64,000 nt of DNA from Bartonella sp. 220B (GTDB lineage Bacteria > Pseudomonadota > Alphaproteobacteria > Rhizobiales > Rhizobiaceae): NCBI RefSeq assembly GCF_026930205.1, contig NZ_JANHOI010000001.1:310001-374000 (forward strand), in the 5' to 3' direction. A program made the position numbers and the translations under genes. This document shows positions 1 to 64,000 of this stretch, in pieces; within the stretch, counting starts at the first letter, position 1, and the number at the start of each line of letters is the position of its first letter. Under the pieces are notes generated by a model that saw only the letters and a list, made by a program, of their open reading frames with translations, was not told the origin of the DNA and searched no databases.

Positions 1-482
1 TACTCGTGTGTAACCGCGAAATTTTCTTCCGCAAAAAGCAACATATCATCATATTCATAATGTGATTGTTCATCATTATTGTACTCTTTGAAAAGGCAAT
101 AGACCGCGGTGGTGAGAACAACTTATAACCGAAAATCCTTGCCATGCCATTCTCTCCATAATCTACAAAATTCAAAATCATGGAGAATAGGCCCAATACG
201 ATGGGGGAGATGATAATCAATAATCCTCTACTTCATAATGATATGTTTTTCAGCTAAACCTTTTCAGAATTTCTATCGCGTTTTTAGTTTGCATCATGAT
301 TTACTTTTTGAATAATTTGTAAAATTAGAGAGAGTATAAGTTTTCATGTATTATTCTCTGCATAATCCTTAATTCTTTTGCATAAAAGTTACTTGCGTAA
401 CAATGTGAAGATCAAGATGAGACCCTAAGATAAAGTGGATATTCATCATTCCAAAGTTGAGAATAATCAAAATACAATGTCT

Positions 483-527
483 CACAAAAAACCGTTCTGC
501 TATGGTTTTGCTAAACCGTTTTTTGTG
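483..527. terminator. Terminator-like hairpin
   Basis: CACAAAAAAC (483-492) and GTTTTTTGTG (518-527) form a perfect 10-bp inverted repeat around a 25-base loop that itself holds partly complementary GGTTT/AAACC stretches. The downstream arm is T-rich on either strand, as in Rho-independent terminators. There is no clear gene on its left, so which transcript it would end is unknown. Confidence 0.4.
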
Positions 528-1071
528 TAGTTTAAGTTTTTGTATTTTAACAATTATGAGGAAATAAGGATATAAACCAACACTCTATGGTCTTATAGAT
601 CATTTGTCTGTCAGAAACCGATTTTTATCTTGTCGGTATGGATGTAAGGCTAAAAAATTGCCGCTTCATTTCCTGGCAAGGAGATGTCTTTATTGTTTGT
701 GCATCATAATCGTAATAAAAATACTGTGCTTATTTGAAAAAAGTTAGCAATGTGTTCTGTTTTTTAATCTGTACAGAGCAGATTTCTGCGAGAATTTTGT
801 TGTTTTAATGAAATTGCCTTTAAAAAAAGCAGGAAATAAAAGGCTTATTGATTAAAAACGATGAAAACTTACATAAGCTTGAGAAAATACAAGTTGAAGA
901 CCAAAAAGATGTGATTATTTTCTAGCTTTTGTTTGTTTTCTGTGTATTGCGCAGGGAGAGGGGACTGCAGTATTCATCAAAATAGAATAGAGTGTAGATC
1001 GTTTTGTTGTATATTTCCATGGATTTCTCCAGAAATTTTGGTATGTCAGAATAAGCAAGAGAATTCTCTTG

Positions 1072-1145
1072 TTCAAAACGTCTCCAGCTTTGATAGCGCT
1101 CTAAAGCAATGAGGGATTCAATATCAAGGACTCATCGTACTGTTT
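1072..1145 (-). pseudogene. Partial decayed copy of the ubiH-like gene
   Basis: This stretch repeats 1389-1462 inside the neighbouring hydroxylase gene, in the same orientation and offset by 317 bases. The first 45 bases are identical and the rest carries scattered substitutions. The matching part of the parent encodes a segment near the C-terminus of the hydroxylase. The copy is too short to encode anything functional and reads as a leftover of a tandem duplication. Confidence 0.8.
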
Positions 1146-1196
1146 GAAAGAAAGGCTTATTCATAGGCTATAAAAGCGGAATGGTGTGATTTTTAT

Positions 1197-2492
1197 TCAA
1201 AGTGGGAGCCCGTGAAGGAGACGAGGTGCATTGGGAGTGAGACCGGAAGCTTCTTGAATGAAATATTTCTTTATTTTAGGTGCCTGATTGATAATTCCAA
1301 GACCAGCATCTCGGAGCAAGCGTAAGGGAAGATTATCATTGGAAAAAAGGCGATTAAGCCAATCATTACTCAAAGCCATACGTACAATTTCAAAACGTCT
1401 CCAGCTTTGATAGCGCTCTAAAGCAATGAGGGAGCCAATATCAAGGCCTAATCGTGCTGTTTCAATAACAACTTCAGCAAGTGCGGCGCTATCGCGTAAT
1501 CCTAAGTTCAGTCCTTGTCCTGCAATCGGGTGAATTGTGTGGGCTGCATCACCAACGAGAGCAAAACGAGATTGAATGCATTGTCGTGTTAAAGAAAGGC
1601 TTAAGGGAAAAATTTGTCGCTCTCCATTCCAAGAGAGTTTTCCAAGTCGATGACCAATACGTTTTTCGAGTTCTGTTTCAAAAATAACAGCATCAGCCTT
1701 GAGGTAATATTGTGCAGTTTTATGATGTTCATTCCATACAATAGCAGAGCGATTGCCTTTAAGAGGGAGAAGAGCAAAAGGTCCAGCAGGTAAAAAATGT
1801 TGAATTGCTTGACCATGATGGGGTTTTTCATGGTCAATTGTGCAGATGATTGCTGTTTGTTTATAGGAATGAGAAAAATTTTTAAGACCTGCTTTTTCGC
1901 GTAATTTCGAATGGGCTCCGTTGGCGGCAATAAGCAACTTCGTTTGCCAAATTTCTTCATTGCTTAAAGTGACAGCTGTATGTTGATCTTCTTGATAAAA
2001 ATCAACGACATGCATATTTGCAATAAAAGTGATATCCAGATCTTTGACCCGTTTTTTTAAAGCTTTGATCAGTTCTCTATGTTCCACCATAGCAGCAAAG
2101 GGTTCGTTAGGAGTAACATCACCTTCAAAGGTTAAAAGCGTTGGTTTGACAGGATCATTGGCACATGCATCGGTGATGATCATTGAATGAATGGGTTGTG
2201 CAGAGGGGTTTATATGCTCCCAACATTGTAGCTGTTTTAACATACGAATAGAAGCAGCAGAAAGGGCGATGGTTCGTATATGAGAAGTGGGAAGTTCTTC
2301 TTGAGGAGAAGCATCAACAATATTAATATTCAGATTAGGGGCTGCTTGCTTGAGCGCTATTGCTAAGGTAAGACCAACAGCTGCTCCCCCTGCAATAAGA
2401 AGATCGCATTGTTTGATAGTTTTATGGGATCTTGTTTTTTGATTGTATTTTACATTTTCATTGGGATGAGGATACACAACGCTTCGTTCCAT
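1197..2492 (-). CDS. UbiH/Coq6-family FAD-dependent hydroxylase
   Basis: This is a flavin monooxygenase of the UbiH/UbiF/VisC/Coq6 family, which hydroxylates the aromatic ring during ubiquinone synthesis at the inner membrane face. The N-terminal dinucleotide-binding fold shows LLIAGGAAVGLTLA around residues 32-45. The second FAD motif, ALVGDAAHTIHP followed by GQGLNLGLRD, lies near residue 311. I chose the ATG at 2492 rather than the TTG at 2501. The roughly 30 residues before the FAD fold are longer than usual for the family, so a later start is possible. Which ring position is hydroxylated cannot be told from sequence alone. The gene stands alone, divergent from ftsK, and a fragment of it is duplicated just downstream. 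Confidence 0.88.
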   Translation of the reverse strand: MERSVVYPHPNENVKYNQKTRSHKTIKQCDLLIAGGAAVGLTLAIALKQAAPNLNINIVDASPQEELPTSHIRTIALSAASIRMLKQLQCWEHINPSAQPIHSMIITDACANDPVKPTLLTFEGDVTPNEPFAAMVEHRELIKALKKRVKDLDITFIANMHVVDFYQEDQHTAVTLSNEEIWQTKLLIAANGAHSKLREKAGLKNFSHSYKQTAIICTIDHEKPHHGQAIQHFLPAGPFALLPLKGNRSAIVWNEHHKTAQYYLKADAVIFETELEKRIGHRLGKLSWNGERQIFPLSLSLTRQCIQSRFALVGDAAHTIHPIAGQGLNLGLRDSAALAEVVIETARLGLDIGSLIALERYQSWRRFEIVRMALSNDWLNRLFSNDNLPLRLLRDAGLGIINQAPKIKKYFIQEASGLTPNAPRLLHGLPL

Positions 2493-2947
2493 TGTTGGCA
2501 ATTTATTTTGTTTATAAACAGAATATCTTTTTCATATTATCTTTTCTACACTCTTTCTATTCCTTCTTTGCTTTAAAAAACACACTTTTTCCGCGTATTG
2601 GTTTATAAACAGGTTGGCTTTTTAAAATTTATTCTTTACTGCTGATTATTGATGAATTCATTCCATGACTTTACTTGATAACTTTACGGGAAAAATTTGT
2701 CCTGAATATTGCATATCAATTTTACACTTTATCAATGCAAAAGAAAACTGAAATAAGACAGAAACGATGTGATCTTTTTAAGATGCAATGAAAGTCTCTT
2801 ACGTTATTGTCTTGAAAGATTATGTTTTACAAGCATGGTAGGAAGATTTTTATGATTACGATGGTTAAAACTGTGTTAATATTTTGTGGTCATAATTCTA
2901 TAACTCTTTAATGCTTAATGCGAGAATTTTATATTTGGAATTGATGG
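2493..2947. other. Divergent spacer between ubiH-like gene and ftsK
   Basis: About 455 AT-rich bases separate the two divergent genes and should hold both promoters. I see no open frame of interest, no tRNA and no clear operator. A weak TTTGGA ribosome-binding stretch precedes the ftsK ATG. Confidence 0.5.
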
Positions 2948-5386
2948 ATGCACCCAAATTCTTTTTCCTATGATTCATTAGAAGCGCAAAAATCTTACAG
3001 TTCAAGGCTCGTTGAAATGTTTTTGCGCCAGATTGGTGTTTTTATTGGGCTTGGGCTTTTGGGCTTCCTTGTTTTTTGTGTTTGTGCTTTGGCAACTTGG
3101 AATGCAGCCGACCCATCATTAACTCATGCAAGTACAAATAAAGTTACAAATTTTATGGGGTGGACAGGTGCAATTTTTTCAGATTTTGTTATGCAATTTT
3201 TTGGTTTAGCAAGTCTTGGTGTTTTGTTGCCGCCATTATTTTGGTCGTTTCTTTTGTTGGCACAAAAGGATATCCATCATTTGATTTTTCGCCTTTTTTT
3301 GTGGGTCGCATCAACAATTTGTTTTTTAATTTCTTTTGCCCTTATGACACCTATCGCTTCTTTTACATATTGGCCATTGCCGATGGGGCTGGGAGGTCTT
3401 TTGGGGGATAAAATTCTCAGTGCTCTTTATTCATTTTTTCCAGTCTTTTTTTCTACATTTCAAAATGTGCTTTTGGGGATAGCTTTTAGCCTTTTAGGTT
3501 TTTTAATAGCTGCTTTTGCGGGCAATGTGGTATGGAGACGTCGGACAAGTAAAAGGAAAATAAAAAAGGTCCAGAACAATGAAAGAGTTGCTCCTCTCTT
3601 CGATATGTCAGAAGATCCAGAAGAAGATATAGAACATGTTGAAGAGAGGGGACGATATGGTTTTTTTGCTACAACTTTGGGAGCTATTTTACATCTTTTT
3701 TATTTTTTACAAGCGCGTTTTTTTCGTTTCTTCTCTCTCAAATGCTCTCAGAAACAAGGAAAGGCATTTGAGCGAATTGAACCAATTTTCGTGGATGAAA
3801 AAACGAAATGTCAGGAAAATCAAGAGAAGAGATCTCCTGTTAAAAACCGTGTTTCCAAGTCTATAACGGCTTCTTCAAACGGTCGTTTTCTTCTTCCACT
3901 TTTGGATTATCTTTCAGTTTCTCCACCAGCGGCGAAGGATGCAAAACTTTCTCCTGCTGCTTTGAAAGCCAATTCTCATGAACTTGAAGGTGTTTTGTTA
4001 GATTTCGGGGTCAAAGGAAAAATTATTGATGCACGACCTGGTCCGGTGGTGACTTTATATGAATTTGAACCGGCTGCTGGTATTAAATCTTCTCGTATTA
4101 TTGGGTTGTCAGATGATATTGCACGCTCTATGCGTGCGATTTCAGCCCGTGTTGCTGTGGTTCCAGGGCGCAATGTGATTGGAATAGAATTGCCCAATGC
4201 AAAACGTGAGATGGTTTATTTGCGGGATATTTTGCAAGCGCAAGAATTTGTGGAAAGCAAAGCAAAATTAGGGCTTGCTTTGGGTAAGACAATTGGTGGG
4301 GAAACGGTGATTGCGGATTTAGCAAAAATGCCGCATCTTTTGGTGGCAGGGACTACAGGCTCGGGAAAATCTGTTGCCATTAATACCATGATTTTATCTT
4401 TGCTTTATCGGATGACGCCTGAACAATGTCGCCTCATTATGGTAGATCCCAAAATGCTTGAACTTTCCGTTTATGATGGCATTCCCCATTTGTTAACACC
4501 CGTGGTAACGGATCCTAAAAAAGCTGTCATTGCACTGAAATGGGCTGTGCGTGAAATGGAAGAGCGCTACAGTAAAATGTCAAAAGTGGGTGTCCGCAAT
4601 ATTGATGGCTTTAATGCGCGTCTTAGGGAAGCAGAAGGGCAGGGTGAGACAATGACGCGCACAATTCAAGTGGGGTTTGATCATGAAACCGGTGAGCCTC
4701 TTTATGAGACAGAAACACTTGATTTTAGTCCGATGCCTTATATCGTTGTCATTATTGATGAAATGGCCGATTTGATGATGGTTGCTGGTAAAGACATTGA
4801 AGGAGCCGTTCAACGCCTTGCGCAAATGGCACGTGCTGCTGGTATCCATGTGATTATGGCGACCCAGCGCCCTTCAGTGGACGTCATTACTGGAACCATT
4901 AAAGCCAATTTCCCTACACGCATCTCTTTTTCTGTCAGTTCAAAAATTGATAGCCGGACAATTCTTGGCGAACAGGGGGCTGAACAATTGTTAGGGCAAG
5001 GAGATATGCTCTTTATGATGGGAGGAGGGCGTATCCAGCGGGTTCATGGGCCTTTTGTGGCGGATGATGAAGTGGAGCAGGTGGTGGCGCATCTCAAAGC
5101 ACAAGCGCTGCCTGATTATCTGGAAACCATTACAGAAGAGATTGCAGAAAATAGTGCGGATGTTTCTTTGGCTTCTCCTGCAGCAGATGATCCCTATAGT
5201 CAAGCTGTTGCTATTGTTCTTCGAGATCGTAAGGCTTCAACTTCTTATATTCAACGCCGTTTAGGCATCGGCTATAACCGTGCTGCTACATTAATTGAGC
5301 GGATGGAAGAAGAAGGCATCATTAGTGCGGCAAATCATACCGGTAAACGAGAAGTCTTGATACCTTCTGAAGAAGAACGCTTTTGA
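2948..5386 (+). CDS. ftsK: DNA translocase FtsK
   Basis: FtsK is a septum-anchored ATPase that pumps chromosome termini apart and activates XerCD recombination at dif during division. The N-terminal part, to about residue 200, holds four hydrophobic membrane segments. A charged linker follows, shorter than in enterobacteria. The motor then shows Walker A AGTTGSGKS near residue 466, Walker B IVVIIDEMADLM near residue 600, and the MATQRPSVDVITG stretch typical of the family. The last 65 residues form the winged-helix gamma domain that reads KOPS sites (DPYSQAVAIV to the C-terminus). The length of 812 residues fits alphaproteobacterial FtsK. The ATG at 2948 has only a weak ribosome-binding site. 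Confidence 0.97.
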   Translation: MHPNSFSYDSLEAQKSYSSRLVEMFLRQIGVFIGLGLLGFLVFCVCALATWNAADPSLTHASTNKVTNFMGWTGAIFSDFVMQFFGLASLGVLLPPLFWSFLLLAQKDIHHLIFRLFLWVASTICFLISFALMTPIASFTYWPLPMGLGGLLGDKILSALYSFFPVFFSTFQNVLLGIAFSLLGFLIAAFAGNVVWRRRTSKRKIKKVQNNERVAPLFDMSEDPEEDIEHVEERGRYGFFATTLGAILHLFYFLQARFFRFFSLKCSQKQGKAFERIEPIFVDEKTKCQENQEKRSPVKNRVSKSITASSNGRFLLPLLDYLSVSPPAAKDAKLSPAALKANSHELEGVLLDFGVKGKIIDARPGPVVTLYEFEPAAGIKSSRIIGLSDDIARSMRAISARVAVVPGRNVIGIELPNAKREMVYLRDILQAQEFVESKAKLGLALGKTIGGETVIADLAKMPHLLVAGTTGSGKSVAINTMILSLLYRMTPEQCRLIMVDPKMLELSVYDGIPHLLTPVVTDPKKAVIALKWAVREMEERYSKMSKVGVRNIDGFNARLREAEGQGETMTRTIQVGFDHETGEPLYETETLDFSPMPYIVVIIDEMADLMMVAGKDIEGAVQRLAQMARAAGIHVIMATQRPSVDVITGTIKANFPTRISFSVSSKIDSRTILGEQGAEQLLGQGDMLFMMGGGRIQRVHGPFVADDEVEQVVAHLKAQALPDYLETITEEIAENSADVSLASPAADDPYSQAVAIVLRDRKASTSYIQRRLGIGYNRAATLIERMEEEGIISAANHTGKREVLIPSEEERF

Positions 5387-5492
5387 AATAAAAATCTTTT
5401 GATAGTCTTGTTAAACAATATCTTTATCCTTTAAAGAAAGATATTCTCTTTATTATTATAAGATAAATGAATATTCTTTGGGAGCATTTTCT

Positions 5493-6122
5493 ATGGAAAC
5501 GTTTTTTCCATCACAAAAAAAAACCATTGGTTTTTTGGGTATTCTTGTCTTTTGGTGCTTAACTTGCCCTGCTTTTTCGCAATCATCCAATAAAATGGTA
5601 ATGGCATCTAGTAAAGTGACAAGGGCACAAAATATAGCTAATCACTTTGCCGCAATTAAAACAATGACAGGTGATTTTATTCAGTTTAGTCCAAAGGGCA
5701 AAATGTCGCAGGGCACATTTTATTTAGAGCGTCCAGGGAAAATTCGTTTTATTTACAAAAAAATACCCTTACAAATCATTGCAGATGGTCAATTCCTAGG
5801 AGTTAACAATCGTGCTTTGAATACTTGGAATTTTTCACAACTTTTTCAAACACCAATGAAATTTCTGTTAGATAATAAAATTGATGTATCCTCAGGGCGT
5901 TTGTTAGCATTTCGCGAAGATCCTGGGGCTGTGACGATTGTTCTGCGTGATAAAAGCATTGGGGCAGGGCAAATAAGAATGGTTTTTGATTCTAAAAATT
6001 ATGCTTTACGCCAATGGACAATTGTTGATCAACAGAATTTAGAAACAACTGTTCAAATTATGAATGTAAGGACAGGCGTTCGGTTTGCTGATGGGATGTT
6101 CACACTTCCTGCTAAAAAATAA
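5493..6122 (+). CDS. lolA: Outer-membrane lipoprotein carrier LolA-like protein
   Basis: This is a periplasmic chaperone-type protein of the LolA family, which ferries lipoproteins released by LolCDE to the outer membrane. The ATG at 5493 is preferred over the upstream TTG at 5478 because GGGAG lies at the right distance before it. Residues 10-30 form a signal peptide ending near ACPAFSQ-like residues (CPAFSQ visible). The mature part shows the family layout: a helix with IANHFAAIKTMTGDFIQ, then GTFYLERPGKIRFIY, and a C-terminal beta stretch with VQIMNVRTGVRFADGMF. It lies about 100 bases after ftsK and 31 bases before xthA on the same strand. The low overall conservation of LolA makes the exact partner an inference. 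Confidence 0.88.
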   Translation: METFFPSQKKTIGFLGILVFWCLTCPAFSQSSNKMVMASSKVTRAQNIANHFAAIKTMTGDFIQFSPKGKMSQGTFYLERPGKIRFIYKKIPLQIIADGQFLGVNNRALNTWNFSQLFQTPMKFLLDNKIDVSSGRLLAFREDPGAVTIVLRDKSIGAGQIRMVFDSKNYALRQWTIVDQQNLETTVQIMNVRTGVRFADGMFTLPAKK

Positions 6123-6153
6123 TGTAGTGCCTCCAACACCGGAATTAAAACAG

Positions 6154-6960
6154 ATGTCCTTTCGTCTTGCTACTTGGAATATTAATTCTATTCGTCTACG
6201 TCTTGCACAGATTTTTCAGTATTTAGATCTCTTTCCCGCAGATATTTTATGTCTTCAAGAAACAAAATGCCCAGATGCTCTCTTTCCAAGGGAGGCTTTT
6301 GAAGCAGCAGGTTATAAGCATATCGCATTGAGTGGACAAAAGTCTTACAACGGTGTTGCAATTGTTTCACGCTTGCCTTTTAAGAGCGTTGAAAAGCGTT
6401 TCTTTTGTCAAAAACAAGATTGTCGTTACATTTCGGTCATTGTTGAATCCTATGGCAGAGACATACAAATACACAATTTTTATGTTCCTGCTGGTGGGGA
6501 TGTGCCTGACGCAGAGGTGAATGAAAAATTCCGTCATAAACTTAATTTTTTAGAAGAAATGTCTTCTATCAGAGCAGATCAGGGAAATGGTCTTTCTTCT
6601 CTTTTGGTAGGAGATTTGAATATTGCTCCTTTGGCAGAGGATGTTTGGTCTCATAAACAATTATTGAAGGTTGTAAGCCATACACCCATTGAAACTGAGC
6701 GCTTACAAGCTTTATGTTGCCAAGGGGGGTGGGTTGATCTGATGCGGCTGCATATTCCCGTTCCTACCAAGCTTTATACATGGTGGAGTTACCGTGCACG
6801 CGATTGGGCTCTTGCTGATCGTGGGCGGCGGCTTGATCATATTTGGTCTTCTCCAGATCTGGCACCTTTTGTCACGGATCTTACGATTTTTCGGAGCTCA
6901 CGGGGATGGAAACAACCTTCAGATCATGTTCCTGTGCAAACAGTATTTGATTTTTCATAA
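6154..6960 (+). CDS. xthA: Exodeoxyribonuclease III
   Basis: This enzyme of the exonuclease/endonuclease/phosphatase fold acts as AP endonuclease and 3'-5' exonuclease in base-excision repair. Visible motifs are the N-terminal RLATWNINSIRLR, LQETKC with the metal-binding Glu, NFYVPAGGD, the catalytic VGDLNIAP, and the C-terminal RLDHIWSS and SDHVPV with the catalytic His. The 268-residue length is standard. An upstream in-frame ATG at 6085 would overlap the lolA-like gene and add unrelated residues, so the ATG at 6154 is chosen. It probably shares a transcript with the preceding gene. Confidence 0.95.
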   Translation: MSFRLATWNINSIRLRLAQIFQYLDLFPADILCLQETKCPDALFPREAFEAAGYKHIALSGQKSYNGVAIVSRLPFKSVEKRFFCQKQDCRYISVIVESYGRDIQIHNFYVPAGGDVPDAEVNEKFRHKLNFLEEMSSIRADQGNGLSSLLVGDLNIAPLAEDVWSHKQLLKVVSHTPIETERLQALCCQGGWVDLMRLHIPVPTKLYTWWSYRARDWALADRGRRLDHIWSSPDLAPFVTDLTIFRSSRGWKQPSDHVPVQTVFDFS

Positions 6961-7029
6961 TAAATTTGAAATAAGAACATAGTAAATGAAGTATTAATGG
7001 ATTGATTCTGAAAACATATGGGAGCATGG

Positions 7030-8523
7030 ATGCGGATCAAAAGTCTGGAATGGGTTACTTCTAATAGATTGCTTTGTAGTGTTTTGTTGTGTTTTTTTAT
7101 CTTATCAGGATGTATGGTTGGTCCTAATTACAAGAAAACATTTTTTCGTGTTCCAACAAGTTGGGGAGAACAAACTGCGCAGACTACAGGACATCCAGTT
7201 GTGCTTGCTGGGTGGTGGAGGCGTTTGAATGATCCTGTTTTGAATGCGTTAGTAGAGATTGCAATTTCTGGTAATAATAATGTTGCTGTTGCCAAAGCAC
7301 GGATTCGCGAAGCACGTGCTACTTTAGGGCAAGTTCGGGGAGCTCTTTTGCCGAATATAACAGGTTCAGTTTCAACAGATCGTTCTGGTTATCTGGAACC
7401 TCATGCTATTATGAGCCAATATATGAATCGCTTTAATAGTGGTTTTGATGCGAGTTGGGAGCTTGATTTTTTTGGTGGACATAAAAGAGCAATTGAAGCC
7501 GCGCGTTATGGTTTTGAAGCTGCTATAGAAGATATGCGCGCTACCATGGTGACATTGTTGGGAGATGTTGCAACAAATTATGTTCAAATGCGTGGTTGGC
7601 AGCAAAAGTTGCTCATTGTGCGACAAATTGCTGTATCACAGCGCAAAACATATGCATTGATGCGTGCCAAATTAAAGGCTGGCGATGTTTCAGAACTCGA
7701 TGTTTCCAATGCGCAAGCACAAACCGCTAATACAGAAGCCGATATAGCCCAGATGGAAGCAAATTTGGCAATGAGTATTCATCGTCTTTCCGTCTTGACG
7801 GGTCGTGTCCCTATGGCTTTGAAGGATCTTCTGCAAAAAAATGCAAAACAAGCAAAAATTCCGCAACCAAAATGGCCAATACCAGCAGGAATTCCGGCTG
7901 ATATTTTGTTGACACGTCCAGATCTACGGCGAGCAGAGCGCCAATATGCACAAGCAACAGCACGGATTGGTCAACGTGAGGCAGAACGCTATCCATCACT
8001 CACTTTAACAGGAAATATTTCAACAGCACCGGAGGCAATTAGTGAATTATGGAAGACGTCAACAATTTCTTGGTTGTTGGCATCTGGTCTTCGTTTTCCT
8101 TTTTTTAATGGAGGACAGATTGAGGCTTCTATTGCCATAGCGCGGGCACAGCGTGATCAAGCTTTTATTACTTATCGGGCTGCTGTGTTGGAAGCATTAG
8201 AAGATGTGGAAAATGCACTTGTGAGATTAACCAAAGAACATCAGCGTCTAGAGAAGCTTATTGTTGCAAATAAAGCTTCGCTGCATTCTTTAAAACTTTC
8301 TCGAAGCCTTTTTGAAAATGGAAATACCAGCTTCCTTGAATTGTTAAATGCTAATCGCTCCTATTATTCTGCGCAAATGGCTCTTAAAGATAGCCGAGTT
8401 TCTTTGGTGACTCAATATATTGCACTTATGAAAGCGTTGGGTGGTGGCTGGGATGGCGTTGTGGATGTGTATCGTCCAGAGGTTATTGATGGTACATCCC
8501 GTTCGCGTGCAAAGGTAGGATAA
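7030..8523 (+). CDS. NodT-family outer-membrane efflux lipoprotein
   Basis: This is a TolC-like outer-membrane channel of the NodT/OprM family. A signal peptide ends in the lipobox LSGC (Cys about 28 from the ATG at 7030), after which CMVGPNYKK is the classic start of OprM-like proteins. Two outer-membrane efflux repeats follow, rich in Ala/Gln/Arg helices, including the second-repeat motifs LTRPDLRRAERQ and FFNGGQIEASI. I prefer the ATG at 7030 because GGAG sits just before it; the ATG at 7018 gives four more residues. It starts a three-gene operon, touching the adaptor gene at TAATG. With it and the ABC permease it would form a tripartite pump; the substrate is unknown. Confidence 0.92.
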   Translation: MRIKSLEWVTSNRLLCSVLLCFFILSGCMVGPNYKKTFFRVPTSWGEQTAQTTGHPVVLAGWWRRLNDPVLNALVEIAISGNNNVAVAKARIREARATLGQVRGALLPNITGSVSTDRSGYLEPHAIMSQYMNRFNSGFDASWELDFFGGHKRAIEAARYGFEAAIEDMRATMVTLLGDVATNYVQMRGWQQKLLIVRQIAVSQRKTYALMRAKLKAGDVSELDVSNAQAQTANTEADIAQMEANLAMSIHRLSVLTGRVPMALKDLLQKNAKQAKIPQPKWPIPAGIPADILLTRPDLRRAERQYAQATARIGQREAERYPSLTLTGNISTAPEAISELWKTSTISWLLASGLRFPFFNGGQIEASIAIARAQRDQAFITYRAAVLEALEDVENALVRLTKEHQRLEKLIVANKASLHSLKLSRSLFENGNTSFLELLNANRSYYSAQMALKDSRVSLVTQYIALMKALGGGWDGVVDVYRPEVIDGTSRSRAKVG

Positions 8524-9743
8524 TGAAAAAAAACTTTATCAAAAATTTCATTACAAAACGCAAAAAACTTTCCTTATTTTTAACCGTTATATTTGTGATT
8601 GTCTTGTTATGGTTGCGTTCTGTTTTTTTGGGAACATCAACACCAGCTTATATGACTGCGGTGGTAAAACGTGGTGATATCGAGGTAAGTGTTTTGGCTT
8701 CTGGTCTTGTCCGCCCTTATCGGTTGGTTGCTGTTGGTGCACGTGCAACAGGGCGGGTGGTGTCAATGCATGTTGCCCCAGGAAGTATTGTGAAGGAAGG
8801 AGATCTCTTAGCAGAAATTGATCCTATAGATCAAGAAAATGATCTAAAAAGAAAAAAAGCGGCATTATCTCATTATGAGGCGAGTTTAGTAGAACAAGAA
8901 GCTTACCTTTCTCTTGCACAGAAAAACTTAGAACGTCAGAAAAAAATGATCGAATCACATGCGATTTCAAGGGCTAATCTCGATGATGCCGCAACGCAGG
9001 TGAAAATACGCGAGGCACAAATTGCGCAACTTCGTCAGCAAATTGTACAAGCGCAAATTGATGTGGACAGTGCAGAGGTTAATTTGGGTTATACGCGGGT
9101 AACCGCTCCTTCAGCGGGGACAGTTTTAGCAACAATTGTAGAAGAAGGGCAAAATGTCAATGCGGTTCAGTCCGCACCGACAATTGTAATTTTAGGTGAT
9201 TTGTCAAAGATGACTATTAAAGCACAAATCTCCGAAGCTGATATTCTTAAAGTTCAGGCTGGACAACCTCTCTATTTTACAGTTTTAGGCAATTCACAGC
9301 GTCATTATGAGGGAACTTTAGAAAGGGTAGAGCCAGCTCCTGAATCCGTGCGTGCGGATGTGAGTATTAATCCTGGTGTGATAGATTCTAGCGCTTTATC
9401 ATCATCGGCTATCTATTATAATGGGATTGTCCATGTTGATAATGAGGACAATTTTCTGCGGACTTATATGACGGCGCAAATTCATATTATTTTAGGTCGT
9501 GCTCAGAATGTTTTGTTGGTTCCAAGTGATGCTTTACGGGATGAAACAAAAGACCGTAAAGCATGGGTTTCTGTTTTGGAGGGGCGAAGCAAAGTGGTGA
9601 CTAAACAGGTGACGATTGGACTTAATAATAAGGTGGTGGCAGAGGTTGTTTCAGGGCTAAAAGAAGGTGATGTGGTTATTACGGGTGCGCATGATGGTGT
9701 GATGCCAGATATCCTTGATGTCCACAGCAAAGATGAAAGCTAA
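8523..9743 (+). CDS. macA: MacA-like periplasmic adaptor subunit
   Basis: This membrane-fusion (HlyD/RND adaptor) protein bridges the inner-membrane ABC transporter and the outer-membrane channel. A single N-terminal membrane anchor spans about residues 15-33. After it come a lipoyl-type half-motif (GRVVSMHVAPGSIVKEGDLL), a long coiled coil from about 95 to 185 with many Gln/Glu/Ala, the second lipoyl half (VTAPSAGTVLATIVEEGQNV), and a beta-barrel and membrane-proximal domain. Its start overlaps the stop of the preceding gene by one base and macB follows 3 bases after its stop, so translation is probably coupled. A macrolide or peptide substrate is inferred from MacAB relatives only. Confidence 0.92.
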   Translation: MKKNFIKNFITKRKKLSLFLTVIFVIVLLWLRSVFLGTSTPAYMTAVVKRGDIEVSVLASGLVRPYRLVAVGARATGRVVSMHVAPGSIVKEGDLLAEIDPIDQENDLKRKKAALSHYEASLVEQEAYLSLAQKNLERQKKMIESHAISRANLDDAATQVKIREAQIAQLRQQIVQAQIDVDSAEVNLGYTRVTAPSAGTVLATIVEEGQNVNAVQSAPTIVILGDLSKMTIKAQISEADILKVQAGQPLYFTVLGNSQRHYEGTLERVEPAPESVRADVSINPGVIDSSALSSSAIYYNGIVHVDNEDNFLRTYMTAQIHIILGRAQNVLLVPSDALRDETKDRKAWVSVLEGRSKVVTKQVTIGLNNKVVAEVVSGLKEGDVVITGAHDGVMPDILDVHSKDES

Positions 9744-9746
9744 AGC

Positions 9747-11750
9747 ATGAAAGCAGATAAAGCAGATGCTGTCCTCGTTTTGGAAAATATCGTGCGCAAA
9801 TTTCCCGCTGGGGAAACATTTGTCACTGTTTTGAAGGACATTAATCTCACCATTAAAAGCGGTGAAATGGTAGCGATTGTGGGCGCTTCCGGTTCAGGAA
9901 AATCCACATTGATGAATATTCTAGGCTGCCTTGATCGACCAAGTTCTGGTCGTTATTGGATTTCAGGAAAAGAAACAGCCTCTCTTTGTGCCGATGAATT
10001 GTCAGCTTTGCGGCGTAATCATTTTGGATTTATTTTCCAGCGTTATCATTTATTGAATGAATTGACAGCTTTGGGCAATGTTGAAATTCCAGCTATTTAT
10101 GCAGGCTGCCCTGTGGCAACAAGAAAACAACGCGCGCAAGATCTTTTAACACGTTTAGGGATGGGTGATCGGATAAATCATCGTCCAAATCAGCTTTCGG
10201 GTGGTCAGCAACAACGGGTTTCTATTGCGCGTGCTCTCATGAATAATGCAGAGGTTATTCTTGCCGATGAACCAACGGGTGCATTAGATAAACAAAGTGG
10301 ACAAGAAGTGTTGCGTATTTTGGATGAGCTTCATCAAGAAGGACGCACCATTATTATTGTAACCCATGACATGCAGGTGGCTGAAAGAGCAGATCGTATT
10401 ATTGAAATCAGTGATGGGGAAATTATTGCCGATCATGTGACAAAGAGTGCAAAAACAAAAGCGGTGGATGCAAAAACAAAAACGGGTAATCAGTATGGAG
10501 AAAAAAATCTCGAAGATAAACAACAGCTAGGTTTTTTGCGTTCTTTTTTCGAGCGTTTTCGTGAGGCATTTGTTATGGCTTTGTTAGCTATGAATTCCCA
10601 TAGGATGCGGACTTTTTTAACAATGCTTGGGGTGATTATTGGTATTGCTGCCATTATTGCGATGGTGGCTTTAGGAAATGGGACACGAGAAAAAATTCTA
10701 GAAAATTTTAAAAGTTTAGGATCTAATACACTAACAATTTTGCCGGGAAAAAGCTTTTCTGATCCACAAGCAGAGAAAATAACAAGCCTTGTTGAAGCGG
10801 ATGCAGAAGCGCTTTCTGGTTTGCCCTATGTTTCTGGTGTAACTCCTCAGATTTCAACAAGTGCAAAGGTGCATTTTGGTGCTGTTGAAGTCAATGCTGT
10901 CATTATGGGAGTGGGAGAACAGTTCTTTCAGACACAGGGACTCAAGGCTATTAAAGGGCAGTTGTTTGATCAGAAAAGTGTGCAAGATCGAGCGGTGGAT
11001 CTGGTGATTGAAAAAGAAGCATTGTCTGTTCTTTTTCCTCATAGCCATGAGAACCCCCTTGGGAAAGTGGTGCATGTGGGAAGAGTTCCGGCGCGTATTA
11101 TTGGTGTTGTGGATCCGCAAAATCAAGCAAATGGTGGTGTATCAAATACCATACAGGTTTATTTGCCCTATACAACTGTACAAACGCGTTTTCTTGGAAC
11201 AACGCAGGTTCGTGCCATTACAGTTAAGATTGATGATAATGTGGATGCACATTTGGCAGAGACCATGGTAAAGCGCTTTCTCACAATGCGGCATGGTGAA
11301 GAAGATTTTTTCATTAGAAATTCGGAATTCTTTCGTGAGCGCATCATGGAGAGTACACATATTTTAACACTGTTGGTTTCTTCCATTGCAGCGATTTCAC
11401 TGATTGTGGGGGGGATTGGGGTGATGAATATTATGCTGGTCACAGTTTCAGAGCGGATTAATGAAATTGGTGTGCGTATGGCTGTTGGGGCACGTCAGAG
11501 TGATATTTTACAGCAATTTTTAATTGAAGCGATTTTGGTTTGTGTCATTGGTGGTGGTTTAGGGATCTTGTTTGGATTCTCCATCGGTGGTTTGTTTTTG
11601 CTCTTTAAGGCGCCTATCCACCTGATTTATACGATTGATTCCATCATCCTCTCTCTTACTTTTTCAACCCTCATAGGGATATGTTTTGGCTTTTCACCAG
11701 CAAGGCAAGCTTCACGACTTGACCCTGTTGTTGCCCTCTCACGCGATTAA
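9747..11750 (+). CDS. macB: MacB-like ABC transporter, ATPase-permease fusion
   Basis: MacB-type transporters join an N-terminal nucleotide-binding domain to a four-helix permease with a large periplasmic domain and power tripartite efflux. Walker A GASGSGKST is near residue 46, the signature LSGGQQQR near 150, and Walker B VILADEPTGALD follows it. The first membrane helix lies near residues 280-305 (MRTFLTMLGVIIGIAAIIAM). The periplasmic domain follows, then three C-terminal helices with GGIGVMNIMLVTVSERINEIGVRMA. The length of about 667 residues is normal. It is the last gene of the efflux operon. A decayed stretch resembling its 11343-11415 region lies downstream at 12156. Confidence 0.94.
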   Translation: MKADKADAVLVLENIVRKFPAGETFVTVLKDINLTIKSGEMVAIVGASGSGKSTLMNILGCLDRPSSGRYWISGKETASLCADELSALRRNHFGFIFQRYHLLNELTALGNVEIPAIYAGCPVATRKQRAQDLLTRLGMGDRINHRPNQLSGGQQQRVSIARALMNNAEVILADEPTGALDKQSGQEVLRILDELHQEGRTIIIVTHDMQVAERADRIIEISDGEIIADHVTKSAKTKAVDAKTKTGNQYGEKNLEDKQQLGFLRSFFERFREAFVMALLAMNSHRMRTFLTMLGVIIGIAAIIAMVALGNGTREKILENFKSLGSNTLTILPGKSFSDPQAEKITSLVEADAEALSGLPYVSGVTPQISTSAKVHFGAVEVNAVIMGVGEQFFQTQGLKAIKGQLFDQKSVQDRAVDLVIEKEALSVLFPHSHENPLGKVVHVGRVPARIIGVVDPQNQANGGVSNTIQVYLPYTTVQTRFLGTTQVRAITVKIDDNVDAHLAETMVKRFLTMRHGEEDFFIRNSEFFRERIMESTHILTLLVSSIAAISLIVGGIGVMNIMLVTVSERINEIGVRMAVGARQSDILQQFLIEAILVCVIGGGLGILFGFSIGGLFLLFKAPIHLIYTIDSIILSLTFSTLIGICFGFSPARQASRLDPVVALSRD

Positions 11751-12796
11751 GTTGTATAAATGTGGGGATTATGTTTTTTTCACGCGTTTATACTGGGTCA
11801 ATATGTTTGTGAAAAGCGATATTGATAAGGAAAATAATGTTCGCACAAAATACCTAAACAGGATAGCGAGTGGTTGGGTGAAGTGTATAGTTTTTTGTTT
11901 CTTTTTGAGTGTGGTGATAAGAAGTACGCGGTTTGATTTTCACAAGGTTTCTAAGATTTTTGTTCTTTTTAACGGTGAATGCTTGTTATAGATTTTTTTA
12001 ATGAAAAAATTTTTGTTATGATATATTCGCTCAATAACTTTAGTAATTGAAATAACTCTATAAAAATTTCATTTGGCAAATCCTTTTAAGCATTGGTAAC
12101 ATATTTCTTCAATCCTTTGTTCTATTGTCTAAAGTTATGTATTTACGGGAAATGTATCATGGAGAGTACACATAACTTAATGCTTTCAGCGTTTTCAATT
12201 GTGCTGCTTACAGATTGTAGGTACTGTAAAGCGATAAGTTCCACTAGAAATTTATCATTTTTGAAAAATTTATATATTTTAAAATGATAGCTTATGTAAA
12301 ATGGTCTGGATGTACAAACAATACTATAGTTTTTTCATCGATGTTCAATAAATTTGATATGTGTGATAAGGAATCGAGTAGATTAACTCGTTGGATAAAT
12401 ATCCCTCTTTTCAGCAACTGAACGTGGAACGACCGTATCTTAATGTGGCGAGATGTCGTAAAAAAATTTATGCAAGAAACAATATTTGTGTTTCATGCAG
12501 TAGTTTTTTAATTTTTGAGAATCATATCTGTAATCAGATAATTGTGATTAATTGTTTTTTGGTTTTTCTCTGAGAAACTTTCACTTTGTCATTGTAAGCC
12601 GGTCATATCCTTCTTGGCACTTTTCAAAGTGTGAGTGTGACTGGATTTATCACTATTTTAGCAGCAAACATTTGCGAAGAGATGTTAATGAATTTATAAT
12701 CCACCATGATGTGGTCTCTGTGAATCCTGATGCACTCTTCGGGTATCTACTTAAAATAACTGTAGGTGAAAGAATATAATACTCGGAGCTGGTGGG
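11751..12796. other. Decayed spacer before the restriction-modification island
   Basis: About 1 kb lies between macB and the methyltransferase. Small open frames exist but none has recognisable similarity, a good start or codon pattern. One at 12552-12779 runs up to just before the methyltransferase and could be a worn-out gene of the island, but I cannot identify it. A macB-derived fragment lies at 12156-12228. Confidence 0.5.
12156..12228 (+). pseudogene. Decayed fragment resembling macB
   Basis: This stretch aligns with macB at 11343-11415. The first 19 bases are identical (ATCATGGAGAGTACACATA) and a further 50 or so match imperfectly and in order. It lies about 400 bases downstream of the macB stop in the same orientation. 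It cannot encode a protein. A chance match of the first 19 bases is unlikely but the divergent tail leaves some doubt. Confidence 0.5.
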
Positions 12797-13660
12797 ATGA
12801 GAAAAATAACAATTCAGAGAGATCTAATAGACGATTCTTCTGAAGATCTAGTGTTAACGTTTTTAGAAAAACAGAGAAAATTTATTGACAAGCCTATCAT
12901 AAGATCTCCTCTTCGTTATCCAGGTGGGAAAAGCCGTGCTGTTCCTATGATTATTAATAACTACATAAGGGAACAAAAGACTTTATGTTCTCCTTTTGTA
13001 GGGGGTGGTTCGATTGAACTCACTCTGGCAAAAAGAGGCACAAAAGTTTATGCTTATGATGCTTTTAAGCCGCTTGTTATCTTTTGGCAAATGCTCTTGA
13101 AAGATGCTTCAGTTCTTGCAGAAAAAGTTAGAGAATATGAAGATATGACTCCTACAATGTTCTATAATCTTCAAAAAACTTTTGGAAATATTAAAAATCA
13201 ATTAGAAATTGCTGCTGTTTTTTTCGCTCTCAATCGCTCCTCTTTTTCTGGAACAACACTTTCCGGTGGTATGTCTCCAGGGCATCCTAGATTCAATCAG
13301 CGTTCCATTGAACGACTTAGAGATTTTAAAATTGAAAACTTTACAGTGGAACACGTAGATTTTAAAGAAAGTATTCCTAAACACTTTAACGATTTTCTTT
13401 ATTGTGATCCTCCGTATCTGATTAATCAAAAGCTTTATGGTGAAAAAGGTGATAAACATAATTCTTTTGATCATCAAGCTCTTGCCGAACTTTTAAAAAA
13501 TCGTCAAGGATGGGTCTTATCCTATAATGATTGTGTAGAAGTGAGAGAACTTTATAAGGGACATACGATACTTAATCCTGAGTGGACATACGGTATGGGA
13601 AACAATAAAAAGTCAAATGAGCTTTTAATTTTGAGTCGGGATTTTTTGGGAATTGTATGA
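12797..13660 (+). CDS. D12-class DNA adenine N6-methyltransferase
   Basis: This is an N6-adenine DNA methyltransferase of the D12 (Dam/MboI) class. The AdoMet-binding start RSPLRYPGGKSRAVP is near residues 34-48, motif I reads PFVGGGSIEL near residue 65, and the catalytic motif IV YCDPPY lies near residue 203. The C-terminus has ELLILSRD. The 287-residue length fits the class and the frame is intact, so the enzyme is probably active. Its stop overlaps the start of the following broken endonuclease gene by four bases (ATGA), the coupling expected in a type II restriction-modification operon. The target sequence cannot be read from the protein. An orphan methylase with a regulatory role is an alternative present-day function. 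Confidence 0.9.
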   Translation: MRKITIQRDLIDDSSEDLVLTFLEKQRKFIDKPIIRSPLRYPGGKSRAVPMIINNYIREQKTLCSPFVGGGSIELTLAKRGTKVYAYDAFKPLVIFWQMLLKDASVLAEKVREYEDMTPTMFYNLQKTFGNIKNQLEIAAVFFALNRSSFSGTTLSGGMSPGHPRFNQRSIERLRDFKIENFTVEHVDFKESIPKHFNDFLYCDPPYLINQKLYGEKGDKHNSFDHQALAELLKNRQGWVLSYNDCVEVRELYKGHTILNPEWTYGMGNNKKSNELLILSRDFLGIV

Positions 13661-14550
13661 ATCAGGTAGAAAATGGGAAAGCTTTTGAATATGCTTTAGC
13701 TATGGGTTTTAAAAAGGTAACAAAGCTCCTATAAAGTTTAATTCGTCCTTTCAGATAGCAGAATCTTTTTATAATTTACTTCATGATAGTAAAAAAGGCT
13801 TTTGAATCTTGCTTCTATAGAAGCTGCTGTTTTCTTACAGTTACATGATAAGAATATTAAAAATACTAAAGCTATTATCCTTCAAGAAGATTCTGTTGGT
13901 ATTAAAGGAGATGTCCGTGATATTATTTTGGAAATTCCTGAAAATCTTGTTGGTATTTCTGCAAAACATAATCATAGTGCTATAAAGCATCCTCGCCTTT
14001 CCAATAAAATAGATTTTGGTAAAGAATGGACAGGATATCCTTGTAATAGTCTTTATTTCAATGAAATAAAACCCATTTTGATTATTTAGTAGAGCTTAGA
14101 AATAAGAAAATGCTTTTTAGAGATATAAATAATAAAGAGAATAGGATTTACCTTCCAATCTTAGAAGCTTTTTCTAAAGAACTTCAAAGACTTTGTTTCA
14201 ATTATCAAGATAAATTTGTGAAATCATTGTTTCAGTATATTATAGGTTATTATGATTTTTATAAAGTTATAATAGATACAAAATTTAAACAAAAACAAGT
14301 TATTATTTAGTCTTTTAATTTGAATGGTACTTTAGGATATGGTCGTAAATGAGGAATCCCAAGCAAAATTTTATCTGTAGCAATAAAACAGGAAAGTAAA
14401 AACAAACTTATTATAATTTTTGCAGATGGGTGGAGCATTTCTTTTAGAATTCATAGCGCATCCAATAAGGTGGAGGCTTCATTAAAATTTGACATTCAAT
14501 TTGTAGGATTGTCTTCTCAGGTAATGAGTCACCAAATTCCAGTTGTCTAG
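13657..14550 (+). pseudogene. Broken HaeIII-family restriction endonuclease
   Basis: The pieces of one ancestral protein can be read in order across shifting frames. They are MNQVENGKAFEYAL from 13657, the segment IAESFYNLLHDSKKGF, then a long piece at 13802-14089 with GDVRDIILEIPENL, VGISAKHNHSAIKHPRLSN and KIDFGKEW, then 14110-14310 with MLFRDINNKENRIYLPILEAF and IIGYYDFYKVI, and finally a tail with WSISFRIHSASNKVEASLKF ending at 14550. From memory these blocks match the HaeIII endonuclease family. At least three frameshifts and several stops interrupt it; the one near 14080 looks like a lost T in a T-run. It overlaps the methyltransferase stop by four bases. It can no longer make active enzyme. 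Confidence 0.82.
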
Positions 14551-14775
14551 TTACTTCTATAATTTCTAATTTTTACATAAAACCAGGTTTCGGGAAGGAA
14601 TTTTATCTCAAAAAGGTGTTATCGATAGTCAAAGTAGAGTGGATTTCAAAAATCGAAATGTTAAGCGGTTAGTGTTATATAAATGTTCATCATGTTTATC
14701 ATCTAATACTATATGAATATATTTTACGAAATGAAGAGCTGGTTGAAAAATTTTAAGAAAATCAGTGCACAAAGT

Positions 14776-15453
14776 TTAGAATACGGTTCTTATGTATACT
14801 TGAATTGTTTTGATGTATTGAAATATAAGAATGCGTATTTGATTGATCTGTTGTATTGTGCTTTCATTGCTGTTCTTTTTAACGGGATAAGCAATGAAAT
14901 TGACCTCAGGCATTAAATATTGAAGTTCACGCAAAGAGCGCCACATGTGGTAGTCATGGGTGACAATATAAAGTGTTTGATAGTGGTGTTTTTTAATCCA
15001 AGCTGCGCTTTCTTTGGCGTTTCCTGTTGTGTTCGTTGCTTTATGTCCAAGGTCAACGCAACAGGAAAAAAGTTGGGGAGTCATATGTGTGCTGTGTATC
15101 AAACTCTTGAGGTTGGTTGTTGTGTTTACTCCACTGATCAAAAGCCGTGAACCAAGCCCTTTTTTGAGGAGGTTTAGTCCTGCTTCTATTCGGTTTTCTC
15201 CTCCTGTCAGAACGATAATTGCATCTGCTTTCGGCAAAGGATTTGGGGGTTGAAGCCGTTCGGTTTGCTCAGAAAAAATTATAAAACCAATACAAAAGAG
15301 GAGAACGGTTATTAAAAGAGAAAGTGCTGTTGGTGGAAAATAACGAAACAAGCAGCGTAGAGACCATAGATTGCTTCTTCTACTATGTTTTTGAACAGAA
15401 TGCTCTGGATTGCATTGTATGAGTGATTTGGAATCGTACAGGTTTTGGGTCAT
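14776..15453 (-). CDS. YdcF-like DUF218 family membrane protein
   Basis: This is a protein of the DUF218/YdcF (SanA-like) family, whose members are membrane-anchored and linked to envelope homeostasis, although their chemistry is poorly known. A membrane helix covers about residues 38-58 (TALSLLITVLLFCIGFIIF). The DUF218 domain then begins with ADAIIVLTGGENRIEAGLNL and continues with LLISGVN, GHKATNTTGNAKESAAW and IVTHDYHMWRS. The length of 225 residues is usual. It follows ftsX by three bases and is probably cotranscribed with ftsEX, an arrangement found in related alphaproteobacteria. The decayed restriction-modification genes abut its 3' end. Confidence 0.85.
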   Translation of the reverse strand: MTQNLYDSKSLIQCNPEHSVQKHSRRSNLWSLRCLFRYFPPTALSLLITVLLFCIGFIIFSEQTERLQPPNPLPKADAIIVLTGGENRIEAGLNLLKKGLGSRLLISGVNTTTNLKSLIHSTHMTPQLFSCCVDLGHKATNTTGNAKESAAWIKKHHYQTLYIVTHDYHMWRSLRELQYLMPEVNFIAYPVKKNSNESTIQQINQIRILIFQYIKTIQVYIRTVF

Positions 15454-15456
15454 AAA

Positions 15457-16410
15457 TTAAAATAAGCCGTTTTCGCATTGATCAATTTTTTTCAGTTGTG
15501 CTAAAATAGTTATACGGTTTGTAAGCATGGTGAGAAGAGAAACAAAAAAAATAAGACCAATGATTTTTCCATAAGGGATGGAATTTATGGAAAGATGTCC
15601 AAACATAGCGGTGATTTGGCTGATTTCTACTCTCCCTAGGTTATAGTTTGTCCAAACGATAAAAGCAGCAAACAGAAATATGCTTGTGACACCACCATAG
15701 AACGCACCACGCAGTGCAGTTTTAAAAAAATGCCAATCAAATTGTCGTGCAATAAAAAACGTTTCAGTGCCAAGAAAGTATAAGACATTGATAATATGCG
15801 CGTTCTCTGCCAATGCATTGCGTGTGGAAAAAATAACTGTGAGTATCAGTGAGCTTAAAACCAACATTAAAATTGAAAAACCAATGAAAACAGTCGTGTG
15901 TGCCATTGTTGTAAAACGGTCTACCCAAATGCGATGATCATCAAATTGTCCTCCTGGAATTTGTGTTTTGATGGCGTGACTTATGGCACGAAAGTCAATT
16001 TCTTCTTTTTCGTTTAATGTTACGATGATAAGGCGGGGAAGAGGCAGTTCATTTAAACTTAAACCTGTCCCAAGCCATGGCTCAAGAAGTTTTTCAGTCG
16101 CTGTTTGATCAACAATTTTGGCGTCTTGTACACCATGAAATGTTTTAACAAGTTTCACTGCGTCATAAAGAGCTTTTTCGATATCAACATTTTCAATAGG
16201 GCGTATTTGAATCGTTGCTTCATAGCTAATTTGGTTGCTCCAACTTTTAGCAGCACGTTGTACTAGATCAACTCCGATTAATGTAAGGCTCGAGAGAAAG
16301 GTCATAATAGCAATCACTGCGACCAGTGCTCGACCAGAAATGTTGCCGCTTGGAATAATTGGAGTTGTATTTTTTTTATTGCTTGTAAAAATGGAAAAAG
16401 ACTTATTCAT
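15457..16410 (-). CDS. ftsX: Cell-division permease FtsX
   Basis: FtsX is the membrane partner of FtsE; the pair controls peptidoglycan hydrolases at the division septum. The protein shows an N-terminal helix around residues 28-50 (ALVAVIAIMTFLSSLTLIGV), a periplasmic region to about residue 165, and three more helices (TVFIGFSILMLVLSSLIL, the GAFYGGVTSIFLFAAF stretch and GKIIGLIFFVSLLTML). The 317-residue length is normal for alphaproteobacteria. It overlaps ftsE by eight bases and is followed three bases later by the YdcF-like gene. No key feature is missing. Confidence 0.93.
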   Translation of the reverse strand: MNKSFSIFTSNKKNTTPIIPSGNISGRALVAVIAIMTFLSSLTLIGVDLVQRAAKSWSNQISYEATIQIRPIENVDIEKALYDAVKLVKTFHGVQDAKIVDQTATEKLLEPWLGTGLSLNELPLPRLIIVTLNEKEEIDFRAISHAIKTQIPGGQFDDHRIWVDRFTTMAHTTVFIGFSILMLVLSSLILTVIFSTRNALAENAHIINVLYFLGTETFFIARQFDWHFFKTALRGAFYGGVTSIFLFAAFIVWTNYNLGRVEISQITAMFGHLSINSIPYGKIIGLIFFVSLLTMLTNRITILAQLKKIDQCENGLF

Positions 16411-17062
16411 GAATTGTCATCCGTCCATTATGGAGCAGCATACGCCGTGCTGCGACCTGTTCCATCAGTGCGATATCATGAGTGGCAATGATGACAGCTG
16501 TTCCAAAACGATTTAATTCAATAAACAAGCGGAGCAGACGTTTTGCTAAAGGGGGATCAACATTTCCTGTTGGTTCATCCGCTAAAAGAATTTCAGGTTG
16601 GTCAATGAGCGCGCGGGCAATTGCCACCCTTTGTTTTTCTCCACCAGAAAGAACGGGGGGTAAAACATGAATATGATCTCCAAGACCTACCCAACAAAGA
16701 AGGTCTTCTACTTCACTGCGATAGGTTGCTTCTTCTTGTCCCTTAATGCGTAAAGGTAAAGAGACATTTTCATAAGTTGTCATGTGATCAAGCAGACGAA
16801 AGTCTTGAAAAACGACGCCGATACGTTGTCGCAGTGCTGGGAGCTCTTGTCGTTTGAGTAATGCAGTATCGTTGCCAAACAGATCAATATGGCCGCGAGT
16901 TGGTTTGAGTGCTAAAAACATCAGGCGCATCAATGATGTTTTCCCCGCTCCAGAGGCACCAGTGAGAAATTGAAATGATCCAGCAGGAATATGAAAGCTA
17001 ATATCACGAAGGACCTCAGGTCCCATTCCGTAGCGCAGACCAACATTTTCAAAATGAATCAC
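16403..17062 (-). CDS. ftsE: Cell-division ATPase FtsE
   Basis: FtsE is the cytoplasmic ATPase of the FtsEX complex. Walker A GASGAGKT lies near residue 35, the Q-loop VFQDFRLL near 86, the signature LSGGEKQR near 138 and Walker B ILLADEPTG near 158, followed by the switch His in IIATHD. The frame starts with GTG at 17062 and the 219-residue length is standard. It overlaps ftsX by eight bases, so the two are translationally coupled. Confidence 0.95.
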   Translation of the reverse strand: MIHFENVGLRYGMGPEVLRDISFHIPAGSFQFLTGASGAGKTSLMRLMFLALKPTRGHIDLFGNDTALLKRQELPALRQRIGVVFQDFRLLDHMTTYENVSLPLRIKGQEEATYRSEVEDLLCWVGLGDHIHVLPPVLSGGEKQRVAIARALIDQPEILLADEPTGNVDPPLAKRLLRLFIELNRFGTAVIIATHDIALMEQVAARRMLLHNGRMTIHE

Positions 17063-17555
17063 TTTTCGTTACCACTTCGTTGTTATAGTGCATCATTCTA
17101 AGAATTTTTTCGTTCATTGTTTTAGGTTCTTGATCGTTCTTATATGATATTGTTTTTAATATTTTCTTCTACCTTTTTTCATTTTTTATTGAAAACATTG
17201 TTTGTAAGAATATAATTCCTTAATATCTTTTCTTGAATTTCCTCTTTGTTTACGATTTTAACAGGAATTCCAAGGTGTTGCTAGCAGAAACATAAAAGAA
17301 AACAGGCTCGTCTTTATTCAGAAGTCGTCTTTTCTGTTTGATAGTTGCATGGTTGCTTTGTTTCTCTCTTCTAGATTTTCTTAAAATTGATACTCTTTAG
17401 AATGTTTTTTCAATCTGTTTGCGTTGGCATTGAGAAAGAATGTTTGTTTTTAGAGCGTTTGAATGGTTCCATTGGATGTTTTTTCTTGATTGGTGACTTT
17501 AGAATGTCGAGCGCATTTTAGCAGGAAAGCTAAAGTCACCATTCTTGATTTGATG
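17063..17555. other. Spacer between acs and ftsE
   Basis: The spacer is AT-rich and holds no plausible gene. It should contain the ftsE promoter and the end of the acs transcript. The one clear structure is the inverted repeat with flanking direct repeats at 17483-17550, listed separately. Confidence 0.5.
17483..17550. repeat. Inverted repeat bounded by 9-bp direct repeats
   Basis: TGGTGACTTTAG (17491-17502) and CTAAAGTCACCA (17530-17541) are perfect 12-bp inverted repeats around a 27-base core. TTCTTGATT occurs directly on both sides (17483-17491 and 17542-17550). This is the outline of a tiny non-autonomous transposon-like element with a target duplication. The hairpin lies 15 bases past the acs stop, so it may act as the end of that transcript, but no T-run follows on either strand. 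Confidence 0.55.
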
Positions 17556-19514
17556 TTAAATTGCGGACTCTCTATTTTGCCGGTTGGCAATCAGATCTTC
17601 AACCACTTGTGGTTCAGCAAGGGTTGAAATATCTCCTAAATTATCAAGATTGTTTTCGGCAATTTTTCGCAAAATACGTCTCATAATTTTCCCCGAACGT
17701 GTTTTTGGCAATTGAGGAGCAAATTGAACTTTATCCAAAATGGCAATGGAGCCAATTTCCTTTCTGACATGCCGAATAAGGTCTTTTTGCAACTCTTCAC
17801 TTGGGGTTTTGCCTTCCATTAAGGTGACAAAACTGTAAATGCCTTGTCCTTTAATGGGATGAGGATAACCAACAATCGCAGCTTCTGAAACCGCCGGGTG
17901 AGAAACAAGCGCTGATTCAATTTCGGCTGTTCCTAGCCTATGTCCAGAGATATTGAGAATATCATCAACACGTCCTGTAATCCAATAATAGTCATCGCTA
18001 TCGCGCCTACAGCCATCGCCTGTAAAATATTTGCCTTTGTATGTGGAAAAATAGGTTGCAATGAAACGTTCATGATCATTGTAGAGAGTACGCATTTGAC
18101 CTGGCCATGAGTCAATAATACAGAGATTGCCTTCTTCTTCACCTTCCAAAACATTTCCTTGCTCGTCGACAATTTGAAGTTGAACACCAAAGAACGGTCG
18201 TGTTGCCGAGCCCGCTTTGAGTGGTATTGCACCAGGTAAGGGGGTGATCATATGCCCTCCTGTTTCCGTTTGCCACCATGTATCGAGAATGGGACAGCGG
18301 TCATCTCCGACTGTATGGTAAAACCATTCCCATGCTTCTGGATTAATCGGTTCACCTACCGTTCCTAAAAGGCGCAAAGATGTCCTTTTCGAGCGTTCAA
18401 CGAAGGAATTTCCTGCCCCCATTAGTGCACGAATAGCTGTTGGTGCGGTGTAGAGTGTGTTTACTTTATGTTTATCGACAATTTCCCAAAATCTGCCTTT
18501 GTCTGGAAAGGTCGGTGTTCCTTCAAACATTAAAGTTGTTGCACCATTGCACAAAGGTCCATAAATTAAATAAGAATGTCCTGTAATCCAGCCAATATCG
18601 GCAGTGCTCCAGTAAATTTCATCAGGATGATAATCAAAAACATATTGATGTGTCATCGAGACATAAACAAGATAGCCTGCAGTTGTATGCAACACACCTT
18701 TTGGTTTTCCTGTTGAACCGGAGGTGTAAAGAATGAAAAGTGGGTCTTCAGCGTTCATGTGTTCGGCTGGACAATCTGTCTTGGCATGGGAGACTTCTTC
18801 ATGATACCAGAAATCACGCCCTTCTACCCAATGAATGGGTTTGCTGGTGCGCCGGATAACCATCACTTGATTGACATGCACATGATCGCGTGCTGCAATC
18901 TCAATGGCATGATCAACATTGTCTTTTAAGTTAATCTGTTTTCCTCCACGCAAGCCTTGATCCGCGGTAATGATGAAAGTCGATTCACAGTCAACAAGAC
19001 GCCCTGCTATTGCTTCAGCAGAAAAACCAGCAAAAATAACCGAATGAATAGCACCAATGCGGGCGCAAGCAAGCATGGCGTAAGCTGCTTCGGGAATCAT
19101 CGGTAAGTAAATAGTCACCTTGTCGCCTTTTTTAACACCATGATCTTTCAAAATATTGGCAAAGCGACAGACATGTTGATAAAGTTCGTTATAGGTTATT
19201 TTTTTATCATGATAAGGGTTATCTCCTTCCCAAATCAGTGCGATTTTTTCACCATGTTTTTTTAAATGGCGGTCAATGCAGTTATAGGCAACATTTGTTA
19301 TCCCATCTTCGTACCAGCGAATGGTGACATCATCGTTAAAAGAAGTATTTTTTACTTTTGTATAAGGTTTAAACCATTCAATACGTTGACCATGTTTTGC
19401 CCAGAAGCTTTCTGGATCATTGATACTTTCTCGATACCATTGTTGATAGGTCTCTTCATCAATCAGAGCATTTTTTTTAATACTCTCTTGTATTGGATAA
19501 ATTGTTTCAGTCAT
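17556..19514 (-). CDS. acs: Acetyl-CoA synthetase
   Basis: Acs activates acetate to acetyl-AMP and then acetyl-CoA, allowing acetate scavenging. The adenylate-forming core shows [12 protein letters not shown] near residue 260 and the [10 protein letters not shown] motif that contacts acetate and AMP. In the C-terminal domain [18 protein letters not shown] is the hinge. The catalytic, acetylation-sensitive Lys is in [12 protein letters not shown] near residue 607. The 652-residue length matches the family. The ATG at 19514 follows a good GAGGGGAC ribosome-binding site. It stands alone. Confidence 0.97.
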
Positions 19515-20045
19515 AAGTCCCCTCTTTAATCATTTTTTGTTTGGAAAAATAAGCTATTGTCTTTTTGTATTTTAGCAGAATTTTCCCAAAAATTTTTCTT
19601 ATATGAAAATTTTCATTTTGAGAGTAGACTAAATGACTAAGATTTGCATTGTCAATTTTTAAAATCTGCTGCAATTCTATTAAAAAGAGCATATTTTTAT
19701 GCTGTACCATTTGTAAAGCCATTCCCGAAGCGCGAATATTGCCATGCTACAGGTTTATGACTTCTGTGCTTTGTAATATACTATTGACGGATGATGTCGG
19801 TGGAGGGAATTAAGAGCAAGGAGAGATGTTTCTTGAAAAAATACATAAGCTAGAAATAAATTGAAAAGCTAAAATGAATTTTTTGCTTGTTTTTTAGGGA
19901 AAGGAAGAAATGAAGTGAATATCCGATTATGCACGCCCTAAAAACACCTTCTTTTAAAGCATTGCTATAGCATACTGGATAATTTATTGCGTTGAATATT
20001 TTCGTGTTGCTCTCTTTTGTTCAAAAAGAGGAAATCCCCTAAGAA
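19515..20045. other. Spacer between acs and the small-protein islet
   Basis: No gene is supported here. A minus-strand open frame of 71 codons overlaps the acs start but lacks recognisable features, and its position suggests acs leader sequence. Promoter elements for acs should lie here, though I could not define them. Confidence 0.45.
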
Positions 20046-20228
20046 TTAATATAAACCAAAATATCTACATAAACTGTCAGAAATAAAGAATACAATAACT
20101 GACAATAATGATGTTGTTATAGATAATTTCCAACTCCAGCCACCGAATACTTTAGCAGAAGTAGCAAGTATAGGGACCATTATAATTATCATGCAAAACA
20201 ACCTTATAATTTTATAAAGAATGTCCAT
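20046..20228 (-). CDS. Small two-helix membrane protein, possible immunity protein
   Basis: This 60-residue protein has two hydrophobic segments (about residues 7-25 and 35-52). It resembles the preceding gene product at its C-terminus: SWKLSITTSLLS then YFGLY, compared with SWKDSLKNSLLIS then YIGLY, so the two look like tandem paralogues. Its ATG overlaps the stop of that gene by one base (TAATG), so translation is coupled. The islet is strongly AT-rich compared with its neighbours. I do not recognise a family. Its position behind a bacteriocin-like gene suggests an immunity role; this is inference. Confidence 0.6.
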   Translation of the reverse strand: MDILYKIIRLFCMIIIMVPILATSAKVFGGWSWKLSITTSLLSVIVFFISDSLCRYFGLY

Positions 20229-20431
20229 TATAAAAAATTATCTAAAAATTTATATAAACCAATATAGTTCAATAAAATACTAACAATAAAAAATATAAAG
20301 CTTATTAATAATGAGTTTTTTAGAGAATCTTTCCAACTGTAAGAAATAAATTTATAATAAAAAAGATATATTAAACCAAAAAAAACTGTTACCATGAACG
20401 TTTCAATAATTTTATGAGTAAAATCTGACAT
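20228..20431 (-). CDS. Small two-helix membrane protein, possible immunity protein
   Basis: From the ATG at 20431 this gene encodes 67 residues with two hydrophobic segments (VTVFFGLIYLFYY and SLLISFIFFIVSILLNYIGLY). A TTG at 20443 would add four residues but has no better ribosome-binding site. It is paralogous to the gene that follows and is coupled to it. It starts about 158 bases after the bacteriocin-like gene on the same strand. Small hydrophobic proteins in such positions often protect the producer, but no known family is recognised and the function is inferred. Confidence 0.6.
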   Translation of the reverse strand: MSDFTHKIIETFMVTVFFGLIYLFYYKFISYSWKDSLKNSLLISFIFFIVSILLNYIGLYKFLDNFL

Positions 20432-20588
20432 TACTAAATCCAAATTATAATATATGTGATTATAAATTATAAATATCTCTGAAGATTATCTCAGCTTATG
20501 ATTGTAGAAAATATAACTTAGATATTTTTTTGAAAACAATTATAAAATCACTAACTTCAGAGATATCTTTGTAGTTATTTTCTCTAAA

Positions 20589-20852
20589 TTAGAACCAACA
20601 CTCATGAGCTTTCTGTACAAAACCCAAACCAAAACCTCCTAAGAAACCAGTCGTGGCGCCCGTAAGACCACCCATAAGTGCACCTGGACCAGTTATAGAA
20701 CCCACTGCTGTTCCGGTTATCCCTCCTGCAATTCCATACTCAAAACCCTGTCTATTCATGTGAGACATGAAATCATTAAAGCTACATGCTCTTGCATAAA
20801 CAGGTGTTGAATCATTTAAATTATAAATTAAGCCTGAACCAAAATTACGCAT
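20589..20852 (-). CDS. Glycine-rich bacteriocin-like peptide
   Basis: This encodes an 87-residue peptide with a strong ribosome-binding site (AAAGGAGG just upstream of the ATG). Residues 1-37 are polar with one Cys (ARACSF). Residues 38-79 are a Gly/Ala/Thr-rich hydrophobic stretch with repeated GxxxG spacing (EYGIAGGITGT, GPGALMGGLTGATTG, FLGGFGLGF). The tail holds a second Cys (HECWF). The layout recalls class II two-peptide bacteriocin precursors, and AGG or MGG could serve as a double-glycine site. Two small membrane proteins follow on the same strand. No transporter or protease gene is adjacent. A phage-type holin or a structural glycine-zipper protein are alternatives. Confidence 0.6.
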   Translation of the reverse strand: MRNFGSGLIYNLNDSTPVYARACSFNDFMSHMNRQGFEYGIAGGITGTAVGSITGPGALMGGLTGATTGFLGGFGLGFVQKAHECWF

Positions 20853-21695
20853 ATAAATCCTCCTTTAATTTTGGATAAACGTATCATCATGATACATGTA
20901 GGGGCTTATCATTTCTCTTTTGAAGATATCAAATATAATTTTGAATTATATCGAATAAAAATTATTTATAAATAATAACTACATTATGTATATATGAAAT
21001 TTTATTCTTAATAATATAAAGTATTACTTATAATTTTTTTAAAATATAAGTAATAACACCATATTTTTTCTTAATTAAAGTTTAAAATTAGAAAAATTCC
21101 GCGTATAAAAAGTTGAAGTTTTTCTTTTAGTTTATGAGAACGATAATGGAATATCGTTATTGAAATTAGTCTCATTGCTATTGTTTTGTCTGCATGTATT
21201 ATGTGCATATGCACGGGATTCGTTTTTTTATTTTCTAGGCGAATATTGACCGTATGTTACGCTTTGTAGAGCACAGAAAGCCTTTATGCTATCGTTGATC
21301 TTATAGATTGCTATCCATGTTGTTTAGCGTGGCTCTTGGCACTTACTTTTATGGGCGCTTTAGGGGTTTATTTGGTTTATCAGCTTAGATGCGAATTTGG
21401 GTGCCGTATTTACGCCCATATTAAGTCTGTTTTTATCTATCTTACGCCATTGGCAAGGAGAAAGCTGTTTCTGTGGATTGGAGCGGTTGATGGCATTAGT
21501 GGTTTTTTAAATAAGAATCTTCGAAATGACTGTATGTAATGGTTTTTTCATGATTTATCACGTTTTTGCTATTGTTGTATTGTGCGATCCTTTTTCGCTT
21601 TGTATGTAGGTGCATTTGTATTATGTTATCATAACAAATGGGTTCTTTATTGATTGCAGAATTTTTTATTTTACAGCACTTTTGGTGAAGATGCG
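20853..21695. other. AT-rich spacer with a possible gene remnant
   Basis: The first 270 bases are extremely AT-rich and carry the promoter side of the bacteriocin-like gene. From about 21180 to 21540 several short frames on the plus strand encode hydrophobic stretches. The longest, 21336-21539, has 67 codons and weakly recalls YnfA-type small membrane proteins (CRIYAHIKSVFIYL, LWIGAVDG), but the match is too poor to call. I see no intact gene. Confidence 0.4.
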
Positions 21696-22400
21696 TTAAA
21701 CAGGGCGTTGTCCAAATATAGCAGAGCCAATGCGAATGACATTAGAGCCAAATTGAAGCGCTGTTTTAAAGTCATTGGACATGCCCATTGAAAGCTTTGG
21801 GAGACCCGCTTTTTTTGCTAGTTTTGCTAACAGTGCAAAATAGGGGCCGGGGTTTTCTTGCACGGGGGGAATTGCCATAAGACCGATAATATCAAGTCCG
21901 TAGTGGTTTTTGCACTGGGTAACAAAGGGGACAACTTCTTGCGGTGCAACTCCACTTTTTTGCGGCTCTAAGCCAATATTGACTTGAACATAGCAGGGGA
22001 GGTGTTTGTTCTGTTTTTGCATTTCTTCTGCTAGGCTCTTGGCTATTTTTTCGCGGTCAACGGTTTGAATGACATCAAAAATTTTAACGGCTTCTGCTGT
22101 TTTATTAGATTGCAAAGGACCGATGAGGTGGAGTTCAATTTTTTCAAATTGTTGACGCAGATGGGGCCATTTTTCAGCAGCTTCTTGCACACGATTTTCT
22201 GCGAAAAGGCGCTGTCCTGCTTGCAAAATGGGGCGTATGTTCTCTGCTTGGACAGTTTTTGAAACAGCAAGAAGTTGGACTTCTTCTGGGGAGCGGTTAT
22301 AGCTTTGACATGTTGCTGCAATGTCCTTTTGAAGATTTTTCCACGCTTCAATGGAGGAATTGGGGGAGGAATTGGGGGAGGAATTGTTTTCTGTGTGCAT
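21696..22400 (-). CDS. yggS: YggS/PLPBP-family pyridoxal phosphate homeostasis protein
   Basis: This single-domain PLP-binding protein of the alanine racemase N-terminal fold controls free pyridoxal phosphate and amino-acid balance. The PLP Lys lies in LLAVSKTV near residue 49. Other family blocks are FAENRVQEAAEKW, HLIGPLQSNKT, VQTVDREKIA, QVNIGLEPQKSG, IGLMAIPP, and LSMGMSNDF with IRIGSAIFG at the C-terminus. The 234-residue length is slightly long because the N-terminus carries a repeated SSPN insertion encoded by a 12-bp tandem repeat. It stands alone, divergent from leuS. Confidence 0.93.
   Translation of the reverse strand: MHTENNSSPNSSPNSSIEAWKNLQKDIAATCQSYNRSPEEVQLLAVSKTVQAENIRPILQAGQRLFAENRVQEAAEKWPHLRQQFEKIELHLIGPLQSNKTAEAVKIFDVIQTVDREKIAKSLAEEMQKQNKHLPCYVQVNIGLEPQKSGVAPQEVVPFVTQCKNHYGLDIIGLMAIPPVQENPGPYFALLAKLAKKAGLPKLSMGMSNDFKTALQFGSNVIRIGSAIFGQRPV
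22346..22384. repeat. 12-bp in-frame tandem repeat
   Basis: The unit GAATTGGGGGAG repeats just over two and a half times near the start of the yggS gene. On the minus strand it encodes Ser-Ser-Pro-Asn units (NSSPNSSPNSS). Because the unit is four codons long, changes in copy number keep the frame. Confidence 0.85.
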
Positions 22401-22578
22401 AAATGTACTCTTTTTCTTTTTATTAAAGGATTGAACAATTATTTATAGCAATTGCTTATAAGCGTTTTGTAAGATACTTAAAAAATAATGATTGAAAATG
22501 ATTGAAAATGTTGACGATGAAGTTAATCCATGATCAAGCATAAAAACAAGTTTTGAGTTCAATTTTATAAAGAGTATC

Positions 22579-25227
22579 ATGACAATGGCAATTGAACATT
22601 CTCATTTAGGTGAACGCTATAATCCACGTGCCCGCGAACAAAAATGGCAAGCAATTTGGGATGAAAAGAAAATTTTTCAGACCGTTCAAGAGGACCGCCG
22701 TGAAAAATATTATGTTTTGGAGATGTTTCCTTACCCTTCTGGGCGCATTCACATGGGGCATGTGCGCAATTATGCCATGGGAGATGTTGTTGCGCGCTAT
22801 AAACGTGCAAAGGGATTTAATGTGCTTCACCCTATGGGGTGGGATGCTTTTGGTATGCCAGCGGAAAATGCTGCTATGCAAAATAAAGTGCATCCAAAGG
22901 CGTGGACCTATCAAAATATCGCGGTAATGCGGGGACAATTAAAGCAATTAGGGCTTTCAGTGGATTGGTCACGCGAGTTTGCTACTTGTGATGTGGATTA
23001 TTACCATCGCCAACAAATGCTGTTTCTTGATCTTTATCAAAAAGGTTTGGTTGCACGCAAAGTGGCTAAGGTGAATTGGGATCCGGTTGATCACACTGTG
23101 TTGGCAAATGAACAGGTCATTGATGGGAGAGGATGGCGTTCTGGCGCATTGGTTGAACAGCGTGAATTGACGCAATGGTTTTTCAAAATTAGTGATTTTA
23201 GTGAAGATCTTTTGGCTGGTCTTGAAAAGCTTGAACAGTGGCCGGAAAAAGTTCGCACTATGCAAAAAAATTGGATTGGTAAATCACAAGGCTTACTCAT
23301 TCGTTGGGCTTTAAAATCAACAGAGCCTGCTGATGAGACTTGTCAGGCATTTAATGAAGTTGTTTGTTATTCAACACGGCCTGATACGCTTTTTGGCGCT
23401 TCTTTTTTGGCGTTGGCTGTTGATCACCCTCTTGCAAAGGCACTTGCGCAAAAAGATAAGGCGCTGGAGGCTTTTATTGAAGAATGTCGTTGTGGGGGAA
23501 CAACAACTGTAGCTCTTGAAACTGCTGAAAAAAAAGGGTTTCGTACATCACTTTTGGCTGTTCATCCTTTTGATTCAACAGTGCATATTCCCGTTTATAT
23601 CGCCAATTTTGTGCTGATGGATTATGGAACAGGGGTTGTTTTTGGTTGTCCTGCCCATGATCAGAGAGATTTTGATTTTGCACGTAAATATAACCTTCCC
23701 ATACAGCCGGTGGTTTTACCAAAAGGAGTTGAGAGAGAAAATTTTGTGATTGGAGAAACGCCTTATACCGGTGATGGTGTGATGATCAATTCAGGTTTTT
23801 TGAATGGCTTGACACCACAACAAGCTTTTGAAGAAGCTGCAAAAAGGCTTGAGGGGCAAATGCTTCATGGTCAACCTCAGGGGCAAAAAACCGTGCAATT
23901 TCGATTGCGTGATTGGGGGATTTCACGTCAACGTTATTGGGGATGCCCGATTCCAATGATCCATTGTGATGCTTGTGGGGTGGTGCCGGTGCCTCGCGCT
24001 AATTTGCCCGTGGTGTTGCCTGATGATGTGACTTTTGATCAGCCGGGCAATCCTCTTGATCGCCATAAAACATGGCAGAGTGTTGCTTGTCCCAACTGTG
24101 GTCAGCAGGCGCGACGTGAAACCGATACTATGGATACATTTGTTGATTCTTCTTGGTATTATGCACGATTTACCGCGCCCTTTGCACAAGAACCCGTCGA
24201 CAAAAAAGCAGCAACGGAATGGTTGCCTGTGCAACAATATATTGGTGGAATTGAACATGCCATTTTACACCTCCTTTATGCACGCTTTTTTATGCGGGCT
24301 ATGAAAAATATGGGTTATGTGAGTGTCGATGAGCCGTTTAAGGGGCTTTTTACCCAAGGAATGGTCGTGCATGAAACCTATCGGGATAATCAAGGGTGGG
24401 TTTCACCAGAAGAGATTTCCATTGTTGAAAAGGATGGAAAACGTAAAGCTTACAAATTGTCTGATAAAAGTGAAGTGACAATTGGTTTGATTGAAAAAAT
24501 GTCAAAATCAAAAAGGAATGTTGTTGATCCTGATGATATTATCGCATCCTATGGAGCCGATACTGTACGCTGGTTTGTGTTGTCAGATTCTCCTCCTGAA
24601 CGCGATGTTATCTGGACGGAATCTGGTGTTGAGGGAGCACACCGCTTTGTACAACGTGTTTGGCGTTGTGTGGCTATGAGTGCTCCAGTGTTAAAGGACG
24701 TTGCACCATGCGCAGGGCGTCAAGGAGCAGCTTTGGAACTCTCAAAGGCTGCACATCGCACGCTTTGTGCTGTGGAAGATGATTTGGAAAAATTCGCCTT
24801 TAATCGTGCCATTGCACGCCTTTATGAATTCTTGAATATTATGGCTCCGTTATTAAATAAAGTAGAGAATATTGAAGTTGACATGAAGGCTGCTTTGCGT
24901 CAAGCGATGGATTTTTTTCTTGTATTGATCGCGCCTATTATGCCTCATTTGGCAGAAGAATGTCATGCTGCTTTAGGTGAGGAATCTTTGGTTTCTGAGC
25001 TTCCTTGGCCTGTTTATGATCCCGCATTAATCGTTGAAGAATGCTATACTTTACCGGTACAGATTAATGGTAGGAAACGTGGTGAGGTAAGAGTGGCTGC
25101 AACAGCGAATGAAGCAATGATTGAAGAAGCTGTATTAGATCTTGATTTTGTAAAAGCGCAGCTTGTTGAAAAATCGGTCAAGAAAATGATTATTGTTCCA
25201 AAAAGGATTGTCAATGTTGTTGTTTAG
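22579..25227 (+). CDS. leuS: Leucyl-tRNA synthetase
   Basis: LeuRS charges tRNA-Leu. The class I signature HMGH appears in [14 protein letters not shown] near residue 58, and KMSKS in [14 protein letters not shown] near residue 640. Between them is the CP1 editing domain with [11 protein letters not shown] and the family's [13 protein letters not shown] block. The zinc-like cluster [16 protein letters not shown] lies near residues 465-510. The C-terminus holds the anticodon-binding helices and the [12 protein letters not shown] tail. The 882-residue length is standard. The lptE gene starts inside its 3' end, as in many proteobacteria. Confidence 0.98.
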
Positions 25228-25804
25228 GAAATTGCTTTTTGTCGGATTAACTGGTTTTCTTATGCTGTTGTGTGGGTGCCTAGTGGAGCCGCTTTATCAT
25301 GAGGAAACACAGATTTCGACGACAATAAGTTCTGTGGATTCCGTTTTCGAGGCTTCGTCTGCAAAATCAAAAGCTTTGAATCTTTCCCAAAAGCTTGCTT
25401 CCATTGTTGTTGCAGAACCTTCAGATCGTTTTGGTCAAATGGTGCGCAATCATCTGCTGTTTCTTCTTTATGGAAATGGGCGTAAACCTTCTGCTCCAGC
25501 TTATCAATTGGCATTGCAAACATCCACATTTACACGAAATTCTGTACAAATAGAGATGGATTACGATAGGAAAAGAGAGGGACGCCCTTCTGTTGGAACC
25601 GTGATGGGGAAAGTTTCCTATGTTTTGCAAGATATGAAAAATATTGTGATTGCTGAAAGCACGGTCAGTATGAGTGCATCTTTTGAACGGCTTCGCCAAG
25701 AATATGCAACTTTGCAAGCAGAAGAAGATGCACAAAAACGTGTGGCCGAAGAATTAGCTGAAGAGATTCTCCTCCTACTTTCAAAAGATCTTTCACATTA
25801 TTAA
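25214..25804 (+). CDS. lptE: LPS-assembly lipoprotein LptE
   Basis: LptE is the outer-membrane lipoprotein that plugs LptD, the lipopolysaccharide insertion channel. The ATG at 25214 overlaps the leuS stop by 14 bases and has AAAAGGA before it; the in-frame TTG at 25193 is less likely. The signal peptide ends in the lipobox LLCGC, and CLVEPLYH follows, the typical mature start. The remainder is weakly conserved, with a C-terminal Ala/Glu-rich helix ([26 protein letters not shown], read in two parts). The leuS-lptE order supports the call. holA, which often comes next, is absent; a convergent aldolase gene ends there instead. Confidence 0.85.
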
Positions 25805-26454
25805 GCGATATTTTGTCCGGTTTTTTTCCAATCTTCTAGAAAGATTTGCAAACCTTTATCGGTTAGGGGATGTTTGACCAGTGCTTTTAAGATTGTTGGT
25901 GGAACAGTTGCAATATCCGCGCCGCTTAATGCCGCTTCTTTGACATGGTTAACGGTGCGAATTGAGGCTGCTAAAATTTGTGTGGCAAAGCCATAGTTGT
26001 TGTAGATTGTGCGAATTTCATGAAGCAGTTCAGTGCCATCTATGGAACAATCATCGAGCCTGCCAATAAAAGGTGAGACAAATGTGGCACCTGCTTTGGC
26101 GGCCAAGAGGGCTTGATTGGCTGAAAAACAAAGGGTGAGATTTGTTTTTAATCCCTGTGTGGTAAGGGCTTTACAGGCTTTCAATCCATCAAGCGTTAGG
26201 GGAAGCTTGATGCAAATATTATCGGCAATTTTTGCTAAAATAGCGGCTTCTTTCATCATGTTTTCAAATTGTGTTGCTGTCACTTCAGCCGAAACAGGCC
26301 CATCGACAAGTGCACAAATTTCTTTTGTAACTTCAAGAATATTGCGTCCCGATTTGAGGATAAGAGAAGGATTGGTGGTGACACCATCAACGAGGCTTAA
26401 ATTTTGTAATTCTCGGATTTCTTCAATATCCGCACTATCCACAAAAAATTTCAT
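25801..26454 (-). CDS. Transaldolase / fructose-6-phosphate aldolase family
   Basis: This is a short transaldolase of the TalC/MipB/Fsa type, a TIM barrel using a Schiff-base Lys. [15 protein letters not shown] opens the protein, followed by [14 protein letters not shown], and the catalytic Lys is in NICIKLPLT near residue 85. [20 protein letters not shown] and SPFIGRLDD follow. The 217-residue length fits this subfamily and is shorter than classical TalB. Sequence alone does not separate transaldolase from fructose-6-phosphate aldolase; transaldolase in the non-oxidative pentose phosphate pathway is the usual role in relatives. It converges on lptE with the stops overlapping. Confidence 0.9.
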
Positions 26455-26907
26455 ATTTAGCCTCCTTGTTTTTGCGCTTTGTACTTCAAAGCCTCTGATG
26501 TTTTCCCCTATTCTTAGTTATGCGCTCTTGTTTATCACAAAAGCAAGAGGGAGGATGTGTGTTATCCTATGATAAGTTGAAATATAAAGAGGGCAAAAAT
26601 GGGGGAATGGAGAAAGCACACAATGTGTGAGGCATTTTGTTTGGCTGTTAGCACTTACGGTGTTCTTATGAAATGCTTATAATGAGAGAGTTCTATCTGT
26701 TATGGGGGAAAGGCGCGCTTTTTTGTTTGAGGGGCTATTGTTGAGGGGCATGCAATGATAAAGCACGCAAAGGTTTTTTCATAATGACTTTAGAAGAAAC
26801 GGGGCTTTAAAGAAACGGGCTTTAAAAGAGATGCAGTTAAAATAGACTGTAGAGGTATTGTTTGTATAATGGGTCTGTCGTTAGTACAAAAGGTGTTGGA
26901 CTAAAAG
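26455..26907. other. Spacer between the aldolase gene and priA
   Basis: The two genes diverge across about 450 bases, so both promoters should lie here. I see no gene. A short tandem duplication of about 15 bases with the core GAAACGGGGCTTTAA lies near 26795-26826. Nothing else stands out. Confidence 0.5.
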
Positions 26908-29130
26908 ATGAGATCAAAGGTGACAGAGGACGTGACAGAGAAAAAGATTGTTTCGGTTTTGGTGCCTCTTCCTGTTTCTCAAGCCTATAGTTATGAAGTT
27001 CCCCCTTCATTGGAATGTGGAGTTGGCTGTTTTGTTCGTGTTCCAGTGATGGGGCGCCAAGTTTGTGGGTTTGTGGTGGATGTTGAAGAGCAGACCACAC
27101 AAGATGGAGAAAAGGCAACAGCTGTGGGGCGTAAAAAACTACGCTCTGTCCTTCATGTTTTTGATTGCCCGCCTTTAAAGGCGGAGATGATGACATTTTT
27201 GCATTTTGTAAGCCGCTATACAATGACACCTTTTGGTCTTGTGGCACGATTGGTTTTATGTGTGCCGGCTGCTTTAGAACCCGAAGCACCAATGCTGGGC
27301 TTGCGGTATTGTGGAGGAGATGTGGAGCGTCTCACACCAGCACGGTTACGGGTTTTGGAGTTGGTGCGTGATGGTGGGATTTGGACACGTTCTGGTTTGG
27401 CGCATGCGGCGGGAACTTCTGTTTCGGTTGTCGAGGGGTTGAAAGCGCTTGGGGTATTTGAAGATGTTATGGTGCCAGCTCCTGCTCTTGTGGCGTTGCC
27501 CAATCCTGATTTTTGTCCCCCTCAGTTGGAAGGAGCGCAGAGTGAGGCAGCACGACTTTTGCGGGAGGGGTTTTTGTCTTCTCAGTTTCAAGTTTTTCTG
27601 CTTGAGGGTGTTACTGGATCGGGAAAGACAGAAGTTTATTTTGAGGCGGTTGCGCAGGCACTCACAAAGGGCAAGCAGGTTTTGATTTTGTTGCCGGAAA
27701 TTGCTTTAACTCAACAATTTTTAGATCGGTTTCATGCGCGTTTTGGAGCATCGGCAGCGGAGTGGCATTCGGATTTGGCGCCACGGCGTCGGGAACGTGT
27801 GTGGCGGCAAGTTGCAGAAGGGAGGGTGCGGGTGGTGGCTGGAGCGCGTTCGGCGCTTTTTCTCCCCTTTGCAGAGCTTGGCTTAATTGTGGTGGATGAA
27901 GAACATGATAGTGCTTATAAACAAGAAGAGCGCGTTTTTTATCATGCACGCGATATGGCGGTTGCACGGGGCTCTTTCGAGAATTTTCCTGTTATTTTAT
28001 CTTCAGCAACACCATCGATTGAAAGCCAAGCAAATGTTTTGTGGGGACGTTATCAACGGGTCCATTTACCATCACGTTTTAACGCGGCGGCACTTCCACA
28101 GTTGCGGGTGGTTGATATGCGTAAAGGAGGAGTGCAAAAGGGACGCTTTATTTCCTCTGTTCTTGAAGAGGCTCTGACAAAAACCATCGAGAAGGGTGAA
28201 CAGGCGCTGCTTTTTCTCAATCGACGGGGTTATGCGCCTTTAACTTTGTGTCGGATTTGTGGACATCGCTTTCAGTGTACAGATTGTTCGAGTTGGTTGG
28301 TGGAGCATCGCTTACAAGGGCAGCTTAAGTGTCATCATTGTGGGTATCATCAGCCAATTCCAGAAGCGTGTCCTGAATGTGGGACTTTAGATCATCTCGT
28401 GGCTTGTGGACCGGGAGTGGAAAGAATTGCTGAGGAAACACAAAAACTTTTTCCACAAGCGCGATTATTGATTCTTTCAACCGATCTTAAAGGTGGAATT
28501 GGTCAGTTACGGCGTGAATTGCAAGCGATTGCAAATGGTGAGGTGGACATTATTATTGGCACACAGCTTGTTGCTAAGGGGCATCATTTTCCTGGGTTGT
28601 CGCTGGTTGGAGTGATTGATGCTGATCTTGGTCTTGCCAATGGTGACTTACGGGCAGCGGAGCGCACCTTTCAACTCTTATCTCAGGTGACAGGAAGAGC
28701 AGGGCGTATAGGGTTAGAAAGTGTAGGATTATTGCAAACCTATCAACCGGATCATCCCGTAATAAAAGCTTTGCTTTCTCAACAATGTGAGGATTTTTAT
28801 AGACATGAAATTGCTACGCGGCAGCATTATCATCTTCCACCTTATGGGCGGCTTGCTTCTTTGATTGTCTCTTCAGAAAAACGCCAAGCGGCGGAACATT
28901 ATGCACGTGCGTTGCGCCAAGTGGCTCCACGGGAAAAAAATATCTCTGTCATGGGACCAGCAGAAGCACCATTGGCTCTGATTCGAGGACGTTATCGTTT
29001 TCGGCTTTTGCTACAGGGACAGCGTTCTTTTGATGTACAAGGATTTATTCGTACAATGCTTGCAAATGCTCCTAAAATGCCTTCTTCTGTTCGGGTTCAG
29101 ATTGATATTGATCCGCAAAGTTTTCTCTGA
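26908..29130 (+). CDS. priA: Primosomal helicase PriA
   Basis: PriA recognises stalled replication forks and restarts replication by loading the replicative helicase. The N-terminal DNA-binding part is followed by the helicase core with Walker A EGVTGSGKTEVYFE near residue 233, the DEEH box in LIVVDEEHDSAYKQEERVFY near residue 329, and SSATPSIES. The zinc-binding cluster lies about residues 448-495 (CRICGHRFQCTDCS, CHHCGYH, CPECGT). The late motifs GTQLVAKGHHFPGLSLVGV and QVTGRAGR follow. The 740-residue length is normal. It stands alone upstream of the atp operon. Confidence 0.97.
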   Translation: MRSKVTEDVTEKKIVSVLVPLPVSQAYSYEVPPSLECGVGCFVRVPVMGRQVCGFVVDVEEQTTQDGEKATAVGRKKLRSVLHVFDCPPLKAEMMTFLHFVSRYTMTPFGLVARLVLCVPAALEPEAPMLGLRYCGGDVERLTPARLRVLELVRDGGIWTRSGLAHAAGTSVSVVEGLKALGVFEDVMVPAPALVALPNPDFCPPQLEGAQSEAARLLREGFLSSQFQVFLLEGVTGSGKTEVYFEAVAQALTKGKQVLILLPEIALTQQFLDRFHARFGASAAEWHSDLAPRRRERVWRQVAEGRVRVVAGARSALFLPFAELGLIVVDEEHDSAYKQEERVFYHARDMAVARGSFENFPVILSSATPSIESQANVLWGRYQRVHLPSRFNAAALPQLRVVDMRKGGVQKGRFISSVLEEALTKTIEKGEQALLFLNRRGYAPLTLCRICGHRFQCTDCSSWLVEHRLQGQLKCHHCGYHQPIPEACPECGTLDHLVACGPGVERIAEETQKLFPQARLLILSTDLKGGIGQLRRELQAIANGEVDIIIGTQLVAKGHHFPGLSLVGVIDADLGLANGDLRAAERTFQLLSQVTGRAGRIGLESVGLLQTYQPDHPVIKALLSQQCEDFYRHEIATRQHYHLPPYGRLASLIVSSEKRQAAEHYARALRQVAPREKNISVMGPAEAPLALIRGRYRFRLLLQGQRSFDVQGFIRTMLANAPKMPSSVRVQIDIDPQSFL

Positions 29131-29628
29131 AAACACTGCAAATATAACAAGGCTAGAGAATGGGGGATTTGTAAGATGCTTGATAGAGAGAATGAAAAGA
29201 TCTCTTTTCTGCTTTATTAAGGAGAATAGAGATTCATTATTACTTGCTTATATGTTTGAAGTCATGAGGTTTTTCGGCAGATGGAACTCTTTTGATAAGC
29301 AGCATTTTGCTTCTGTTGTCAGATCACTTGTAAAGCACAGATAAAGAGACTTGAAAAATCTATCAGGAAATGTCAAAAAGAGAGGTAAGAAAAACTGTGG
29401 TGATCACTTGCATATCTAAAAAACTGTTTTTAAAAATATTTTGAATATTTTATAGGAAATTTTCAGAAAGCATCGATTTGAAGTGTTGCGAGTCGGTTAT
29501 GTCTATGCTAGAAACCAAAAAGTTTTTTGTTCCGAATTTTAAGAGGCAGATTCTTAAAATTCGGGGTGTCTGATTTATTTCATCTGATAATTATCAGAGA
29601 GTCGCTCAAGGGAAAGAGGCGGTATTTC
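29131..29628. other. Spacer and leader upstream of the atp operon
   Basis: About 500 bases contain no recognisable gene. A frame from the priA 3' end to 29344 is open but featureless. The right half holds a strong hairpin and a perfect palindrome just ahead of atpH, listed separately. Confidence 0.5.
29532..29598 (+). promoter_or_regulatory. atp leader hairpin and palindrome
   Basis: CCGAATTTTAAGA (29532-29544) pairs perfectly with TCTTAAAATTCGG (29552-29564), a 13-bp stem with a 7-base loop. Eighteen bases further on, TCTGATAATTATCAGA (29583-29598) is a perfect 16-bp palindrome. Both lie between the priA end and the atpH start codon, where an operator or RNA-level control of the operon would sit. 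The hairpin has no downstream T-run, so it is not an obvious terminator. Confidence 0.5.
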
Positions 29629-30213
29629 GTGTCGGATTCATTTTCTCTTATACCGCTGCCATTGGTAGATCAACGCTATGCGCAAGCGCTTTTTGATTGT
29701 GTTCAAGAAGCGGAAGTCATTGAAAAGGTTGAAAAGGCAGTGGCATCTTTTTTACTTGTCTTGGATCAAAATGAAGACTTAAAACGCTTCGTGCAAAGTC
29801 CGTTCTTTTCAGTAAAAGAGCAGGTTAAAGTGATGCGTTCTGTCTTTGAGTGCATGAAGTTTGATGATAAGAGTGCCGGTCAGATTTTTGGTGATTTTTT
29901 GCGCGTTGTCGTAGTAAACCGTCGGCTTGGTGCTTTGTCTGGTATTTTACATGCTTTTCAACGTCGTGTTGCTCTTTCTCGTAGAGAAAATTCGGCGCAG
30001 ATTGTTTCTGCTCATCCGTTGAGTTCTCAACAAGAACAAGAATTGCGCGTGGCTTTGGAAGGTGTTGTTGGGGGGAAAATTTTGCTATACACCCTTGTGG
30101 ATCCAACAATTCTTGGTGGATTGGTCATTCGTGTGGGGTCGTCTCAGATTGATACGTCTCTTGCAACAAAATTGTCTTCACTTAAGCTTGCATTGAAAAA
30201 AGAGGTCAGTTGA
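29629..30213 (+). CDS. atpH: ATP synthase delta subunit
   Basis: The delta subunit links F1 to the peripheral stalk of ATP synthase. I chose the GTG at 29629, which gives a 194-residue protein starting before [14 protein letters not shown] and has a GA-rich ribosome-binding stretch (AAAGAGG) upstream. Earlier in-frame starts add residues unlike the family. The helical N-terminal domain and the C-terminal [15 protein letters not shown] are typical. It opens the F1 cluster atpHAGDC; the F0 genes are not in the window, as is usual in alphaproteobacteria. The stop overlaps the atpA start by one base. Confidence 0.94.
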
Positions 30214-31748
30214 TGGATATTAGACCATCTGAAATTTCAAAAATTCTCAAAGAGCAAATCAGAAACTTTGACCAAAAGGCTGAAGTTTCAGAGATTGGTT
30301 GGGTTTTGTCTGTGGGAGATGGTATCGCCCGCGTTTACGGTTTGGATAATGTCCAAGCAGGGGAAATGGTTTCCTTTTCAAATGGCGTGCGCGGAATGGC
30401 ACTGAATTTGGAAATCGATAATGTCGGGGTGGTGATTTTCGGATCAGATCGTGATATTCGCGAAGGTGATACCGTTAAACGGTTAGGCACTATTGTTGAT
30501 GTTCCTGTTGGTCCTGCACTCCTTGGCCGTGTTGTTGATGCATTGGGAAATCCTATAGACGGTAAGGGACCTCTTAAAGAAACAGAACGTCGTCGTGTGG
30601 ATGTTAAGGCTCCGGGAATTATTCCACGTCAGTCAGTACATGAGCCAATGTCTACCGGATTGAAAGCTATTGATGCACTCATTCCTATCGGACGGGGACA
30701 GCGTGAATTGGTGATTGGAGATCGGCAAACGGGAAAAACCGCGATTTTGCTCGATACATTTTTAAATCAAAAGCCATTCCACGAAAAAGGTGCTGGAAAA
30801 GACCAAGATAAAGTCTATTGTATCTATGTTGCCATTGGTCAAAAACGTTCAACCGTGGCGCAATTTGTTAAAGTTTTGGAAGAGCGTGGTGCGCTTGAAT
30901 ATTCAATCATTGTTGCGGCTACCGCTTCTGATCCTGCTCCATTGCAATTTATCGCACCTCTTGCGGGATGTGCAATGGGCGAATATTTCCGTGACAATGG
31001 TCAACATGCTTTGATTGGATATGATGATCTTTCCAAACAAGCGGTTGCTTATCGCCAAATGTCCCTTTTGCTCCGTCGTCCGCCTGGTCGTGAAGCTTAT
31101 CCTGGGGATGTTTTCTATCTCCATTCGCGCCTTTTGGAACGGGCTGCAAAGCTCAATGCTGAAAATGGTTCTGGATCTTTGACAGCGTTGCCTGTTATTG
31201 AAACACAGGCAAATGATGTTTCTGCTTATATTCCTACTAATGTGATTTCAATCACCGATGGGCAGATTTTTCTGGAAACCAATTTATTCTATCAGGGAAT
31301 TCGTCCTGCTGTAAATGTTGGTCTTTCTGTCTCGCGTGTTGGTTCTGCTGCACAGATTAAGGCGATGAAGCAGGTTGCTGGTTCCATCAAAGGTGAATTG
31401 GCACAATATCGCGAAATGGCAGCTTTTGCGCAATTTGGTTCCGATTTGGATGCCTCAACGCAGCGTCTTTTAAATCGTGGAGCGCGTTTGACAGAATTGT
31501 TAAAGCAGCCGCAATTTTCTCCGCTCAAAACGGAGGAACAGGTGGTTGTGATTTTTGCCGGTGTGAATGGTTATCTTGATTCCTTGGCGGTTTCTGATGT
31601 TTCTCGATTTGAGCAGGGGCTGTTGACTCTCTTCCGGAGTGATCACCAAGATCTCTTGAAGTCCATTGCAGATCAAAAACAGATAACCGATGAACTTAAG
31701 GAAAAGTTGACTACTGTTCTTAAAAGTTATGCGAAGAATTTTTCATAA
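30213..31748 (+). CDS. atpA: ATP synthase alpha subunit
   Basis: The alpha subunit forms half of the catalytic hexamer of F1 and binds non-catalytic nucleotide. [16 protein letters not shown] opens the protein. The P-loop GDRQTGKT is near residue 169, and the family signature [20 protein letters not shown] is near residue 290. SYAKNFS ends the chain at 511 residues. The ATG at 30213 overlaps the atpH stop (TGATG). No deviation from the family was noticed. Confidence 0.98.
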
Positions 31749-31768
31749 TGAATTGATGGAATGCTTGA

Positions 31769-32680
31769 ATGGCGTCGTTGAAGGATCTGAGAGACCGTAT
31801 CGCCTCGGTTAAGGCAACCCAGAAGATTACAAAAGCTATGCAAATGGTTGCAGCAGCAAGGTTGCACCGTGCGCAAGAGGCAGCTGAATCTGCACGCCCT
31901 TATGCTACGCGGCTGGCTGCTATTTTGGCCAATGTTGCTGCTGATGTTGATGGGATTGATGCGCCCCCTCTTATGCGTGGGACTGGTCGAGATGATGTGC
32001 ATCTTTTGGTGGTCTGTACCGCTGAGCGCGGATTATGTGGTGCTTTTAATGTGCAAATTGCCCGTTGTGCGCGCGAAAAGATTAAGACACTCCTTGCGGC
32101 CGGTAAAATCGTCAAAATTTTGACCGTGGGTAAAAAGGGAGCAGATATTTTATCACGCGATTACAAAGCGTTGATGATTGGTCACATTGATTTGCATTCT
32201 GTAAAACGTATTGGTTTTGCCGAAGCAGTGATGATTAGCCAGCGGGTTGTTGATTTATTCAATGAGGGCGCATTCGATGTGTGTACGCTGTTTTACTCTG
32301 AGTTTGTTTCGGTGATCAATCAACGTCCAACCGTTTTTGGTTTGATCCCCATGATTCCTCCAAAAGAACCTCTTGAGACAAAAGAGACTGTTGGGAAGAA
32401 TGATAAAAACGCAGATCTACAATCCATTGTTTATGAATATGAGCCTGATGCTGCTTCTCTTTTGGATACGCTTGTGCCGCGCAATCTTTCCGTGCAAATC
32501 TTTCGGGCTTTGCTGGAAAATGTCGCGGGTGAAATGGGCGCAAAGATGACAGCTATGGACAATGCGTCCCGTAATGCGGGTGAAATGATTAATAAATTGA
32601 CGGTGGCTTATAATCGTCAGCGTCAAGCACAAATCACGACAGAGTTGATCGAAATTATTGCGGGCGCAGAAGCGCTTTAA
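31769..32680 (+). CDS. atpG: ATP synthase gamma subunit
   Basis: Gamma is the rotating central shaft of F1. The N-terminal helix has [30 protein letters not shown], given here as the start of the coiled coil. The C-terminal helix reads [18 protein letters not shown] followed by [16 protein letters not shown]. The middle Rossmann-like domain contains [11 protein letters not shown]. The 303-residue length is slightly longer than in Escherichia coli, as is common in alphaproteobacteria. It follows atpA by 20 bases. Confidence 0.97.
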
Positions 32681-32693
32681 ACGGAAAAGGTAG

Positions 32694-34316
<1,623 letters not shown>

Positions 34317-34388
34317 AAAGAAGTCTGTAACGAGTGCTTGTTGTAGGAAGGACAAGAGGTCTTTGTATCGAGCTTCGTGGAGGATAGT

Positions 34389-34802
34389 GTGGAAAACAAT
34401 GGGGTAGAGTGTTTTTTATTTGAGCTTGTATCACCTGAAAAGCTCGTGTTTTCAGAACAGGTGGTCTCTGTTGTTCTTCCTTCAGCATCAGGAACTCTAA
34501 CAGTGATGGCACATCATGCGCCTTTGGTAGCAAGCATTGTTTTGGGGAGTGTTCGTGTTCTTACTTCTTCAGGAGAAAAGCTGTTTGCTGTTTGTGGGGG
34601 CGTTGCAAATATTACCTTTTCGGGTTGTTCACTTTTGGTAGAAAAAGTGGTGGCAGTTGAACATCTTTCTTTTGATGCTTTGGAACAGCAGATTTTGCAG
34701 GTTCGAGCAACATTAGAAGGCGTTTCAAGTGATGAGGAAAATCGTAAAGTAGAAGAGTTTTTTCATCAACTGGCAGCTGGTGCTGGGGTGATAGAGGCGT
34801 AA
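34389..34802 (+). CDS. atpC: ATP synthase epsilon subunit
   Basis: Epsilon couples and inhibits the F1 motor. The beta-sandwich domain shows FELVSPEKLVFSEQVVSVVLPS and GTLTVMAHHAPLVAS, followed by the short helical tail. I prefer the GTG at 34389 because GGAGG lies at proper distance; the GTG at 34377 would add four residues. The last gene of the F1 cluster ends 23 bases before an MFS permease gene on the same strand. Confidence 0.93.
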   Translation: MENNGVECFLFELVSPEKLVFSEQVVSVVLPSASGTLTVMAHHAPLVASIVLGSVRVLTSSGEKLFAVCGGVANITFSGCSLLVEKVVAVEHLSFDALEQQILQVRATLEGVSSDEENRKVEEFFHQLAAGAGVIEA

Positions 34803-34825
34803 AGGATTATACAGGAAAAGGCGAC

Positions 34826-36454
34826 ATGAGCGGAAAAAAAAGTACGGTTGTGTCTGCTAAAAAAGGAGGGAAGCCTTTTCCTCATCCAGGTCGTGTTTTT
34901 GCAGGGCCGTTGCCAAAATGTTTTGTTTATATTTTTGCCTCTCTTATTCTGCAATGGGCTTATGGTTTGGGGGCTAATGTTGTTCAGTCTAACATTGTTC
35001 ACCTTACCGGTGATTTCCACGCAACTCTGACTGAGACCACATGGTTGGTTGCTGCTTATATGGCACCAAATGTCAGTGTTGCGATCATGTTGATCAAAAT
35101 CCGCTACCAATTTGGGCTTCGTGCTTTTGCCGAATTATCAATTCTTGGTTTCGTTTTGGTTTGTGTGTTGCAGCTTTTTGTGACGGATTTGCGTTCCGCG
35201 CTGATTATTCGTTTTTTTGCTGGTATTGCTGCTGCACCTTTGGCTTCACTCGCGCTTCTTTATATGATGGAGGCTTTTGCACCAGCAAAAAAGTTTACTA
35301 TTGCTCTGAGTTTGAATTATATGAATGCGGCTTTAGCTGTTCCTCTCTCGCGTTTGATTTCACCGGATTTACTGGAAAATGGTGGGTTTTCTAGTCTTTC
35401 TGCACTGGAAATGGGATTGGTTCTTATCAGTTTGGGTTGTATTTTTTCTCTTCCCCTGACCCCTGTTGTTCGTAATAAGGTTATTCAGAAATTAGATTGG
35501 CTAAGCTACAGTTTGATTGCATTTGGTCTGGGGCTTAATGCAGTGATTATGTCTGTTGGTATATTATATTGGTGGTATGAAGCACCATGGATTGGTTGGG
35601 GACTTGCGCTTGCTGTTTCCTCTTTGGTGATTGCAATTATTATTGAACTGAATAGAGAAAAACCGTTGATTGATTTACGCTGGCTGTTCAGTAAAGAAAT
35701 GCTCCAATCTGTGCTCATTTTATTTGTTTTTCATGTGTTCTTATTAGAGCGATCAAATTTACCAGCAGGTTTTTTTAGCCTTTTTGGTTTATTGAATCGT
35801 GAGATGGCACCTATGTATCTTGCGGTTATAGGTGGTGTTCTTTTAGGGGGAGCCGTTTGTGTTCTTTTTTTACGTGAGGGACGTGAGGATTATTTTTATC
35901 TGTTATCTTTGGGGTGTTTGGCGCTCGGCGCTTATTTAGATAGTTACGTCAATCATTTAACGCGCCCACAAGATATGATGCTCAGTCAAGGGTTGGTGAG
36001 TTTTAGTTACGCGCTTTTTTTACCTCCTGCTCTGTCGAAGGGGTTTGTGATAGCTGGTGCACGAGGACCGCGTTACGTTTTGAGTTTTATTGCTGTTTTT
36101 CTGCTGACACAAGTCACAGGCGGGCTGATGGGGTCTGCTTTTTTTGGCAGCCTGCAGTTCTTTTTCGCTCATAAAAACTTTGAGTCCTTAACGCAAAATA
36201 TTGTTGTTGCGGATCCGGTTATTTCAGGGGAGATTAATACCTTATTTTCACCCTCTTACGGTATTTCCCTTTCCCATCTGTTGGGCAAAGAGCAAGACGC
36301 ATCTCAATTAATTGAAAAGTTTAAGTTAACAGCCAATATTTTTGCTTATGGTGATGTTTTTCGGCTTTATTTTTATATTGCAATGGGTGTATTTGCTGTT
36401 TTCCTTGTCAAAATATTTGTCAAGTCATGCTTTTTGCGTAGATGCAAAAAGTAG
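34826..36454 (+). CDS. MFS drug-efflux-type permease
   Basis: This 542-residue multi-spanning protein of the major facilitator superfamily appears closest to the DHA2/EmrB type. About 12-14 hydrophobic segments run from residue 30 onward, beginning with FVYIFASLILQWAYGLGANV. TLTETTWLVAAYMAPNV matches the EmrB-type motif after the first helix. A larger loop lies before the last helix (residues about 445-510). It is followed 47 bases later by an HlyD-type adaptor, the usual EmrB-EmrA pairing. Its start is 23 bases after atpC, so readthrough from the atp operon is possible. The substrate is unknown. Confidence 0.85.
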   Translation: MSGKKSTVVSAKKGGKPFPHPGRVFAGPLPKCFVYIFASLILQWAYGLGANVVQSNIVHLTGDFHATLTETTWLVAAYMAPNVSVAIMLIKIRYQFGLRAFAELSILGFVLVCVLQLFVTDLRSALIIRFFAGIAAAPLASLALLYMMEAFAPAKKFTIALSLNYMNAALAVPLSRLISPDLLENGGFSSLSALEMGLVLISLGCIFSLPLTPVVRNKVIQKLDWLSYSLIAFGLGLNAVIMSVGILYWWYEAPWIGWGLALAVSSLVIAIIIELNREKPLIDLRWLFSKEMLQSVLILFVFHVFLLERSNLPAGFFSLFGLLNREMAPMYLAVIGGVLLGGAVCVLFLREGREDYFYLLSLGCLALGAYLDSYVNHLTRPQDMMLSQGLVSFSYALFLPPALSKGFVIAGARGPRYVLSFIAVFLLTQVTGGLMGSAFFGSLQFFFAHKNFESLTQNIVVADPVISGEINTLFSPSYGISLSHLLGKEQDASQLIEKFKLTANIFAYGDVFRLYFYIAMGVFAVFLVKIFVKSCFLRRCKK

Positions 36455-36501
36455 AGTAATGCCATGGTAGTGTAGTGCCATAAAAGAGAGGGATGCAAAA
36501 A

Positions 36502-37506
36502 ATGATAAAATTACTACGGTCAAAAGCGACACTTATTGCATTCTTCTCTGGGGTTATTGGTGTTTTGTTAATTTTATGGGCTTGGAAACTTCCTCCCTTT
36601 GTTAGTACTATACAAATGACCGATAATGCTTCCATTAAGGGGAATGTGATCTTGGTGAGTTCACGGACCTCTGGAGTGATTTCACGGATTTATGTGCAAG
36701 ATTATCAACGCGTTGAAAAGGGAATGCTGCTCTTTGAACTCGATGATTCTCTCTTTCGTCAACAGCTTGCAAGAGCACAGGCTGTTCTGGATGCAAAAAA
36801 TGCAAAACTTGAAAGTATCGCCTTTCAGGATAAGCTTTTGCAAGGAGAAATTAATACAGTAGAAGCAGAATTGGCGCGGTCGCGTGCGTTCTCTAATGTT
36901 CTTTCTGAACACAAGAAGCTCGGTTTTGGGGATGCTGCAAATTCCGTTTCTCGTCCTCTTTCCCAATTATTGGCTGCACTTGAAACAAAACGGCAATTGC
37001 AAAAACAATTAGATCTTGAACGGAAAAATTTAGAGTCAGAGGTCACAGAAGCAAAAGTTGGTGTTGAATTGGCTAAGCTCAATTTGGAGCATACGAAGAT
37101 TTTATCTCCTAGAACAGGAACCGTTGGATTGGTTGGTGCACGGGTAGGACAATATGTTTTTCCTGGTACGCAATTGGTGTCGGTCATTTCTAATGATGTT
37201 TGGGTTATCGCCAATTATAAGGAAACACAGCTTTCTCAAATGCGTGTGGGACAGCCGGTTATTTTCTCTGTTGATGCATTGGATAATAAAAAATTAACAG
37301 GGCGGGTGGTTCGTTTCGCTCCTGCGACAGGTTCGGAATTTTCCCTCTTAAAAACAGATACAACAATTGGAAATTTCATTAAAATTGCGCAACGTATTTC
37401 GGTACGTATTGCTTTAGATCCTGGACAAGAGGGGATTGAAAAACTCATTCCTGGAATGTCCGTCGTCACCTATGTAGATACTTCACAACGCGCTTCTGGA
37501 GGCTAA
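36502..37506 (+). CDS. HlyD/EmrA-family membrane fusion protein
   Basis: This is the periplasmic adaptor for the preceding permease. An N-terminal membrane anchor spans about residues 11-28 (IAFFSGVIGVLLILWAW). A biotinyl-lipoyl-like half follows (ISRIYVQDYQRVEKGMLLFEL), then a coiled coil of about 100 residues, then the second half with LSPRTGTVGLVGARVGQYV. The C-terminal beta domain ends in PGMSVVTYVDT. I prefer the ATG at 36502, which has GAGAGGG nine bases upstream, over the ATG at 36493. Together with the MFS protein it should form an EmrAB-like export system. Confidence 0.88.
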   Translation: MIKLLRSKATLIAFFSGVIGVLLILWAWKLPPFVSTIQMTDNASIKGNVILVSSRTSGVISRIYVQDYQRVEKGMLLFELDDSLFRQQLARAQAVLDAKNAKLESIAFQDKLLQGEINTVEAELARSRAFSNVLSEHKKLGFGDAANSVSRPLSQLLAALETKRQLQKQLDLERKNLESEVTEAKVGVELAKLNLEHTKILSPRTGTVGLVGARVGQYVFPGTQLVSVISNDVWVIANYKETQLSQMRVGQPVIFSVDALDNKKLTGRVVRFAPATGSEFSLLKTDTTIGNFIKIAQRISVRIALDPGQEGIEKLIPGMSVVTYVDTSQRASGG

Positions 37507-38002
37507 GATTTTGGGCTTTTTGACTTTGATTTTTATTCCCTTTAATTATAGTAAATGGGTATTCACTTTAGAAGATTTTGTTTGGTATGTTATGATTCAT
37601 CTCTTTAAATTCTTATATGCTGTACTGTAAAATATTGTCCTTTAGGATCTTTAGAGGAATCTTAAAGGCAGTGTTTTTTGCATCAACCCTGTGCAGAAAT
37701 GTAAAGTTGAAGAGAAGATGTAAAGACTGAATTTGCCTTATGTGTTTATGAAGTAAATTAACTCAGGGGTGTGTGGAATCCACGAGGAGAAGCCAATTGT
37801 CCATCAGATTGATATTAAAATATTCTCATCTTTTAGAATGGGAGGGAGGTCTGGGAGGTCTATTTTAGACAAAATGATGATGGTGTTTTGTCACGTTTTG
37901 TTAAAGCTATAGAAAAATGCCCGACTCAAAGAAGCATTAAAGGGCTGGGGCGATCATTAAGAGGTTGGACGGGCATTAAAAGGTTGGTTGTTGATTGCGT
38001 TG
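37507..38002. other. Spacer with short tandem repeats
   Basis: No gene is seen between the convergent adaptor gene and the small protein gene. GACAAAA and TTTTGTC form a short hairpin near 37867-37891 that may end the efflux transcript. Three imperfect units with the core CATTAAAAGGTTGG start at 37935, 37955 and 37974, a tandem array with a period of 19-20 bases. Confidence 0.5.
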
Positions 38003-38287
38003 TTAATTTTTACGTTTTAGCAAGAAGCTTGCTAAAATGATGCTTGCAGCTAATGCAATGGTTTTTTTAGGATTTTCTTTAGCTTTTTTCTTCCATTGTG
38101 TAGCGTGTTTATTAAGATGGTAAAGTGCATGCTGGACTTTTTGTTTCCATGTGTCAAGCATATCAGAGATGGTCTCAAAGCTGCTGTTATTGGAATGCCA
38201 TGGGCTTATGGAGCTTAGTTCGTTTTTTAATTGTGCAATAGGCTTTTTAATTTTAGCATTTTTGGAATGGGTTGAAAATAGACACAT
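38003..38287 (-). CDS. Small C-tail-anchored protein, ElaB/YqjD-like layout
   Basis: This 94-residue protein has a charged helical body (SDMLDTWKQKVQHALYHLNK, then WKKKAKENPKKT) and a C-terminal hydrophobic anchor IALAASIILASFLLKRKN. This layout recalls the ElaB/YqjD (DUF883) family of inner-membrane proteins that can hold ribosomes, but the similarity is one of design and not clear motif identity. A strong AAGGAGT ribosome-binding site precedes the ATG, which supports a real gene. It lies divergently from ispG. Confidence 0.65.
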   Translation of the reverse strand: MCLFSTHSKNAKIKKPIAQLKNELSSISPWHSNNSSFETISDMLDTWKQKVQHALYHLNKHATQWKKKAKENPKKTIALAASIILASFLLKRKN

Positions 38288-38524
38288 CTGTTAACTCCTT
38301 CATATTTTATAATGTTTTGCGATAGTTGAAATGATATTCAGGGTTTTTGTATAATGGCTTGAGGAAAGAAAGGTTGCATTGATTGCTTTGCTTGTTGGCA
38401 TGTAAGAGCAGACGAAAATTTTATCACAATGAGGCATTTTCTTTTATTCCTTTTTAAAATTATATTATGACGGGCGTTGCCGAAATGATGATCAAGAGCG
38501 CTTTTTTGAAAATTTGAGGATTTG

Positions 38525-39766
38525 ATGAGTACAACCTATTCTTTCTCTAAACCTCTTGAGCGCCGCCGGTCTGTTGCGGTTGCAGTTGGCGATGTGGTGG
38601 TTGGTGGTTTGAGCCCGATCGTTGTGCAGTCAATGACAAATACTGATACTGCTGATGTTGATGCAACGGTTGCGCAAGTTGCTGCTCTTTGGCAAGCAGG
38701 TTCGCAATTGGTGCGGATTACCGTTGATCGTGACGAAGCTGCTGCTGCTGTACCAAAAATACGAGAACGTTTGGAGCGGTTGGGCTTGTTTGTACCATTG
38801 GTGGGGGACTTTCATTATATTGGTCACAAGCTCTTATCAGATCATCCTTCTTGTGCTGAGGCGCTTGCAAAATATCGCATTAATCCTGGAAATGTTGGTT
38901 TTGGTGCGAAAAAGGATAGGCAATTTGCCGAAATTATTAAAATTGCCTGTCGGTATCAAAAACCTATTCGCATTGGGGTGAATTGGGGTTCTCTTGATAA
39001 TGTATTATTGACACACCTTATGGATAAAAATGCACAACAGCAAAATCCCTTATCTGTTGTTGAGGTTATGCGGGAAACTGTTGTTCAGTCGGCCTTGCAT
39101 TCAGCTGCTTTTGCTGAAGAGTTGGGCTTGGGACGTGATCGCATTATTCTTTCTGCTAAGGTGAGTGATGTTCAAGATCTCATTGCTGTTTACTGCTCTT
39201 TAGCAGAGCGTTGTGATTATGCACTCCATTTGGGATTGACTGAAGCAGGGATGGGAACAAAGGGGGTGGTAGCTTCTTCCGTGGCTTTGGGAATTTTGTT
39301 ACAGCAAGGAATTGGCGATACCATCCGTATTTCATTAACACCTGAACCTGGTGGAGATCGAACACGAGAAGTGAGGGTGGGGCAAGAACTCTTGCAAGTG
39401 ATGGGGTTTCGGCAATTTTTGCCCGTTGTGGCCGCTTGTCCTGGATGTGGTCGTACAACTTCCACAGTATTTCAGCAATTGGCACAAAAAATTGAAGCGG
39501 ATTTATACAAAAATATGCCCCTCTGGCGTGAAAAATATCCTGGAGTTGAAAGTTTAAAGGTTGCAGTGATGGGATGTATTGTCAATGGACCAGGAGAATC
39601 AAAACATGCGGATATTGGAATTTCATTACCTGGAATGGGGGAAAGTCCAGCGGCACCTGTTTTTATTGAAGGACAAAAGGTAAAGACTTTGCGTGGCAAT
39701 CATATTGCTGAGGAATTTGAATCTCTTTTAAGTGACTATATTCATAAACGCTTTGGAAAAGAGTGA
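38525..39766 (+). CDS. ispG: 4-hydroxy-3-methylbut-2-enyl diphosphate synthase IspG
   Basis: IspG (GcpE) is the [4Fe-4S] enzyme of the next-to-last step of the MEP isoprenoid pathway. [21 protein letters not shown] near the start is the family opening. The cluster-binding cysteines are in ACPGCGRTT near residue 303 and [10 protein letters not shown] near residue 349. The 413-residue length is normal. The ATG at 38525 follows GAGGATTT; the TTG three bases upstream is less likely. ispA, which makes farnesyl diphosphate from the pathway product, lies nearby on the other strand. Confidence 0.97.
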
Positions 39767-40226
39767 AACCAAACCGCTACTTATCATTGGCATTCCATTG
39801 ATTTATTATGAGAATTCCTCGTTTTTCATGTTTGGATTATAACGCCGAATAGACGAAAATTGTCTTATCTTGAATCCTTAAAATCACTTGCTTGCACGCC
39901 ATAAACGGAGTTTTTGTGGGAGATAAAACACTGAAAAAGAGGTAAAATGCTCTTCATGGTCTCTCTTCATGCAAGGGGTGCTGTAACATTGAGCACTAGA
40001 AAATGGAATGATGGTGGTAGCTTGTTTCTTCACAATGGTCAGATGGTGATGGACAATGGTTTTACGGTTTAGAAAGCTTTGGTTATAGCATTCGTGGGCG
40101 CTATCGTGAGATGGGCTTTTGTACCTTGAAAAATGTTTCTTAAGAAAAATGCGTGCATTGATACAGAGAAAAGCTTTTATTTTGCAAATCCTTCTGCGGG
40201 GGAGCTGTTGGTAAAATAGGGAGCTG
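39767..40226. other. Spacer between convergent ispG and ispA
   Basis: No gene is supported. A decayed inverted copy of the dispersed repeat lies at about 39967-40040. The word GGAGCTGTT occurs twice near 40200-40230 close to the ispA stop. The longest minus frame here is only the out-of-frame extension of the ispA tail. Confidence 0.5.
39967..40040 (-). repeat. Decayed partial copy of the dispersed repeat
   Basis: The plus strand here (starting ATGCAAGGGGTGCTG) aligns with the reverse complement of 42165-42235 in the full-length repeat copy, including the ordered words AACATTG, ATGATGGTG and GCTTG. It lacks the rest of the element. Identity is moderate, so this is the oldest or most eroded copy in the window. 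Confidence 0.6.
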
Positions 40227-41129
40227 TTAATTTTTGCGCGTTGCACTAAAATGCGCTGCTTGTTGGAGTGGTTTTGCTTTTTCACCAAATGGGTGTAACA
40301 GTGATTCTGCTTTAGCAATCAGTTCGTCTCGTTTTTTTTGCGTTTCTTGGATGCCGTAAAGACGAACAAATGTCGCTTTTTTGGCTGTCTCATCTTTACC
40401 AGCAGTTTTGCCTAAAACTTCACTGTTGGCAGTCACATCCAGAAGATCATCCGTCAACTGAAAGGCTAAACCAAGATATGTTCCAAAAGCAGCAAGTTTT
40501 TCCGTTAATTTTTGAGGAGCATTGCCGATGATTGCTCCTGCTTGGCATGCAAAACTTATAAGCGTAGCTGTTTTCATGCGTTGGAGAGTTATAATATTGC
40601 GGCTCTCTTGCGGTGTTTTTTCTGCTTCAAGGTCAAGCATTTGGCCGCCTATCATACCACCAAGCCCTGCGGATTGCGCAAGAGCTGTGATCAGTTTTAT
40701 TCGGGTTGCAAAAGAGAGTGCAAAAGCGTGACGAGCGATGATTTCAAAGGCAAATGTCAAAAGAGCATTGCCCGCTAGGATTGCTGTTGCTTCATCGAAT
40801 GCTTTGTGGACGGTGGGTTGTCCACGACGAAGTGTGTCGTTATCCATGGCGGGGAGGTCATCATGAATGAGTGAGTAACAGTGTATACATTCTAAGGCGC
40901 AGGCTACATCAAGAGAGTGTTCAGGGGGGATATCAAAAAGTACTCCACTTTGAATGACCAAAAAAGGACGTAAGCGTTTTCCACCATTCAAGACACCATA
41001 GCGCATAGCTTTGAGGAGAATCTCAGGGCGGGCAATTTCACCATTTTGAACTTGATCATTTAACAGTATGTCAAGCCGATTTTCAACGCTGCGGCCATGT
41101 TGTGCAAGAAGGGTGGTAAATTCATGCAT
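40227..41129 (-). CDS. ispA: Farnesyl diphosphate synthase (polyprenyl synthetase)
   Basis: This trans-isoprenyl diphosphate synthase condenses IPP with DMAPP and GPP to make FPP for quinone and undecaprenyl synthesis. The first Asp-rich motif is in YSLIHDDLPAMDND near residue 86, the second in QLTDDLLDVT near residue 223. GGKRLRPFLV lies near residue 51. The 300-residue length suits short-chain FPP synthases. The ATG at 41129 opens MHEFTTLLAQHG. Chain length (C15 or C20) is inferred from the family. Confidence 0.94.
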   Translation of the reverse strand: MHEFTTLLAQHGRSVENRLDILLNDQVQNGEIARPEILLKAMRYGVLNGGKRLRPFLVIQSGVLFDIPPEHSLDVACALECIHCYSLIHDDLPAMDNDTLRRGQPTVHKAFDEATAILAGNALLTFAFEIIARHAFALSFATRIKLITALAQSAGLGGMIGGQMLDLEAEKTPQESRNIITLQRMKTATLISFACQAGAIIGNAPQKLTEKLAAFGTYLGLAFQLTDDLLDVTANSEVLGKTAGKDETAKKATFVRLYGIQETQKKRDELIAKAESLLHPFGEKAKPLQQAAHFSATRKN

Positions 41130-41513
41130 TCTTGCTTCCTTTATTTTTGCAAACTGAGAGAAAAAGAGAAAAGTGTCATTTTTTTTCTTCTTTTAAACAA
41201 TCTGCATCGTTTTTTTATTAAAAATCAATTTCTTTTTTGACCTTTAAAACATACTGTATGCGAGCGCTGTCTTAAAGCCAAATAAAAAATAAAGTGAAAA
41301 TCTCATTAAAAGCTTTTCATCAAAGTATAAAATGGTCAGTTTTGAGCATAACTTTATCATTTGTGTATCTTTTTTAATGAAGCTGCGGTCATTTTGACAT
41401 TGCCTCTTCTTTCTTATCAGTGTATAAGTCTGCTAGATTTTCTGATGTTATGGATAAAGGCTCTGTCATTTTGACATTGCCTCTTCTTTTTAGTGGATTT
41501 GGAGTGTCTCTTT
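41130..41513. other. Divergent ispA/rpmF promoter spacer
   Basis: This spacer separates ispA from rpmF. It holds two exact copies of a 25-base word containing TTGACA, listed separately. Nothing else is recognised. Confidence 0.5.
41388..41489 (+). promoter_or_regulatory. Duplicated 25-bp element upstream of rpmF
   Basis: A 25-base word beginning GTCATTTTGACATTGCC is present exactly at 41388-41412 and again at 41465-41489. Both copies contain TTGACA, the -35 consensus. No perfect TATAAT lies at the ideal distance from either, so promoter activity is inferred. The second copy ends about 25 bases before the rpmF ATG, making it part of the leader if the first is the promoter. Confidence 0.5.
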
Positions 41514-41693
41514 ATGGCTGTACCTAAACGAAAAACCTCTCCCTCAAAGCGGGGTATGCGCCGTTCGGCTGATGCCCTTAAGGCGCCAACTTATATCGAG
41601 GATAAAAATTCTGGTGAATTGCGTCGTCCTCATCATATCGATTTGAAGACTGGGATGTATCGTGGGCGTCAGGTTTTATCCGCTAAAGATTGA
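41514..41693 (+). CDS. rpmF: 50S ribosomal protein L32
   Basis: L32 is a small basic protein of the large ribosomal subunit. [20 protein letters not shown] is the family's N-terminus, and the alphaproteobacterial C-terminus GMYRGRQVL follows. It has 59 residues. The ATG at 41514 follows GGAG at nine bases; the upstream GTG at 41493 is not needed. It is monocistronic here. Confidence 0.97.
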
Positions 41694-42163
41694 GATTCTT
41701 CTCTCTATTAGTGGTGAGGTTTATTTGATTCCGCAAGTAAGTTATATGCATGAGCAGAGGGGTGCTGTTCAATAATTCTTTTCAATGAGAATTTGAAAAG
41801 AAAGGTTTTTCTTTTTGTCACGCGGTGAGTTTTTATGGGCTCTTTGTTTTCTGAAGTAATCATTTGAAGCGTTATGCGTGTGTTTTTTTAAATCCGTATA
41901 TTGCGGGACCGTTAAAAGCTTTCTTCTTAGAAAGTTTATTTTTAGCATCGGATAAATGACTTGAAGGATTCTCGTGCGCTATGGTATATGCTGAGAGAGT
42001 GTGGTGAAAGCAGCTCTCGAGGAAATAAACTTTAGGTGAGTATTTTCCTCAATGACACATATGCATTTAAAGTTCTAAAAGAACAATCAAAATATAAATT
42101 TTATCATGAGATATAAGGCTATGATACCAATTGTATCATACTCATTCCACCATCATCTTTCCG

Positions 42164-42420
42164 CTTATGAAGGTGCAAGCCGGCACCATCATACTATTTA
42201 CCGGCACCCAATGTTGCGACAGCCCTTGCATTAAGCGATTCATTAAAGGCATTTTACTCCTTTCTTCTCTCTTTTTTATCCATACGATAATCCCGCTTGT
42301 GACGTGCAAGGGGATGATTTTGATTGATTCAATATAAGCAGGTTTGAAATGAGAGAATTTTAGGATATTTGGGACTCTCATTCAACATGCAAAACAGTGA
42401 ATTATCATTATAAATCAATG
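42164..42420. repeat. Dispersed repeat of about 260 bp, copy A
   Basis: This copy matches 52652-52911 over its full length in the same orientation, with scattered substitutions and near-identical ends. Shared words include CTTATGAAGGT, ATGTTGC, CGATTCATTAAAGG, TGTGCAAGGGGAT-like stretches and TCATTCAACATGCAAAA. Both copies lie between genes. A minus-strand frame of about 79 codons is open in this copy but not kept in the other. No terminal inverted repeat or transposase is seen. Confidence 0.8.
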
Positions 42421-42505
42421 TCTTGTCCACTACCAACAAAGTGTTGAATGACAACACATAGATTTCTAACTCCTTGTGTCACGAAAAATATATAAATCAT
42501 AAAAT

Positions 42506-42528
42506 AAAACCAGCAGAACGCTGGTTTT
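42506..42528 (-). terminator. Rho-independent terminator of carD
   Basis: AAAACCAGC (42506-42514) and GCTGGTTTT (42520-42528) form a perfect 9-bp stem with a 5-base loop. On the minus strand the stem runs into TTTTATTTTAT, a good terminator tail. It lies 30 bases past the carD stop, so it most likely ends the carD transcript. Confidence 0.75.
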
Positions 42529-42557
42529 GTTGTGATAAAAATATCTCAGTTCAATCA

Positions 42558-43139
42558 TTATGCAGCATAAACATTACCGTTTGCATTTGTTTCATTTCTT
42601 TCAGCTTTAAATTCACGCTTTGGTTTGTTTGAAAGATGCATCTCTATAAGATTGATGGCCTCTGTTTCAGAAAGATTATTAATAACAGCTATTTCACGTG
42701 CCATCCGCTCAAGTGCAGCGGTATAGAGTTGACGCTCAGAATAAGATTGTTCAGGCTGCACGTTCGAGCGAAAAAGATCACGCACCACTTCAGCGATACA
42801 AAGAAGATCTCCCGAATTGATTTTTGCATCATATTCTTGTGCGCGGCGCGACCACATGGTTCGTTTAACACGTGCTTTTCCATGTAAAATTTTTAAGGCG
42901 CGTTCAACGGAATCACCGGCGGATAGTTTGCGCATTCCAACGGAAATGGCTTTAGCGATGGGTACTTTGACATCCATTTTATCTTTTGCAAAATGAATGA
43001 CAAAGAGTTTTAATTTATGTCCTGCAACTTCCTGATCTTCAATCGCGATAATTTGCCCTACTCCATGGCTAGGGTAGACGATATATTCAGAGGTTGCAAA
43101 TCCTTTAGCATTGGAGGATGTTCCGTGCTGGGATGCCAT
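42558..43139 (-). CDS. carD: CarD/CdnL-family transcription regulator
   Basis: CarD-like proteins bind RNA polymerase beta and stabilise open promoter complexes, mainly at rRNA and growth genes. The Tudor-like RNA-polymerase-interaction domain opens with YIVYPSHGVGQIIAIE, and VPIAKAISVGMRKLS lies at its end. The helical C-terminal domain includes MWSRRAQEYDAKINSGDL and ALERMAREIAVINNLSETEA. The 193-residue length fits the family. Its place near fdxA, the helicase gene and rpoH2 is the one found in Brucella and rhizobia. Confidence 0.93.
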   Translation of the reverse strand: MASQHGTSSNAKGFATSEYIVYPSHGVGQIIAIEDQEVAGHKLKLFVIHFAKDKMDVKVPIAKAISVGMRKLSAGDSVERALKILHGKARVKRTMWSRRAQEYDAKINSGDLLCIAEVVRDLFRSNVQPEQSYSERQLYTAALERMAREIAVINNLSETEAINLIEMHLSNKPKREFKAERNETNANGNVYAA

Positions 43140-43443
43140 ATTTTAGTTTACTCCCTTTATAACCAATAAATGTACCGGAAAACAGGCTATAAACCTGAGG
43201 GTTGAGCGCTCTTTAACCAAGTATACTATACTAATTGAATGAGCATAAAAGCTGAGTACTTTTAAATCCAACAAAAATACATCGCTTTATAACAATAAAG
43301 CAAAAAACAATACTTAGAAAGATGATCATATTAAAACAACATTAACACCAAACTTTAAAAGAATCAATCATTTCACTTAAGAATTTTTCTTTTTAAAAAG
43401 AATGTTCTCAACTTTTTGAAGGAGCATGAGAGGGCTGATAGAA
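43140..43443. other. Spacer between fdxA and carD
   Basis: About 300 AT-rich bases separate the two minus-strand genes and probably contain the carD promoter. A small symmetrical stretch, AGTATACTATACT, lies near 43220. No gene is seen. Confidence 0.45.
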
Positions 43444-43782
43444 TTATTCACCGCTTCCTGGATTTTCTGAAAAATACTTTTCTAATTTATTGGTAACGCC
43501 ATCCATTTCTTTTGCTTGTGGAAGAGGATCTTTTCGGGCGGTTAAGTTTGGCCATTTGTTCGCATAATGAAGATTAAGCTCTAACCATTTCTCTAGACCT
43601 GGTTCGGTATCAGGTTTAATAGCTTCCGCTGGGCATTCTGGTTCGCAAACACCGCAATCGATACATTCATCGGGATGAATGACAAGCATATTTTCACCTT
43701 CATAAAAACAATCAACAGGGCAAACTTCAACACAATCTGTGTATTTGCAATGAATGCAGTTGTCGGTTACTACATAAGCCAA
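43444..43782 (-). CDS. fdxA: 7Fe ferredoxin FdxA
   Basis: This is a small electron carrier with one [3Fe-4S] and one [4Fe-4S] cluster. The cysteine motifs are [14 protein letters not shown] near residues 9-22 and [12 protein letters not shown] near residues 40-51. The C-terminal extension ([12 protein letters not shown]) is typical of ferredoxin II. The frame starts with TTG at 43782, preceded by GGAG at seven bases; the only nearby ATG is out of frame. The 112-residue length is normal. It follows the helicase-remnant gene by 18 bases. Confidence 0.94.
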
Positions 43783-43800
43783 GATCGAACTCCATCTTTT

Positions 43801-45363
43801 TTAATGATCTTTGGAAGAAACTGTATGGGGGTCTTTATCCTTTGTGAGTTGATCGCGTAGCGCAGCTAATTTTGCAAAAGGAGAATCAGGATTAGGGCGT
43901 TTTTCTTTTTGAAAGGATTTATGATTGGTACGTTTGGTAAACGGTTTATGAGACTTATAAGAGTGTTTTTCCTGTGATATGGCTGCTTGCGGAGCGGTTT
44001 CATTGGCGTTTTCTCCTTTTTTGAAAGCCCTTTTCGGTTTGTTTTTTCCTCTGTGCCCCGATTTATCACGGTTTTTGTGTGCAGAGTGGTGAAATTGAGG
44101 GTGATAACGCCACAATAAAATAACTTTTTCTTCTGTTGTAACGCGTTTTTGTTTGGCAAAATCACCAACAGGTTCAGCTGCCGGTAAGCAATTTGTGGTA
44201 CCTTGCTGTGTTTTAACACACGGAGACAAAGTTTCTTTCTCTCCTACGGTTTTTGAGACTTTCATTGTTTGCCATTGATCGCCAACACATTCTGCTGCTG
44301 GAATATGTTGTGCATGCATATTTGTATGAGTAGAGCTTTGTTGCGTAAGAAGATGTTGTTCAAGAACAATACTGCTTATGGGGTGAGATTGATAGCCAAG
44401 CCCTTTAAGAATTTCTTCCATATCGGTTCCATTGGCTCCAAGAATGGACATCATTGCGGATGTGACAAAAAAACTTTTTCCATCATAGGCACCATCGGGC
44501 TTTGGTTTATGCTCTTGTTTCCAATGAAGTGTGGGGCGGATCAGGTTGGCAAGGCGTTCTAAAATATCAATGCGTACAGCACGTTTTCCTAAGATTCGAT
44601 AACCGGCTAATTGATAAAATTGGCGATTATAGGTAGGATCAACAGCTAGTGAAGTTCGTCCAGCAGCCAACGCGGAAAAAATTTCACCCATACCTGTTTG
44701 ATCATGCCCCTCATTTTGAAGGTTCCACAACAGTGTAATTGCTTGGACTGGTGCTGGTTTAAGCATTGCTGCAATATAGATGTGAAAAGCGCCAAAACGA
44801 ACCCCAAGTTGCCGCAGAACTGCACGCGATTCTTGGTCAAGATTTTTGACAACGGTGGCAACTTCTTGACGCGGTAATATTCCTAAAGCCTTGACAAGTT
44901 GTAAGGCAAGACTGCTTGTTGAATCCGTCAAGCTATCACTATTGCGCAAATCAAACAGGGGCTTTAAAGCCGTTTCAAAATGAAAAGCAACAAAACGCTC
45001 TAACCGTTTTATCACATTATCTCGAGCTTCTCCCATTAATTGCGTATCTGCTAAAACGATAAGTTTGGGTTTTAAAAAATCTTCCGTTGCAACAAGTTGC
45101 CCTACAGGTTGGCCAATCCAGCGCACAATTCCATCAGAACTAAGTGTAAAATCTCCATTAGCACAAGCACAAAAACGCGCTGCACGTTTGGAAAAAGCAA
45201 GAACCAAATCTTCATTATCGGCTACATTTTGTCTCTCAGTGGTTTGATCGGTCTGGTTTTTGTTAGCATAAAAACGAAAACCTTCAAACTTACCATTTCC
45301 ATGTTTTTCAATAAGAATATCATCCTGAAGAATATCATTTTGTGGAACAATCTTGTTATCCAT
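43801..45363 (-). CDS. C-terminal half of a Suv3-like helicase, motor missing
   Basis: The 520 residues match, from memory, the C-terminal half of the large alphaproteobacterial Suv3/MgpS-like RNA helicase: DGIVRWIGQPVGQLVATEDFLKP, VIKRLERFVAFHFE, LALQLVKALGILPRQEV, and RAVLRQLGVRFGAFHIYIAA with MLKPAPVQA. The tail is basic and low-complexity. No P-loop, DExH or other helicase motif is present, and full-length relatives are about twice as long. The ATG at 45363 gives MDNKIVPQND; a TTG two codons earlier is less likely. Relatives have an S4-domain RNA-binding gene between the helicase gene and fdxA; here only 18 bases remain. It may be a truncated pseudogene, or a retained RNA-binding piece. 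Confidence 0.7.
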   Translation of the reverse strand: MDNKIVPQNDILQDDILIEKHGNGKFEGFRFYANKNQTDQTTERQNVADNEDLVLAFSKRAARFCACANGDFTLSSDGIVRWIGQPVGQLVATEDFLKPKLIVLADTQLMGEARDNVIKRLERFVAFHFETALKPLFDLRNSDSLTDSTSSLALQLVKALGILPRQEVATVVKNLDQESRAVLRQLGVRFGAFHIYIAAMLKPAPVQAITLLWNLQNEGHDQTGMGEIFSALAAGRTSLAVDPTYNRQFYQLAGYRILGKRAVRIDILERLANLIRPTLHWKQEHKPKPDGAYDGKSFFVTSAMMSILGANGTDMEEILKGLGYQSHPISSIVLEQHLLTQQSSTHTNMHAQHIPAAECVGDQWQTMKVSKTVGEKETLSPCVKTQQGTTNCLPAAEPVGDFAKQKRVTTEEKVILLWRYHPQFHHSAHKNRDKSGHRGKNKPKRAFKKGENANETAPQAAISQEKHSYKSHKPFTKRTNHKSFQKEKRPNPDSPFAKLAALRDQLTKDKDPHTVSSKDH

Positions 45364-45906
45364 GATCAATTTCTTTCTCAGTGCAACACACTGGTAAAAA
45401 GCTTATTCTCTACAATTCTATCATTGTGTTGCTCCTTTAACACGTTTGTTACGTTTGCTTCAATCATTCTTGTCGTTTTTTGATGCTTTAATTTGAGCTC
45501 TTTCCTTTTCATTCATGTTTCATTCATTCGGTATGCTTTATAGGCATCACACCTGTTGGTTGTATTGCCATGCTGTAAGCGTAAAATGACTTCTTCATGA
45601 AAAAGGCAAGATCAGTCGAAATGTAAACAAAATAGTAATTGGTTCGGTTGAGCCTTTTATTTAAGGAATGTTGTTTTTGTACACGCGCGCATTTCTTATG
45701 AGAGGCATAAAGCAGAGCGTCTTTTGTTGATGAATCGCTGTCTTTTAACAAGAAGTTTTACAATTACCGTAAAAAACAATTGCGATTATAAATTTACACG
45801 CTAAAGTAGTAGGAAATGAAAGCAAACAACTTTTGCGTTCTTTTAAGAAAGAATAATGATGTCGTTGCCAAATCAATTTTGATATTTTTAATCGCAAGGG
45901 GTTATT
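45364..45906. other. Spacer between helicase remnant and rpoH2
   Basis: No gene is seen over about 540 bases. On the minus strand AAAGGAGC (45431-45438) precedes an ATG at 45424 that opens only four codons before a stop (MIEL). This orphan start, just upstream of the truncated helicase gene, may be the original helicase start left after deletion. Confidence 0.45.
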
Positions 45907-46818
45907 ATGAGTAATCTTTCAAATGCTGTTTATAAAAGCAGCAAAAATTATAGCGACGCTGACAAAAGCTTGGGACGTAATATGATGCGTTCTGCTATGC
46001 AGGCACCTTATCTTGAACGAGAAAAAGAACATGATTTGGCCCTGCGATGGAAAGACAAGCGCGATGATGAAGCTATGCATCAAATTGCAGCAGCGCATAT
46101 GCGTTTGGTGATTGCGATTGCTAATCGTTTTAAACGTTTCAAAATGCCATTGGGGGATCTGGTGCAAGAGGGATATGTGGGTTTGCTAGAAGCTGCTGCG
46201 CGTTTCGAGCCTGATCGGGAGGTGCGATTTTCAACTTATGCAACATGGTGGATACGCGCTTCTATTCAAGATTATATTTTACGCAATTGGTCTATTGTGC
46301 GAGGAGGAACAAGTTCTTCGCAAAAAGCACTTTTCTTCAATCTTCGACGTTTGCGGGCCAAATTGGTACAGGATGATAGTGCTCTTTCAAAACAAGATAT
46401 CTTTCGCACAATTGCTGAAAAACTCGGCGTTTCAGTCCGCGATGTTGAGACCATGGATTTTCGTTTTTCTAGTGCTGATAATTCTTTAAGTGTTTCTGTT
46501 TCTGAAAACAGCGATAATCCTATTGCTAAAATGGATGCTCTTGTGGATGATAGTCCTCTTCCTGATGCGTTAATTGAGCAAGCGATTGATGGTCAACGGC
46601 GCACACAATGGCTTTATGATGCATTGCAAATTCTCAATGAACGCGAGCTTGAAATTATTCGTTTCCGTCGCTTGAATGAAGAGGGAGCTACCTTAGAAGT
46701 TTTGGGTGAAAAGTTGGGAATCTCAAAAGAGCGGGTGCGCCAAATTGAAGCACGAGCTTTGCAAAAGTTACGCTCCGCTTTGCTTACCGTCAATCCAGCA
46801 GATGCTTATGATGTGTAA
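45907..46818 (+). CDS. rpoH: RNA polymerase sigma-32 factor, RpoH2-type
   Basis: This is a sigma-70-family factor of the heat-shock (RpoH) group. Region 2 has LRLVIAIANRFKR-like residues (MRLVIAIANRFKRF) and GDLVQEGYVGLLEAAARFEP, then FSTYATWWIRASIQDYILRNWSIVR. The RpoH box reads SSQKALFFNLRRLRAKL. Region 4 has LEVLGEKLGISKERVRQIEARALQKLR. The 303-residue length is normal. The position beside carD and fdxA points to the RpoH2 paralogue, linked in alphaproteobacteria to oxidative and envelope stress rather than classical heat shock. AAGGGG precedes the ATG. Confidence 0.92.
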   Translation: MSNLSNAVYKSSKNYSDADKSLGRNMMRSAMQAPYLEREKEHDLALRWKDKRDDEAMHQIAAAHMRLVIAIANRFKRFKMPLGDLVQEGYVGLLEAAARFEPDREVRFSTYATWWIRASIQDYILRNWSIVRGGTSSSQKALFFNLRRLRAKLVQDDSALSKQDIFRTIAEKLGVSVRDVETMDFRFSSADNSLSVSVSENSDNPIAKMDALVDDSPLPDALIEQAIDGQRRTQWLYDALQILNERELEIIRFRRLNEEGATLEVLGEKLGISKERVRQIEARALQKLRSALLTVNPADAYDV

Positions 46819-47000
46819 ACACTTGAGAGTCTCTCAAAAAACTCTGGATTGGGTATAGGACATTGGAGGAAGAAAAGTGCACATGTGAGGCTAGTTTTAA
46901 AGGTTAAGTAGATTGCTATAGAAGATGCCTCACTGCGCCAAGGGATAAGAGGGGGGGAGGAGGGAATCAAGAGTACAGAAAGTTATGAAGAAAACTGAAA

Positions 47001-48575
47001 CTATTGGGTAACAATTTTAACGTTTGAACCTCTCTGTAAAGTTTGCGTTGGAGAGAGGGCATTGAGAATACGAAAGAATTGTTCTTTATTTGCTGTATTG
47101 TGCATTTGATTTGCAAGGTTTGCAACAGTTTCTCCCTGTTTAACGCGTACAATACGAATTCTTAAGGGTTTCAACTTTTTTAACTGTGATGAGGAAAGGA
47201 AATGAAAACTTCGTACTGTTTTTTCAGAAACCTCTTTAAAGTTTTGAGAATTATGCGGAGCAGCTGTCAAAAAACGAAATATGTGATTGTTAAGGAGAAT
47301 GACAGTTACATCAAATTGCCACTTTTCATTGGCTGCACGGGCACGAGCTCCAGAAAGTCCGTGAAGGATAATTGGTTGGACAGACGATTCATCTAGTCCT
47401 GCAACCCATCCGCTTTTCAAGTAATCACACGCAGACATTTCAATGGGACGCGGTACAGCGTCAAAACGAATGGCAATTTTATCTGGTCCACTTGCCCAAG
47501 CTGTCTGCACTGAATTTTCTATTATAAAATTGTTGGGAACAGAAAAAGTGATGCGCAATTGCGGATGAATAAATTGGTTTCCACGTACAAAGCCCGTATG
47601 AAAACTACCTCCAAAAATCATGCCATCAAGGCTTTCCAAAAAAGAATCACGTTTCCTGTTACCCATCAGAAAAGAAGCACCATCAGTATTGCTCGTAGAA
47701 ACCGTACTGATTTTACGTGCTTTTTCTGTCGCAAGACGAATCCGTTGTGGAGTGCTTGGATGGGTTGCTAGAAAATCTAAGGAGGCGTTTCTCGCGCCTG
47801 CGGTATTACGAAAAACTCTATATGCTTCCATTGTTTGGAGAAAACGCGGGGAAGCAAAGGGATCATATCCTGCTTGTTTGAGCATATCGAGTGCAAGTGA
47901 ATCGGCTTGTAATTCCTGATTGCGTGAAAATTGCGCAATTTGTTGCTGGTTTTCAATAGGCGTTTTCTTTTCTACGTGAGAGAAAAGCCGTGGTGACGTG
48001 TGATTTGCTTTCTTCAATTCGGCTGCTTTTTGTAGGCGTAAAATACCATGTTTTGCGGTAATATGGGCTATTTCATGGGCTAAAATGGCTGCAACTTCTG
48101 AAGAATCATTGGCTAATGCCAGCATACCACGTGTGATGTAAATAAAGCCTCCTGGGAGCGCAAAGGCATTGACACTTTCAGAGTTTAAAATTGTTACAGA
48201 ATAGTTTTGCTGAGAATTGTGTGACACAGCTGTGAGTTTGCGCACAATCTTTGCTAATAAGCGATCAAGTTTTGCATCATAATAGGCTCCGCCATAGAGT
48301 TGCAAAATACGCGGGTGTTGTATCGTGCTTAATGTGACATAAATATTGTTGTTGCTGGTACGTTTGATCGTTTCAGAAGAATCTAAAGAAGAAAGCGTAT
48401 CGTTTTTGGAAAGATGCGTATGACAAGCAGAAAGGAGAAGCATGAAGCTTAGGAGAGTCGCTTTATACATTTTGCTGCGAAAAGAAAAAGCGCGTTGAAG
48501 AATGGAGTGTCGAAAGATCTGGTGTCTTTGACTCTTTTGCCTCTTGTTTTCTGCGTGTATTGTGACGACGTTCAT
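47001..48575 (-). CDS. M48-family zinc metalloprotease lipoprotein with LysM-like tail
   Basis: This is a BepA/YfgC-like periplasmic protease of family M48. The zinc site is AHEIAHITAKH near residue 166, with the third ligand in NQELQADSLAL near residue 225. A signal peptide with lipobox LLSAC follows an internal ATG at 48470, so the real start may be there and the protein a lipoprotein of about 489 residues. The C-terminus carries a LysM-like repeat (VKQGETVANLANQM). Such proteases degrade or help to assemble outer-membrane proteins. Only the N-terminal start is uncertain. It stands alone. Confidence 0.88.
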   Translation of the reverse strand: MNVVTIHAENKRQKSQRHQIFRHSILQRAFSFRSKMYKATLLSFMLLLSACHTHLSKNDTLSSLDSSETIKRTSNNNIYVTLSTIQHPRILQLYGGAYYDAKLDRLLAKIVRKLTAVSHNSQQNYSVTILNSESVNAFALPGGFIYITRGMLALANDSSEVAAILAHEIAHITAKHGILRLQKAAELKKANHTSPRLFSHVEKKTPIENQQQIAQFSRNQELQADSLALDMLKQAGYDPFASPRFLQTMEAYRVFRNTAGARNASLDFLATHPSTPQRIRLATEKARKISTVSTSNTDGASFLMGNRKRDSFLESLDGMIFGGSFHTGFVRGNQFIHPQLRITFSVPNNFIIENSVQTAWASGPDKIAIRFDAVPRPIEMSACDYLKSGWVAGLDESSVQPIILHGLSGARARAANEKWQFDVTVILLNNHIFRFLTAAPHNSQNFKEVSEKTVRSFHFLSSSQLKKLKPLRIRIVRVKQGETVANLANQMHNTANKEQFFRILNALSPTQTLQRGSNVKIVTQ

Positions 48576-48710
48576 TGGTATCTTTAGTATGTGTTATTTT
48601 ACAATAAAGAAGCTTTTGAAAAGGATTCTTTTGCCTATATCACGGTTATTGTCTATAAAAAACGGCTATTTTTATAATAAAGGCAAACAGTACGAAAGGC
48701 AGAGTATGGC

Positions 48711-49346
48711 ATGACGACATTTACGATATTGTTAAATGGAGATGTTTGTGTCACCGATCGTTTGCGCAATCAAATTCGCAACAGTCGTGTGATTGCTGCT
48801 GATGGGGGAATGCGTCATGCTGCAGCGCTGGATGTGATGCCTGAGTTGTGGTTGGGGGATTTTGATTCCTCTAATCAGGCTTTAAGAGACAAATATCGTC
48901 ATGTTCCCTGTGAGTTTTTTTCCTCTGATAAAGATATGACGGATTGTGCTTTGGCATGTGAGAGAGCTCTGCAAAATGGTGCTCAAAGGCTTATTTTGTG
49001 TGGGGCTTTGGGGGGAGGAAGGAGTGATCATAGTCTTTCGCATATGACACAAGCTGTGATGATGGAAGAAAAAGGCATTTCAGTCTTATTGACCAGTGGT
49101 CTTGAAGAAGGATGGCCGCTGTTGCCAAAGCCTTTTTCAGGTGATTTGCCTGAGGGGTGCTTGTTTAGTATTATCGGTTTTTCTGACTTACAAAAATTAA
49201 CACTCTCAGGCGTGAAGTGGCCACTTTGTAATAAAAATGTGTCTTTTGGATCATCTTTAACACTTTCTAACCGTGTTTGTGGAACCTTTTCTTGCTATTT
49301 AGGTTCTGGAAAAGCTATATTGTTAGTGTCTGTACCTATTCCATGA
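48711..49346 (+). CDS. thiN: Thiamine pyrophosphokinase
   Basis: This enzyme converts thiamine to thiamine diphosphate. FTILLNGDVCVTDRL opens the protein, then AADGGMRHAAALDVMPELWLGDFDS shows the Asp-rich metal and ATP site. SSDKDMTDCALACERAL and GALGGGRSDHSLSHM are the other family blocks. The 211-residue length is normal. It stands about 100 bases before the glycine-zipper lipoprotein gene. Confidence 0.92.
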   Translation: MTTFTILLNGDVCVTDRLRNQIRNSRVIAADGGMRHAAALDVMPELWLGDFDSSNQALRDKYRHVPCEFFSSDKDMTDCALACERALQNGAQRLILCGALGGGRSDHSLSHMTQAVMMEEKGISVLLTSGLEEGWPLLPKPFSGDLPEGCLFSIIGFSDLQKLTLSGVKWPLCNKNVSFGSSLTLSNRVCGTFSCYLGSGKAILLVSVPIP

Positions 49347-49447
49347 AGCTCTTCCGGTAATTTGAATAAGGCAGAGGGGGGCATAGTGAGGAAGTGCCGG
49401 CATAAAATATATTTATGTATTGATCTTGATAAGGAAAGGTTTTTTAT

Positions 49448-49870
49448 ATGTTGAAATCAATTTTGAAAGTAGCAGTTGTTTCTGCCATTGGTATAAGTAC
49501 GGTGGCATGTACGACAACTGATGAAAGAGTCGCACGTTATGGTGTTGGGGGAGCAGCAATAGGTGCCTTGGCAGGAACAGCAATTGCTGGAAGCACGCCG
49601 GGTGCAGCATTGACCGGAGCAGCATTTGGTGCACTTGCCGGGACAGTAACGGGGGCTGCTGCCAATCAGAAAAGACAACAAAGACAGATGGCTGCTCAGC
49701 AGTCAACGCTGTGCGAATATCGTGATTATAGAGGACAAATTTACCAAGCACCTTGTTCTCAAAGAGTCCGCATGCCCCATAAATCCCATGCACCGCGTTT
49801 GTGCGTTTATCATGATGGAAAAGGGGTGATGTATAAGGCGCCTTGTCGTCATCATCGTCACGGGCGTTAA
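49448..49870 (+). CDS. Glycine-zipper outer-membrane lipoprotein
   Basis: This 140-residue lipoprotein has a signal peptide ending in the lipobox TVAC (Cys about 21). A glycine-zipper segment follows at residues 33-75 (VGGAAIGALAGTAIAG, then GAAFGALAGTVTGAA), as in the rickettsial 17-kDa antigen family. The C-terminal part has two similar short units, CEYRDYRGQIYQAPC and CVYHDGKGVMYKAPC, with paired cysteines. Its stop overlaps the uup start by one base (TAATG), so the two are coupled, an unusual pairing with no known functional reason. Confidence 0.85.
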   Translation: MLKSILKVAVVSAIGISTVACTTTDERVARYGVGGAAIGALAGTAIAGSTPGAALTGAAFGALAGTVTGAAANQKRQQRQMAAQQSTLCEYRDYRGQIYQAPCSQRVRMPHKSHAPRLCVYHDGKGVMYKAPCRHHRHGR

Positions 49871-51735
49871 TGGTGGTGCCGCTGCTGCGGCTTGACCGCA
49901 TTTTCCTAACTTTTGGAACAACTCCCTTGCTTGACCAAGCTTGCTTATCGGTTGAGCAAGGGGCGCGTATCGCGCTGGTTGGCCGTAATGGTTGTGGAAA
50001 ATCAACTCTGTTAAAAATTGCCGCTGGTATGAAAGAGCCCAATGGTGGTGAAATTTTTCGCCACCCTCGGGTTACTGTCCGTTATGTTTCGCAAAACCCT
50101 GATTGTTTAGGCTTTGAAGATGTTCATACTTTTCTGGAAGATGGTTTGGACAATATACCTGATAGACAGTGGGTAAACACTCTTCGCACAAATCTTGGTT
50201 TTTCAGGAACTGAAAAATTAGCGACGCTTTCTGGTGGTGAAAAGCGGCGCGTGTCCCTGTTACGCGCTCTTGCAGCAAAACCGGATATTTTGCTCTTAGA
50301 TGAACCAACCAACCATCTTGATCTTCCAACCATTGAATGGCTTGAAGGCGCTTTAAGTGCTTTGCCTTCAGCGATTGTAGTGATTTCCCATGATAGGCGC
50401 TTTTTAGAAAATGTGACACGTTCAACCATTTGGCTTGATCGGGGGATGACAAAAAGACTGGAAATGCGTTTTTCGCAGTTTGAGAATTGGCGTGATAAGG
50501 CACTTGAAGAAGAAGCGCAAGAGCAACATAAATTGGCACGCCAAATTGTGCGTGAAGAACAGTGGTTGCGCTATGGCGTAACAGCACGGCGTAAACGTAA
50601 TGTGCGTCGTTTGGGGATGTTGAAAGAACTGAGGCAGCAACATCAAACCTATAAGGGGCAACCAGGAAATGCTCTTTTGACAGCTGCGAAAAGCCATCAT
50701 TCCGGTCAATTGGTACTTGAAGCAAAGCGAATTGCAAAATCCTATGGTGATCGCGTTATTGTGAAAGATTTCTCTTTGCGCATTCAACGGGGGGATCGAA
50801 TCGGTTTGATTGGTCCCAATGGTATTGGAAAGACAACATTGCTTTCTGCTCTAATCGGTAAGGAGGCGGTGGATAGTGGTACGGTAAAGCATGGATATAA
50901 CCTTTCCATGGCACTGCTTGATCAACAGCGTACTGTAAATGAAGAAGAAACATTAGCGCAGTATCTGACCGGTGGGAGGGGCGATACTCTTTTGATCAAT
51001 GGGCAAGAACGCCATGTTGTTTCTTACATGAAAGATTTTTTGTTTTTACCCGAACAAGCACGGACACCAATAAAAGAATTTTCAGGTGGAGAAAGAGCGC
51101 GCCTCATGCTTGCGCGCCTTCTTTCACGTCCAGCAAACTTTTTGATTCTTGATGAACCAACCAATGATTTGGATATGGAAACATTAGATTTGTTGCAAGA
51201 GTTTATTGCCGATTTTGCTGGAACAGTATTGCTTGTTAGTCATGACAGAGATTTTTTAGATCGAACTGTAACACATATGTTGGCCCCTCAAGGGGATGGT
51301 CATTGGATTTTATATGCCGGCGGCTATAGTGATATGATAGCACAAAACAAGCAAGCTGCACTGTTAGAGCGCAAAGATAAAGATAAGGAATTACAGCGTA
51401 AAGTGTTGTCAAATCCTCATGCGCGGGGGCAGGAAAAACAGGTTTCGTCAAAAAATCATGGCTTTGAAGAGCGGGAGAAAACAACGCCACGCAAATTGTC
51501 TTATAAGCAGGTTTATGCACTGGAAAAATTACCGGAACAAATCGCTGTTTTGCAAAAGGAAATCAAAAAAATTGAACAAGAGCTTTCCGATCCAGCACTC
51601 TATTGCAATGATAAAGAGCGTTTCGAGCGTTTATCAACAGCGCTAGAAGAGAAGAAAAATGCTTGCACGCAAAAAGAAGAAGAATGGTTGAAACTTGAAT
51701 TGTTGCGTGAAGACATTGAGTGTGTGAAATCATAA
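49870..51735 (+). CDS. uup: ABC-F ATPase Uup
   Basis: Uup is a duplicated ABC-F ATPase acting on ribosomes and linked to precise transposon excision and branched DNA. The first domain has Walker A GRNGCGKST near residue 38, LSGGEKRR and LLLDEPTNHLD. The second has GPNGIGKTT near residue 318, FSGGERARLML and LILDEPTNDLD. The C-terminal coiled coil (about residues 545-621) ends in KEEEWLKLELLREDIE. The ATG at 49870 gives 621 residues. Two further decayed copies of its last 60 bases or so lie downstream. Confidence 0.93.
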   Translation: MVVPLLRLDRIFLTFGTTPLLDQACLSVEQGARIALVGRNGCGKSTLLKIAAGMKEPNGGEIFRHPRVTVRYVSQNPDCLGFEDVHTFLEDGLDNIPDRQWVNTLRTNLGFSGTEKLATLSGGEKRRVSLLRALAAKPDILLLDEPTNHLDLPTIEWLEGALSALPSAIVVISHDRRFLENVTRSTIWLDRGMTKRLEMRFSQFENWRDKALEEEAQEQHKLARQIVREEQWLRYGVTARRKRNVRRLGMLKELRQQHQTYKGQPGNALLTAAKSHHSGQLVLEAKRIAKSYGDRVIVKDFSLRIQRGDRIGLIGPNGIGKTTLLSALIGKEAVDSGTVKHGYNLSMALLDQQRTVNEEETLAQYLTGGRGDTLLINGQERHVVSYMKDFLFLPEQARTPIKEFSGGERARLMLARLLSRPANFLILDEPTNDLDMETLDLLQEFIADFAGTVLLVSHDRDFLDRTVTHMLAPQGDGHWILYAGGYSDMIAQNKQAALLERKDKDKELQRKVLSNPHARGQEKQVSSKNHGFEEREKTTPRKLSYKQVYALEKLPEQIAVLQKEIKKIEQELSDPALYCNDKERFERLSTALEEKKNACTQKEEEWLKLELLREDIECVKS

Positions 51736-51861
51736 AACGCTACAGCGTTATTTCTCTCAAGAAGATTGTTATCAATTTGGCTGCGTGTTTTTCTTTCACG
51801 GTGTGTTTGTTTTTTGCATCATTCTTTATGAGATGGATGTATGGATTAGAGAAAAATTTTC

Positions 51862-51923
51862 TGTGCCAAAGAGAAGAATGGCTGGAGTTTGAATTTTTAC
51901 GTGAGGATACGAAAAGAGAGTGA
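51862..51923 (+). pseudogene. Decayed copy of the uup 3' end
   Basis: This reads CQREEWLEFEFLREDTKRE in the same orientation as uup, matching the uup C-terminus (KEEEWLKLELLREDIE). The DNA aligns with 51664-51726 with several substitutions. It is the tail of a short open frame (51720-51923) whose first part is hydrophobic and unrelated to uup. Confidence 0.75.
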
Positions 51924-52027
51924 ATGTGCCTACAAAGTGAAAAAGAAAAGTTTTTTGAATTTTAAAAACTCCATGGTAGCACATTTAAATCTGGTAAAAA
52001 TGAACATCCGTAAAATACCTCAATGCT

Positions 52028-52591
52028 TTATTCTAATTTTTGGGCGACTTTATACGATTCATTTATACGCGAAGTAAGAATATGGTCTCTCCATTTGCCA
52101 GAAATCGTGAGATAATCTTTCGCATATCCTTCTTTTTCAAAACCAAGACGCTTCAATAAAATTCCACTTTTGGTGTTTTCCGGTCTATAGTTTGCCATCA
52201 CTCTATGTAGATGAATAACATCAAAGATATGAAATATCAGAGCAGATAAAGCTTCAAACATGAGGCCTTTGCCTTGTTGCTTTTCATCTAGAGAAAAGCT
52301 AAGATGACAGGCTTGAAAAACACCACGTACAACATTTGTAAAATTAACAACGGCGATGATTGCGCTTTTATTTTTCAATCGTACGGCATATCAGTATGCT
52401 TGGTCTTGTTCACTTTCATAAGCAAACGCATTTGCTCGTGCTTTCCAAGCTGTTAGGGTGTGATAATCATCAGATTTTAGTGGTTCGAAAGGGCGGAGAA
52501 AGTCCGCATTGCGCAGGTAATAGGACGACAATTCATCAGCATCATCCTCATTGATTAATGTGGAAATTGTTCGTTTTGTTTTAATTGCCAT
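52028..52591 (-). pseudogene. GNAT acetyltransferase (RimJ/RimL-like) with nonsense codon
   Basis: Two minus-strand pieces, 52591-52391 and 52390-52028, lie in the same frame and are split only by one TGA at 52391-52393. Together they form a normal-length N-acetyltransferase related to the RimJ/RimL ribosomal-protein alanine acetyltransferases: YLRNADFLRPFEP in the first piece; [32 protein letters not shown] and [20 protein letters not shown] in the second. A Trp codon TGG changed to TGA would explain the break (EQDQAY-stop-YAVRL). The rest is undamaged, so the mutation is recent, or the codon is read through. Confidence 0.8.
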
Positions 52592-52651
52592 GGTCTTCTG
52601 TTTATATTTTCCATTCGATTTGTGAATGAAGAGATTTTATGCTTGTCAACA

Positions 52652-52911
52652 CTTATGAAGGTACAAGCCGTCCCCGTCATATTCTTTACCATCCACCAAT
52701 GTTGCAACAGCGCTTGGTCTTTAGACGATTCATTAAAGGTATTTTTGTTCCTTTCTTTTCTATTTTTTATCCACACAATAATCTCGCTTGCGATGTGCAA
52801 GGGGATAGTTTTGATTGATTCAACATAAAACAGGTTTGAAATGAGAGAATCTTAGGATATTCGGGTCTCTCATTCAACATGCAAAATAGTAAATTATCAT
52901 TATAAATCAAT
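52652..52911. repeat. Dispersed repeat of about 260 bp, copy B
   Basis: This is the same element as 42164-42420, in the same orientation, about 10 kb away. Similarity runs from CTTATGAAGGT at the left to TTATCATTATAAATCAAT at the right. Substitutions and small indels break any shared frame, so conservation as a protein is unlikely. Confidence 0.8.
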
Positions 52912-53452
52912 ATATTGATACAATCTTCTCTTGCTATTGAGAGGCTTTCTTTTATGCTCGATTTGTTCATTTACGAGAATGTTATACGAATGGGAGTGTC
53001 CAAGAGTTGCCCATGTATGTCAATTTGTAAGGCGCAAAATGTTTTGGAATGTGCAATGTTGGTGCTATGTTTCGTCTTTCGAGTTGTAAAAATACTCGAT
53101 AATAAATGAATTTACACCCATCTGTTTTCTTTATCTCATCACTTAATGGCGATTGAAGTATAAGAATCTTTCTGGGTGTAAGGAACATTGTGCAGTCTTC
53201 TACGCCCTCGATTTTATGCTCTTGATTTTTGATGCTCTCTTAAAAATTTATGCCGAAATTGCGATTCATGCTAGAATTGTTTGATGTTTTGCAGATATTC
53301 TCCTCATAAGTTGTAAAAATTGCTAAAATTTCTGGCTAAAATTTATAATTATTCGTTTTTTCTATTTTCTCTTCATTTCATTTTTATTTTGAAAAAAGAT
53401 TTCATGCTCTCTATGGTATTCATTTACCCTACAGGCATTCTACAGAATCGGA

Positions 53453-53512
53453 TGAATTCTTCCTCCATTTATTCATAGGCTTCACGTTTACGCAATACGT
53501 GATAGCGCTGCC
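53453..53512 (-). pseudogene. Decayed fragment of gapR
   Basis: These 60 bases align with 53627-53687 inside gapR, in the same orientation and with roughly two thirds or more identity judged by eye (CTTCTTCCATTCGTTCAT in the parent against CTTCCTCCATTTATTCAT here). The offset is about 174 bases. The fragment corresponds to the C-terminal part of GapR and no longer encodes it. Confidence 0.6.
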
Positions 53513-53529
53513 AAGAAAAGGAAAACTCT

Positions 53530-53580
53530 TGTGCGCAAAAAGAAGAATGGTTGGAATTTAAACTTTTCCGTGAAAAGAAA
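53530..53580 (+). pseudogene. Second decayed copy of the uup 3' end
   Basis: The plus strand reads CAQKEEWLEFKLFREKK, again matching the uup C-terminus. It lies 1.8 kb from uup, between the gapR fragment and gapR itself. The DNA word CAAAAAGAAGAATGGTTG is shared almost exactly with uup. Confidence 0.75.
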
Positions 53581-53590
53581 CGCTTTAACG

Positions 53591-53851
53591 TTAACTCATA
53601 CCAAGCGCATTTTTGTAAAGCTGGATGACTGCTTCTTCTTCCATTCGTTCATGCTCTTCTTTTTTACGTAATCTGATAATGCTGCGAACAGCTTTACTAT
53701 CAAAACCAGAGCCTTTAAGTTCAGTATAAACGTCTTTAATATCGTCAGAAATGGTTTTTTTCTCTTCTTCTAACCGCTCAATACGTTCGATAAAAGCACG
53801 TAATTGGTTTACGGATATAGCATGTGTTTGGTCGGTCACTGTATTATTCAT
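53591..53851 (-). CDS. gapR: GapR-like nucleoid protein (DUF2312)
   Basis: GapR is an essential alphaproteobacterial protein that clamps overtwisted AT-rich DNA and helps topoisomerases during replication. The family signature is the coiled coil [19 protein letters not shown], then [28 protein letters not shown]. About 86 residues are encoded from the ATG at 53851, which has GGAG nine bases upstream; the ATG at 53866 would add five residues. It stands alone. Confidence 0.93.
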
Positions 53852-54082
53852 TGCATTTTTCTCCATACTTTATTTAAACTGTTTTTCGATGATAAATTTG
53901 GTTGGGAAAGCTTGAAAAACAAAAAGTGACTCAAGCTGTATAGTTTTTTTACAAATTGATTTTAAATATTTTGTAAAATTTAAAATAGGGGTTTTAATAA
54001 AAAGGCTATAAGAGCTAGAGAAAAATAAAAATATATCTCTACACACTTGAAAGGTTCTTGAAAAAGAGAAAAAAAGGAATGT

Positions 54083-54631
54083 ATGTTTTGTCTTAAGGGC
54101 TTACGTCATATAAGTGGTTTGGTGATTTCTCAAAAACAGCAAAGGATATTTTGTAAAAGACTGAGGAGTAAAAGATTGAGGGTTTTTCTTTTGAGTATTC
54201 TGCTCTTGTTTTCGTTGAGTGTTTTTGCAAAAGCTGACTTTAGGGTTTGTAATACGACACAACAGTCGGTTGGTGTTGCGCTTGGTTATCGTACGCTTTC
54301 CGGATGGGTAAGCGAAGGGTGGTGGACGGTTCCGGTGACAGAGTGTAAAACCTTAATCGAGGGGCCGCTTGCTTCGCGCTTTTATTATTTTTATGCAGAG
54401 GGAGCGCAGAAAAGAGGCAGCTGGACAGGCTCTATCACCATGTGTGTGCAAGATAGCCAATTTACCATTCAAGGGGTTCATGATTGTTTTCCCCGTGGCT
54501 ACCAAAAGGCTGCGTTTAAGGAAATTGATACAGGCAATCAAACCAGTTGGATGGTGCAGTTGACTGAAGAGTCTTTGTTCAATGATTCGGCTATCAATTC
54601 TCCCCCTTTTTCAGGAGATTCTCCGCCGTGA
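54083..54631 (+). CDS. DUF1036 family exported protein
   Basis: This 182-residue protein has an N-terminal basic stretch followed by a membrane or signal segment (VFLLSILLLFSLSVFAKA). The DUF1036 domain then reads DFRVCNTTQQSVGVALGYR, SGWVSEGWWTVPVTECKTL, FYYFYAE and TIQGVHDCFPRGY. The function of DUF1036 is unknown. AAGGA precedes the ATG. Its stop overlaps the pyk GTG start by four bases, so the two are coupled; this order is common in related alphaproteobacteria. Confidence 0.88.
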   Translation: MFCLKGLRHISGLVISQKQQRIFCKRLRSKRLRVFLLSILLLFSLSVFAKADFRVCNTTQQSVGVALGYRTLSGWVSEGWWTVPVTECKTLIEGPLASRFYYFYAEGAQKRGSWTGSITMCVQDSQFTIQGVHDCFPRGYQKAAFKEIDTGNQTSWMVQLTEESLFNDSAINSPPFSGDSPP

Positions 54632-56064
54632 AGCGCGCACGTAAAGTAAAAATTATTGCGACTCTTGGACCCGCTTCTTTTTCTCCTTCGATGATTGAAA
54701 AGCTTTTTGTGGCGGGGGCGGATGTTTTTCGTCTTAATATGAGCCATACTGACCGTGAAACAATGGCTGACCTGGTGAAGCGTATACGGGAAGTCGAACA
54801 AATTGTTCGTCGCCCCATTGGTATTTTAGTAGATCTCCAAGGACCAAAATTGCGTCTTGGCTGTTTTGCTAAGGGGCAAGAGGATTTGCGTGTGGGGCAA
54901 AGCTTTACTTTAGATCATCGTGATATCCTTGGTGATGCACAACGTGTTTTTTTCCCGCATGAGGAAGTTTTTGCGGCTGTTAAACCAGGGGAACGGTTAT
55001 TGATTGACGATGGAAAGCTGGAACTGCGTGCTGAAGTGTGTGATCCGCATTTTATTCAGTGTCGTGTGGTTGCTGGAAACCATATTTCTGATCGAAAGGG
55101 GGTTAGTTTTCCCGATACGATTTTGCCCTTTGGTTCTATGACACCAAAGGATAAGGCTGATCTTCAGGCTCTTTTGGAACAACCTGTTGATTGGGTTGCT
55201 CTGTCATTTATTCAGCGTCCAGAAGATATTATGGCGGTGCGCCAGTTGACAAAAAACAAAGTGTCTTTAATGGCTAAAATCGAAAAACCTCAAGCCTTGG
55301 AGCACATAGAAAAAATTATTGATATTGCTGATGGTATCATGGTTGCACGGGGAGATCTCGGTGTGGAAATGCCCTTAGAAAGGGTTCCTGCTCTTCAGAT
55401 GGAGTTGATTAAAGCGTGTCGTTTAGCGGGAAAACCTGTTGTGGTAGCAACACAAATGCTCGAATCAATGATCACATCGCCTGTTCCAACGCGTGCAGAA
55501 GTGTCTGATGTTGCTACAGCGGTTTATGCGGGAAGTGATGCGGTGATGTTGTCTGCTGAATCGGCTTCTGGGCATTATCCTGAAGAATCAGTGCTTATGA
55601 TGGACCGTATTGCGCGGCAAATCGAACAAGACCGCACTTACGCTGCTATGGTTGAGGTACAGCATCCTGCACCACAATCAACAGGGACAGATGCGATTTC
55701 TCTTGCTGCACGGCAAATTGCTGAAACACTTCAATTAGCTGTGATTGTTGCTTACACGGCTTCAGGCACAACGGGTGTTCGTGCATCACGGGAGCGTCCC
55801 AATAGACCCATTATTGCTTTATCCCCTATCGTGGAAACAGCGCGGCGCTTGGCTTTGGTTTGGGGGTTGCATTGTGTGGTGACAGAAGATGCACGAGATT
55901 TAGAGGATATGGTAGATCGTGCGGCAGCCATTGCTTTTCAAGAAGGTTTTTGCCAAGGTGGGGATCGTTTTCTTGTGACGGCAGGGGTTCCTCTCGGTAC
56001 GCCTGGTGCTACAAATTTGTTACGGATTGCCGCTGTTTCTCAAGATGGGAAAAAAGGCATTTGA
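54628..56064 (+). CDS. pyk: Pyruvate kinase
   Basis: Pyruvate kinase makes pyruvate and ATP from phosphoenolpyruvate. RKVKIIATLGPAS opens the barrel, FRLNMSHTD follows, and the active-site signature with the catalytic Lys is IEKPQALEHI near residue 217. GDLGVEMPLERVP and PVPTRAEVSDVATAVYAGSDA follow. The C-terminal domain has VAYTASGTTGVRASRERP. The frame begins with GTG at 54628, inside the end of the DUF1036 gene. The 478-residue length is standard. Confidence 0.97.
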   Translation: MKRARKVKIIATLGPASFSPSMIEKLFVAGADVFRLNMSHTDRETMADLVKRIREVEQIVRRPIGILVDLQGPKLRLGCFAKGQEDLRVGQSFTLDHRDILGDAQRVFFPHEEVFAAVKPGERLLIDDGKLELRAEVCDPHFIQCRVVAGNHISDRKGVSFPDTILPFGSMTPKDKADLQALLEQPVDWVALSFIQRPEDIMAVRQLTKNKVSLMAKIEKPQALEHIEKIIDIADGIMVARGDLGVEMPLERVPALQMELIKACRLAGKPVVVATQMLESMITSPVPTRAEVSDVATAVYAGSDAVMLSAESASGHYPEESVLMMDRIARQIEQDRTYAAMVEVQHPAPQSTGTDAISLAARQIAETLQLAVIVAYTASGTTGVRASRERPNRPIIALSPIVETARRLALVWGLHCVVTEDARDLEDMVDRAAAIAFQEGFCQGGDRFLVTAGVPLGTPGATNLLRIAAVSQDGKKGI

Positions 56065-56304
56065 ATATTTGTGCGTAACGCTTTTTTCTTGTTTGGTTCC
56101 TCTCTGGCAAAAGCATCTCTGGGCAAAGTTGTTGGATGTGCTTTAACGGTTTAGGTTGAGAGCAATATTGTAATATTATCTGCTCAATCCGCATCTGGTC
56201 TTTAGGTCTTTATCCTGAAGAAGCTGTGCCTCTCAGAAAAACTATAAACTACAGAAACTTTTTCATTTTTATTGTAAATCCCCTGAAATTCCTTTATGAT
56301 TCAA
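56065..56304. other. Spacer with promoter of the Brt-like leader
   Basis: No gene is seen. Near its right end TTGTAA (56272-56277) and TATGAT (56295-56300) form a promoter-like pair with a 17-base gap, placing transcription start near 56307. Confidence 0.5.
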
Positions 56305-56513
56305 AAGGTAGTTTTGGTCGCATACGCAACGACCAATAAGGGCCTTGAAAACCCGAAAGCTTAATACATTAAAATCGATACCCCTTTGTGGGTATCTCCC
56401 GGATTCCGGGAGTTTTTGCTATGTCCAGGTGCTTTTAGCACTAAAAGCAAAAAGGCTGATCGAGTTCAGTATTTTAGACTCCCGGAATACCAACGCGAGG
56501 GCGCTCGCACCCG
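56305..56513 (+). ncRNA. Structured leader RNA, Brt-like
   Basis: The 200 or so bases between the promoter-like pair and the XRE gene are unusually structured. TTGGTCG pairs with CGACCAA (56314-56336), ATACCC with GGGTAT (56378-56395), and CTCCCGG with CCGGGAG followed by TTTTT (56396-56417). A second CTCCCGG at 56481-56487 could compete for the same CCGGGAG arm. The layout resembles the Bartonella regulatory transcripts (Brt) described in B. henselae upstream of small XRE-type regulators, and the length is comparable. I recognise it by layout and context, not by sequence comparison. Confidence 0.65.
56396..56417 (+). terminator. Terminator/attenuator inside the leader
   Basis: CTCCCGG (56396-56402) and CCGGGAG (56406-56412) make a perfect 7-bp GC-rich stem with a 3-base loop, followed by TTTTT. 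This is a classic Rho-independent terminator. Lying about 110 bases before the regulator gene it would make a short RNA, with readthrough needed to express the gene. Confidence 0.8.
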
Positions 56514-56528
56514 GTGGGGGGGCATGAA

Positions 56529-56888
56529 ATGCAAAGCAAAAACCTTTTTCACGACATTTTTATCGGAAAAAAAATCCGCTTTAAGCGAAAAATGTTGAAA
56601 ATATCTCAAAAAGCATTAGGGCAATCTTTAAATCTAAGCGCGCAACAAATTCAAAAATATGAAACAGGTCTCAATCGTGTAAGCGCCGGTCGTTTGAAGG
56701 AAATTGCCGATATTTTTAATGTTCCGCTTTCCTTTTTTTATGCTGATCTCTTAACAAAGCAAGAGCCCCCATACCATTATGATGAGATCATCTCGAGCAA
56801 AGAGGAATATCTGCTTTTAAAAAGCTTTAGAGTGCTGAACTCTGTCAAACAGAAAGCCATTTTACAACTCATCTCTGATCAGAGTTAA
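56529..56888 (+). CDS. XRE-family HTH transcription regulator
   Basis: This 119-residue DNA-binding protein has a Cro/CI-type helix-turn-helix at about residues 12-66 (IGKKIRFKRKMLKISQKALG, QSLNLSAQQIQKYETGLNRV, AGRLKEIADIFNVPLSFFY). The C-terminal third has SSKEEYLLLKSFRVLNSVKQ and is charged. I prefer the ATG at 56529 over the GTG at 56514. It resembles the small regulators paired with Brt RNAs in Bartonella and also phage repressors. The leader with its terminator suggests expression by readthrough. Confidence 0.88.
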   Translation: MQSKNLFHDIFIGKKIRFKRKMLKISQKALGQSLNLSAQQIQKYETGLNRVSAGRLKEIADIFNVPLSFFYADLLTKQEPPYHYDEIISSKEEYLLLKSFRVLNSVKQKAILQLISDQS

Positions 56889-57254
56889 AAGCTTTTATTA
56901 TAAGAGGGTTTGAGGTATGAAGCAAAACGATTTGAGAAATATGTTAGCTTGTCTCTCAGTGATTGTCTCCATGCAAAAGCAATTACAAAATTGCCTGTAA
57001 GTAAATGACAGTGCTGTGTTTCTGCATGTATAAAGAGATGACGATGTTCAACGGATTTTTATCCATTCATGGGAAAATATTCTATGGCAAAAGCAGCTTA
57101 TAGGGAATATGACGACTTTTATTTTTTGAAGAACACGCTTTTTACTTGTTGGCGTCTTTTGTTTGTTGCTGTTCTTTGCACTCGGATTCTTTTACAATGA
57201 TGTAGCTGGGATGTGGTTGGGATATGGCCGGCGGGTTTAAGAATGCATATGCCT
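56889..57254. other. Spacer between XRE gene and zapA
   Basis: No intact gene is supported. A possible frameshifted small membrane-protein gene at 57084-57240 is listed separately. In many alphaproteobacteria 6S RNA lies downstream of zapA, that is, in this spacer on the minus strand, but I could not recognise it here. Confidence 0.4.
57084..57240 (+). pseudogene. Possible frameshifted small membrane protein
   Basis: One frame reads MAKAAYREYDDFYFLKN from the ATG at 57084. A second frame continues with RFLLVGVFCLLLFFALGF followed by FYNDVAGMWLGYGRRV to a stop at 57240. A single-base shift near 57135 would join a polar N-terminus to a membrane helix and short tail, a credible 50-residue membrane protein. 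No family is recognised and the reading is speculative. Confidence 0.3.
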
Positions 57255-57632
57255 TTATGCGTTTTCCTGTTCTGGAATATCAAGACTGTTTTGGTTATCT
57301 TTAAGCAATTGATTGGTGAGTTTTTCAATGCGCTCCGTTGTGTCACGCATAATCTTTCCCATGGTACGGTCTCTTTCATTGTGGAGTCGTAAAAGAGCTT
57401 CATAATCTTCTTGTAGTTTTTTATTTTCTCGTTTTATCTCTTCCATTTCATCCAGTATCATAATACCGGCCATAACCGATAAACGGTGGTCACCCATTTC
57501 ACCAAAATTGTTTTTGAGGTGTGTGATATACTGATCTAATTGAGCGGCAAGCGCAATAAGATGGTTCTCTTGTCCTTTATCGCAAGCCATGCGATAAACT
57601 TTACTATCAATGGTGACGGAAACAGTTTCCAT
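57255..57632 (-). CDS. zapA: Cell-division protein ZapA
   Basis: ZapA bundles FtsZ filaments at the division ring. The N-terminal domain has VSVTIDSKVYRMACDKGQEN, then ALAAQLDQYITHLKNN, with MAGIMILDEM before the coiled coil that fills residues 60-110. The 125-residue length is normal for the family in alphaproteobacteria. It follows the DUF4164 gene by 12 bases, the usual order in rhizobia-related bacteria. Confidence 0.92.
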   Translation of the reverse strand: METVSVTIDSKVYRMACDKGQENHLIALAAQLDQYITHLKNNFGEMGDHRLSVMAGIMILDEMEEIKRENKKLQEDYEALLRLHNERDRTMGKIMRDTTERIEKLTNQLLKDNQNSLDIPEQENA

Positions 57633-57644
57633 ACATTCAAACCT

Positions 57645-57920
57645 TTATCTATCAATTACGACACGAATTGTTTCCATTGCTTTAACGAGACGCTTGGAAA
57701 CTTCTTTGTTGACCGCTTCTAGTCGCTCAACCTGGGCTTCGGCTTTGTCAAGTGCTTGGGCAAGATGACTACGATCAGCATTCATTCGTTGAATTTCTTC
57801 TTCCCATTCGTTGTTTTTATCAATCACGGCATTGCGGTTTATAATGGTAATCTCTAAAGTTCTGAGTGCTTTTTCCAACCGCTCTAAAGCCTGTGGTAGA
57901 ACCGTATTTTCTTGGTTCAT
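57645..57920 (-). CDS. DUF4164 coiled-coil protein
   Basis: This 91-residue protein is mostly one coiled coil (LERLEKALRTLEITI, RSHLAQALDKAEAQVERLEA). It belongs to the small DUF4164 group found just before zapA in Rhizobiales and relatives. Its function is unknown; the partnership suggests a role with ZapA at the division ring. It probably forms a two-gene operon with zapA. Confidence 0.85.
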   Translation of the reverse strand: MNQENTVLPQALERLEKALRTLEITIINRNAVIDKNNEWEEEIQRMNADRSHLAQALDKAEAQVERLEAVNKEVSKRLVKAMETIRVVIDR

Positions 57921-58261
57921 GATGCTTCTATCCTTTGGCTCATTCTATCCCTTATCAGTTTTTTATGCAAAAGCGAATCACTTATTTTCTTTTCTTACGC
58001 GAATTTTATTTTTCAATATGTAGGACATTTTAGCAAGCAAAGCAGGGGAAGCATGTGAATTAAAGGCTAGATTTTTTAAGAGTATTGGCATAAATGATTA
58101 TACTATAAGGAAGTATGAGGGGAATGTTATTTACGTAATAACAAGAAATTTTGCGCTGATGGTTTTAAAAATTGAAAAGTACTTCTCAAAAAATGAAGAG
58201 AATACAAAAGAATACAGAAGAAGCAACCAACATACGTGTTTAACAAAATGGTTTATCATTC
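57921..58261. other. Divergent spacer before tkt
   Basis: About 340 AT-rich bases should hold the promoters of tkt and of the DUF4164-zapA pair. I see no gene or clear regulatory motif. Confidence 0.45.
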
Positions 58262-60268
58262 ATGACAAATACTGAACAACAGAATCAGATGGCCAATGCT
58301 ATCCGTTTTCTTGCTATTTATGCAATTGAAAAAGCAAATTCTGGTCATCCTGGCTTGCCAATGGGGGCAGCTGATATTGCTACCGTTCTTTATACAAAGT
58401 TCCTTGCCCATGACCCCAAAAATCCTCGTTGGCCCAACCGTGATCGTTTTATATTGTCGGCTGGGCATGGCTCTATGTTGCTTTATGCCTTACTTTATCT
58501 CTCTGGTTATGAAGATATTTCCCTTGAGGATCTCAAAAATTTTCGCCAATTAGGGGCAAAACTTGCGGGGCATCCAGAATATGGACATGCTGCCGGAATT
58601 GAAACAACCACTGGTCCTCTAGGACAGGGGTTGGCAAATGCTGTGGGAATGGCTCTTGGGGAACGCTTGCAAAATGCCCGTTTTGGAGATCTCATCAGTC
58701 ATTACACTTACGCATTGGTGGGCGATGGGTGCCTCATGGAAGGAATTTCCCAAGAAGCGCTTTCTCTTGCGGGTCATTTAAAACTCAAGAAGCTTATCGT
58801 GCTGTGGGATGATAATAATATTTCTATTGATGGAAAGATTTCTCTTGCTGACAGTACAGATCAGATAGCGCGTTTTAAAGCATCTGGTTGGAATACGCAC
58901 AAAATCGATGGGCATGATCAAGCCGCAATTGCACATGCCATTGAAACAGCACAAAATTCCGATAAACCAACTTTTATTGCCTGTAAAACAACCATTGGCT
59001 TTGGAGCGCCAAATAAAGCCGGAACCAATAAAGTTCATGGAGCGCCTTTGGGGGCACGGGAAATTGCTGAAACCCGTATTGCTTTGGGATGGGAGGCGGA
59101 GCCTTTTGTTGTTCCAGCGGATATTCTCGATAATTGGCGCTTGGCTGGTTTGAATGCTGCTAAAAAACGGCAAAAATGGGAAACAAAATTGGAAAATTTG
59201 CCTGTCTCAGAACGGTTGGAGTTTGAAAGACTGATGCGGGGCGATCTGTTGGGTGGATTTGATAGCGCTATTGATACTTATAAACAGCAGCTTATTAAAG
59301 AATGTCCTTGCGTTGCTACGCGTAAAGCTTCAGAAATGGCTCTTGAAGTTATCAATGAGGCGGTTACTGAAACCATTGGTGGTTCGGCAGACTTAACGGG
59401 GTCCAATAATACAAAAAGCAGTCAGATGAAAAGTATTTCTGCTGAGGATTTTTCAGGGCGCTATCTGCATTATGGAATTCGCGAACATGCCATGGGCGCG
59501 GTGATGAATGGTCTTGCCCTTTATGGAGGCTTTATTCCTTATGGCGGAACCTTTTTATGCTTTTCTGACTATATGCGTCCTGCAATGCGCTTGTCTTCTC
59601 TGATGGGATTGCGGGTCATTTATGTTATGACCCATGATTCCATTGGTCTTGGTGAGGATGGTCCTACCCATCAACCCGTGGAGCATTTGGCTTCTTTGCG
59701 TGCAATGCCCAATCATTTCGTGTTCCGCCCTGCAGATGCAGTTGAAACCGTTGAGTGTTGGCAATTGGCTTTAAAAGCACGCAACACACCTTCCACTTTG
59801 GCGTTGAGCCGTCAAAATTTACCGCTTTTGCGTCAAGAGCATGAAGAGGAAAATCTTTGTACGTTGGGCGCTTATGAGTTATTAACCGCAAGTGATGATG
59901 CGCAAGTGACGCTGTTTGCCTCCGGTTCAGAATTGCAAATTGCCGTAAAAGCACATGCGCTCTTAGAAGAAAAGTCTATTCCAACGCGTGTGGTTTCTGT
60001 GCCTTGTTTTGAACTCTTTGCACAGCAATCCCTCTCTTATCAGCGTGCTCTCATTGGGGATTCGCCCATTAAAATTGCCATTGAGGCTGCTATTCGGCAA
60101 GGATGGGACCGCTTTATTGGCTGTGATGGTGTGTTTATCGGCATGGAGGGCTTTGGGGCAAGCGGGACAATGGATGCGCTTTATGCGCATTTCAACATCA
60201 CTTGTGAGAATGTCGTTGCGACTGTTGAAAAAGAGCTTGAAAAGATCAATAAGGAAAATGTGCAATGA
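58262..60268 (+). CDS. tkt: Transketolase
   Basis: Transketolase moves two-carbon units in the pentose phosphate pathway with thiamine diphosphate. [15 protein letters not shown] opens the protein, and the cofactor motif GDGCLMEG lies near residue 154 with [10 protein letters not shown] after it. The pyrimidine domain has [13 protein letters not shown] and [20 protein letters not shown]. The 668-residue length is standard. It heads a tkt-gap-pgk-fba cluster. Its last codons lie at the left edge of a tandem duplication that includes the gap 5' end. Confidence 0.97.
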
Positions 60269-60417
60269 CTTTTCGCATTGCAATGAAGGCGTTTTGTTGT
60301 ATTGGGTACAATATTTTGATTTTGTACACTATTGTGGAAAGTAACGGATCAAGATAGTGAAGGGTATCGGAGTTCATGATTTGGGACTGGTGAAAATAAA
60401 AGTCCATTTGTTGCACT
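60241..60417 (+). pseudogene. Decayed duplicate of the gap 5' end
   Basis: This stretch repeats 60421-60597 with an exact 180-base offset. It begins with AAAGATCAATAAGGAAAATG (tkt 3' end) against AAAGATCGATAAGGAAAATG (gap leader). An ATG overlapping the tkt stop opens [19 protein letters not shown], compared with [19 protein letters not shown] in gap. After 30 codons the frame stops, and later parts match gap in another frame (ATTTGGGA, CCATTTGTTGC). It cannot be functional GAPDH. Confidence 0.88.
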
Positions 60418-60444
60418 CTCAAAGATCGATAAGGAAAATGGAAA

Positions 60445-61452
60445 ATGGCTGTTCGCGTTGCAATTAATGGGTTTGGTCGTATTGGGCGCAATATCTTGCG
60501 CGCCATTGTGGAAAGTGGGCGAAAAGATATTGATGTGGTCGCTCTGAATGATTTGGGATCGGTGGAAACAAATGCCCATTTGTTGCGCTATGATTCAGTG
60601 CATGGACGTTTCCCTGGGGCCGTTAAGGTGGTGGGTGATGCACTTGATGTCGGATGTGGTTTGATAAAAGTGTTCGCAGAGCGTGATCCAGAACAGTTGC
60701 CTTGGAAAGCTTTGGATATCGATATTGCTTTGGAATGTACGGGCATTTTTACTGCGCGTGACAAAGCAAGTGTTCACCTAGATGCTGGGGCAAAGCGTGT
60801 GCTTGTTTCTGCACCTTCTGAAGGTGCAGATCTTACCGTGGTTTACGGGGTGAATCATCAGTCTTTAAATAAAGAGCATCGGGTTGTTTCGAATGCTTCT
60901 TGTACAACCAATTGCTTGGCACCTGTTGCGCAAGTTTTGCACAACACTGTTGGCATTGAAAAGGGTTTTATGACAACCATTCATTCTTATACCGGTGATC
61001 AACCCGTGTTGGATACAATGCATCGTGACCTTTATCGTGCACGGGCGGCGGCTCTTTCTATGATCCCTACATCAACAGGAGCTGCAAAAGCTGTGGGATT
61101 GGTCTTGCCAGAATTAAAGGGCTTGCTTGACGGTGTGTCGATTCGTGTTCCTACCCCCAATGTTTCCGTTGTTGATTTGACATTTACGGCTAAGCGTTCG
61201 ACAACGGTTGAAGAAATTAATACAGCTCTCTGTACTGCTGCTCGAGGACCGCTTAAAGGAATTTTGGATGTGACAGAGGAAAAACTCGTCAGTTGTGATT
61301 TTAACCATAATCCACATTCTGCCATTTTTCATAATGATCAAACGAAGGTGATTGATGGTCAGCTCTGTCGTGTTTTGGTTTGGTATGATAATGAGTGGGG
61401 TTTTTCAAACCGTATGAGTGATACAGCTGTAGCTTTTGCCAAAACAATATAA
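60445..61452 (+). CDS. gap: Glyceraldehyde-3-phosphate dehydrogenase
   Basis: GAPDH oxidises glyceraldehyde 3-phosphate in glycolysis and works in reverse for gluconeogenesis. [14 protein letters not shown] opens the NAD-binding domain, and the catalytic Cys is in SNASCTTNC near residue 152. [11 protein letters not shown] and the C-terminal [12 protein letters not shown] follow. The 335-residue length is normal. It lies in the tkt-gap-pgk-fba cluster; a decayed duplicate of its first part sits directly upstream. Confidence 0.97.
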
Positions 61453-61476
61453 GAGGACCTTTGGGGACTCTTTTTT
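61451..61476 (+). terminator. Weak terminator after gap
   Basis: AAGAG and CTCTT pair around an imperfect interior (GACC/GGGGA), followed by a run of six T. It overlaps the gap stop codon. The stem is weak, so partial termination is more likely than a full stop before pgk. Confidence 0.35.
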
Positions 61477-61513
61477 CATAAAAGGGTAAAATTGCTTTAT
61501 AGAGTATTGAAGC

Positions 61514-61804
61514 GTGTTTTTTGAAAAAAAAGCAGGAGAGGTTTTTTCGTTAAAAAACGTTGCGTTAGAAAAAGAGATTGCCTCAAGGGTGAGTGGAGAC
61601 TGTTTTGGTGAGTATGGTTTTGCTATTTTTGCTCAATGGATGAGAGAAGCAAAATTGGCAAAAATAACACCTGAAGGAGATAAAGCTTGGAGCAAAATAA
61701 AAGATGCGGGTCTCTGTGCTCTTACGCCAAAAAGGGGAATGGAGAAAAAGTTTGAGTTGGTGCGTTTTGGTTTGAAACAACGGAAAGTGAAGAGGAAGCA
61801 ATGA
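61514..61804 (+). CDS. Small protein between gap and pgk, function unknown
   Basis: A 96-residue open frame from a GTG fills the space between gap and pgk and its stop overlaps the pgk start (ATGATG). The product is charged and basic, with FAIFAQWMREAKLAKITPEG and DKAWSKIKDAG. No membrane segment, signal or known motif is seen. From memory, relatives such as Brucella also have a small gene at this position. The tight coupling supports a real gene, but its ribosome-binding site is weak. Confidence 0.5.
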   Translation: MFFEKKAGEVFSLKNVALEKEIASRVSGDCFGEYGFAIFAQWMREAKLAKITPEGDKAWSKIKDAGLCALTPKRGMEKKFELVRFGLKQRKVKRKQ

Positions 61805-62997
61805 TGGGTTTTCGGACACTTGATGATGTTGATGTTACGGGAAAACGTGTTCTTGTGCGGGTCGATTTTAATGTTCCAATGGCGCAAGGAAAAGTTTGTG
61901 ATGAGACGCGTCTCAAACGGCATAAAGAGACACTGGTAGAATTACAAAAGCGTGGTGCTAAACTTATCCTTCTTTCTCATTGTGGGCGCCCTAAGGGAAA
62001 GGTGGAACCAGAATTCTCACTGCGCCCCGTTGTGCCAGTGCTGGAAAAAATAATCAATCAACCTGTGATTTTTGCACCAGATTGTATTGGTCCTGCAGCG
62101 CAGAAAGCGGTTGAGGCATTGCAAAATGGTGGTGTTTTGCTGCTTGAAAATGTGCGTTTCCATTCTGGAGAAGAAAAAAATGATTGCTGTTTTGCTGAAG
62201 CTTTAGCCCATCATGGCGATCTCTATGTGAATGATGCTTTTTCAGTCTCTCATCGTGCGCATGCTTCTGTAGAGGGAATAACACATTTATTGCCCTCCTA
62301 TGCGGGGCGCTCGCTTCAGTGTGAATTGCAGGCATTAGAAAAAGGGCTTGGAAATCCAAAACATCCCGTGGTCGCAATTGTTGGAGGAGCAAAGGTTTCT
62401 AGTAAGCTTTTTGTGCTCAACCATTTGGTTGAAAAGGTTGATCATTTGGTTATTGGTGGGGGCATGGCTAATAGTTTTTTAGCAGCACAAGGTATGCATA
62501 TTGGAAAGTCCTTGTGTGAAGATACACTCATGGAAACGGTTAAAAAAATTATTAAAAAAGCACAAGAATGCCAATGTACAATTCTGCTTCCTGTAGATGC
62601 GATTGTTGGATTTCGCTTTGAAAAAAATACCCCGCATCGTCTCTATGATATGGGAGATATTCCCGAAGAGGGCATGATTTTGGATATTGGAACACGCTCC
62701 ATTGCCCATATCAATGCCGTGATTGATCAGGCTGCTACTCTTGTTTGGAATGGACCCCTTGGTGTTTTTGAAATGCCTCCTTTTGATCAAGGAACAATTG
62801 CTGTTGCACGTTATGCTGCAGAACGCAGTTTAACAGGGCAATTGGTTTCTATTGCTGGAGGAGGAGATACGGTTTTTGCTCTCAACCATGCTGGTGTTGC
62901 GCATGACTTTACTTATCTTTCAACCGCAGGAGGCGCTTTTTTAGAATGGATGGAAGGCAAAGTACTGCCTGGTATTCTTGCTCTCATGCAGGCTTAA
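61801..62997 (+). CDS. pgk: Phosphoglycerate kinase
   Basis: Pgk transfers phosphate between 1,3-bisphosphoglycerate and ADP. GKRVLVRVDFNVPM opens the protein, and KLILLSHCGRPKG follows. LYVNDAFSVSHRAHAS matches the substrate-binding block, VAIVGGAKVSSK the hinge region and VWNGPLGVFE the nucleotide site, with GGGDTVFAL near the end. The 398-residue length is usual. Two ATG codons in a row begin the gene (61801 and 61804); either may be used. Confidence 0.97.
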   Translation: MMGFRTLDDVDVTGKRVLVRVDFNVPMAQGKVCDETRLKRHKETLVELQKRGAKLILLSHCGRPKGKVEPEFSLRPVVPVLEKIINQPVIFAPDCIGPAAQKAVEALQNGGVLLLENVRFHSGEEKNDCCFAEALAHHGDLYVNDAFSVSHRAHASVEGITHLLPSYAGRSLQCELQALEKGLGNPKHPVVAIVGGAKVSSKLFVLNHLVEKVDHLVIGGGMANSFLAAQGMHIGKSLCEDTLMETVKKIIKKAQECQCTILLPVDAIVGFRFEKNTPHRLYDMGDIPEEGMILDIGTRSIAHINAVIDQAATLVWNGPLGVFEMPPFDQGTIAVARYAAERSLTGQLVSIAGGGDTVFALNHAGVAHDFTYLSTAGGAFLEWMEGKVLPGILALMQA

Positions 62998-63104
62998 AGG
63001 CTGATGTGAAGGGAATTTATATTCATAGGATTGTGTAAAGTGTGTCAATGTGTTGCTCACTTTTGAAAGTTAAGACAGAATGACAGAATAAAGAGGATTT
63101 TTTT

Positions 63105-64000
63105 ATGAATGAACGTCTCGAAGATATAGCACTTGCGCTGGTTTGTGCAGGGAAAGGTATTTTGGCAGCAGATGAAAGTACTGCAACGATTGGAAAGCGT
63201 TTTGAAAGCATTGGTGTTGAATGCAACGAGGATAATCGCCGCGCTTATCGTGAAATGCTTTTTAGCGCAAAAGAAGCCATGGAAAGCGCTATCTCTGGTG
63301 TTATCTTATTTGATGAAACCATTCGTCAAAAAGCATCATCTGGGAAAATGTTGACAGATCTGATTCGTGATGCGGGGGCTTTGCCCGGTATTAAAGTTGA
63401 TAGCGGTGCTAAACCCTTGGCGGCTTTTCCGCAGGAAATGATTACAGAAGGATTGGATGGTCTTCGTGAACGTTTAAAAGATTATTATGCTTTAGGAGCC
63501 CGTTTTGCCAAATGGCGGGCGGTGATTGCAATTGATGGACACACTTTGCCAACAAGAGGAGCAATACGCCAAAATGCACAAGCTCTCGCGCGTTATGCTG
63601 CTTTGTGTCAAGAAGCTGGACTTGTGCCGATTGTTGAACCAGAAGTGCTTATGGATGGGGTTTCGCGTCAACATTCTATTGCGCGCTGCTTTGAGGTAAC
63701 ACATGCTGTCTTACATACGGTGTTTCAAGAATTGTTTGAGGCACGGGTTAGCTTGGAGGGCATGATTTTAAAGCCCAATATGGTGATTGATGGAAAAGAT
63801 GCGCGTAACGCTTGCGTTGAAGAGGTGGCGGAAAAAACGGTTCAGGTTCTTAAACAAACGGTCCCTGCTGCTGTTCCAGGAATTGCTTTTCTCTCTGGAG
63901 GACAATCCGATCAAGAAGCAACGGCACATTTGTCTGCTATCAATGCTTTGGGAAAACACCCTTGGAAATTGACCTTTTCTTATGGACGTGCTTTGCAAGC
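63105..64000 (+). CDS. fba: Class I fructose-bisphosphate aldolase, partial
   Basis: This gene is cut by the window edge; about 298 residues are visible without a stop. It is a class I (Schiff-base) aldolase: GKGILAADESTATIGKRFES near the start, GVILFDETIRQKASSGK, VDSGAKPLAAFP, the barrel segment with RFAKWRAVIAI, VPIVEPEVLMDG, ILKPNMVIDGKD, and FLSGGQSDQEATAHLSAIN at the end. The C-terminus of about 40 residues lies outside. GAGGA precedes the ATG at 63105. It completes the tkt-gap-pgk-fba cluster. Confidence 0.95.
   Translation, partial: MNERLEDIALALVCAGKGILAADESTATIGKRFESIGVECNEDNRRAYREMLFSAKEAMESAISGVILFDETIRQKASSGKMLTDLIRDAGALPGIKVDSGAKPLAAFPQEMITEGLDGLRERLKDYYALGARFAKWRAVIAIDGHTLPTRGAIRQNAQALARYAALCQEAGLVPIVEPEVLMDGVSRQHSIARCFEVTHAVLHTVFQELFEARVSLEGMILKPNMVIDGKDARNACVEEVAEKTVQVLKQTVPAAVPGIAFLSGGQSDQEATAHLSAINALGKHPWKLTFSYGRALQ

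What the first reader, a model, noticed from the sequence alone, without database searches (positions are those of the whole stretch)
20046..20852. Bacteriocin-like peptide gene with two coupled small membrane proteins
A strongly translated Gly-rich 87-residue peptide with GxxxG spacing is followed by two coupled small membrane proteins, in a conspicuously AT-rich islet between housekeeping genes. This is the layout of a class II bacteriocin with immunity proteins, rarely reported in Bartonella-like bacteria. No exporter is nearby.
Basis: partly seen in the sequence, partly recalled or inferred. Interest (0 to 1): 0.75.

Follow-up and report, generated by a model that had tools for sequence, protein, structure and literature searches.

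The report
Bartonella peptide bacteriocin with immunity-like genes
A small glycine-rich peptide gene followed by two small membrane-protein genes is one outlying piece of a scattered, probably jointly controlled family in Bartonella that looks like bacterial weapons with matching self-protection genes, and whose main locus carries an exporter and a fatty-acid-attaching enzyme normally found with haemolysin-type toxins.

Summary
In detail: an 87-aa Gly-zipper peptide with a strong ribosome-binding site, then two overlapping small hydrophobic proteins, in an AT-rich gap. It is not a lone islet. Of 71 Bartonella genomes 24 carry a related peptide sequence; 18 of 20 fetched loci lie between the same flanking genes, with up to eight related membrane-gene copies. 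The peptide domain (Cys–Gly-zipper–Lys–Cys) is homologous to peptides of one to three Cys–Cys modules at a second locus, divergent from a HlyB-like exporter, HlyD and a HlyC-family acyltransferase. Both loci, and a third in this genome, share a 15-bp palindrome (38 of 46 peptide genes; 0 of 20 membrane genes); its three perfect copies in the 1.92-Mb genome each precede such a peptide. Membrane proteins are homologous across loci. Best reading: an exporter-less satellite of a T1SS/HlyC-linked peptide bacteriocin system with immunity arrays, resembling Caulobacter Cdz and class II microcins but without C39 peptidase or evident double-Gly leader. Against full function here: the exporter ABC gene of this draft genome is split between two frames. 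Acylation of the peptide's single lysine is a hypothesis; some sister peptides have no lysine. Killing, export and immunity are inferred, not shown.

The parts
20589..20852 (-). 87-aa Gly-zipper peptide (pep); C23, K81 and C85 invariant in 14 aligned sequences; K81 is its only lysine
   Evidence: AlphaFold2 helices 25-54 and 58-86, mean pLDDT 64.6
20859..20866 (-). ribosome-binding site AAAGGAGG
   Evidence: sequence
20881..20895 (.). operator-like palindrome GTATCATNATGATAC, perfect copy, 28 bp before the start codon
20228..20443 (-). memA, small hydrophobic protein, 71 aa from TTG (67 aa from the ATG at 20431)
   Evidence: its family is homologous to T1SS-locus proteins
20046..20228 (-). memB, small hydrophobic protein, 60 aa, overlaps the memA stop by 1 nt
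20473..20566 (.). 12-bp perfect inverted repeat (20473-20484 / 20555-20566) between pep and memA; role unknown
   Evidence: no terminator-like site in 19900-21100

Best explanation
The window holds a satellite locus of a dispersed bacteriocin system. Shown by computation: the peptide is a Cys–Gly-zipper–Lys–Cys domain, predicted as two helices, homologous to peptides of one to three Cys–Cys modules encoded divergently from a HlyB-like ABC exporter (no C39 domain found), HlyD and a HlyC-family acyltransferase on another contig; peptide genes at these loci share a palindrome upstream; most are followed by tandem, homologous small hydrophobic proteins. Inferred: the palindrome is an operator for one regulator; the peptide closes a C23-C85 disulfide, may be acylated on its only lysine (K81) by HlyC, is exported in trans by the T1SS with a TolC-like protein, and inserts its Gly-zipper hairpin into membranes of competing, mostly related, bacteria; memA and memB are immunity proteins that block it in the inner membrane.
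For: Domain homology: family A (pep) vs B (T1SS-locus modules) hhalign 96.7%, E 3.5e-10, score 49; best of 60 column shuffles 17, reversed 28 (77%), an unrelated Bartonella Gly-zipper 20 (13%). A peptide of T1SS-locus type (CGVKDYYHAA) lies inside the same array in G064 (compare). Palindrome at <=2 mismatches before 38 of 46 hand-listed peptide genes, shuffled upstreams mean 0.03, 0 of 20 membrane genes; 3 perfect sites in the own genome, all before peptide genes, one of them a locus found only through the site. T1SS of G049 (L056): TIGR01846 445 bits (below its cut-off), TIGR01843 and PF02794 over theirs. HlyC match in 29 of 71 genomes (E<=0.001, 28 over cut-off), RTX repeats in 14 of 71 (E<=0.01), no genome in both. 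All 8 genomes with an intact pep have ABC and HlyC sequence, whole or partial. memA-type family vs a T1SS-locus family 95.7% (reversed 0.6%), memB type vs another 91% (1.4%); profile A2 hits three T1SS-type loci at 1e-10 to 9e-9. 18 genomes have a full-length stop-free membrane gene, 8 an intact pep, all 8 among the 18. 37 of 38 peptides with >=2 Cys have an even number. Two OEP-family proteins in the genome.
Against: No activity, secretion, immunity or acylation is shown. In this draft genome the ABC gene is in two frames, as it also is in G070, whose peptide is the most similar; G039 is broken too, so 3 of 8 genomes with an intact pep lack an intact ABC. Exporter intact in 5 of 8 with intact pep vs 3 of 15 with broken pep, p 0.07 (counted by hand; G053 at a contig end taken as intact, G055 left out). 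10 of 46 peptides have no lysine (three of the 10 are damaged ORFs); K at -4 from the last Cys in 27 of 38. HlyC has Tyr at the catalytic His position in 8 of 20 sequences, one gene entered twice. Palindrome weak or missing in 8 of 46. Module family B vs the unrelated Gly-zipper also reaches 59%. memA and T1SS-locus families are not all alike: memB type vs M3 only 67%. AF2 confidence is moderate. Relatedness inflates counts.
Confidence: 0.68

Rival explanations
1. Host-directed membrane peptide: a haemolysin-like cytolytic peptide acylated by HlyC that acts on mammalian or arthropod cells, with the membrane proteins protecting the producer.
For: HlyC/HlyB/HlyD are the classical haemolysin set; Bartonella lives in blood cells (general knowledge).
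Against: Tandem arrays of diverse small membrane proteins that outlast the peptide and several different peptides in one genome are the pattern of bacteria-against-bacteria weapons; no RTX repeats found in any of 29 HlyC genomes.
Confidence: 0.12
2. Intracellular toxin-antitoxin-like or stress peptide: the peptide depolarises the own membrane and is neutralised by the membrane proteins; the exporter link is incidental.
For: No exporter at this locus; the exporter is broken in 3 of 8 genomes with an intact pep.
Against: Shared domain, palindrome and membrane families with the exporter locus; paired cysteines suit an exported, oxidised peptide.
Confidence: 0.1
3. Relic (not exclusive of the best explanation): the locus was a bacteriocin but is now decaying in this lineage, with palindrome, ribosome site and ORF not yet hit.
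For: 16 of 24 related peptide sequences in the genus are broken or diverged; exporter split in G000 and G070.
Against: The three window genes, the palindrome, HlyD, HlyC and two further peptides (a third may be shortened) are open in this genome.
Confidence: 0.3
4. Structural glycine-zipper envelope protein or phage holin.
For: Weak sub-cut-off Gly-zipper hits and weak PHROGs hits, best E 0.011.
Against: All below cut-off; pep family vs an unrelated Gly-zipper control 13%; no match in phage records, plasmids or viral contigs.
Confidence: 0.03

Closest known systems
Cdz system of Caulobacter crescentus (CdzC/CdzD Gly-zipper proteins, CdzAB T1SS, CdzI; PMC5380434, passages read)
   Same: Alphaproteobacterium (general knowledge); 84-86-aa Gly-zipper proteins, T1SS exporter, small membrane immunity protein, divergent operons
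   Different: Here paired Cys, one to three modules, a HlyC-family enzyme, a shared palindrome, satellite loci without exporter, arrays of membrane genes; CdzI has three predicted TM segments; the paper deems CdzC/D likely unmodified. Direct sequence comparison not made.
Class II microcins (microcin V type; general knowledge)
   Same: Small Gly-rich peptide, T1SS, cognate membrane immunity protein, Cys pair
   Different: No C39 peptidase exporter (only ABC_membrane and ABC_tran over cut-off in the exporter), no double-Gly leader seen
CdiC-lipidated class IV CdiA (PMC8510554, passages read)
   Same: HlyC-family lysyl acyltransferase serving an interbacterial toxin; His/Asp dyad
   Different: CdiA is a large cell-surface effector with its own secretion route; here short T1SS-linked peptides
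RTX toxins and RTX bacteriocins of rhizobia (PMC3034196, passages read)
   Same: HlyC/HlyB/HlyD gene set; export by T1SS
   Different: No RTX repeats; peptides of about 71-281 aa

Membership tests
class II microcin / double-Gly bacteriocin | C39 peptidase ABC exporter | tested here: not met
   PF03412 in 9 of 71 genomes, none of the 24 with the peptide; not found in the exporter
class II microcin / double-Gly bacteriocin | double-Gly leader | tested here: inconclusive
   by eye none before the conserved core; no bacteriocin family hit
class II microcin / double-Gly bacteriocin | adjacent immunity gene | not testable with these tools
   adjacent membrane genes are there; protection needs an assay
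Cdz | Gly-zipper protein + T1SS + membrane immunity protein | tested here: inconclusive
   parts present but split over loci; homology to CdzC/D/I not tested
HlyC acyltransferase (PF02794) | family score over cut-off | tested here: met
   28 of 71 genomes over cut-off, own genome 3.1e-32
HlyC acyltransferase (PF02794) | catalytic His and Asp | tested here: inconclusive
   Asp 20 of 20, His 12 and Tyr 8 of 20, one gene entered twice; own genome has both
RTX toxin | GGxGxD calcium-binding repeats | tested here: not met
   none of 29 HlyC genomes has a PF00353 match at E<=0.01
phage holin | match to phage families or records | tested here: not met
   no record; PHROGs best E 0.011, no holin
structural Gly-zipper family | score over curated cut-off | tested here: not met
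   best 12.4 bits vs 28.9, 12.4 vs 175

The most novel reading that the evidence does not exclude
A new class of lipidated peptide bacteriocins: a HlyC-type acyltransferase, split off from RTX toxins, acylates short disulfide-stapled Gly-zipper peptides made of one to three copies of a module, exported by a T1SS without the C39-like domain and drawn from several operator-linked satellite loci; related HlyC-T1SS-small peptide loci may occur more widely in Rhizobiaceae (L151, L156, L158).
Probability: 0.33. Interest if true: 0.82.

Novelty: new variant of a known kind. Interest (0 to 1): 0.64.

Why it matters
It would add a peptide-weapon system, with self-protection arrays and a shared switch, to a genus known for host-directed secretion, bearing on how Bartonella strains compete during co-infection. 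It makes testable whether HlyC enzymes act beyond RTX toxins and CdiA, and how exporter-less bacteriocin loci borrow an exporter elsewhere in the genome.

Tried and rejected
Holin, phage or plasmid origin: no match (weak PHROGs hits only). Defence system: none in PADLOC. C39 exporter: absent. Universal lysine acylation: rejected, since 10 of 46 peptides, seven of them apparently undamaged, have no lysine. Domain outside Bartonella: in 297 genomes of the family, few of them Bartonella, only the own genome scored strongly; 14 others at 2e-6 to 9e-5 in open frames of 227 aa or more, probably unrelated Gly-zippers. Palindrome in other Rhizobiaceae loci: none at <=2 mismatches in 14 loci. Exporter state against peptide state: p 0.07, not used as proof. 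MacAB as exporter: MacA/MacB-like genes are in the window, nothing links them to the peptide. The first membrane-family run had a poor M2 set and a gyrase-like protein in M8; replaced, where M5 and M6 were not rerun (in one search they match each other at 95% and the memB type at 1%).

Structure search: not run.

Full report
What is there. The three ORFs and the AT-rich gap are as described. The peptide has an AAAGGAGG site, and the two membrane ORFs overlap by one base. Pfam, NCBIfam and PHROGs give nothing over cut-off or convincing, PADLOC nothing. A search of the own genome with the protein finds one copy; the wider domain profile finds four places.

Distribution. In 71 genomes of the genus, 34 have a match at E<=0.1; 24 of these reach 1e-5. 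Of 20 loci fetched, 18 lie between the same two flanking genes (recalled as yggS and acs); L047 shows only one flank before the contig ends, L052 neither. Three more loci (G018, G021, G024) were fetched but their flanks were not mapped. The peptide is followed by a tandem series of 60- or 71-aa hydrophobic proteins, from none detected (L051) to eight places (L038). Their profile finds 31 of 71 genomes at E<=0.001.

Toxin-like loss. Of the 24 genomes, 8 have the peptide intact (G000, G022, G036, G039, G053, G066, G067, G070). In the other 16 it lacks the standard start, is split between frames, has stops, is cut short or has diverged (G018, G021 and G024 judged alone). A full-length, stop-free membrane gene (at least 58 of 60 positions) is present in 18 genomes, which include all 8 (counted by hand). 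This asymmetry fits toxin and immunity, but several copies per locus and shared ancestry also favour survival of the membrane genes.

The exporter locus. Weak matches led to loci with peptides of similar modules, divergent from an ABC exporter, HlyD and HlyC. ABC at E<=1e-100 is in 29 of 71 genomes, HlyC at E<=0.001 in 29 of 71, remnants included. PF00353 RTX repeats occur in 14 of 71, none with HlyC, so HlyC has no detectable RTX partner there. The HlyC protein aligns with ApxC, PDB 4whn, E 3.3e-19. The own genome has HlyD and HlyC intact and a peptide of 145 aa with four Cys beside them, but the ABC gene is split between two frames. The breaks in G000, G070 and G040 lie near codons where intact copies of other genomes have six-T runs (codon 134 in 7 of 10, codon 184 in 1 of 10); the runs in the broken copies themselves were not examined. 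Slippage, decay or assembly error are all possible.

Linking the loci. (a) Domain homology with controls. Against it: pair A-E is weak (41%, over 8 columns), though B-E is 96%, and the unrelated Gly-zipper control (3 sequences) reaches 59% with B and 58% with E. (b) In G064 the array at the window-type locus includes peptides of exporter-locus type. (c) Membrane families are homologous between loci with reversed controls mostly at noise (M2-M8 reversed control 38%, M1-M3 only 67%). A second group (M5, M6) of these loci does not match the memB type. (d) The palindrome: the best match within 80 bp upstream has at most 2 mismatches in 38 of 46 peptide genes, spacer 20-45 bp; shuffled upstreams give 0.03 on average, at most 1; 0 of 20 membrane genes have it. 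The 46 are peptide starts I listed by hand, including some damaged ORFs; the 20 membrane genes are a part of those known. In the window it is the only site with at most 2 mismatches. In the whole own genome there are 3 perfect sites and 3 with one mismatch, and none for the reversed pattern. All three perfect sites precede peptide genes; the third led to a new locus (L171) with two peptides, the second possibly shortened and without its own palindrome, and six small hydrophobic proteins. Two of the one-mismatch sites lie inside ORFs, one between ORFs.

Peptide chemistry. In 14 aligned sequences C23, K81 and C85 are invariant. K81 is the only lysine of the window peptide. Over 46 peptides, 38 have two or more Cys, 37 of these an even number; lysine at -4 from the last Cys in 27 of 38; 10 of 46 have no lysine. 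The AlphaFold2 model has helices 25-54 and 58-86, mean pLDDT 64.6, pTM 0.42. A hairpin would bring C23 and C85 together; that is an inference, as no coordinates were measured.

Outside the genus. HlyC occurs in 34 of 394 family genomes at E<=1e-6, the own one included. Of 14 loci fetched, at least four (L152, L153, L155, L163) show large RTX-repeat ORFs near HlyC, while L151, L156 and L158 show a HlyC-HlyD-ABC set divergent from a short Gly/Ser-rich ORF of 82, 76 and 93 aa (the 93-aa one starts further upstream than its MGS). That is suggestive only: the output was cut, L157 and L159-L162 gave no clear peptide, and L154 and L164 were not pursued.

Known work. Papers: Cdz, PMC5380434 (passages); CdiC, PMC8510554 (passages); RTX review, PMC3034196 (passages); mite symbiont, PMC10949449 (passages). 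Ten searches listed no paper that by title or abstract start treats this Bartonella family; some searches listed 25 of 108, 20 of 38 and 8 of 19 papers, and only the four papers above were opened.

Judgement. Membership in a palindrome-linked peptide family with an exporter locus is well supported (about 0.85). A bacteriocin-immunity role is likely (about 0.68). Lysine acylation of this peptide is open (about 0.35). Whether the system still works in this strain is open.

Noticed in passing
L087:9059-10725 (own genome C33): Exporter ABC gene split between two frames; in G000, G070 and G040 the break lies near a codon where intact copies elsewhere have six-T runs. Could be slippage-based switching, decay or assembly error.
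   Followed up: partly
L171:5947-8228 (own genome C22): New locus with a perfect palindrome, two Gly-zipper peptides and six small hydrophobic proteins, next to an autotransporter-like ORF (name recalled).
   Followed up: partly
L151, L156, L158: HlyC-HlyD-ABC set divergent from short Gly/Ser-rich ORFs in other Rhizobiaceae.
   Followed up: partly
L091, L100, L104 and others: HlyC-family proteins with Tyr at the usual catalytic His position, 8 of 20 sequences (these loci lack the SPLH motif).
   Followed up: no
window 7018-11750: Outer-membrane channel, MacA-like and MacB-like genes in a row.
   Followed up: no
L038:2800-4900: Three further MGSS-starting short ORFs in the G064 array with the palindrome but no or one Cys.
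   Followed up: no
L170:1501-1515 (own genome C55): One-mismatch palindrome between an XRE-like and a ClpB-like ORF (names recalled); chance or regulator link unknown.
   Followed up: no
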